This document shows, piece by piece, positions 1-34,683 of a stretch of 34,683 nt of DNA (position 1 is its first letter; each line of letters starts with the position of its first letter). A program made the position numbers and the translations under genes. This DNA comes from a bacterium. Its GTDB lineage: Bacteria; Patescibacteriota; Patescibacteriia; Magasanikbacterales; GWA2-37-8. The stretch spans positions 1 to 34,683 of the forward strand of contig JAKANM010000003.1 of assembly GCA_021812425.1 (NCBI GenBank), read 5' to 3'. The notes below the pieces were generated by a model. The model did not search any database, was not told where the DNA came from, and saw only the letters and a program-made list of their open reading frames with translations.

Positions 1-1
1 C

Positions 2-754
2 GGCAAAACCGAACTGGCCAAGACTCTAGCCAAAGTCCTCTATGCCAATCCGGAAGCCTTTATAAAATTAGACATGAGTGAATTCAACGAAAGTTTTGGC
101 GTCTCGAAACTTCTCGGCTCGCCGGCGGGATATATCGGATACAAAGAAAGCAACCATTTTACCGACAAAATAAAACTAAACCCGCACTGTGTGGTTCTGT
201 TTGATGAGATTGATAAAGCGCATCGCGATATTGTCAGGTTACTGCTACAAATTTTGGAGAACGGACAAATTACCGATTCGACCGGCAAAACTGTCTCGCT
301 TCGCCACGCTGTTATTATTCTTACCACTTCCTACGGCTCCGAAGAAATGAAAAAAAATGCTTTTGGCTTTGGAAACGCGGCCGTCAACGCCAAAGAAACC
401 AGACAGCGTCTTGTCGACAAACTCAAAGAATATTTTTCACCTGAAGTTATCAACCGGCTTGATCGCATCTGCTTCTTCAATACGCTGGATGCAGTTACGC
501 TTCAGAAACTCGCCGAACTCGAACTCAAACGTTTCAACGAACAGCTCCGCCATTACCACACTTCAATTTCTACCGACAACAAAGTCTTGGAGTGGGTCGT
601 CTCGCAAATTCCGGGAGCGAAAAGCGGCGCGCGCGAGGTGCGACAATTTATTCGCGAGCAAGTGGAAGGATTAATGACCGAAATTATCCTCCGAAAAAAA
701 GTAAAAAATAATTATCTGCTGACAGTCAGTGATAATGCTTTACTAGTTAAATAA
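2..754 (+). CDS. ClpB/ClpC-type AAA+ ATPase, C-terminal (D2) part, 5' truncated by the window edge
   Basis: Frame is open from nt 2: GKTELAKTLAKVLYANPEAFIKLDMSEFNES (Walker A), GYIGYKES pore-loop region, VVLFDEIDKAH (Walker B), SPEVINRLDRI arginine-finger region, GAKSGAREVRQFI sensor 2. Stop TAA 752-754. Confidence 0.85.
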   Translation, partial: GKTELAKTLAKVLYANPEAFIKLDMSEFNESFGVSKLLGSPAGYIGYKESNHFTDKIKLNPHCVVLFDEIDKAHRDIVRLLLQILENGQITDSTGKTVSLRHAVIILTTSYGSEEMKKNAFGFGNAAVNAKETRQRLVDKLKEYFSPEVINRLDRICFFNTLDAVTLQKLAELELKRFNEQLRHYHTSISTDNKVLEWVVSQIPGAKSGAREVRQFIREQVEGLMTEIILRKKVKNNYLLTVSDNALLVK

Positions 755-1473
755 TGTCTATTATGGCCGAAGGAGACCAAGCCATGACAAACCCACCAGG
801 CCTCGCCGCGAACGATCAAAGCGCGGTGGCTTCTGACCTCATGAAGGGTGATATTTCCGGCGATATAACATCGGTCTCAAAAAGGTCCGCTGGTCCGCAA
901 GCAGAAGTCGGAGAAGGCCAGCAACAAAATATCCAAACAAGCCTCGGCGCCGAAAGACAACGTCTACAGCAAATTCAAAGAGCGGAAGCAAAACTTACCG
1001 GAGAAGGAGCGGGGGCGGAAGCAGGCGGCAAGCTTTTTGGCGGCATAACCGGCGTGATTTTACAAAAAATCCCCGGGGTCGGCATGCTGATAAACAGATT
1101 TAAAAAATCCGCCGATTTAGAAAGTAAAATCAAGACACTTGAAAAAATGAAACGACGTTTAAAACTGGCGAAAACTACAGCGGCCATTGTCGATGCGATC
1201 AGACGATGGTCAGAGGCGGTCGCGGCGAGTAGCGAAACGATTGTCATCCCAATTTTTTTGGTGATCGGTTTCATCCCGTGGGTGATGTTCAGCGTCATCT
1301 TTGATCTTGGTCCGACCGCAAAAACGATTAACCAAGTTACAAAAAAAGCCGACAAAACGTTGTCGATGCTAAAAAAACTTGTCCAACAAAATGCGCAACG
1401 AAAAGCGGCGCTGAATGATCTAAGAGGAGCAGAAATTTCCGCCGCGCGTGAACAAGTTGAAAATGCCGCGTAA
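754..1473 (+). CDS. Hypothetical coiled-coil membrane protein (start could be ATG 754 or ATG 784)
   Basis: ATG overlaps the upstream stop (TAATG). Charged coiled-coil regions flank one hydrophobic stretch (TIVIPIFLVIGFIPWVMFSVIF). AGGAG at 771-775 lies 8 nt before ATG 784. Confidence 0.7.
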   Translation: MSIMAEGDQAMTNPPGLAANDQSAVASDLMKGDISGDITSVSKRSAGPQAEVGEGQQQNIQTSLGAERQRLQQIQRAEAKLTGEGAGAEAGGKLFGGITGVILQKIPGVGMLINRFKKSADLESKIKTLEKMKRRLKLAKTTAAIVDAIRRWSEAVAASSETIVIPIFLVIGFIPWVMFSVIFDLGPTAKTINQVTKKADKTLSMLKKLVQQNAQRKAALNDLRGAEISAAREQVENAA

Positions 1474-1510
1474 TTTTTAAGTAAATGTATATATTTGAAA
1501 TTTTTCGTCT

Positions 1511-2743
1511 ATGAACCCCACCCTCAAACGCTTCCTCCTCATCGTCGGCCTCCTAGGTATTGCTTTTGTGATTAGCTTCGCGCTCTATAATGTTTTCAAA
1601 AAAGGACAGCCAGGAGCGCCTACTCAGCCGGGCGGTATCGGTCCTGGAGGTGTACCGAGTGGAATTTTACCAGGCGCTGGTTTTCGCGCCACCACTACCG
1701 GGGGCGAGGGCGTAAGCGGACCAGGAATACTGCCAAGCGCGAATATTGTTATCGGTTCTGCCAATGAAAATTATTATCGTCCGGCGGCCGTCACCAAACT
1801 CATCTCCGAAAACGCGGTCTTTCCTTCTCTATCAAACGGAAGCGTCCGCTTTCACAACGAAACTGACGGTAAATTTTATTCCCTGGGACCGGACGGAAAA
1901 ATGCGATCGCTAAGCGACCAAGTATTCTATAATGTCCAGAATGTCGTCTGGGCAAAAACTGCCAACAAAGCGGTCATAGAATATCCCGACAACAGCAAGA
2001 TAATTTACAATTTTGAAACCAAAACTCAGACTACACTCCCGAAACACTGGGAGGATTTTAGCTTCTCCCCTGATAGCACAGAAATAGCCGCCAAGAGCCT
2101 CGGTCTAGCGCCGGAAAACCGCTGGCTTATTACCACCAAAGACGATGGCTCAGGCGCTAAACTTATCGAACCGCTCGGCAATAACGCCGACAAAGTAACC
2201 ATGGATTGGTCGCCAAGCCGACAAACGGTTGCCTTCTCCCAAACCGGCGAAGCGCAAGGCGCTGACCGCAAAGAAATTTTGTTCCTCGGATTAAATGGTG
2301 AGAATTTCAAATCTATTATAGTTGAAGGTCTTGATTTCCAACCGCAATGGTCGCCCACCGGGCAAAAATTGCTTTATAGCGTCGACAGCGCGCGTAGCGA
2401 CTTCAAACCGGAACTCTGGATCGTAAATTCCTATGGAGATAATATTGGCGCGGGCCGTCAGCTTCTGCAGGTAAACACCTGGGCCAAAAAATGCGCTTTC
2501 GCCGATGACAGTACGCTCATTTGCGGGGTACCGCGGTCTCTCCCTGAGGGCGCTGGTATGTCACCCGCCATCGCAGCCGATACTCCCGACGATCTCTACC
2601 GGATCGACATCAAGACCGGCATTCGGACCCCCCTGCCGCTCGACAGGAACTACACGATTGATTCTATTTCATACGATGCCACCGGCCGAAAAGTCATTTT
2701 CACCGACCACCATCAAACTGGCGCATTTCAGGTAGCTCTCTAA
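1511..2743 (+). CDS. Membrane-anchored TolB/PD40-like beta-propeller protein
   Basis: N-terminal TM (RFLLIVGLLGIAFVISFALYNVF), Gly/Pro linker, then repeated blades such as FSFSPDSTEIAAKS, MDWSPSRQTVAFSQ, PQWSPTGQKLLYSVD and ISYDATGRKVIFTD. Confidence 0.7.
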   Translation: MNPTLKRFLLIVGLLGIAFVISFALYNVFKKGQPGAPTQPGGIGPGGVPSGILPGAGFRATTTGGEGVSGPGILPSANIVIGSANENYYRPAAVTKLISENAVFPSLSNGSVRFHNETDGKFYSLGPDGKMRSLSDQVFYNVQNVVWAKTANKAVIEYPDNSKIIYNFETKTQTTLPKHWEDFSFSPDSTEIAAKSLGLAPENRWLITTKDDGSGAKLIEPLGNNADKVTMDWSPSRQTVAFSQTGEAQGADRKEILFLGLNGENFKSIIVEGLDFQPQWSPTGQKLLYSVDSARSDFKPELWIVNSYGDNIGAGRQLLQVNTWAKKCAFADDSTLICGVPRSLPEGAGMSPAIAADTPDDLYRIDIKTGIRTPLPLDRNYTIDSISYDATGRKVIFTDHHQTGAFQVAL

Positions 2744-2747
2744 CCTT

Positions 2748-3398
2748 ATGACATTTACCAACCGAAAACTCTTCGCTATCCTTCTTATTCTAACGACCAT
2801 CATCGGCCTCCTGCTTTGGAGAGAAATTAGAAATTTTGAGTCAATCACAACTTCCGCCTCGACCGAACCCCTCATCGCCGACAATAGCACTCCGCTCGAT
2901 ATTTCTTCCTCCGACCAAAGCCTGAATCCCGGCGGGCAACTAATCGTCGTCGAATACCAAGACCTAGGAAATTCTAAAGCAAAAATCCTGCATCAAGAGC
3001 TAACCAGTTTTGCGGAAAAAAATCCTGGCGTTCGTCTTGTTTTCAAACACGCGCCGATCGCGCATTTATTTTCTGACGGCGTCCTCGCCCACAAAGCCGC
3101 CTACTGCGCCGGATTACAGCATAAACTATGGTCATTTTTGGATAATTTGATTTCACGCGACTACGATCTGCGTGAGTCCGGAGTCCAAAAAGCGGCGGAG
3201 GAAACCGGACTTAACCTGCCTTTGTGGTCAACCTGTCTTGCGTCGGAAAATACCGCCGCTGCCATCAAAAAAGATTACGATGAGGCGAAAAGCCTTGAGC
3301 TTGGCGAGCCCCCATTAATTTTCATTAACAATAAAAAATTAAATACGAAACTTGATATAAATATTTCCGACTTGCTCTCGACCTTAATTGCCAAATAG
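2748..3398 (+). CDS. DsbA/Thioredoxin_4-like extracytoplasmic protein lacking the CxxC motif
   Basis: N-terminal TM anchor. VVEYQDLGNSKAK aligns to VEFxDFxCPxCK; HKAAYCAGLQHKLWSFLDNL, LWSTCLASE and GEPPLIFINN match the helical and cis-Pro regions of the family. Confidence 0.65.
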   Translation: MTFTNRKLFAILLILTTIIGLLLWREIRNFESITTSASTEPLIADNSTPLDISSSDQSLNPGGQLIVVEYQDLGNSKAKILHQELTSFAEKNPGVRLVFKHAPIAHLFSDGVLAHKAAYCAGLQHKLWSFLDNLISRDYDLRESGVQKAAEETGLNLPLWSTCLASENTAAAIKKDYDEAKSLELGEPPLIFINNKKLNTKLDINISDLLSTLIAK

Positions 3399-3400
3399 CT

Positions 3401-4891
3401 ATGAAACGTCTTATATTTTTTATTCTTTGCATCGGATTGGTGATTTTTTATCGACCCCAATCCGTTTTCGCGGGATCATGTAAGTGCGATAAGAGCTTCA
3501 CGAACGTCGATAATACTACTATCCCGGATGCCTGCTACCCAAACCCCGTAAATAACGCTTCAGAATGCGCCGGCCGATTGGTCGATTCAAGCAGTGGCGA
3601 ATATATGAATTGTGTTTTCTGCTCTGACAATACGTGCTCGCTAGCCAGTTGTGAAGATTATGGACTTACTTCCGGCGGCGTAAATTGTACGACCGAAGAT
3701 AATTGCCGACAGATGGTCGGAAGCCCAACCGGAGTGGCCAAATGCCTGCACAGCGTCTGCTATTTCGATGCGGCGGCGCTGGCGTCAAAAGATAACCAAA
3801 CCGGCGTCCTTGGGATCGGTGAGGTGGTGAAGGTAAGCAATCCCACGCTGGAAATAAAAATCCCCGGACTAAATTTTAAGCCAATCGATCAAACGGTTGA
3901 TTCGGAGGGTTACCTCCATCTTACTTCTCTTGCCGAATACCTCGCCGCAGTTTATAAATTCGCGCTCGCGGCGGCGAGTATCGTGGCGGCGATCATGATC
4001 GTGGTTAACGGCTTTCGTATTTCGATATCGGCCGGCGGTGAACAAAAAAATATCGGGGTCAAACATATAACCCAAGCCGTCATCGGACTCGTGATCCTTT
4101 GGAGTTCATATTTTTTGTTCTATACGATCAATCCCGAGTTGGTGCAATTTAAGGCGCTGAAGGTTAGATTTATAAAACCAATAATTCTCCCCGAGATAGA
4201 AACAAGTATTTCAACTGGAAACGCCACTACTGGCCCTGCCCCCACTGGCTTAATGCAAATTCCGGACTCAACCCTTATTACCAACAAAGGAACTCAGCAG
4301 GCCTTGCCTGACGTTGTAACTGCTTTGCAAAGAGCCGTAGATGATTCTCAGGTAAAAATAATCGTTAGTAGTAGCTTCCGACCAGCATCAACTCAATACT
4401 CTCTGATGCAAAGCATGTGCGGCTGCCCAGCTGAATCGACCCTCGCACCTAACCTAAGTATGTCGGCGTTGAGCGCGCTCTGCACGTCATGTAGCGGCTG
4501 CCAGGCTGCCTGCGACTTAACTAGAGTAAACGGAGTTTTTCAGGCGCCGGCTATGAGCCACTTTGCCGGCAACACCGTCGATATCGCTTCCGCCGCGGAA
4601 GGCTCCAAGACAAATTGCACTGGCTCGGATGCTAACGTTAATTCAAGTATTAATGTTGTTATGACTCCGACCACAATTAACAATGCAACAACCTGCGTTC
4701 CTGAAGAGCAACAAAAATTAATCAAAGCGATGTTAAATAATGATTTTTGCGTGGGACTAAAAGCTAGCAGTCTGAGCTTGCGAGAATCCTGGCACTTTGA
4801 ATATACTAAAGCAGGCCTACCGGTTTCTGGCTTCTGCACTAACGATCTCAACGATGCAAATCTGCAAAAATTATATTACGTTCAAAATTGA
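3401..4891 (+). CDS. Cys-rich secreted/membrane protein: signal peptide + Cys-rich region + T4SS-pilin/VirB2-like TM pair + M15 (VanY-like) peptidase domain
   Basis: Signal peptide MKRLIFFILCIGLVIFYRPQSVFA; about 12 Cys in the next ~100 aa; LAEYLAAVYKFALAAASIVAAIMIVVNGFRISISAGG...ITQAVIGLVILWSSYFLFYTINPELV resembles T4SS pilin; SSFRPASTQYSLM, SHFAGNTVDI and ESWHFEY resemble M15 motifs (SxHxxGxxxD and ExWH). Confidence 0.7.
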   Translation: MKRLIFFILCIGLVIFYRPQSVFAGSCKCDKSFTNVDNTTIPDACYPNPVNNASECAGRLVDSSSGEYMNCVFCSDNTCSLASCEDYGLTSGGVNCTTEDNCRQMVGSPTGVAKCLHSVCYFDAAALASKDNQTGVLGIGEVVKVSNPTLEIKIPGLNFKPIDQTVDSEGYLHLTSLAEYLAAVYKFALAAASIVAAIMIVVNGFRISISAGGEQKNIGVKHITQAVIGLVILWSSYFLFYTINPELVQFKALKVRFIKPIILPEIETSISTGNATTGPAPTGLMQIPDSTLITNKGTQQALPDVVTALQRAVDDSQVKIIVSSSFRPASTQYSLMQSMCGCPAESTLAPNLSMSALSALCTSCSGCQAACDLTRVNGVFQAPAMSHFAGNTVDIASAAEGSKTNCTGSDANVNSSINVVMTPTTINNATTCVPEEQQKLIKAMLNNDFCVGLKASSLSLRESWHFEYTKAGLPVSGFCTNDLNDANLQKLYYVQN

Positions 4892-4897
4892 TCCGGC

Positions 4898-6229
4898 ATG
4901 AACAAGAATGTTTCAATATTCAAATGTTCCTCCTGCGACGCTCAGTATTCCAAATGGACTGGGCGTTGTTTAGAATGTGGAAAATGGGGAACTATCGTTG
5001 AAAGCTCAAAACCCCAATCGCCAATTTCCAAATCCACCGTACCGGCGGCGAAGACAGTGAAACTTGAAGAAATAAAAAGTGAAGGTGTTAGACGAGTGAA
5101 AACTAATATCGATGAACTTGATCGGGTGTTGGGCGGCGGTCTAGTCCCCGGCAGTCTAATCCTGCTTGGCGGCGAACCTGGAATCGGTAAATCCACTCTG
5201 ACGATCGAAATGGCTGCGAAGATTCAGAATGCGCTGGTAATTTCCGGCGAAGAATCAATCGGCCAAATAAAACTTCGCGCTGATCGGCTCAACATAAATT
5301 CCAAAAGTCTTGAACTAGCCAATGAAACAAACATCGAAATAATAATCGCGACGATTCTCACTAAAAAACCAACGCTCGTGATCATCGACTCAATGCAAAC
5401 GATTTTTTCTGCTGAAGTCGAGGGCGAAGCCGGCTCCCCCACCCAGATCCGGGCCTGCACCACCAAGCTCCTCGAAGCAGTGAAACCAACCCAGACCACC
5501 GCTGTCATCGTCGGCCATGTCACCAAAGAAGGAATAGTCGCCGGACCAAAAACCCTCGAACATTTGGTCGACACGGTTGTATATCTCGAAGGCGACCGCC
5601 ATCATTTTTATCGAATCCTTAGAACCGTAAAAAATCGCTTCGGATCAACCGATGAAGTCGGGGTATTCCAGATGCATGAAGGCGGTCTCCGCGAAGTCAA
5701 AAATCCTTCCGCTGCTTTTCTCTCGGAACGAGGAGAAAATCTTCCAGGAAATGTTCTGACCTGTCTGATCGAGGGTACGCGCCCCCTCATTGTCGAAGTG
5801 CAGGCGTTGGTTACCAAAACGGCCTTTGGCTATCCGACTCGCAAAGCCAGTGGTTTTGATTTGAACCGTCTGCACGTTCTAATAGCCGTGCTACAAAAAC
5901 GCGCGAAGCTCCAGCTCGAAAGCTATGATATCCATATCAACATTGCCGGCGGACTTACGGCCGACGAACCAGCCGCTGACCTCGCCATTGCTCTCGCCAT
6001 CGCTAGCGCCTACAAAGACAAACCGCTCGGCGGCGACCTCGTCGTCTTCGGAGAAATTGGACTTGGCGGCGAGGTCCGACCAATCGTTCAAGTAGAAAAA
6101 AGAATAAAGGAATGTGAACAGCTGGGTATGAAACGAATTTTAACCAATACCGGATCAAAAAAACTTACCTCGTCTAAACTTAAAATCCTGGACATCAAAA
6201 ATATCCAGGAGATAATCAAACACACCTAA
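4898..6229 (+). CDS. radA: DNA repair protein RadA (Sms)
   Basis: N-terminal zinc finger CSSCDAQYSKWTGRCLECGKWGT, Walker A GGEPGIGKSTL, KNRFGSTDEVGVF motif, C-terminal Lon-like domain. Confidence 0.95.
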   Translation: MNKNVSIFKCSSCDAQYSKWTGRCLECGKWGTIVESSKPQSPISKSTVPAAKTVKLEEIKSEGVRRVKTNIDELDRVLGGGLVPGSLILLGGEPGIGKSTLTIEMAAKIQNALVISGEESIGQIKLRADRLNINSKSLELANETNIEIIIATILTKKPTLVIIDSMQTIFSAEVEGEAGSPTQIRACTTKLLEAVKPTQTTAVIVGHVTKEGIVAGPKTLEHLVDTVVYLEGDRHHFYRILRTVKNRFGSTDEVGVFQMHEGGLREVKNPSAAFLSERGENLPGNVLTCLIEGTRPLIVEVQALVTKTAFGYPTRKASGFDLNRLHVLIAVLQKRAKLQLESYDIHINIAGGLTADEPAADLAIALAIASAYKDKPLGGDLVVFGEIGLGGEVRPIVQVEKRIKECEQLGMKRILTNTGSKKLTSSKLKILDIKNIQEIIKHT

Positions 6230-6230
6230 A

Positions 6231-8282
6231 CTACTCAAGGTGCACCGATTCTTTCCACTCTTTCATTTTTTTGACGAGTTCCGGAAATTCTAAAAGTTGA
6301 GATAAAATCACTCGCGCCGACTCACGGGCTTTTTTTATTAAAGCAGTGTCGGAAAGTTTAGCGAGGCGGAGCTGCATCATTCCACTCTGAGTAGTCCCAT
6401 AGACTTCCCCGGGGCCACGCAACTCCAAATCTTTTTCAGCCAGTTCAAAACCATTTTGATGTTTTTCAAAAAAACGCAGCCGCTCCAGGGTCCTGCTCGA
6501 ACCGTTATCCGAAAAAACAAAACAATAAGACTGCTTGTCACTGCGACCGACTCGGCCTCTAAACTGATGTAACTGCGCAAGACCAAACCGATCCGCGCCT
6601 TCGACCATCATGACAGTCGCGTTCGGCACATCCACCCCAACCTCGATCACCGAAGTCGAAACCAAAATATCATTTTCCTTATTTTTAAACGCCGCCATTA
6701 TTTTTTCTTTTTCTTCACCTTTCATTTTTCCATGCAAATAACTTACGCGCATCTCTGGAAAAATCTGCTCGGATAATTTTTTGTATTCGGTGAGGACGGA
6801 TTTTTTTTCGATCTGCGCGGAAGGGTTGTCTTCTATCAACGGACAAACGACGAATACTTGCCCACCTTTTTCTACTTCTTTACGGATAAACTCATACGCC
6901 TTGTCGCGATTTCGCGGCTCGACGATCCTGGTCGTGACCGGCTTTCTGCCAGGCGGCATCTCTCTGATGATCGAGACATCAAGATCTCCGTAGACCATCA
7001 GGGCGAGCGAACGCGGGATCGGTGTCGCCGTCATGCTGAGAAAATGCACTCCACGTCCTTTTTCTTTGATTACCTTACGTTGTAAAACTCCAAAGCGATG
7101 CTGTTCATCCACGACCGCGAGGCCAACATTTTTAAATTCGACCCCTTCGGAAAGCAAAGCATGTGTCCCCAGGATCACATTCGCCTCGCCTGAGGTGATT
7201 ATTTTTTGCAGTTCTTTTTTTGAGACCTCGGACCTCTCCTGATTTTTAAATATTAAATGTTGTGAACGAGTAAACAAGGCTAGCGTCTGGTCGGGCAATA
7301 ATCTGCAAACCGAATCAAAATGCTGAAATGCCAAGATTTCCGTTGGCGCCATCATGATCCCCTGAAAACCGGAAAGGACGGCATTATAAAGAGCGACCGC
7401 GGCGACCACCGTCTTGCCGGACCCGACGTCGCCCGACAACAACCTGTTCATCGGCGCTTCTTCCGCAATATTTTTTAAAATTTCCCAGGCCGCGATTTTT
7501 TGATCCTTGGTGAGGATGAACAGCAAACCAGCCACAAACTTTTTAATTTCCTCCTCATGAAAAGTCAAAGCCGGAGCCCGAAGCACGGTCCGTTCATGGC
7601 GTGCGAGCTCCGTCTGCAGCTGGACTAAAAATAATTCATCAAACTTCAGACGTTCAGTCGCAGAATTAATTTGCGCGTCAGAATCCGGGAAATGAATTTG
7701 CTTTATCGCCTCTCCCAACGTGATAAGATTATTTTCTTTTTTAATTTTCTCCGGCAGCCAATCTACGAGATTGGACGCGGCCGGCAACGACTGCTCGACC
7801 AAAAATCGAACTTGCTTCTGCGTGATTCCTTCGGTAAGAGGATACATCGGCACAAGACGAGCAGTATGGATATTACGCCGTGAGGCCAATTCATAAGCGG
7901 GACTTACAAACTGCAGACCAAGCGAATCGCGTTTTACCACTCCGGAAATATAAACTTCGGTGCCGGTCTCAAGATTTTTTGTGAGGTACGGCTGATTAAA
8001 CCAAACTAATCTAATGCTCCCAGTCTCATCGGTAAGCAGCGCTTCAGTAAGACTACGTCGATTGCGAATACGACGATTGGCGATCAATTCGATTGCGCCT
8101 TTCACTGTGACCGCATCACCCTCCCGTAACTCCTTAATCGGCGCGACGCGGCTGAAATCCTCATAGCGAAAAGGGTAGTGATGAAGTAAATTATTAACTG
8201 TAAAAATGCCAAGCCGTTCCAATCTTTTGGCTGTGGTCTTTCCGACTTTGTTCAAAGCCTCAATTCGTGTTTCTAGGTTCAT
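6231..8282 (-). CDS. recG: ATP-dependent DNA helicase RecG (start trimmed to MNLETRIEAL)
   Basis: OB wedge domain, LLSGDVGSGKTVVAAVAL, DEQHRFGV, SMTATPIPRSL, STSVIEVGVDVPNAT, QFRGRVGR. The ORF track start at 8300 adds 6 residues. Confidence 0.95.
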   Translation of the reverse strand: MNLETRIEALNKVGKTTAKRLERLGIFTVNNLLHHYPFRYEDFSRVAPIKELREGDAVTVKGAIELIANRRIRNRRSLTEALLTDETGSIRLVWFNQPYLTKNLETGTEVYISGVVKRDSLGLQFVSPAYELASRRNIHTARLVPMYPLTEGITQKQVRFLVEQSLPAASNLVDWLPEKIKKENNLITLGEAIKQIHFPDSDAQINSATERLKFDELFLVQLQTELARHERTVLRAPALTFHEEEIKKFVAGLLFILTKDQKIAAWEILKNIAEEAPMNRLLSGDVGSGKTVVAAVALYNAVLSGFQGIMMAPTEILAFQHFDSVCRLLPDQTLALFTRSQHLIFKNQERSEVSKKELQKIITSGEANVILGTHALLSEGVEFKNVGLAVVDEQHRFGVLQRKVIKEKGRGVHFLSMTATPIPRSLALMVYGDLDVSIIREMPPGRKPVTTRIVEPRNRDKAYEFIRKEVEKGGQVFVVCPLIEDNPSAQIEKKSVLTEYKKLSEQIFPEMRVSYLHGKMKGEEKEKIMAAFKNKENDILVSTSVIEVGVDVPNATVMMVEGADRFGLAQLHQFRGRVGRSDKQSYCFVFSDNGSSRTLERLRFFEKHQNGFELAEKDLELRGPGEVYGTTQSGMMQLRLAKLSDTALIKKARESARVILSQLLEFPELVKKMKEWKESVHLE

Positions 8283-8328
8283 AAACGCGACGTAGCCCAT
8301 ATAGCGAGCTTATTATAACAGCTGCCAT

Positions 8329-8372
8329 AAAAAAAGAGAAAGCCCAGGTGGAAATGAATCCTAACACTGGGC
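8329..8372 (-). terminator. Rho-independent terminator of the 70-aa ORF
   Basis: Minus strand: GCCCAG ... CTGGGC followed by TTTCTCTTTTTTT. Confidence 0.6.
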
Positions 8373-8384
8373 GTGGGGTGACTA

Positions 8385-8597
8385 CTACTTCGCGTTTTGA
8401 TTGTCTGAGCGACCAGCCTTCAGAAAACGGTACAGGGCAACCGAGCTTATCAGCAAATCGCCGGACAAAACGTACGCGACGCCGAGAAAGATGGAAGCCG
8501 CCACAAAGTTGCCGCGGACGAACGACAGAACAAACAACGCGGCGGCAAAACCGAAACTGATTGCCCAAAACACTGCTATGGAGATTTCCTTGAACAT
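8385..8597 (-). CDS. Small (70 aa) two-TM membrane protein, unknown function
   Basis: Hydrophobic ORF MFKEISIAVFWAISFGFAAALFVLSF... with upstream AAAAAGGAA, promoter at 8647-8675 and downstream terminator. Confidence 0.6.
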   Translation of the reverse strand: MFKEISIAVFWAISFGFAAALFVLSFVRGNFVAASIFLGVAYVLSGDLLISSVALYRFLKAGRSDNQNAK

Positions 8598-8646
8598 TTG
8601 TCGTTATTCCTTTTTGCAGAAATAATTGTTTAATGCTTGGCACCAA

Positions 8647-8675
8647 ATATAACCCGATTCGATAAATAAAGTCAA
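8647..8675 (-). promoter_or_regulatory. Sigma70-type promoter for the 70-aa ORF
   Basis: Minus strand TTGACT-17 bp-TTATAT. Confidence 0.55.
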
Positions 8676-8685
8676 TGATTACCCC

Positions 8686-8714
8686 TTGAAATAAGTCGAA
8701 GGATGTGATATAGT
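8686..8714 (+). promoter_or_regulatory. Sigma70-type promoter for tRNA-Arg
   Basis: TTGAAA-17 bp-TATAGT, about 25 nt upstream of the tRNA. Confidence 0.65.
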
Positions 8715-8739
8715 TCTGCCATTGCTTTTAGCGCAAAAT

Positions 8740-8811
8740 GCACCCGTCGTTCAATGGATAGGACATTGGCCTGCGAAGCCGAAAATTTAGGTTCGACTCC
8801 TAACGGGTGCA
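8740..8811 (+). tRNA. tRNA-Arg(GCG), no encoded CCA
   Basis: Acceptor GCACCCG/CGGGTGC, D stem GTTC/GGAC, anticodon arm TTGGC-CTGCGAA-GCCGA, T arm TTAGG-TTCGACT-CCTAA. Confidence 0.92.
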
Positions 8812-8820
8812 CAAACAAAA

Positions 8821-8848
8821 AACAACCAACAGTGTGGGTTGTTTTTTT
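8821..8848. terminator. Bidirectional terminator between tRNA-Arg (+) and the 168-aa membrane protein gene (-)
   Basis: AACAACC ... GGTTGTT flanked by an A run and a T run (aaaaaacaaccaacagtgtgggttgttttttt). Confidence 0.75.
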
Positions 8849-8862
8849 GGTTAAACTTGAAA

Positions 8863-9369
8863 CTAATGAATTTTCAAAACTCTAGCTAAACGGTCAGAGA
8901 GCGGTTCCTCTTCGTGCTCTGTTTCTTCCATCAAAAACTGTTTGACATATTCCCGAATCGGACGCGGGTCATAGTCCAACAGAGGAATTTTCACACGAAA
9001 ACGAACGACATTTTTTAGGCGAAAATATAAATTTTTCACTTCAGGAGGGTTGTAGATCAACCAAAATCCGTCCAGCTCGCTGAAACGGTAAAACTTCCGG
9101 CCGATGATTATCCCGGTCTCGGTGATGCCAAAATATACTTCAATTGGCGGTTGCATCTCATGAACATACAACACAATGCCAAACAAAATAACTACCAGAG
9201 CAAATAAATAATTTGCGGTGATGAGAGCGTACGCGATCAGCAGTAAACTAAAAAGAATCATCAAAAAATACCAGCGGCGGCTACGATCGTACTGCTCATA
9301 TTCTTTAATCCGCCATTCAAATACCACGCGGCCGGTATTTACCTGTTCTTTGGTAAGATCCTTTGGCAT
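8863..9369 (-). CDS. Hypothetical membrane protein, two TM segments (about 168 aa; start MPKDLTKEQV)
   Basis: Start trimmed from 9429 because the ORF-track extension lies in tRNA-Val. ACAAGGAGAATAATATG gives a strong SD. TM pair WYFLMILFSLLLIAYALITANYLFALVVILFGIVLYV. Confidence 0.75.
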   Translation of the reverse strand: MPKDLTKEQVNTGRVVFEWRIKEYEQYDRSRRWYFLMILFSLLLIAYALITANYLFALVVILFGIVLYVHEMQPPIEVYFGITETGIIIGRKFYRFSELDGFWLIYNPPEVKNLYFRLKNVVRFRVKIPLLDYDPRPIREYVKQFLMEETEHEEEPLSDRLARVLKIH

Positions 9370-9382
9370 ATTATTCTCCTTG

Positions 9383-9456
9383 TGGATGATACTGGATTTG
9401 AACCAGTGGCCTTTGCAATGTGAATGCAACGCTCTAACCAGCTGAGCTAATCATCC
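9383..9456 (-). tRNA. tRNA-Val(CAC), no encoded CCA
   Basis: Minus strand GGATGAT...ATCATCC acceptor, GCTC/GAGC D stem, TTGCA-TTCACAT-TGCAA anticodon arm, ACTGG-TTCAAAT-CCAGT T arm. Confidence 0.9.
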
Positions 9457-9494
9457 ATTTTTGTTCAGCGCCGAGACTGGTTAATTATGCATTT

Positions 9495-9523
9495 ACTATA
9501 ACATAAGGCCGGTCTTAAATCAA
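9495..9523 (-). promoter_or_regulatory. Sigma70-type promoter for tRNA-Val and the downstream membrane protein gene
   Basis: Minus strand TTGATT-17 bp-TATAGT. Confidence 0.5.
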
Positions 9524-9525
9524 GA

Positions 9526-9554
9526 TTGAAAAAATATCGGTATTATGCTATAAT
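9526..9554 (+). promoter_or_regulatory. Sigma70-type extended -10 promoter for the LCP gene
   Basis: TTGAAA-17 bp-TATAAT with TGC immediately upstream of the -10. Confidence 0.75.
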
Positions 9555-9581
9555 GCACCAGATATCGACGATAAAAACTGT

Positions 9582-11066
9582 ATGGAACATGAACCGATCA
9601 ACCTCCTAAACTCACTGCATCCGAAAGATTCACTAATATCCGGGGCGCCGGCGAAAACAAAACGACCAGTCTTTTTTTGGCTTTTCATTTTTATCTCGAT
9701 AATTGTGGGGGTTTTCCTAGTACGCACCATCGTTAAGACCGAGGGAAACCAATATACAAACATTCTAGAGCCCCGTAAATTAAGTTTTTTCGAAACCGTC
9801 AAAAATTTCATCTTTCAGCCGAAGAATGTCCTGATTGGACAGGATGAAGATCGGATCAACATCCTCCTGCTTGGCATCGGCGGACCCGGACACGACGGCC
9901 CTTACCTCAGCGACACAAATATTATTGCGAGCATCAAGCCCAGCACCAACGAAGTAGCATTGATATCGGTCCCGCGAGATCTTGGCGCACAGATTACCAG
10001 CCACGGCTGGCGCAAAATTAACAGCGCGGATGCTTTCGGGGAGGCTGAACAACCTGGAAATGGCGGGGAGTACGCGAGACAAATTTTTGAAAAAACTTTC
10101 AATCTTAAAATCCCTTACTATCTCCGCGTCGATTTTACCGCCTTTGAGGAACTGATTGATGAGATCGGAGGAATAAATGTTAATGTTCCAAATGCCTTTA
10201 CCGACAGCAATTACCCCGGGCCAAATTTCTCATATACTACCGTCCATTTTGACACCGGCCCCCAAACTTTGGACGGCGAACACGCCCTGATTTACGCACG
10301 CTCCCGGCACGGCAATGACGGCGAGGGTTCGGATTTCGCTCGCTCTAGACGCCAGCAACTTATCCTTGAGGCGGTAAAAGAAAAAATGCTTTCACTCGGA
10401 ACTTATGCGAACCCAACTCAGTTGAAAAAAATGTACGATTCCGCAGTCAAGCATATCAGCACCAACATGAATATCGCTGAGCTGACTTACCTAGCTTCAA
10501 CCGCTAAAAACGCGTCTGCTAGCAAAAAATTAGTTCTCGACAGCAGTAACGACGGCTACCTTATAAACACCACCGGTGAAAACGGCGCCTTCATGCTTTC
10601 GCCCAAAACTGGTAATTTTGATACAATAAACACGGCAATCCAAAATGTTTTCGGAATTGTATCCTCCAAACAAACGCCGGGCCTGATCAAAAACGATTTT
10701 GAAATTTCTTTGCCTGCTTCAAATCTGAATAAAATAAAAATTGAAATCGAAAATGGCACCTGGATCCCCGGTCTTGCCGCGCGCACTGAGAAAAAATTAG
10801 AAGACAAGGGTTATCATATTATCATGGTGAGCAACAGTCTGATCCGCCCGATTCAACACTCAGTGATCTATCTGCTTTCCGATAAGGTCAGTGTTGCTTC
10901 CACTGCTGAACTTTCGAAATTACTCCAAGCCGCCAGCACGAGGACCTTGCCTGGTTGGCTATCCGAGACCTACGACAACACCTCGACACCCGAGGACGAA
11001 ACCGGTATGAAATACAATAAAGACGCCGATATTCTAATAATTCTCGGCACTGATACTAAAGAATAG
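9582..11066 (+). CDS. LytR-CpsA-Psr (LCP) family protein with C-terminal LytR_C domain
   Basis: TM anchor; INILLLGIGG, SDTNIIASIKPSTNEVALISVPRDL, GGINVNVP, LDGEHALIYARSRH, DFARSRRQQ; C-terminal IKIEIENGTWIPGLAARTEKKLEDKGY. Confidence 0.92.
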   Translation: MEHEPINLLNSLHPKDSLISGAPAKTKRPVFFWLFIFISIIVGVFLVRTIVKTEGNQYTNILEPRKLSFFETVKNFIFQPKNVLIGQDEDRINILLLGIGGPGHDGPYLSDTNIIASIKPSTNEVALISVPRDLGAQITSHGWRKINSADAFGEAEQPGNGGEYARQIFEKTFNLKIPYYLRVDFTAFEELIDEIGGINVNVPNAFTDSNYPGPNFSYTTVHFDTGPQTLDGEHALIYARSRHGNDGEGSDFARSRRQQLILEAVKEKMLSLGTYANPTQLKKMYDSAVKHISTNMNIAELTYLASTAKNASASKKLVLDSSNDGYLINTTGENGAFMLSPKTGNFDTINTAIQNVFGIVSSKQTPGLIKNDFEISLPASNLNKIKIEIENGTWIPGLAARTEKKLEDKGYHIIMVSNSLIRPIQHSVIYLLSDKVSVASTAELSKLLQAASTRTLPGWLSETYDNTSTPEDETGMKYNKDADILIILGTDTKE

Positions 11067-11075
11067 GGACTATGT

Positions 11076-11134
11076 CACATATATTCTCATTCGCTCGAAA
11101 ATGTTTAAATTTATTTAAACATTTTGCTCACTCA
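11076..11134 (+). repeat. Intergenic hairpin element, copy 1 (upstream of der)
   Basis: CACATATATTC..TTCGCTCG + AAAATGTTTAAA-TTTA-TTTAAACATTTT (perfect 12-bp stem) + GCTCACTCA; shares flanks with 29702-29761 on the minus strand. Confidence 0.8.
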
Positions 11135-11147
11135 TTTCGAATATAGT

Positions 11148-12530
11148 ATGCCCACAAAAATTATCGACCATGACCTGCCGGTAGTCGCGCTCATTGGGAG
11201 AGTGAACGTCGGAAAATCCTCGCTGTTCAATAAACTGATTGAACAAAATCTGGCGATTGTCTCCCCGATCGCCGGCACCACCCGCACCCGCAACATCGCC
11301 GCGGCTTCTTGGCGAGGGAAACAATTCCGACTCGTCGACACGGGCGGGCTGACTTTTTCCGAAGACGTTCCACTGGAGGAAGACATCATCAAACAAACCG
11401 AGATCGCCATCAAGGAAGCTGATGTGATCGTTTTCGTTACCGATATTCAGAGCGGACTTCTGCCACAAGAAGTCGAGCTGGCGAAACGCCTGCGTACCAA
11501 AGCCAAAGACAAACCAATCCTGCTCGTCGCAAACAAAGCCGACAGCATCAACTTGCATTTACGCATCCATGAAGGTGAATGGCGAAGATTGGGACTTGGG
11601 GTACCTCTGCCAATCTCGGCTACCAGCGGCGCCAATCTCGGCGATCTACTCGACGCAATTTACAAACAGCTCGGCAAGCAAAAGCGTCTTCCCAAAAATT
11701 ATGAAGAAACCAAACCGCTCAAAGTCGCGATCATGGGTCGTCCTAATGTTGGAAAATCTTCTCTGTTTAACAAACTAATCGGCGAGGAACGAGTAATTGT
11801 GAATCCGCTTGCCCATACGACTAGAGAACCGCACGATACCCTAGTCGAGACCGAAGAGGGCCTCATCCAATTTGTTGATACTGCCGGCATCCGCCGCAAA
11901 GCCAAAGTCAGTGGTGAACTCGAGCGAATCGGCATTCAAAAAAGCATTGCCACCATTAACAAATGTGACATTGTTCTCCTTGTGCTTGACTCAACCGAAC
12001 CGATCGCTGATCAGGATCAACAACTTGCCGGTCTCCTCCGTGAACACACACGCAGTGTGATTATCGTCGTCAACAAATGGGACAAAGCCGAGGATAATTC
12101 CGACGAATTCCGAAATGAAAAAAAGAAAGATATTTATGGCTCGTTCCCCCATCTTGATTTCGCGCCGATCGTCTTCGTCAGCGCGAAGACCGGCTACCGC
12201 GTTCACCAAATTTTCCCCCTAATTAAACAAGCCTGGGAGGGACGCCAAATCGTCCTGACCGAAGAAGTTCTGAAAGATTTCCTCCAGCGCATCACCCGCC
12301 GCCGACTCCCGACCAAAGACCGCGGCGTCCGACATCCGAAAATTCTTGCGATCAACCAGCTTGGCTACAATCCGCCGATGTTTGAATTGATCATCAAATC
12401 AAACACTTCTGTCCATATTTCCTATGTTCATTACGTCAGCAACCGCCTGCGCGAGGAATTTGGATTTTTCGCCGCGCCGATCGTCATGAAGCTCAGCAAA
12501 CTCAAACACCACACCTATACTCCGCAATAA
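11148..12530 (+). CDS. der: Ribosome-associated GTPase Der (EngA)
   Basis: Two G domains (GRVNVGKSSLFN, GRPNVGKSSLFN), DTGG and DTAG, NKAD and NKWD, C-terminal KH-like domain. Start trimmed to MPTKIIDHDL. Confidence 0.95.
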   Translation: MPTKIIDHDLPVVALIGRVNVGKSSLFNKLIEQNLAIVSPIAGTTRTRNIAAASWRGKQFRLVDTGGLTFSEDVPLEEDIIKQTEIAIKEADVIVFVTDIQSGLLPQEVELAKRLRTKAKDKPILLVANKADSINLHLRIHEGEWRRLGLGVPLPISATSGANLGDLLDAIYKQLGKQKRLPKNYEETKPLKVAIMGRPNVGKSSLFNKLIGEERVIVNPLAHTTREPHDTLVETEEGLIQFVDTAGIRRKAKVSGELERIGIQKSIATINKCDIVLLVLDSTEPIADQDQQLAGLLREHTRSVIIVVNKWDKAEDNSDEFRNEKKKDIYGSFPHLDFAPIVFVSAKTGYRVHQIFPLIKQAWEGRQIVLTEEVLKDFLQRITRRRLPTKDRGVRHPKILAINQLGYNPPMFELIIKSNTSVHISYVHYVSNRLREEFGFFAAPIVMKLSKLKHHTYTPQ

Positions 12531-12543
12531 ATACTATTCGAAT

Positions 12544-13083
12544 ATGAAACTCATTGTCGGACTTGGAAATCCAGGTGATGAATACACACTAACACGGCAT
12601 AACGTCGGCTTTTGTGCGCTTTCATCATTAATCAAAGCGCTAGACCTCCAGGACGAATTCAAAATAAATAAAAAAATTTTTGCGAGAGCCCTGAAAGGAA
12701 AAATCGGCCGCAAAGAAATAATTATGATTAAGCCTGAAACCTTCATGAACGACTCCGGCACTGCCGTTCAGGCCGCTTTAAGTTTTTATAAACTTACCCC
12801 GGCAGACCTTCTCGTCATTCACGACGATAAAGATATTCCGCTCGGAGAAACCCGTATGCAAACAGGCCGCGGCCCAGCCGGACACAACGGCGTCCGCTCC
12901 ATCATTGAAAAGCTTGGGACTGAAGATTTTATGCGAATCCGCATCGGCGTTAGCCCGCACGACCAGAAAATTATTAACACGGCTGATTTTGTTCTTGGAA
13001 AATTTACTAAGGAAGAAACGACTGAACTTAAAACAATCCTCAACAATGTCGCGAGCGACGTCAAAACCTGGCTCGCCTCGTAG
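12544..13083 (+). CDS. pth: Peptidyl-tRNA hydrolase
   Basis: MKLIVGLGNPGDEYTLTRHNVGF, KPETFMNDSG, HDDKDIPLG, GPAGHNGVRSI. Confidence 0.95.
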   Translation: MKLIVGLGNPGDEYTLTRHNVGFCALSSLIKALDLQDEFKINKKIFARALKGKIGRKEIIMIKPETFMNDSGTAVQAALSFYKLTPADLLVIHDDKDIPLGETRMQTGRGPAGHNGVRSIIEKLGTEDFMRIRIGVSPHDQKIINTADFVLGKFTKEETTELKTILNNVASDVKTWLAS

Positions 13084-13084
13084 T

Positions 13085-14164
13085 ATGATGAACTTCCTTG
13101 CCGCCCTCTGTTACTTTCCGAAATTTTCAGTTGGCCGAGGAAAACGCCTGCTAAAGGCTTTTCCCGATCCAGCAGGAATTTGGCTAGCAGAATTAGAGGA
13201 GCTGGTTGCCGCCGGACTCGACCCAGCCATCGCGAACGAATTTATGAGCTGGCGCGAAACCGCGCCGGTTGAAAAAATCACGAACGAGCTGGTTGAGGCC
13301 GGTATTCAGACGAGTTCGATCAATAATTCTGATTATCCAAAACTTCTAAAAGAAATTTCTGATCCGCCGGCAATAATCTTTTATCGAGGTAAATTGCCGG
13401 AAAGCAATCTCCCGATTTTAAGCGTCGTCGGCACTCGCCGCTGTACGCCTTACGGTAAAAAAGTCACCGAGGATCTGGTGAAAGAATTGGCCGCCGCCGG
13501 CGTCGCCATTGTCAGCGGTCTTGCGCTCGGGATCGACGGCATCGCTCACTCTGCCACCCTCGAAGTTGGCGGTAAAACTTTTGCCGTGCTAGGTTCAGGC
13601 GTTGATCGACCAACTGTTTCACCACTTTCTCATCTTGGGCTGGCCGATCAAATCGTCGCGAGCGGCGGCGGAATTATTTCCGAATATCCGCCCGGCTTCA
13701 AACCCACTGCTTACTCATTCCCCGCCCGTAACCGAATTATCGCCGGACTTTCGATGGCCACTTTGATCACCGAGGCTCCGCTTGAGTCGGGAGCGCTTAT
13801 TACTGCCGCGCGTTGCCTTGATTACAACCGCGAAGTTTTGGTAGTCCCACATCCGATTAATTCCTTACTTGGCGCCGGTGGCAATGAATTCTTGAGAAAA
13901 GGCGCGGCGCTCGTCACCTCGGCCGCTGACATTCTTGGACTTCTTCACCTCGACAGTTTCAAAACGCAAACTTTCTCCAGACCAGCGCCGGAAAACGCCG
14001 TTGAAGAAAAAATTTTTGCCGCCATCAGCGCGGGTCCGAAGCATATTGATGAAATCATCAAACTTACCCAAATTCCAGCTAGCAGTTTGACTGGAGCCTT
14101 AACACTTCTCGAACTTAAGGCCAAAATCCAAAATCTCGGCGGAATGACCTATCAATGGGCCTAA
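13085..14164 (+). CDS. dprA: DNA processing protein DprA
   Basis: VVGTRRCTPYG, SGLALGIDGIAHSATLE, VLGSGVD, FPARNRIIAGLS, ESGALITA, C-terminal winged-helix. Start trimmed to MMNFLAALCYF, since the longer ORF overlaps pth. Confidence 0.93.
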   Translation: MMNFLAALCYFPKFSVGRGKRLLKAFPDPAGIWLAELEELVAAGLDPAIANEFMSWRETAPVEKITNELVEAGIQTSSINNSDYPKLLKEISDPPAIIFYRGKLPESNLPILSVVGTRRCTPYGKKVTEDLVKELAAAGVAIVSGLALGIDGIAHSATLEVGGKTFAVLGSGVDRPTVSPLSHLGLADQIVASGGGIISEYPPGFKPTAYSFPARNRIIAGLSMATLITEAPLESGALITAARCLDYNREVLVVPHPINSLLGAGGNEFLRKGAALVTSAADILGLLHLDSFKTQTFSRPAPENAVEEKIFAAISAGPKHIDEIIKLTQIPASSLTGALTLLELKAKIQNLGGMTYQWA

Positions 14165-14238
14165 AAATTGACACTGAGTGAAAATCCGTGTAATTTGAAT
14201 AGGTATATATATAATGAGTAACCTAATTTTTTTGCTTT

Positions 14239-16782
14239 ATGTCAACTCTGGTTATCGTGGAATCGCCTACTAAAGCCAAAACAATTTCTAAATTTTTAGG
14301 AAAAGGATTTATTGTGGAGTCCTCATTTGGACATGTCCGCGACTTGCCGAAGAGCCATATGGGGGTGGATATCGAAGGCGGCACCTTCGAACCAAATTAT
14401 GAAATTCCGGACAGTAAAAAACAACGCGTCGCCCAGCTGCGCAAACTCGCAAAGTCGGCTGATGATATATTGTTCGCGTCTGACGGCGACCGTGAAGGAG
14501 AGGCGATCTCCTGGCATCTGGCTGAGCTGTTAAAGATTGATCCCAAAAAAGTTAAACGTTTGGTTTTTCATGAAATCACCAAAACCGCAATCGAAGACGC
14601 CATTAAGAATCCGAGGGAATTAAACATGAATTTGGTGGACGCTCAACAGGCAAGACGAGTGCTTGATCGCCTGGTCGGTTATGAATTGTCCCCGCTCCTC
14701 TGGAAAAAGGTCCGCTATGGCTTATCGGCCGGACGCGTGCAATCGGTCGCGGTAAATTTAATTGTCGAAAGAGAAAAAGAACGCGCTCGGTTCAAATCGA
14801 GCGCCTATTTTGATTTGATGGCGAAATTGGAAGCAGGAAAAGATAGTTTTGAATCACATCTGATAAAATATGAAGAAAAAATAATTCCATCAGGAAAAGA
14901 TTTTGATGAAAATACCGGCAAAATAAAAAAACCGGAAGATTTTACTTTACTAAACGAAGAAGCCGCCACCGCATTGGCGAAAAAACTATTAGAAACTAAA
15001 CCTTGGCTCGTGTCTGAAATTACCGAGACCCCTTATCAAACACATCCTTATCCCCCATTTATTACTTCCACCATACAACAGGAAGCCAGCCGCAAACTTG
15101 GTTGGGCGGCGCGCCAAACGATGAGAACTGCTCAGTCATTGTATGAGAACGGCTACATCACCTACATGCGTACCGATTCGGTAAATTTATCTGAACAGGC
15201 AATAACCGCCGCGCGCGAAGCGGCGAAGGAATTTGGCGATGAATATTTGTCCGCTACTCCAAAAATATTCGCCAATAAATCAAAATTAGCGCAGGAAGCT
15301 CATGAAGCGATCCGTCCGGCGGGAAGTCATTTCGCACATCCGTCAGACGTCGCGAAGACAGTGAGCGCGGACGAAGCCAAATTGTATGACATGATTTGGA
15401 AACGCACCGTTGCTTGCCAAATGAAAAATGCAGAGCTAGTCACTCAATCCGTAACAATCAATATTGAAAAAGCGGTTTTCGAATCCAAAGGAAAACGAAT
15501 TAAATTTGCCGGTTTCATGCGCGCTTACGTTGAGGGTTCCGACGATCCGGAGGCGGCTTTGGAAAACCAGGAAGTTCATTTGCCGGTTTTAAAGGAGAAG
15601 CAAGAAGTCAGGGCATTAACTGTAGAAAAAGAAGGCCACGCCACTCAGCCACCGGCCCGATATACGGAAGCCAGTTTGATTAAAAAACTTGAAGCTGAAG
15701 GAGTTGGTCGTCCTTCTACCTATGCAACAATTTTGGACACCATCACTGAGCGCGAATACGCAGTCAAACAAGGCCAGGCCCTGGTCCCAACCTACACGGC
15801 GATGATTACCGATCATTATTTAAAACAATATTTTTCAAAATTAGTCGATGTTCATTTTACCTCCAAAATGGAAGACGACCTCGACAATGTCGCCGAAGGA
15901 AAAGAAAAATGGATCCCGTACATAAAGGATTTTTATGGGGATGTGAAGGACGGTTTCCACGCCAAAGTAAAACATGCTTCCGAGGACGAAGGCTACCCGA
16001 CACTCGAGATAGGCATAGATGAAAAAACAAAAAAACCTTTGGTAATAAAAAGCGGTAAATACGGGCCATACATCCAACGCGGTGAAGGCGGTGAAAATAA
16101 TACCGCCTCTATACCGGAGAATATTCCGCCATCAGAATTAAATTTAGAAAAAGCGCTTGAGCTGTTGAGCCAGCCGCAAGGTCCTGAGGTAGTAACCACT
16201 GATTTGAACACCGGTTTTGAAATTACCAGGCGCACCGGACGATATGGACCTTATTTACAACTAGGGGAAGATGCGGAAAAAAAGAAGGCCAAAAAAGTTG
16301 CTCTGTCTTACGGCCCAAAACACTTACCGATCAGCAAAACAATAAATATCAATGCTATTACGCCTGATCTTGCTAGAAAAATTATTTCTTTCCCACTGAA
16401 TATCGGTGAAAGTAATGGTGAAAAAATTATTGCCAGCGTCGGAAAATTCGGACCATATCTAAAAAAGGCGGACGATTTTAGGTCAATACCAAAAGAAAAA
16501 GACATCTTGACCATAACACTCGCAGAAGCGGAAGAAATATATGCGCAAGAAAAAAAGAGCCGACGCCGAAAAACTACTGTTCTCAAAGAGTTTGGTCTTG
16601 ATCCTGACACAAAGAAACCCTTACAGGCCCTTGAAGGCCAATATGGCCCGTATCTTTCAAACGGAACCAGGACTTTTGCTTCGATTCCCAAAGATACAAA
16701 TTTAGATGAAATGACTCTCGCCCAGGCGATAGACCTCCTAAAACAAAAAAAGGGTAAAAAGAAAACGAAAAAAAGAATCTAA
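14239..16782 (+). CDS. topA: DNA topoisomerase I with Toprim C-terminal repeats
   Basis: MSTLVIVESPTKAKTI, DGDREGEAISWH, ITYMRTDSVNLS, GRPSTYATIL; four C-terminal GxYGPY-like repeats. Confidence 0.95.
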   Translation: MSTLVIVESPTKAKTISKFLGKGFIVESSFGHVRDLPKSHMGVDIEGGTFEPNYEIPDSKKQRVAQLRKLAKSADDILFASDGDREGEAISWHLAELLKIDPKKVKRLVFHEITKTAIEDAIKNPRELNMNLVDAQQARRVLDRLVGYELSPLLWKKVRYGLSAGRVQSVAVNLIVEREKERARFKSSAYFDLMAKLEAGKDSFESHLIKYEEKIIPSGKDFDENTGKIKKPEDFTLLNEEAATALAKKLLETKPWLVSEITETPYQTHPYPPFITSTIQQEASRKLGWAARQTMRTAQSLYENGYITYMRTDSVNLSEQAITAAREAAKEFGDEYLSATPKIFANKSKLAQEAHEAIRPAGSHFAHPSDVAKTVSADEAKLYDMIWKRTVACQMKNAELVTQSVTINIEKAVFESKGKRIKFAGFMRAYVEGSDDPEAALENQEVHLPVLKEKQEVRALTVEKEGHATQPPARYTEASLIKKLEAEGVGRPSTYATILDTITEREYAVKQGQALVPTYTAMITDHYLKQYFSKLVDVHFTSKMEDDLDNVAEGKEKWIPYIKDFYGDVKDGFHAKVKHASEDEGYPTLEIGIDEKTKKPLVIKSGKYGPYIQRGEGGENNTASIPENIPPSELNLEKALELLSQPQGPEVVTTDLNTGFEITRRTGRYGPYLQLGEDAEKKKAKKVALSYGPKHLPISKTININAITPDLARKIISFPLNIGESNGEKIIASVGKFGPYLKKADDFRSIPKEKDILTITLAEAEEIYAQEKKSRRRKTTVLKEFGLDPDTKKPLQALEGQYGPYLSNGTRTFASIPKDTNLDEMTLAQAIDLLKQKKGKKKTKKRI

Positions 16783-16802
16783 GACGGTCCACAAACATTT
16801 CT

Positions 16803-18299
16803 ATGTCACGCACAATCTCCATTCCAAGCAAGCTAAGCATCAACGACATTATCGTCGGGCTGAAAAAGTATGCGCCGCTTTCTGAGTTGGATATTGTTTG
16901 GCGCGCTTACGATCTTGCTGAGAAAGCACACCATGGCCAACTAAGAAAATCCGGCGAACCTTATATCACCCACCCGCTTGCCACCGCCTATCTTCTCACC
17001 ACTATGCGCATCGATGTTCCAATCATCGCGGCGGCGCTCCTGCACGATGTCCCGGAGGACACAGCTGTCACCATCGAAGAAATCGAACGAGATTTTGGAA
17101 CCGACATCGCGGGAATGGTTCGCGGAATCACTAAACTCGGAAAATTAAAATATCGCGGCGCGCAAAGATACATAGAAAATCTTAGAAAAATGTTCGTGGC
17201 GATGGCCGAGGATGTGCGCGTGATGATCATAAAATTTGCTGATCGAATTCATAACCTCAGCACGCTTAGCGATCTTGAGGAAAAAAAACGCTACCGAATC
17301 GCTCTCGAGAGCATAGAAATTTACGCGCCAATCGCCCATCGGCTGGGCATGGGTGAATTCAAAGCTTTACTCGAAGATTTAGCCTTCCCTTTCGCCTACC
17401 CGAAAGAATACGATCGTACCAAAAAAATCCGCGACCGAATTTTTGATGAGGGCGAAGCTTATATCGATCGCGTGCTTGGATTATTACGAGAAGAACTTAA
17501 AGCTGCTGGCGTTAAATTCATCGATACCCATGGCCGTAAAAAACAGCTTTATAGTTTTTATCAAAAATTAATCAAAAAAAACTGGGAAACGGAAAAAATT
17601 TACGACATCGTCGCCCTCAGAATAATCGTCGCAGACATCGCCGACTGTTACGCTGCCTTAGGCGTCATACATAAACTATGGCGGCCGGCCAAAGGACGAA
17701 TCAAAGACTACATCGCACAGCCGAAACCGAACGGTTATTCTTCACTACATACAACCGTTTTTGGACTTGATGGCAAAATGATTGAATTTCAAATTCGCAC
17801 CCAACAAATGCATTATGAGGCTGAGTTTGGTATCGCCGCACACTGGCTGTACGACGAAAAAGGCGCGCGGTTGCCGGCCAAGGACATTATTTGGGCAAAA
17901 CAATTAGCTGACATCCAGGAGGAAATACTGCACAATTTAGCCGATCTCGAAACTCTAAAAATCGACTTTTTTCGCAATCGAATTTTTACTTTTACCCCGA
18001 AGGGTGATGTCATTGATTTACCGGAGGACGCGACGCCGGTCGATTTTGCTTATGCGGTTCACTCTGATATTGGCAACCACTACGCCGGCGCTAAGGTCAA
18101 CGATATTATGGTAAATTTAAACACACCTCTTAGAAGCGGTGATATTGTCGAAGTTATTGTTGATAAAAACCGAAAAAGTCCTAGCGCTGACTGGCTGAAA
18201 TCTGTCAAAACGCACCAGGCGCGGTCACAAATAAAAAACAAAATGCAGTCTCCCATCAATTCATTTGTGAAGATGATTTTACCGAAAAAGAAAGACTAA
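16803..18299 (+). CDS. RelA/SpoT homologue (HD + synthetase + TGS, no C-terminal ACT)
   Basis: HD region LLHDVPEDT; synthetase region RKKQLYSFYQK, KDYIAQPKPNGYSSLHTTV, EFQIRT, AEFGIAAHW; TGS FTPKGDVIDLPEDATPVDFAYAVHS; ORF ends soon after TGS. Confidence 0.93.
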   Translation: MSRTISIPSKLSINDIIVGLKKYAPLSELDIVWRAYDLAEKAHHGQLRKSGEPYITHPLATAYLLTTMRIDVPIIAAALLHDVPEDTAVTIEEIERDFGTDIAGMVRGITKLGKLKYRGAQRYIENLRKMFVAMAEDVRVMIIKFADRIHNLSTLSDLEEKKRYRIALESIEIYAPIAHRLGMGEFKALLEDLAFPFAYPKEYDRTKKIRDRIFDEGEAYIDRVLGLLREELKAAGVKFIDTHGRKKQLYSFYQKLIKKNWETEKIYDIVALRIIVADIADCYAALGVIHKLWRPAKGRIKDYIAQPKPNGYSSLHTTVFGLDGKMIEFQIRTQQMHYEAEFGIAAHWLYDEKGARLPAKDIIWAKQLADIQEEILHNLADLETLKIDFFRNRIFTFTPKGDVIDLPEDATPVDFAYAVHSDIGNHYAGAKVNDIMVNLNTPLRSGDIVEVIVDKNRKSPSADWLKSVKTHQARSQIKNKMQSPINSFVKMILPKKKD

Positions 18300-19150
18300 T
18301 CCAAAATCTTCCGAACAATCTCTTCCAGTTCTTCCTTGGAAAAAAAATGAATGGTAATGGTCCCCGCCTCACCTTTCTTAGTAACCGAAACCTTGGTACC
18401 AAGTTTCCCTCGAAGTTCCTCCTCTATATAGACGACGTTCGGATCGCGGCGGCTTACTGCGCCCTTATTCTCGCGAACCTTCTGCTCCAGATCGCGAACG
18501 GTAATTTTGTTGCCCAACATTGATTGCAATACTTCTGCTTGAGTTTTAGGATCGGCGATACCAAGAAGAGCTCTCGCCTGACTGGTGGAAATTTTTCCGT
18601 CCACTAGAGCGTTCTGCATTTCCTGTGGCAATGTGAGCAAACGAACCGCGTTGGCAATCGCCGGACGGCTTTTACCGACTTTCAGCGCCACGTCCTCCTG
18701 TGTAAGACCAAACTCTTCCATCAATCTCTGGTAGGCGAACGCCTCTTCAAGCGGATTAAGTTCAGAACGCTGAATATTTTCGATCAAAGCGACTTCTAAT
18801 TTTTGTTCATCCTTAAATTCTTTAACCAAAGCCGGAATAGTCGGAAGGTTAAGTAATTTTGACGCACGAAAACGCCGTTCGCCGGCGATCAGTTCATAAC
18901 CGCCGTCAGATTTTTCTGAAACTAAAATTGGCTGAAGAACGCCGTGTTCCCGGATAGAATCCGCAAGTTCCTGCAGATCTTCCTCCTTAAAATGCCGACG
19001 AGGCTGGTCAGGATTCGGCGTAATCTCCGACAGCGGTATCAGCCAAATACGTTCCGCTCCTGCGGATGTACCGTCGCCAGTATTGAATGTTTGTTTTTTT
19101 CGACCTGTGGTAGGGCTAAGTATCGCCCCAAGACCTCGACCCATGGACAT
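18296..19150 (-). CDS. parB: Chromosome partitioning protein ParB (Spo0J)
   Basis: GRGLGAIL, ITPNPDQPRRHF, ELADSIREHGVLQPI, AGERRFRA, IENIQRSELNPLEEA, HTH GLTQEDVALKVGKSRPAIANAVRLL. Confidence 0.95.
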   Translation of the reverse strand: MSMGRGLGAILSPTTGRKKQTFNTGDGTSAGAERIWLIPLSEITPNPDQPRRHFKEEDLQELADSIREHGVLQPILVSEKSDGGYELIAGERRFRASKLLNLPTIPALVKEFKDEQKLEVALIENIQRSELNPLEEAFAYQRLMEEFGLTQEDVALKVGKSRPAIANAVRLLTLPQEMQNALVDGKISTSQARALLGIADPKTQAEVLQSMLGNKITVRDLEQKVRENKGAVSRRDPNVVYIEEELRGKLGTKVSVTKKGEAGTITIHFFSKEELEEIVRKILD

Positions 19151-19156
19151 AAAAAT

Positions 19157-19930
19157 TTATTTATTTTTTTCAAAATAATCTAATACTTCACGCGCCAACC
19201 TCTCATAAGCCTTCGCGCCTTTGCCGTTCGGTTCATAATGAAAAATACTCTTGCCAAAACTCGGAGCCTCGGCGAGGCGAACAGTGCGAGGAATTACCGA
19301 TCTAAAAATATTATTTGGAAAAAACTTATACAATTCATGCATCACTTCATCGGATAAACGGTTTCTTCCGTCATACATCGTCAGTATCGCGCCGAGTACC
19401 TGCAGCTCCGGCTTGATATTCTCACGCACGAGGTCAATCGTACGGAGCAGTTGCCCAAGACCCTCGAGTGCGTAGTACTCAGCCTGCACTGGGATCAGAA
19501 TCTTGTCCGCGGCGACAAGACCGTTCAGAGTCAAAAGGCCAAGTGAAGGTGGAGAGTCAATCACAATAAAATCATAAGCGTGCTTTACTTCACTCAGAAT
19601 ATCAGATAATTTCGTTTCACGACCCTCTACATTTACGAGTTCAACATTCGCTCCAGCGAGATCGGGCGTCGAGGGAACAACACGCAGACCGGCATGAGCG
19701 GTATTAATAACAATATCATGCAATCGTTGCTCTGAAATCAACGCATGGTATAGACCTTTTTCAAGCTCCTGATTTTTGATACCAAGTCCGGAAGTGGCGT
19801 TGCCCTGTGGATCAAGATCAACCAACAACACGAACTTTCCGGAATCAGCCAAAGCAGCCGCCAAATTCAAAGCAGTGGTAGTCTTACCTACTCCACCTTT
19901 CTGATTTACGACCGAAATTGTCACTGACAT
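19157..19930 (-). CDS. parA: Chromosome partitioning ATPase ParA (Soj)
   Basis: NQKGGVGKTTTALNLAAALA, DLDPQGNATSGLG, IDSPPSLGLLTLNGL, PRTVRLAEAPSFGKS. Confidence 0.96.
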   Translation of the reverse strand: MSVTISVVNQKGGVGKTTTALNLAAALADSGKFVLLVDLDPQGNATSGLGIKNQELEKGLYHALISEQRLHDIVINTAHAGLRVVPSTPDLAGANVELVNVEGRETKLSDILSEVKHAYDFIVIDSPPSLGLLTLNGLVAADKILIPVQAEYYALEGLGQLLRTIDLVRENIKPELQVLGAILTMYDGRNRLSDEVMHELYKFFPNNIFRSVIPRTVRLAEAPSFGKSIFHYEPNGKGAKAYERLAREVLDYFEKNK

Positions 19931-19956
19931 AATAATTTGAGACTTTGAACACCTTT

Positions 19957-19985
19957 AGTTTATCATATTATCTGAGGATTGACAA
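19957..19985 (-). promoter_or_regulatory. Sigma70-type promoter for parAB
   Basis: Minus strand TTGTCA-17 bp-TAAACT, about 27 nt upstream of the parA ATG. Confidence 0.5.
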
Positions 19986-20007
19986 AAGGCCAGTTTGTCG
20001 GTAAAAT
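19979..20007 (+). promoter_or_regulatory. Sigma70-type promoter for tRNA-Leu
   Basis: TTGACA-17 bp-TAAAAT, about 15 nt upstream of the tRNA. Confidence 0.7.
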
Positions 20008-20021
20008 TAACGTAATTTTAG

Positions 20022-20103
20022 GCCGCGATGGCGGAATTGGTAGACGCACACGACTCAAAATCGTGCGGAGCAATCCATGAGAGTTCGATTCTCTCTCGCG
20101 GCA
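20022..20103 (+). tRNA. tRNA-Leu(CAA), class II variable arm, no encoded CCA
   Basis: Acceptor GCCGCGA/TCGCGGC, GGTAGACGC D region, anticodon arm CACGA-CTCAAAA-TCGTG, T arm GAGAG-TTCGATT-CTCTC. Confidence 0.93.
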
Positions 20104-20123
20104 CACATCAGGATCACCTTCAT

Positions 20124-21050
20124 ATGATAATGTATTCAGTACTATTGGCAGGAACAGCCATAATTTCAGTATTGCTTATTTATTCAAATTCGCCGGCTTT
20201 ATCGGCTGTCTTGTGGATATTATTAGCGGGTTTGTTTTACATTCATCTCGAACCGTACTTCCTGAAAGTTAGGAAATTTAACCACAAAATTCCAGGCCTC
20301 AAGACACCAATCAAAATAGCTTTTATTGCAGATCTTCAAACTAAGAAATTAAAGGGTAAAAAATTTCTTCACCGCGTGATCAAAAAAATAAATAACCTAA
20401 AACCGGATTTAGTTTTTATCGGTGGAGATTTAATTTCAAATGAATACTTCTTTGATGATAGTCAGATCAAATCGTTAGCAGAATTTTCGGTACTATCAAA
20501 AAACCTGCCGGTCTATGCCGTACTTGGCAATCATGAATACGGCATCGACTTCGACGAAAAAAAAGACCAACCCCATAAAATATTTTCCGATCGCCATGGG
20601 ACTGTGGTGGATGCCCTTAAAAATTTAGGGATAAGCGTCCTCCACAATTCGTTCGCGAACATTTCGGTACGCGGTCAGAATTTGGAACTTTATGGTACTG
20701 ACGATTTGTGGGCGGAGAATACTTCCTGGGAAAATATAAAATCTGCGAAAAATAATTTACCGCTTCTAGTACTGACGCATAATCCTGATACTATCCTGTC
20801 CTATCCGAAAAAAATAAAAAAACCGAGCTTAGTGCTTGCCGGACACACTCATGGCGGACAAATTCGTCTGCCATTTTTTGGGCCGGTTGGAAATGCAAAA
20901 TTAAAACTCGGTAAAAAATATTACGATGGATTTTTCAATTGGCATGGTATTTCTCTGTTTGTGACTCATGGCCTCGGCGAATCGCTTTTCGCGATCAGAT
21001 TTCTGACTCCACCTGAGATTGTTGAGGTGACATTACTTCCTGAAGCCTAA
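20124..21050 (+). CDS. Membrane-anchored calcineurin-like metallophosphoesterase
   Basis: IAFIADLQ, FIGGDLIS, VLGNHEYG, LVLTHNPD, LAGHTHGGQIRLPFFGP. Start trimmed to MIMYSVLLAG because the ORF-track N-terminus (MAELVDAHDSKSCG...) is the tRNA-Leu. Confidence 0.85.
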   Translation: MIMYSVLLAGTAIISVLLIYSNSPALSAVLWILLAGLFYIHLEPYFLKVRKFNHKIPGLKTPIKIAFIADLQTKKLKGKKFLHRVIKKINNLKPDLVFIGGDLISNEYFFDDSQIKSLAEFSVLSKNLPVYAVLGNHEYGIDFDEKKDQPHKIFSDRHGTVVDALKNLGISVLHNSFANISVRGQNLELYGTDDLWAENTSWENIKSAKNNLPLLVLTHNPDTILSYPKKIKKPSLVLAGHTHGGQIRLPFFGPVGNAKLKLGKKYYDGFFNWHGISLFVTHGLGESLFAIRFLTPPEIVEVTLLPEA

Positions 21051-22336
21051 GGTTTTAGCCTGCCGATCGTCCTGGCAAACGGAATACATTCTCGGACATG
21101 CTCAACGCCAGTGATCCAACGCACCACGCGCTCGAGGCCGATGCCGAAACCGGAGTGCGGCACCGAACCGTAGCGACGCGTGTCCAAATACCACTCATAA
21201 TCCGCCTGATTCAAACCTTCAGTCCTCATACGTTCGATCAAAACATCAACATTTTCCTCGCGCTGGCTACCACCGATAATCTCTCCCCCGCCGTCGGTCG
21301 CTATTAAATCATCATTCAGCGCTAATTTGTTTTCCTTATCCAGCTTCATGTAGAACGGCTTAATTTCCTTCGGCCACTTTTCAATAAATACCGGGACTAA
21401 ACTATCTTTCGTCAACAATCCTTCATCATCGTTTCCCAAATCCTCGCCGTATTTAATGTCAGATCCAAGTTCATTTAATTTTTTGACCGCCGCGTCATAA
21501 GTATAGCGCGTAAATGGCGCGTCGGCTTTTTTTAATTTTTCGACGTCGCGTTCCAGCATTGTCAGTTCCTCTGCGCAATGTTGCAAGACATAACGAACAA
21601 TATACCTTACCAGCCCTTCTTGAATATTTAAATTTTCATCATGTTCGACAAAAGCGGCCTCCGCGTCCATCATCCAAAATTCGGTAAGATGGCGTTTGGT
21701 CTTGCTTTTTTCGGCGCGAAAAACCGGCCCAAAATCATAACAACGCCCGACCGAAGCGATCGCCGCTTCAATATAAAGCTGTCCGGACTGTGAAAGATAA
21801 GCGGTGCCAAGATCAAAATATGGTACCGGAAATAAAGTAGTCGTCCCTTCACAGGCATTCGGAGTGAAAACCGGCGAATCAACTTTGATGAAAAAATTTT
21901 GATGCAAATACTCGCCGATGGCGGTAATTACTGAATCACGGATTCGCAAAATAGCCCACTGCCGTTTGCTACGCAGCCAAAGATGGCGGTTGTCCATGAG
22001 AAAATCGGGACCGTGTTCCTTTTTGGCAATCGGAAAATCCTCCGAGCGCTGAATAACTTTCAAATCGGTCACTTGAAGCTCAAAGACATTCTCACGTTTC
22101 GGATGTTTCGCTACTTTGCCTGTGATCATGACTGATGATTCCTGTGTGCTATTTTCGGTAGCCGCCCAGGCTGAATCACTGAGCGAATTTTTCGCCGCTA
22201 CTGCCTGCGTCCAACCCTGACCATCACGAATTTCAAGAAACGAAATCGGTCCCGAGGAACGTTTGTTGTGAACCCAACCGCGAATAGTCACTTCCTGTCC
22301 AACAAAATCCCTGAATTGACTGATGTAAATATTCAT
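21047..22336 (-). CDS. asnS: Asparaginyl-tRNA synthetase
   Basis: OB domain VTIRGWVHNKRSSGPISFLEIRDG; class II motifs FRAEKSKTKRHLTEFWMMDAE, IIGGSQREENVDVL, GFGIGLERVVRWITG; FTPNACEGTTTLF. Confidence 0.9.
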   Translation of the reverse strand: MNIYISQFRDFVGQEVTIRGWVHNKRSSGPISFLEIRDGQGWTQAVAAKNSLSDSAWAATENSTQESSVMITGKVAKHPKRENVFELQVTDLKVIQRSEDFPIAKKEHGPDFLMDNRHLWLRSKRQWAILRIRDSVITAIGEYLHQNFFIKVDSPVFTPNACEGTTTLFPVPYFDLGTAYLSQSGQLYIEAAIASVGRCYDFGPVFRAEKSKTKRHLTEFWMMDAEAAFVEHDENLNIQEGLVRYIVRYVLQHCAEELTMLERDVEKLKKADAPFTRYTYDAAVKKLNELGSDIKYGEDLGNDDEGLLTKDSLVPVFIEKWPKEIKPFYMKLDKENKLALNDDLIATDGGGEIIGGSQREENVDVLIERMRTEGLNQADYEWYLDTRRYGSVPHSGFGIGLERVVRWITGVEHVRECIPFARTIGRLKP

Positions 22337-22337
22337 A

Positions 22338-22889
22338 CTATCTAATTTGTGAAAAACTACACAGCTTTTCCCTTAAATTAACAACGTCAGCGATTTTACG
22401 ATTCAAATGATACTCCGCATAGGGAATTACCCAGGAATCAGCAACTTTGGCTGTAACCGGGGCAAAACCCAGCATACTCATAAACCTTAGAATAAAATCA
22501 TAGGCGATCTTCATATTTACTTCCTCTGCAAAATCCAGATTATTCAAAAAACTTAACAATAAATCGAAAATTTTCTCATCTTTTTCTCCTGGCTGGACTA
22601 CTTCATTAACCAGATTAAGACAATAACATCCTAGTAAATTTTTCTCAAAATTATTACGAATATTGTGAAAAATTTTTATTACCTGCGCCCTAGTAACATA
22701 TGTAAGTTCCCGGCCAGGCGCGAGCTCAATTTCTAATAGCGCGAACGGTTCCAAGGCGGATGAATTTTTTGAAATTATTTTTTTTACACCACGGGCGATG
22801 GTTTCAATCTTTCCAGTCTCTTTGGTATAAAATCCGATCTGCTGGTCATATTCGCGAAAATCACGACGACTGAGAGTTAGGGCGAACAT
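22338..22889 (-). CDS. recO: DNA repair protein RecO (short form)
   Basis: N-terminal OB LSRRDFREYDQQIGFYTKETGKIETIARGVKK, LEPFALLEIELAPGRELTYVTRAQ; helical domain; no C-terminal Cys cluster. Confidence 0.8.
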   Translation of the reverse strand: MFALTLSRRDFREYDQQIGFYTKETGKIETIARGVKKIISKNSSALEPFALLEIELAPGRELTYVTRAQVIKIFHNIRNNFEKNLLGCYCLNLVNEVVQPGEKDEKIFDLLLSFLNNLDFAEEVNMKIAYDFILRFMSMLGFAPVTAKVADSWVIPYAEYHLNRKIADVVNLREKLCSFSQIR

Positions 22890-22894
22890 ACTGA

Positions 22895-23287
22895 TTATTT
22901 ATTCTTCTTTCGACTTTCGAGATAACTCTCAAGAATTATCATTGCCGCTCTCTCGTCTCGGCTCACACCCGCGCCAGCGGCATCCGCCGCATAGGAGGAA
23001 AACCGTTCATCATGATATTCGATCGGGATCTCGATAAGTTTACGCAGTTCAAACACAAATTTTTTTACTCGTTCGGTATTTGCATTTTCTTTGCCATTAA
23101 GACCGAGTGGAAAACCAACAACAATCTGCTTGGGGTTTTCTTTAGAAATTATTTCCGCGAGTTCTTCTACTTTTTTTTTAAGACTAACTTTCTCCACCAA
23201 ACCAAACGGCAATATAACCCCGAGACTGGTGTCAGTCCAGGCGAGGCCAATTCGTTTCGAACCATAATCTACGGCCAGGATGTTCAT
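22895..23287 (-). CDS. ruvX: RuvX/YqgF family putative Holliday junction resolvase
   Basis: MNILAVDYGSKRIGLAWTD, IVVGFPLGLNGKENANTERVKKF, YHDERFSSYAA, IILESYLE. Confidence 0.93.
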   Translation of the reverse strand: MNILAVDYGSKRIGLAWTDTSLGVILPFGLVEKVSLKKKVEELAEIISKENPKQIVVGFPLGLNGKENANTERVKKFVFELRKLIEIPIEYHDERFSSYAADAAGAGVSRDERAAMIILESYLESRKKNK

Positions 23288-24078
23288 ATGGTTTCATGGG
23301 GTCTTCTGGTCGCCACGATATTTCCGTCTTTTGTAACCACAATCGTATGTTCAAAATGCGCCGCAAGCGAACCATCGGCCATTTTTATGGTCCAGCCGTC
23401 CGGCATGGTTTTAACTCGCCAATCACCAAGCGCGATCATCGGCTCAATCGCAACTACCATTCCCGGTTCAAATTTTATTTTTTCCAAATAATGGTCATGA
23501 TAATTCGGAATAAATGGCTCCTCATGAATAGCGTGCCCGACGCCATGCCCTGTAAGATCCCTGACAATTCCATAATTGCCTTGCGACTTCACGTATAACT
23601 CAATTGCTTTACCGACACTGGCAATCGAATTCCCAGGCTTTACCGCCGCAATGCCTTTTTCCAAAGCCTTGCGCGTAACATCGAGTAGCTTAGAAGTTTT
23701 TTCGGGTATCTTTCCGATCGGAACGGTCAAAGCCGTATCAGTAAAAACACCGCCGCGCGCTGGCCACTGCATCCCGATGTCGATGCTAAATATATCACCG
23801 TCTTTCAAAAAAACATTCTTGCGAGGTATCCCATGAACCAATTCTTCATTTAAGGAAGCGCAGATGGTTGCTGGAAATGGAACATCAGACGTATAAGTTT
23901 TATAACCCTTAAAGGCTGGTTTGCCACCGGCCTTCCTGATCATTTTTTCAGCCTGCTTGTCGATCTCAAAAGTTGAGATCCCGGGACGACAAAGTGCAGC
24001 GACCATTTCAAGTATCTCACCAATCCGTTTACCATTTTCGATCAAATTTTTTATGTCTTCTTCGGTTTTAAATTTCAT
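23284..24078 (-). CDS. map: Methionine aminopeptidase type I
   Basis: FKGYKTYTSDVPFPATICASLNEELVHGIP, FSIDIGM, GVFTDTALT, GHGVGHAIHEEPFIPN, GMVVAIEPMI, FEHTIVV. Confidence 0.96.
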   Translation of the reverse strand: MKFKTEEDIKNLIENGKRIGEILEMVAALCRPGISTFEIDKQAEKMIRKAGGKPAFKGYKTYTSDVPFPATICASLNEELVHGIPRKNVFLKDGDIFSIDIGMQWPARGGVFTDTALTVPIGKIPEKTSKLLDVTRKALEKGIAAVKPGNSIASVGKAIELYVKSQGNYGIVRDLTGHGVGHAIHEEPFIPNYHDHYLEKIKFEPGMVVAIEPMIALGDWRVKTMPDGWTIKMADGSLAAHFEHTIVVTKDGNIVATRRPHETI

Positions 24079-24092
24079 AATCGTGATAAGTT

Positions 24093-24111
24093 CGAGCGAA
24101 TAGAATATATG
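24093..24111 (-). repeat. Partial copy of the intergenic element (left flank only), upstream of map
   Basis: Minus strand CATATATTCTATTCGCTCG, near-identical to CATATATTCTCATTCGCTCG in copy 1; the stem and right flank are absent. Confidence 0.5.
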
Positions 24112-24129
24112 CGGCGAAGCCGATATGTA

Positions 24130-24786
24130 TTATAATAATTTTTTTTCAATCAGCTTAAATACATCCGCGATTGACTTAGTACCATCAACTGTGTGCAAAA
24201 TTCCAAGCTTTCGGTAATATTCCAGGATGGGCGCGATTGCTCTGTTGCCTTGGACATCGATTCTTTTCATTACAACCTCCGGAGCGTCATCAGCGCGCAT
24301 TTCCAATTTGCCGCCGCATTTTGAACACACAGTCTCCGGATTTTTCAAATTAACAGTTAAAATTTCTCCGCATTGGCTACACATCCGTCTGCCGGCCAAA
24401 CGCTTAAATGATTCTTTATCCGGAATCGCCACTTCAATCGCCAATACGTCGTTGATTTTTCCTTTTGATTCAAAAAATTTCTGGTACTCTTTGGCTTGGG
24501 CCAAATTTCTTACCGCACCATCAAGTACGACTCCCTCACCTTTCTTAAACAGCGACTCCAGCGCGGAAAATGCCAATTTATAAATAAACTCATCGCTCGC
24601 GAGTTGACCATTCCTGATATTTTCTAAATTAAGCTTCTCCTCTGCGGAAAGTTTTGATTTTTTTTCAAGCGCGCGAAGCAGATCACCGGTCGAAAGATGG
24701 GAATAGTAGTATTTCCTTGCTAAATTTTTAGCTTGCGTCCCCTTTCCAGATCCCGGAACGCCTAAAAAAATAATGATCTTTTTCAC
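24130..24786 (-). CDS. adk: Adenylate kinase (GTG start, zinc lid)
   Basis: IIFLGVPGSGKGTQAKNLA, HLSTGDLLRA, DGAVRNLAQA, lid CSQCGEILTVNLKNPETVCSKCGG, RADDAPEVVMKR. Confidence 0.93.
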   Translation of the reverse strand: MKKIIIFLGVPGSGKGTQAKNLARKYYYSHLSTGDLLRALEKKSKLSAEEKLNLENIRNGQLASDEFIYKLAFSALESLFKKGEGVVLDGAVRNLAQAKEYQKFFESKGKINDVLAIEVAIPDKESFKRLAGRRMCSQCGEILTVNLKNPETVCSKCGGKLEMRADDAPEVVMKRIDVQGNRAIAPILEYYRKLGILHTVDGTKSIADVFKLIEKKLL

Positions 24787-24810
24787 AATGGCTTAACTAA
24801 AGACTAACGT

Positions 24811-24839
24811 ATACTAGCAAAAAACAAGAGGAATTTCAA
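24811..24839 (-). promoter_or_regulatory. Sigma70-type promoter for adk
   Basis: Minus strand TTGAAA-17 bp-TAGTAT with TGC extended -10. Confidence 0.6.
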
Positions 24840-24841
24840 GG

Positions 24842-24880
24842 TTTGAAAAATAAGAGCCGGTACCTCGAAAGATCCGGCTC
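24842..24880 (-). terminator. Rho-independent terminator of the 85-aa ORF
   Basis: Minus strand GAGCCGG...CCGGCTC followed by TTATTTTT. Confidence 0.75.
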
Positions 24881-24899
24881 ATGGAGCAGATTGATCCGC

Positions 24900-25157
24900 T
24901 CACTTCTTCGACGGTGCGAAGTAATCCGTCAGTTCGTTCTTCACCTGATCGCAGGGGATCGGGACCACAAACATTCCATAACAAAGATTCACCTTTACGG
25001 GGTCACGGAAATAAACCGCTTTGGTTTCACAGACTTTCTGCGCCGGCGTTTTTGCGGCCGCTAGGTAAACAAAAAGCGGGAACATAAACACCGCCACAAC
25101 CACATACCCAAACACCGCACACAAAAAGGTTACAACGAGTTTTTCACCGACGTTCAC
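24900..25157 (-). CDS. Small (85 aa) membrane-anchored protein with Cys-containing tail, GTG start
   Basis: CCAGGAGAAAAATCGTG gives a strong SD. N-terminal hydrophobic segment KLVVTFLCAVFGYVVVAVFMFPLFVYLAAA; own promoter and terminator. Confidence 0.65.
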   Translation of the reverse strand: MNVGEKLVVTFLCAVFGYVVVAVFMFPLFVYLAAAKTPAQKVCETKAVYFRDPVKVNLCYGMFVVPIPCDQVKNELTDYFAPSKK

Positions 25158-25225
25158 GATTTTTCTCCTGGCAATGCCACATTACTGCGGCGTGTTTAGC
25201 GACTGCATTAAATCGCTAATGGATA

Positions 25226-25254
25226 ATCTTACGACAATTATGTAGATTTGTCAA
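25226..25254 (-). promoter_or_regulatory. Sigma70-type promoter for the 85-aa ORF
   Basis: Minus strand TTGACA-17 bp-TAAGAT. Confidence 0.7.
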
Positions 25255-25271
25255 CATTCCTAAATAAAATA

Positions 25272-25298
25272 AAAAATCACCATTTTGAGGTGATTTTT
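25272..25298 (-). terminator. Terminator after secY (end of the ribosomal/secY operon)
   Basis: AAAAATCACC-ATTTTGA-GGTGATTTTT, 14 nt after the secY stop. Confidence 0.7.
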
Positions 25299-25311
25299 CT
25301 AAAAGTCTTGT

Positions 25312-26586
25312 TTAAATCGTATCGTATTCATGCATCGTCAACTGGGATTCAATCTGTTTGGCCGTCTCAATCGCGACTGCGACGACGATGAGGAGGGAGG
25401 TGCCACCGATTCTGAGAGCGTCAGTGCCCATCGCGCCTTTCGCTAAAAGCGGTAAAACAGCAATCACGCCGAGGAAAATCGCGCCAAAGAAATTGATTCT
25501 GTTCATCGTGCTGGCGAGATATTTCTCAGTCTCGTTACCAGGTCTAATTCCCGGGATAAAGCCACCTTGCTTCTGCAGATTTTCGGCGATTTTTTGCGGC
25601 TGGAACACCACTGAGGTGTAAAAAAAGGTAAAACCAAAGATAAGAACAAAGTATAAAATGTTATAAAAAACCTGATTTTGAAATAAACCAAGCGTGCCAG
25701 TCGCAATGTGCCGGAGGAAAGCCGAGTTCGCGTTCACAAAAAACTGTGAAATCATCGATGGGAACAGCATGATCGATACCGCGAAGATGATCGGAATAAC
25801 ACCGGCCATGTTAACTCGAAATGGCAAATGGGTGCTGGAACCGCCGAAAACTTTATTACCCCTGACTTGCTTCGCGTAGCTCACCGGGATGTTGCGCTGA
25901 CCTTCGGTAATGAATACCACGCCGATAATCGTGATAATCGCAATCGCGATAAACAAAACATAAGTATAAAACTGCGAAGGGTCGTAGTTCAGGGCGATAG
26001 TTCGAAGAGCGTTTGGAATACCGCTGATAATACCGGCGAAAATGATGAGCGAAATGCCATTGCCGACTTTTTTCTCTGAAATCAATTCCCCAATCCACAC
26101 CAGGAACATCGTCCCGGCGGAAATTACCAGCATGATCGTGATGACTCGAAACGGCGTAAGATTCAAAAGAACTTTTTGCGCCGACTGATTTAGAAGGCGG
26201 ATCATCCCGTAAGACTGAAGAAGAGCCAAAGGAACCGTAAGCCAACGAGTATACATGTTTATCTTTTGCTGACCGCCCTCGCCTTCCTTTGATAATTCTT
26301 CAAGCGACGGCACGATCATGGTCAAAAGCTGGAAAATAATCGAAGCGGTAATATAAGGACCGACCGCCAACATGACGATCGAAAAAGTCTGCATCGTACC
26401 ACCAGAAAGAATATTGAGAAGACCAAGAATCTGATTACCGGCGAGGTAATTGCGAAGATTTACGAGATCTACGCCCGGAATTGGAATATGGGAAACCAAC
26501 CTGACAATCACCAACAGCCCAAGGACGACTAATACGTTGTCTCGTACATCCTTTATCTTCCAAATACGGGTTAGCTTTTCCCACAT
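25312..26586 (-). CDS. secY: Preprotein translocase subunit SecY
   Basis: VSHIPIPGVDL, LNILSGGTMQTFSIVMLAVGPYITASIIFQLL, GNGISLIIFAGI, QRNIPVSYAKQ, LPFRVNMAGVIPIIFA, GFIPGIRPG. Confidence 0.97.
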   Translation of the reverse strand: MWEKLTRIWKIKDVRDNVLVVLGLLVIVRLVSHIPIPGVDLVNLRNYLAGNQILGLLNILSGGTMQTFSIVMLAVGPYITASIIFQLLTMIVPSLEELSKEGEGGQQKINMYTRWLTVPLALLQSYGMIRLLNQSAQKVLLNLTPFRVITIMLVISAGTMFLVWIGELISEKKVGNGISLIIFAGIISGIPNALRTIALNYDPSQFYTYVLFIAIAIITIIGVVFITEGQRNIPVSYAKQVRGNKVFGGSSTHLPFRVNMAGVIPIIFAVSIMLFPSMISQFFVNANSAFLRHIATGTLGLFQNQVFYNILYFVLIFGFTFFYTSVVFQPQKIAENLQKQGGFIPGIRPGNETEKYLASTMNRINFFGAIFLGVIAVLPLLAKGAMGTDALRIGGTSLLIVVAVAIETAKQIESQLTMHEYDTI

Positions 26587-26596
26587 AAGAAAAAAA

Positions 26597-27031
26597 TTAT
26601 TTTACTTCCCCACCGACCGCTTTTACTTTTTCAGCCGCTCCCTTGGTACAAGGAATAGCGACGATTAATTTCTTGGTCAAATCGCCTTTTAGAACAAGCT
26701 TAGCGGAGGTATCATTGATGCTAAGCAAATGCTTTTCGATGAGTGATTTCAAATCAACCGTTTCACCGGCGGCAAAATGTTTCTCCAAATCCATCAAATA
26801 AACCTCAACCGGACCGGAATTTAACGCTTTGAAACCGCGTAATTTCGGAGCGGACTGCATCAGACGGCGAAAACCTTTTTGGGCTAAACCGCGACTGCCG
26901 CCGGAGCGGGCAGTCTGACCCTTGCCACCGCGAGTCGACATCGTACCGTGACCGGAGGCATTACCTCGGCCAACGCGTTTTACCCGATGCTTCGCGCCAT
27001 AAGCGGCTTTGATAGTGTGTACTTGTAACAT
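26597..27031 (-). CDS. rplO: 50S ribosomal protein L15
   Basis: KRVGRGNASGHGTMSTRGGKGQTARSG, FEGGQ-region variant, operon position. Confidence 0.93.
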   Translation of the reverse strand: MLQVHTIKAAYGAKHRVKRVGRGNASGHGTMSTRGGKGQTARSGGSRGLAQKGFRRLMQSAPKLRGFKALNSGPVEVYLMDLEKHFAAGETVDLKSLIEKHLLSINDTSAKLVLKGDLTKKLIVAIPCTKGAAEKVKAVGGEVK

Positions 27032-27037
27032 AAAACT

Positions 27038-27583
27038 TTATTTAGCTTTTTCTTCGGTTTTAGTTTCAACAACCGGTGAATTCATTTTTTTCATCGAAAC
27101 TGGTACGCGTTTGAAACTCTGGAGAGCGTCAAAGGTAGCTTTCACGATCGCAATTTTATTTTTAGTTTTTCCGAGAATTTTTGAAGAAACATTCGGAATG
27201 CCGGCGAGCTCAAGCACCACACGCGCCGCTCCGCCAGCGATGATACCGGAACCTCGTGGAGCTGGCTTCAACATGACCATGGCGGCCTTATATTTTCGAA
27301 CAACAATATGTGGAATAGTTTCGCGTACGATTGGCACCTTGATCATATGCTTCTTTGCCTGATGCACGGCTTTCTCTACTCCGAGCTGGACGTCTTTGCC
27401 TTTCGCAACGCCAAATCCGACAGTACCGTGTCGATCACCAAGGATAACACAGACCCGGAAACTCAGATGCTTGCCACCTTGTGTGACGCGCGTCACCCTG
27501 GCAATATCCAAAATGAACTGATCAAATTCAGATTTTTCCTGGCCTCTTTTGTCTCCTCGGCCCCTGCCGCGATTCATTGCCAT
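27038..27583 (-). CDS. rpsE: 30S ribosomal protein S5
   Basis: VTQGGKHLSFRVCVILGDRHGTVGFGVAKGKDV, KPAPRGSGIIAGGAARVVLELAGI. Confidence 0.95.
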   Translation of the reverse strand: MAMNRGRGRGDKRGQEKSEFDQFILDIARVTRVTQGGKHLSFRVCVILGDRHGTVGFGVAKGKDVQLGVEKAVHQAKKHMIKVPIVRETIPHIVVRKYKAAMVMLKPAPRGSGIIAGGAARVVLELAGIPNVSSKILGKTKNKIAIVKATFDALQSFKRVPVSMKKMNSPVVETKTEEKAK

Positions 27584-27598
27584 AGTGATAAAATAAAA

Positions 27599-27973
27599 TT
27601 AAAATTGTAAACCGCCGGCACGCGCTCCTTCAGCGAGAGCTGCGACCCGACCGTGATAACGATAACCACCGCGGTCAAACACAACCTGGCTAATGCCTTT
27701 GGCTTTTGCCAATTCAGCGATTTTTTCTCCAACCTGGAATGCCATCGCAACCTTGCCGACTTTGCCTTCCACTTTCTTTTGTTTCAGACTGCCGCTGTTT
27801 ACAAAAACAATTGTCTTGCCAGCTTCATCATCCACAAGCTGAGCAGTCATATTTCTAAGAGATCGGAAAACCGAAAGACGCGGCGCAACTTTCGAACCAT
27901 GAAGATGGCTGCGGATGCGATCGTGGCGAACTTCTCTCAGTGAATTTTTGGTTGTTTTAACTAAACGTTTCAT
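27599..27973 (-). CDS. rplR: 50S ribosomal protein L18
   Basis: PRLSVFRSLRNMTAQLVDDEAGKTI, VVFDRGGYRYHGRVAALAEGARAGGLQF. Confidence 0.95.
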   Translation of the reverse strand: MKRLVKTTKNSLREVRHDRIRSHLHGSKVAPRLSVFRSLRNMTAQLVDDEAGKTIVFVNSGSLKQKKVEGKVGKVAMAFQVGEKIAELAKAKGISQVVFDRGGYRYHGRVAALAEGARAGGLQF

Positions 27974-27983
27974 AAAAAACTTA

Positions 27984-28535
27984 TTAGACAGCGGCTGCTT
28001 TGGCGGCGGTCTTGCCGGCCTTGCGCTGGATTACTTCATCAACATATTTAATACCTTTGCCTTTATATGGCTCCGGCTTCCTGACGCGTCGGATTATGGC
28101 CGCCATCTCGCCTACCACCTGCTTGTCAGCGCCTTCAACCGTAATGATATTTTTCTCAACTTTGAAACTAATACCGGTCAGTGGTTTTATTTCAACCGAA
28201 TTGGTAAAGCCAACTTCAAGATTCAAATTAGTACCTTTCAGGTTAGCTTTGAAACCGACGCCGTTAATTTCGAGCTGTTTTTTGAAGCCCTTGGTAACGC
28301 CATCAATCATATTCTCAATCAGACTGGAAAAAGTTCCCCAAAGAGCGCGGTCGCGCTTGTTTTCACCATTTACAACTTGCACCGTCACCTCACCGTTATT
28401 GTTTACAACGGTAACCCGAGGATGAACCTTTTGAACCAAAGTTCCTTTCGGACCTTTTACAATCAGCTCGTCACCCTTGATCTCGAGAGTTACACCGGCT
28501 GGTAATTTTCTAATTTTTTTGCCAATACGGGACAT
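27984..28535 (-). CDS. rplF: 50S ribosomal protein L6
   Basis: MSRIGKKIRKLPAGVTLEIKGDELIVKGPKGTL, RRVRKPEPYKGKGIKY. Confidence 0.95.
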   Translation of the reverse strand: MSRIGKKIRKLPAGVTLEIKGDELIVKGPKGTLVQKVHPRVTVVNNNGEVTVQVVNGENKRDRALWGTFSSLIENMIDGVTKGFKKQLEINGVGFKANLKGTNLNLEVGFTNSVEIKPLTGISFKVEKNIITVEGADKQVVGEMAAIIRRVRKPEPYKGKGIKYVDEVIQRKAGKTAAKAAAV

Positions 28536-28545
28536 AAACTACAAA

Positions 28546-28935
28546 TTAATATATTTCACAAAGTAATTCTCCGCCGACATTTTTCTTCACTGCTTCAGCG
28601 CCTGTCAATATTCCTTTTGGTGTGGACAAAATTGAAAGCCCAAGACCGTTCAAGATTTTTTCAATCTTTTCCTTCTTCACATAGCGTCGATGACCGGGGG
28701 TGCTGAGGCGCTCCAAATGAACAATCGCGCTGTCGCGGCCATGATATTTCAGAGTAACAAGAATAAAAGCCGGCTTGGTCTTGGTTTCCTCAACTTTGGA
28801 CACATAACCTTCACGCTCCAAAATTTTGGCGATGGATAATTTTAACTTCGAATACGGAATAGCGGCTTCCTTTTTATGTACTAAAGAAGCATTTCGTATT
28901 CTGGTTAACATGTCAGCGATTGGATCGGTCATCAT
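28546..28935 (-). CDS. rpsH: 30S ribosomal protein S8
   Basis: MTDPIADMLTRIRNA, GRDSAIVHLERLSTPGHRRYV, GLGLSILSTPKGILTGAEA. Confidence 0.95.
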   Translation of the reverse strand: MMTDPIADMLTRIRNASLVHKKEAAIPYSKLKLSIAKILEREGYVSKVEETKTKPAFILVTLKYHGRDSAIVHLERLSTPGHRRYVKKEKIEKILNGLGLSILSTPKGILTGAEAVKKNVGGELLCEIY

Positions 28936-28967
28936 ACATTGATGTAGATAATAATGTCAGTTAGGAA

Positions 28968-29153
28968 TTACCAGCTTGATTTACGCACTCCCGGAATGAG
29001 ACCGGCGTTCGCAAACTCTCTAAAACAAATACGGCATAGGTTGAACGCGCCGATAAAACCGCGTCGGCGTCCGCAATTCCAACAACGTCGGACTATTCGG
29101 GTAGAATATTTCGGTTTGCGGCTTGATTTTGCAATTTGTGCGTACGTAGCCAT
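28968..29153 (-). CDS. rpsN: 30S ribosomal protein S14, zinc (type Z) form
   Basis: 61 aa; CWNCGRRRGFIGAFNLCRICFRE, GLIPGVRKSSW. Confidence 0.95.
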   Translation of the reverse strand: MATYAQIAKSSRKPKYSTRIVRRCWNCGRRRGFIGAFNLCRICFREFANAGLIPGVRKSSW

Positions 29154-29156
29154 ATA

Positions 29157-29693
29157 TTATTTAGAAAAAGGAAAACCCATATGAGAAAGTAGCGCGCGAC
29201 CTTCGACTTTGTTCTTCGCGGTAGTATTGATAATCAGTTGCAGACCATGCATCTTGTCGATTTCATCCATTTTAATTTCCGGGAAAGCAACTGTTTCTTT
29301 GAAACCAATCGTGTAATTTCCCTGCTTGTCGAAACTTTTATCAGAAATACCATGGAAATCGCGGACGCGCGGGAAAGTAATTCTTGTTAATTTTTCAAGA
29401 AATTCATACATTCTTTTGCCTCGGAGCGTAACGGTAACGCCGATTTCCTGACCTTCACGAATTTTGAAGTTGGAAATAGCTTTCTTGGCGCGGGTGCGTA
29501 TTGGCTTTTGTCCAGTGATGCGCGCAATATTCTTCTCGACGTTTTCGATAAAATTTGCCTCTTTTACAAAGCGACCAATACCAGCGTTAACCACAACCTT
29601 CTTGATCTTTGGAACCTGCATGACATTTTTCATGCCAAGTTCGATCTTGAGGGCGGGAACGATTTCTTTTTTGTATTTTTCGTATAATGTCAT
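29157..29693 (-). CDS. rplE: 50S ribosomal protein L5
   Basis: NVMQVPKIKKVVVNAGIG, ITGQKPIRTRAKKAISNFKIREGQEIGVTVTLRG, NYTIGFKETVAFPEI. Confidence 0.95.
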   Translation of the reverse strand: MTLYEKYKKEIVPALKIELGMKNVMQVPKIKKVVVNAGIGRFVKEANFIENVEKNIARITGQKPIRTRAKKAISNFKIREGQEIGVTVTLRGKRMYEFLEKLTRITFPRVRDFHGISDKSFDKQGNYTIGFKETVAFPEIKMDEIDKMHGLQLIINTTAKNKVEGRALLSHMGFPFSK

Positions 29694-29701
29694 AATTTAC
29701 T

Positions 29702-29761
29702 TGAGTGAGCGAAATAATTAAATTTATTTAATTATTTCCGAGCGAAAGTGAATTATATGTG
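29702..29761 (-). repeat. Intergenic hairpin element, copy 2 (between rplX and rplE)
   Basis: Minus strand CACATATAATTC..TTCGCTCG + GAAATAATTAAA-TAAA-TTTAATTATTTC (perfect 12-bp stem) + GCTCACTCA; flanks match copy 1. Confidence 0.8.
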
Positions 29762-29774
29762 AAACTATATAATA

Positions 29775-30083
29775 TTAGTCGATTGATTGACCGCATTTGC
29801 GGCAAACACGTATTTTTTTATCATTTTCTATTTTATATCCGACGCGAACCGGTTTCTCACATTTCGGACAGACCAGCGCGGCTTTGCTTATGAAAAATGG
29901 AGCGGCGAGTTCAAGCACTTGTCCTTTTTCGCTCTTTGATCGGGTTTTCAGGTGTTTCTTGATAACATTCAATCCTTCTACTACAAGCTTGCCATCATCC
30001 GGGAAAACCTGAACAACTTTGCCAATCTTGCCTTTATCTTTACCACTTAAAATTTTTACTTTGTCGTTAGTTTTAATCTTCAT
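29775..30083 (-). CDS. rplX: 50S ribosomal protein L24 with C-terminal CxxC/CxxC motif
   Basis: MKIKTNDKVKILSGKDKGKIGKVVQVFP, CPKCEKPVRVGYKIENDKKIRVCRKCG. Start trimmed from 30098 to avoid overlap with rplN. Confidence 0.94.
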   Translation of the reverse strand: MKIKTNDKVKILSGKDKGKIGKVVQVFPDDGKLVVEGLNVIKKHLKTRSKSEKGQVLELAAPFFISKAALVCPKCEKPVRVGYKIENDKKIRVCRKCGQSID

Positions 30084-30090
30084 ACAATTA

Positions 30091-30462
30091 TTAAACAACT
30101 TCCGGGGCTAGTGAAATAATCTTTTGGAAACCTTTGGTTCTGAGCTCGCGCGCGACCGGACCGAAAATACGTGTTCCTTTTGGCTCTTTACTGGCGCGAT
30201 CGATAATTACCACGGCATTTTCATCAAAGCGGACATAGGTGCCATCGGTGCGGCGGGTTTCTTTGCGCTGGCGGACAATCACGGCATGTACAATATCACT
30301 TTTCTTTACCAATCCGCGCGGCGCGGCTTCTTTCACAACACAAGTGATAACGTCGCCGAGCCTCGCATAGCGTTTTTTGTAGCCATCAAGCACGCGGATG
30401 CATTGGAGCTTTTTGGCTCCGGTATTATCAGCGACTGCTAGCATTGCGCGATGTTGAATCAT
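30091..30462 (-). CDS. rplN: 50S ribosomal protein L14
   Basis: [51 protein letters not shown]. Confidence 0.96.
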
Positions 30463-30477
30463 ATTCTTATTCTTATA

Positions 30478-30756
30478 TTATGGTTTCTTCTCGACTTCTA
30501 CTTCCACCAAACGCCAGCGTTTTGTTTTTGAAAGCGGGCGGCATTCCACGAAAACCACCTTGTCTCCAACCTTAGCGGCGCCTTTTTCATCGTGGACATG
30601 AAATTTCTTGCTAACGCGGTACTTCTTCTGGTACTTTTCATTCATCTTCATGAAATCAACCTGAACAGTGATCGTCTTCTGCATTGAAGCCGATGTCACT
30701 ACACCGTTGAAACTTCGATAAATTTTTTCAGGTTGCTTTTCCATTTTCTTTTCCAT
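30478..30756 (-). CDS. rpsQ: 30S ribosomal protein S17
   Basis: FNGVVTSASMQKTITVQVD, KKFHVHDEKGAAKVGDKVVFVECRPLSKTKRWRLVEV. Confidence 0.94.
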   Translation of the reverse strand: MEKKMEKQPEKIYRSFNGVVTSASMQKTITVQVDFMKMNEKYQKKYRVSKKFHVHDEKGAAKVGDKVVFVECRPLSKTKRWRLVEVEVEKKP

Positions 30757-30762
30757 ACAAAA

Positions 30763-30945
30763 TTATTTGGTATCTAATAACATGCGAACGCGGGCGATAG
30801 TTCGGCGCAGAGCGCTGATTTCATGCACCTGCTTCAGACGACGCAAATGGGCCTGAAGACGTAACACAAACAGCTTCTGATCTAGTTCTTTCAATAAATC
30901 ACCTAGTTCTGCTTTGCTTTTGGCTTTTAAATCCGCGAAATCCAT
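30763..30945 (-). CDS. rpmC: 50S ribosomal protein L29
   Basis: LKAKSKAELGDLLKELDQKLFVLRLQ, RRTIARVRMLL; operon position. Confidence 0.9.
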   Translation of the reverse strand: MDFADLKAKSKAELGDLLKELDQKLFVLRLQAHLRRLKQVHEISALRRTIARVRMLLDTK

Positions 30946-30948
30946 ATC

Positions 30949-31374
30949 TTAAACGGTTATAAAATTTTTCTCAATAAACTTGGTCTTAACGCCGAATTTG
31001 TAACTCGCCATATTCATGGCTTCCATTGCTTGTTCGCGGGTAACACCTACCATTTCGAACAATATTGTTCCTGGTTTCACAACTGCGACATAATGATCCG
31101 GAGCTCCCTTTCCGCCACCCATCGGGGTTTCGTTGCCTTTCATGGTAACTGGTTTATCCGGGAAAATTCGAATCCAAACCTTACCACCGCGGCGAACATA
31201 ACGAGTAAGAACGCGGCGGGCAGACTCAATCTGACGGCTGGTTACCCAACCGTAGCCCTGACTCTTCAATCCGAAATCTCCAAAATCAATCGAATTCGCG
31301 CGCGTCGCAACACCCTTCTGGCGTCGGCGGCCTTTATGCCATTTTCTGTGTTGTACTTTCTTTGGTAGCAACAT
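30949..31374 (-). CDS. rplP: 50S ribosomal protein L16
   Basis: [55 protein letters not shown]. Confidence 0.96.
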
Positions 31375-31377
31375 ACA

Positions 31378-32076
31378 TTAAGCTTTATGTTCTTTGGCTT
31401 TTGATTCATCTACTTCCTTTTTTTCAAACTTGTCTTTTTTTGCAAAAGTTTCTCCGAAATAAATCCAGACCTTAACACCAATCTTACCGTACATAGTGTG
31501 AGCTTCGGCAAGCGCATAATCAACATTACTGCGCAAAGTGATAAGCGACATTTTACCGGCAGCTAATTTCTCACGGCGGGCGATTTCCACGCCGTTGAGA
31601 CGTCCGGCCATACCGATTTTTACTCCTTTGGCGCCAGCGGCCATTACTTTCTCGATCGTCTGTTTCATGACACGGCGGAACGGCAAACGCTTTTCGATAT
31701 CAAGAACCATGTTCTGCGCCACAATCGCGGCTGACAGAGCTGGCTGTTGAACCGGCTGGATATTTAATTTGACTTTTGTTTTAAATTGTAAAATTTTCTT
31801 TTCAATTTCTTTTCGGATCAATTCAAGCCCCTGACCGCCGCGACCGATTACCACGCCAGGCTTGCCGGCGAGAATAGTAATAGAAAGATCCTTTGGAGTT
31901 CTTTCGATGCTGATCGAATCAACGCTGGCTTCCTTTAATTTCTTTACCAAAAATTCCCTGATCGCAATTTCTTGTTTCAAAAAACCAGGAAGTTGATCGC
32001 GCTTGGCGAACCAACGTGAATCCCACGGAAAAATGTAAGGGGTGCGATGAATTTTTGGATGGACTTTGTGACCCAT
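31378..32076 (-). CDS. rpsC: 30S ribosomal protein S3
   Basis: MGHKVHPKIHR, GVVIGRGGQGLELIRKEIEKK, KGVKIGMAGRLNGVEIARRE, KVWIYFGE. Confidence 0.96.
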   Translation of the reverse strand: MGHKVHPKIHRTPYIFPWDSRWFAKRDQLPGFLKQEIAIREFLVKKLKEASVDSISIERTPKDLSITILAGKPGVVIGRGGQGLELIRKEIEKKILQFKTKVKLNIQPVQQPALSAAIVAQNMVLDIEKRLPFRRVMKQTIEKVMAAGAKGVKIGMAGRLNGVEIARREKLAAGKMSLITLRSNVDYALAEAHTMYGKIGVKVWIYFGETFAKKDKFEKKEVDESKAKEHKA

Positions 32077-32081
32077 AAAAA

Positions 32082-32462
32082 TTAATTAGTTTTCTTGCTT
32101 TCAGATTTAGCTTTTGATTTCACCTCGAGCGCTTCGAGAACTAAACTCACATGCGAGGTTCGTTCGCGAACTGGTGTTGCGCGGCCGTGCGCTTTCGGCA
32201 TAAATCTCTTTAGCATCGGACCGCCATCAACCATAATCGACTTCACAATCAAATTTTCTAAACCAAGATTATGATTGTGTTTCGCGTTGGCAACAGCAGA
32301 ATTAAGCAACTTCAACATCGGCTTCGCGCCTTTTTTGTTCAGGAGGCTAAGTATCGACTGAGCGCGAGTTACGCGTTTGCCGCGCATAAGATCAGCAATC
32401 AGACGAAGCTTTTTCGGGCCCATTCGATAATATCTAAGTTGTGCTGTTACCGGTTGTGTCAT
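32082..32462 (-). CDS. rplV: 50S ribosomal protein L22
   Basis: RYYRMGPKKLRLIADLMRGKRV, LLNSAVANAKHNHNL, RFMPKAHGRATPVRERTSHVSLVL. Confidence 0.95.
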   Translation of the reverse strand: MTQPVTAQLRYYRMGPKKLRLIADLMRGKRVTRAQSILSLLNKKGAKPMLKLLNSAVANAKHNHNLGLENLIVKSIMVDGGPMLKRFMPKAHGRATPVRERTSHVSLVLEALEVKSKAKSESKKTN

Positions 32463-32472
32463 ACATTATAAA

Positions 32473-32811
32473 TTATTTCTTGGCTGGAGCGGCAGCTGCG
32501 GCTGGAGCCGGAGCGGCTTTCGCTACTGCGGCGGCTTCCTGTTCCTTGGCCATCTTTCCGCCATGACGGACGAATTTACGGGTTGGAGAAAATTCTCCAA
32601 GCCGATGTCCAACCATATTTTCATCAACTAAAACTGATAAAAAATCTTTACCGTTGTGGACCAAAAACGTCACCCCGACCATCTCTGGAGAGATGACACA
32701 GGCACGGGACCAAGTCTTGATTGGCGCGCGTTTGCCGCTATTTTTCAAGGCCACTACCTTTTTCAGTACTCGCGGATCAACGTAGGCGCCCTTTTTTAAA
32801 CTTCGTGACAT
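32473..32811 (-). CDS. rpsS: 30S ribosomal protein S19 with Ala/Pro-rich C-terminal tail
   Basis: [63 protein letters not shown]. Confidence 0.96.
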
Positions 32812-32823
32812 ATTTCAAAAAAA

Positions 32824-33669
32824 TTATTCAGCTTTAACACGACGGGATTGAACAATAAATTTGTCGCTCCACTTCTGTGGTTTTCTAGTACGAACACCGC
32901 GAGCCTTCTTTCCATAAATCGTCATGGCTCCACGTCTCTGACCGATCGGACTGTGACCCTCACCACCACCATGCGGGTGATCAACCGGGTTCATATTCTT
33001 TCCTTTAACGGTTGGTTTGATACCGCGATGGCGAATGCGTCCGGCCTTGCCCCAGCGAATAAGACGGCGATCCGGGTTGCTGAGTACTCCGACGGTGGCG
33101 GCACAATCAAACGGTACGGCTCGAATTTCTCCAGAAGGTAATTTGATCTGAGCGTATTCTCCTTCAGTGCCGACCAGCTGAGCGCTTAATCCGGCGCCGC
33201 GCGCGAGTTGACCGCCGCGACCAGGAGTTAATTCGACATTGAAAATAAACAAACCGGCCGGGATAAATTTGAGCGGCATGCGGTTGCCGGCTTTGGCTTC
33301 GATCGCCTTGTCGGAAGAAAGAACTTTGGCGCCGACCGGTAAGGCTTCCGGAGCAAGAATATAAGATTTGGTGCCATCGGTATACTGAATAAGGGCAATA
33401 CGGGCGCCGCGATTTGGATCGTATTCAATCGCTTTCACTTCGGCTTCCATTCCGTATTTTACTTGTTTGAAATCCACCAAGCGGTAATATTTCTTGGCGC
33501 CGCCACCCTGGTGGCGAACGGTAATCACACCCTGATTATTGCGTCCGGAATTTTTCTTGATAATCTGAATCAAGCTCTTTTCCGGTTCAAATTTTGTGAT
33601 ATCAGAAAAAGCGTCCGTAGAAGAATTACGGCGACCTGGACTGGTTGGTTTGTAGACAATAATCGGCAT
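32824..33669 (-). CDS. rplB: 50S ribosomal protein L2
   Basis: [41 protein letters not shown]. Confidence 0.97.
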
Positions 33670-33674
33670 AAAAT

Positions 33675-34073
33675 TTAAACGCCTTCGTGAATAGTGATTG
33701 AATCGCCTGGTTTCAATGTTACCATCGCTTTTTTGAAATCTGATCGTTTGCCTTGGCCTTTGCCAAAACGAACGCGGTGTCCTTCAACATTCAAAACTCG
33801 AACTGATGTCGGACTAACCCCATAAAGTTCCTTCACAGCGGCAACGATTTGTGTCTTGTTGGCAGTCTTATCAACTATAAAGGAATAGGTTCGGAATGCG
33901 CTCTGCGCGGTAGCGGATTTCTCGGTAACCAACGGTCGAACAATCACCCGAATGGTTTCACCAGACGCTTTCGCAACATTCGCAGGGGCGACAACTTTTT
34001 GTTCAACTTCAACCGCCTCAGCCTTTGGAGCCTTCGCAGTTTTGGTTTTTCGTAATTTATCCATTATTCCCAT
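33675..34073 (-). CDS. rplW: 50S ribosomal protein L23 with N-terminal extension
   Basis: [51 protein letters not shown]; operon position. Confidence 0.93.
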
Positions 34074-34079
34074 ATGCCT

Positions 34080-34683
34080 TTATTTAGATAAAACTTCCTC
34101 GATCTTTTTGATCCCTTCAACGCTCGTAATGATCGCCTGCTTTGACAATAATTCAACAACATTCAAATCCTCGGCGCGAGCGGTCTTAACAGCCTTCAAA
34201 TTGTTGGTGACTTTCAAAACCTTGGCATCTTTGCCGGCGGTAACAACCAAAAAAGTTCTTTGTTTGGCCGGTAAAGCTTTCAAAAAAGCGGCAAATAACT
34301 TGGTCTTCGGTTCAGCAAAAGAAAAATCTTCCACTACCCAAAGCGCGCCATTTTGGGCCTTGTCGGACAAACACATGCGAGTAGCAAGGCGTCGGGTTTT
34401 TTTGTTGATCTTGGTAACGTAATTGCGGATTGAAAGCGGACCAAACGCCACGCCGCCGCCCTTCCAAATCGGGGAACGGATTGAACCGTGACGAGCGCGA
34501 CCGGTACCTTTCTGTTGCCACGGCTTCTTGCCGCCGCCATGAACTTCACCGCGATTTTTGGTGTCGGCCCATGATTCGCGCGCGTTATTGCGCTGAGCGA
34601 CAAAAACTTCGTGGATAATTTCCGGCTTTACGGCAACATTAAAAATCTTCTCGTTCAAATCGAGTTCCTTTACTTCCTTACCT
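34080..34683 (-). CDS. rplD: 50S ribosomal protein L4, 5' end truncated by the window edge
   Basis: HEVFVAQRNNARESWADTKNRGEVHGGGKKPWQQKGTGRARHGSIRSPIWKGGGVAFGP. Frame stays open to the window end (GKEVKELDLNEKIF), so the ORF-track TTG at 34658 is not the start. Confidence 0.95.
   Translation of the reverse strand, partial: GKEVKELDLNEKIFNVAVKPEIIHEVFVAQRNNARESWADTKNRGEVHGGGKKPWQQKGTGRARHGSIRSPIWKGGGVAFGPLSIRNYVTKINKKTRRLATRMCLSDKAQNGALWVVEDFSFAEPKTKLFAAFLKALPAKQRTFLVVTAGKDAKVLKVTNNLKAVKTARAEDLNVVELLSKQAIITSVEGIKKIEEVLSK

Follow-up and report, generated by a model that had tools for sequence, protein, structure and literature searches.

A short hairpin element at gene boundaries in Patescibacteria genomes: architecture, fold and possible mode of insertion

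Architecture of the element and its copies in the window

What is the palindromic sequence that stands just before the start codon of der, and why does it recur elsewhere in the same genome? The window analyzed here is a 34,683-nucleotide stretch (G000:C10) that is part of the 742-kb draft genome of a Magasanikbacteria-like patescibacterium. A first-pass annotation described two copies of an intergenic element in it, and we find their cores at positions 11090-11134 (plus strand) and 29702-29746 (minus strand). Direct reading of both confirms that they carry the same flanks, TTCGCTCG and GCTCACTCA, around hairpins of equal dimensions (a 12-bp stem and a 4-base loop), and that each of the three stem differences between them is compensated on the other arm. 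The joint flank-hairpin pattern gave 0 matches in 100 dinucleotide shuffles. This description is accurate but captures only a fragment, as it omits the outer stem and a hairpin further upstream that also belong to the element; likewise, the flanks are identical between copies, but they are not unpaired and instead form part of the folded motif.

The complete unit spans ~90 bp and is ordered A / short hairpin 1 / A' / motif / variable hairpin 2 / motif / A'', where A' is a segment complementary to both of the flanking repeats, A and A''. The CATATA box reported upstream of both cores exists, and it turns out to be the 5' arm of the previously missed outer stem, in which A' (the CATATA box) pairs with A'' located 3' of the second flank; among the aligned exact-pattern copies this stem varies with compensation. 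Because CATATA(A)TTC covaries with A'', its conservation is explained without invoking a -10 promoter. Hairpin 1 typically has the form TATAtGGGC-TTC/TAAA-GCCaCATATA, such that its 3' arm is A' and its 5' arm is the repeat of A''.

Gene context, assigned by Pfam, places copy 1 before der and copy 2 between rplX and rplE. Copy 1 (plus strand) begins with A, the upstream direct repeat GAATA (11061..11065), which was identified from the sequence as the same as GAATA at 11139-11143 within A'' and overlaps the stop codon region of a LytR-type gene. It continues with a decayed hairpin 1 (GAC-TAT-GTC, 11068..11076) that is homologous to the GGGC-TTC-GCC hairpins found elsewhere, and with A' (CATATATTC, 11078..11086), which is the 'CACATATA box' of the first-pass annotation and the 5' arm of the outer stem, an assignment based on the covariation of A' and A'' at three positions. 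The 5' motif TTCGCTCG follows (11090..11097; CGAGCGAA on the bottom strand), then variable hairpin 2 with its 12-bp stem and TTTA loop (11098..11125), a bulged base plus the 3' motif GCTCACTCA (11126..11134; TGAGTGAGC on the bottom strand), and A'' (GAATAT, 11139..11144), the 3' arm of the outer stem, with the der start codon next at 11148. In copy 2 (minus strand), A forms the 5' arm of hairpin 1 (TTATAT, 29767..29772) immediately 3' of the rplX stop codon, and is followed by A' (CATATAATTC, 29750..29759), the 5' motif TTCGCTCG (29739..29746), variable hairpin 2 (29711..29738), the bulged base and 3' motif GCTCACTCA (29702..29710), and A'' (AATTATG, 29691..29697), which includes the ATG start codon of rplE. 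A third, decayed copy (~24077-24126, minus strand) precedes the methionine aminopeptidase gene map, whose start codon is at 24078; it retains hairpin 1 (ATAT-CGGC-TTC-GCCG-C-ATAT, 24107..24126, minus strand) and A' CATATATTC together with the 5' motif TTCGCTCG (24093..24111, minus strand), while hairpin 2 and the 3' motif are gone. A translated micro-ORF through copy 1 was considered and rejected, as the same frame in copy 2 stops almost immediately.

Fold of the element and the strand that forms it

In nearly all of the 185 copies that were parsed, hairpin 2 is bordered by the motifs TTCGCTCG and CTCACTCA or near variants of them. On the strand read by the first-pass annotation (the top strand), the hairpin 2 stems contain 50 A.C and 19 G.T mismatches (p = 2e-4, which is only indicative because the copies are related and not fully independent). 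The 50 A.C mismatches are G.T wobbles on the bottom strand, where the wobbles therefore mainly lie; mismatch counts in the outer stem and hairpin 1 show no clear strand preference. When the bottom strand is read, the flank TGAGTGAG is positioned opposite CGAGCGAA, forming tandem G.A/A.G pairs separated by canonical pairs, and the motif and both stems become one long hairpin with two, and often three, tandem G.A pairs. The tandems stand in a pyrimidine-GA-purine context, which is known to favour sheared tandem G.A pairing.

This reading predicts covariation within the motif, and it was found in the 185 copies. Motif positions 4-5 are G-C in 159 and A-T in 14, positions 8-1 are G-C in 153 and A-T in 14, and positions 1-8 are T-A in 126 and C-G in 20. 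Positions 5-4 are C.A in 97, T-A in 53, C-G in 30 and T.G in 0, meaning that the bottom strand has G.T, A-T or G-C at this site, but never A.C. Of the four G.A positions, three are near-invariant (174-179 of 185), and the remaining one, 2-7, is T.C in 145. Mutual information within the motif is highest at the predicted pairing partners and not at direct-repeat partners; a direct-repeat protein binding site was accordingly rejected, as motif position 4 tracks position 5 of the other motif (MI 0.22) and not position 4 (0.01).

RNAalifold recovered the identical fold unprompted, with two symmetric 2x2 G.A loops and compensated changes in 21 of 22 pairs, from a gapless alignment in the bottom-strand sense of 36 sequences outside the model-building set. 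Under the named structure of 23 pairs, 96.5% of cells are paired, as compared to 75.5% after shuffling and 34-55% after sliding, and the covariation score is 0.593 versus 0.196 for shuffled alignments. The covariation proposed from two copies is thus strong once more copies are aligned, and the compensated changes support selection on structure. RNA parameters make the bottom strand the more stable one in 178 of 185 copies, whereas with DNA parameters its advantage is small (120 of 185), so the energies do not discriminate folded DNA from folded RNA.

Distribution, insertion sites and the A' segment

Further copies are present both in the window's genome, where the strict pattern finds 3, and in many relatives. 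Copy numbers were determined using R1, a covariance model of the element core, which yields 26 copies in the window's genome (G000), 89 in G020, 48 in G021, 15 in G002, 13 in G022, and 0-8 in each of the remaining members of the window's family. Scans of the class and the phylum detected copies in at least 45 of 286 genomes (E<=1e-4) and at least 20 of 380 genomes (E<=1e-5), respectively; both counts are lower bounds, as stricter filters were used. The spread over the phylum Patescibacteria is patchy, and copies frequently occur in tandem at a spacing of ~70-80 bp. Most exact-pattern matches outside Patescibacteria were rejected as chance, as no hairpin is present. Two exact-pattern matches in viral contigs do not fit the folded model, and no phage carrier was found among these contigs. 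An Rfam scan gave the element no curated-model match, its only hits being tRNAs and, outside the element, one microRNA model below threshold, and a search confined to a limited set of papers gave no description of it; the family thus appears to be undescribed so far.

Several variants were observed. Loci L169:3107, L178:4789, L184:931, L184:6000 and L181:12302, along with G021 loci, carry a ~102 nt subfamily with an enlarged hairpin 2 and a common inner sequence (TATCCAG...CTGGCTA-like), which may transpose as a lineage of its own. At L183:4155/4213 and L190:2634/2686, pairs in opposite orientation overlap head-on and have A'' arm bases in common. In genome G527 (L275:12247, L279:1508, L281:1498), the element lies within a much longer variable inverted repeat with ~20 bp arms (e.g. 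CTATGTCCGTATCCTATAC ... GTATAGGATACGGACATAG), possibly forming a compound element.

Three species of one genus (G020, G021 and G022) allow sites to be compared directly. Almost every syntenic site holds an element in one species but none in another, although the comparable sites are few (about 20). The sole site in common with the same orientation is L182:13621, and at one additional locus G020 and G021 carry elements in opposite orientations. For example, G020 reads ...TTTTTGTATATG-gene where G021 reads ...GATATATAG-element-GTATATG-gene, and G022 reads ...AATAATATATG-gene where G021 reads ...AATATTATATAG-element-AAATATG-gene. Short direct repeats border many copies, the longest of which, 9-14 bp in several copies, include those at mreB (GTATGTTTAT) and a tRNA-Gly gene (GCGGGTATCATATA). 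An element is located at the identical place at the mreB start in G020 (L180:2347) and in the window's genome (L167:2539), with differing bodies; these elements in two genera are either very old or the result of one site being struck repeatedly.

Insertions adjoin start codons, tRNA 5' ends or terminators. In two genomes of the window's family, an ATG start codon occupies a fixed position within A'' in 55 of 86 copies. The context TATG occurs at 564 of 719 ORF starts (first in-frame ATG) in stretches L225-L244 and L306-L325 of G021 and G022, suggesting that this genus has an unusual start-codon context; an element hitting TATG would often hit a start codon, which partly explains the 55 of 86. 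In five copies a tRNA starts 1-2 nt 3' of the 3' motif, and in the same five the first bases of the tRNA recur upstream and have a match in A'. Separately, at L256:1501 the neighbour of the element is a tRNA-Leu on the other strand, which it adjoins at the 3' (CCA) end and not at the 5' end. In G399, ~8 of 12 copies lie immediately after an apparent bottom-strand terminator hairpin and T-tract. Orientation with respect to genes is mixed in families other than the window's, and no replication-strand bias was found beyond gene orientation.

In each of three copy groups, A' complements its own A'' better than in any of the cross-copy controls. Among 81 copies from the window's family, the outer-stem triplet next to the motif is fully matched in 53, with nine different triplets, whereas 2000 shuffles averaged 12 and never exceeded 22. 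This match could reflect target selection by pairing, as in the guides of IS608 (PMC5934647), copying from the target during insertion, or later selection that restores it. The tRNA cases suggest a link between A' and the target, beyond the element's own structure. A' and A'' do not match perfectly in every copy, so that the match could instead reflect structural conservation after insertion and not guidance. The complementarity of A' to the flanking repeats hints at base-pair-guided insertion.

We consider it probable (roughly 0.6) that the element belongs to a family of short mobile DNAs that encode no protein and are moved by an enzyme acting in trans on the folded single strand, with A' as the guide. 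Filled and empty sites, tandem copies, boundary insertions and varying orientation fit a non-autonomous mobile element recognised as single-stranded DNA and not an mRNA regulator; the first-pass suggestion of a mobile or repeated sequence whose palindromic core varies is supported. The trans-supplied enzyme would recognise the folded single bottom strand, A' would act as its guide by pairing with the target, and the target would be copied upon insertion, such that a start codon, tRNA 5' end or terminator tail is kept intact. Tandem arrays would arise when the element targets its own A'' repeat. More tentatively, it is possible that the element represents a new class: a DNA-guided, protein-less hairpin, one strand of which is recognised through sheared G.A tandems, with an internal guide that chooses the target or is rewritten to match it. 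Its targets (start codons, tRNA 5' ends or terminators) would then be lineage-specific, and its mover would be an enzyme not yet known.

Candidate movers, competing explanations and related elements

The nearest known kinds are REP/TnpAREP and IS200/IS605 ends (PMC6006769, PMC5934647, PMC3733652) and the mitochondrial hairpin elements (PMC2800124), which raises the alternative that this is a distant REP or MITE of the IS200/IS605 type moved by a Y1 (HUH) transposase. IS608 (PMC5934647) and REPs (PMC6006769) are short hairpins recognised as single-stranded DNA, in which a guide segment at the hairpin's side base-pairs with both the cleaved end and the target, and REPs are in addition non-autonomous, intergenic and high-copy; our element would follow the same logic, being a short hairpin with a guide-like segment alongside, and loss of the transposase gene after spread is known for REPs (PMC6006769). 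However, the Y1 transposase (PF01797) was detected in G002 and G527 but was absent in 8 of 10 genomes (G000, G020, G021, G022, G077, G161, G360 and G399), including the highest-copy ones. The surroundings of the relatives' Y1 and reverse transcriptase genes that were read contain no adjoining element. Unlike REP/TnpAREP, the element lacks a GTAG/CGTC tetranucleotide at the palindrome end, and most high-copy genomes have no RAYT/Y1 gene. Its complementarity is longer than a tetranucleotide, and the tandem G.A motif and freely varying stem further distinguish it from IS200/IS605 and REP sequences, as does the guide-like segment, which lies 3' and not 5' of the hairpin on the folded strand. IS200/IS605-type elements insert without target duplication, whereas direct repeats flank the copies described here, though one of each pair could be element-borne. 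We therefore regard movement by a Y1 transposase as unlikely. Y1 transposases, reverse transcriptases and extra tyrosine recombinases were each rejected as movers because their presence does not follow copy number; no mobilising enzyme was identified among these candidates, and no long form with an ORF between the motifs was present in the stretches read.

It is also improbable, to a slightly greater degree, that the element is a cis-acting mRNA leader, similar to a riboswitch or attenuator, in which A' pairs with either A or A'' to expose or mask the start codon. The A/A'/A'' triple does resemble such a switch, both alternative stems covary, and the ATG is fixed within A'' as noted above; however, that position is less telling given how common the TATG start context is. 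The first-pass candidate of an RNA regulatory or processing hairpin is not supported within the mRNA, because good folding is seen on the strand opposite to the downstream gene, the mRNA-sense strand folding poorly, and because the orientation of the element relative to genes varies by lineage. In other lineages the element occurs in every orientation and also next to tRNA 5' ends and after terminators, with no constant gene position, the downstream genes are functionally unrelated, and sister species rarely have insertions in common.

We give little weight to a non-mobile protein-binding palindrome or cruciform with a nucleoid, replication or regulatory role, maintained by selection and spread by duplication: its structure is kept across great distances and it forms tandem arrays, but members of a single family carry anywhere between 0 and 89 copies, empty orthologous sites occur, and direct repeats copy tRNA 5' ends. 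Least probable is that the folded form is a bottom-strand RNA (a small RNA retroelement or ncRNA) spread by reverse transcription, which is favoured by the RNA energies, the variable length of the direct repeats and the insertion after terminators reminiscent of group IIC introns, but conflicts with the failure to detect a reverse transcriptase in G000, G021 or G022, the inconsistent direction of transcription across lineages and the lack of an Rfam match.

Returning to the favoured reading, the element is best filed as a small, non-autonomous palindromic mobile element, possibly with a guide-directed single-strand mode. The mitochondrial repetitive or double hairpin elements (RHE/DHE) are mobile single or double hairpins with a few complementary substitutions between copies (PMC2800124), and Allomyces hairpin elements lack flanking duplications according to the passage of PMC2800124 that cites them. 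RHE/DHE are organellar and the present element is bacterial. As would be expected of a mobile hairpin of this type, the present element fills sites in some genomes that are empty in related ones. To our knowledge, no G.A motif or guide-like segment is present in RHE/DHE elements. Like MITEs and the Rickettsia palindromic elements, the element is small, dispersed, palindromic and protein-less; unlike a classical MITE, which combines fixed terminal inverted repeats with a target duplication, it has no such fixed ends, as its outer arms vary between copies in keeping with the local flank. Group IIC introns recognise their targets by base complementarity, and the G399 insertions immediately after terminator T-tracts resemble theirs, but at ~90 bp the element lacks a ribozyme and a reverse transcriptase.

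Patescibacteria genomes are very small, yet one of 1.1 Mb carries ~90 of these elements at gene boundaries. For annotation, this means that such hairpins before start codons are probably mobile insertions rather than riboswitches. The tandem G.A hairpin and guide-like segment provide a precise handle for finding the mobilising enzyme, and if A' truly acts as a guide, the family would represent another natural system of re-targetable DNA insertion by DNA-DNA pairing, besides IS200/IS605.
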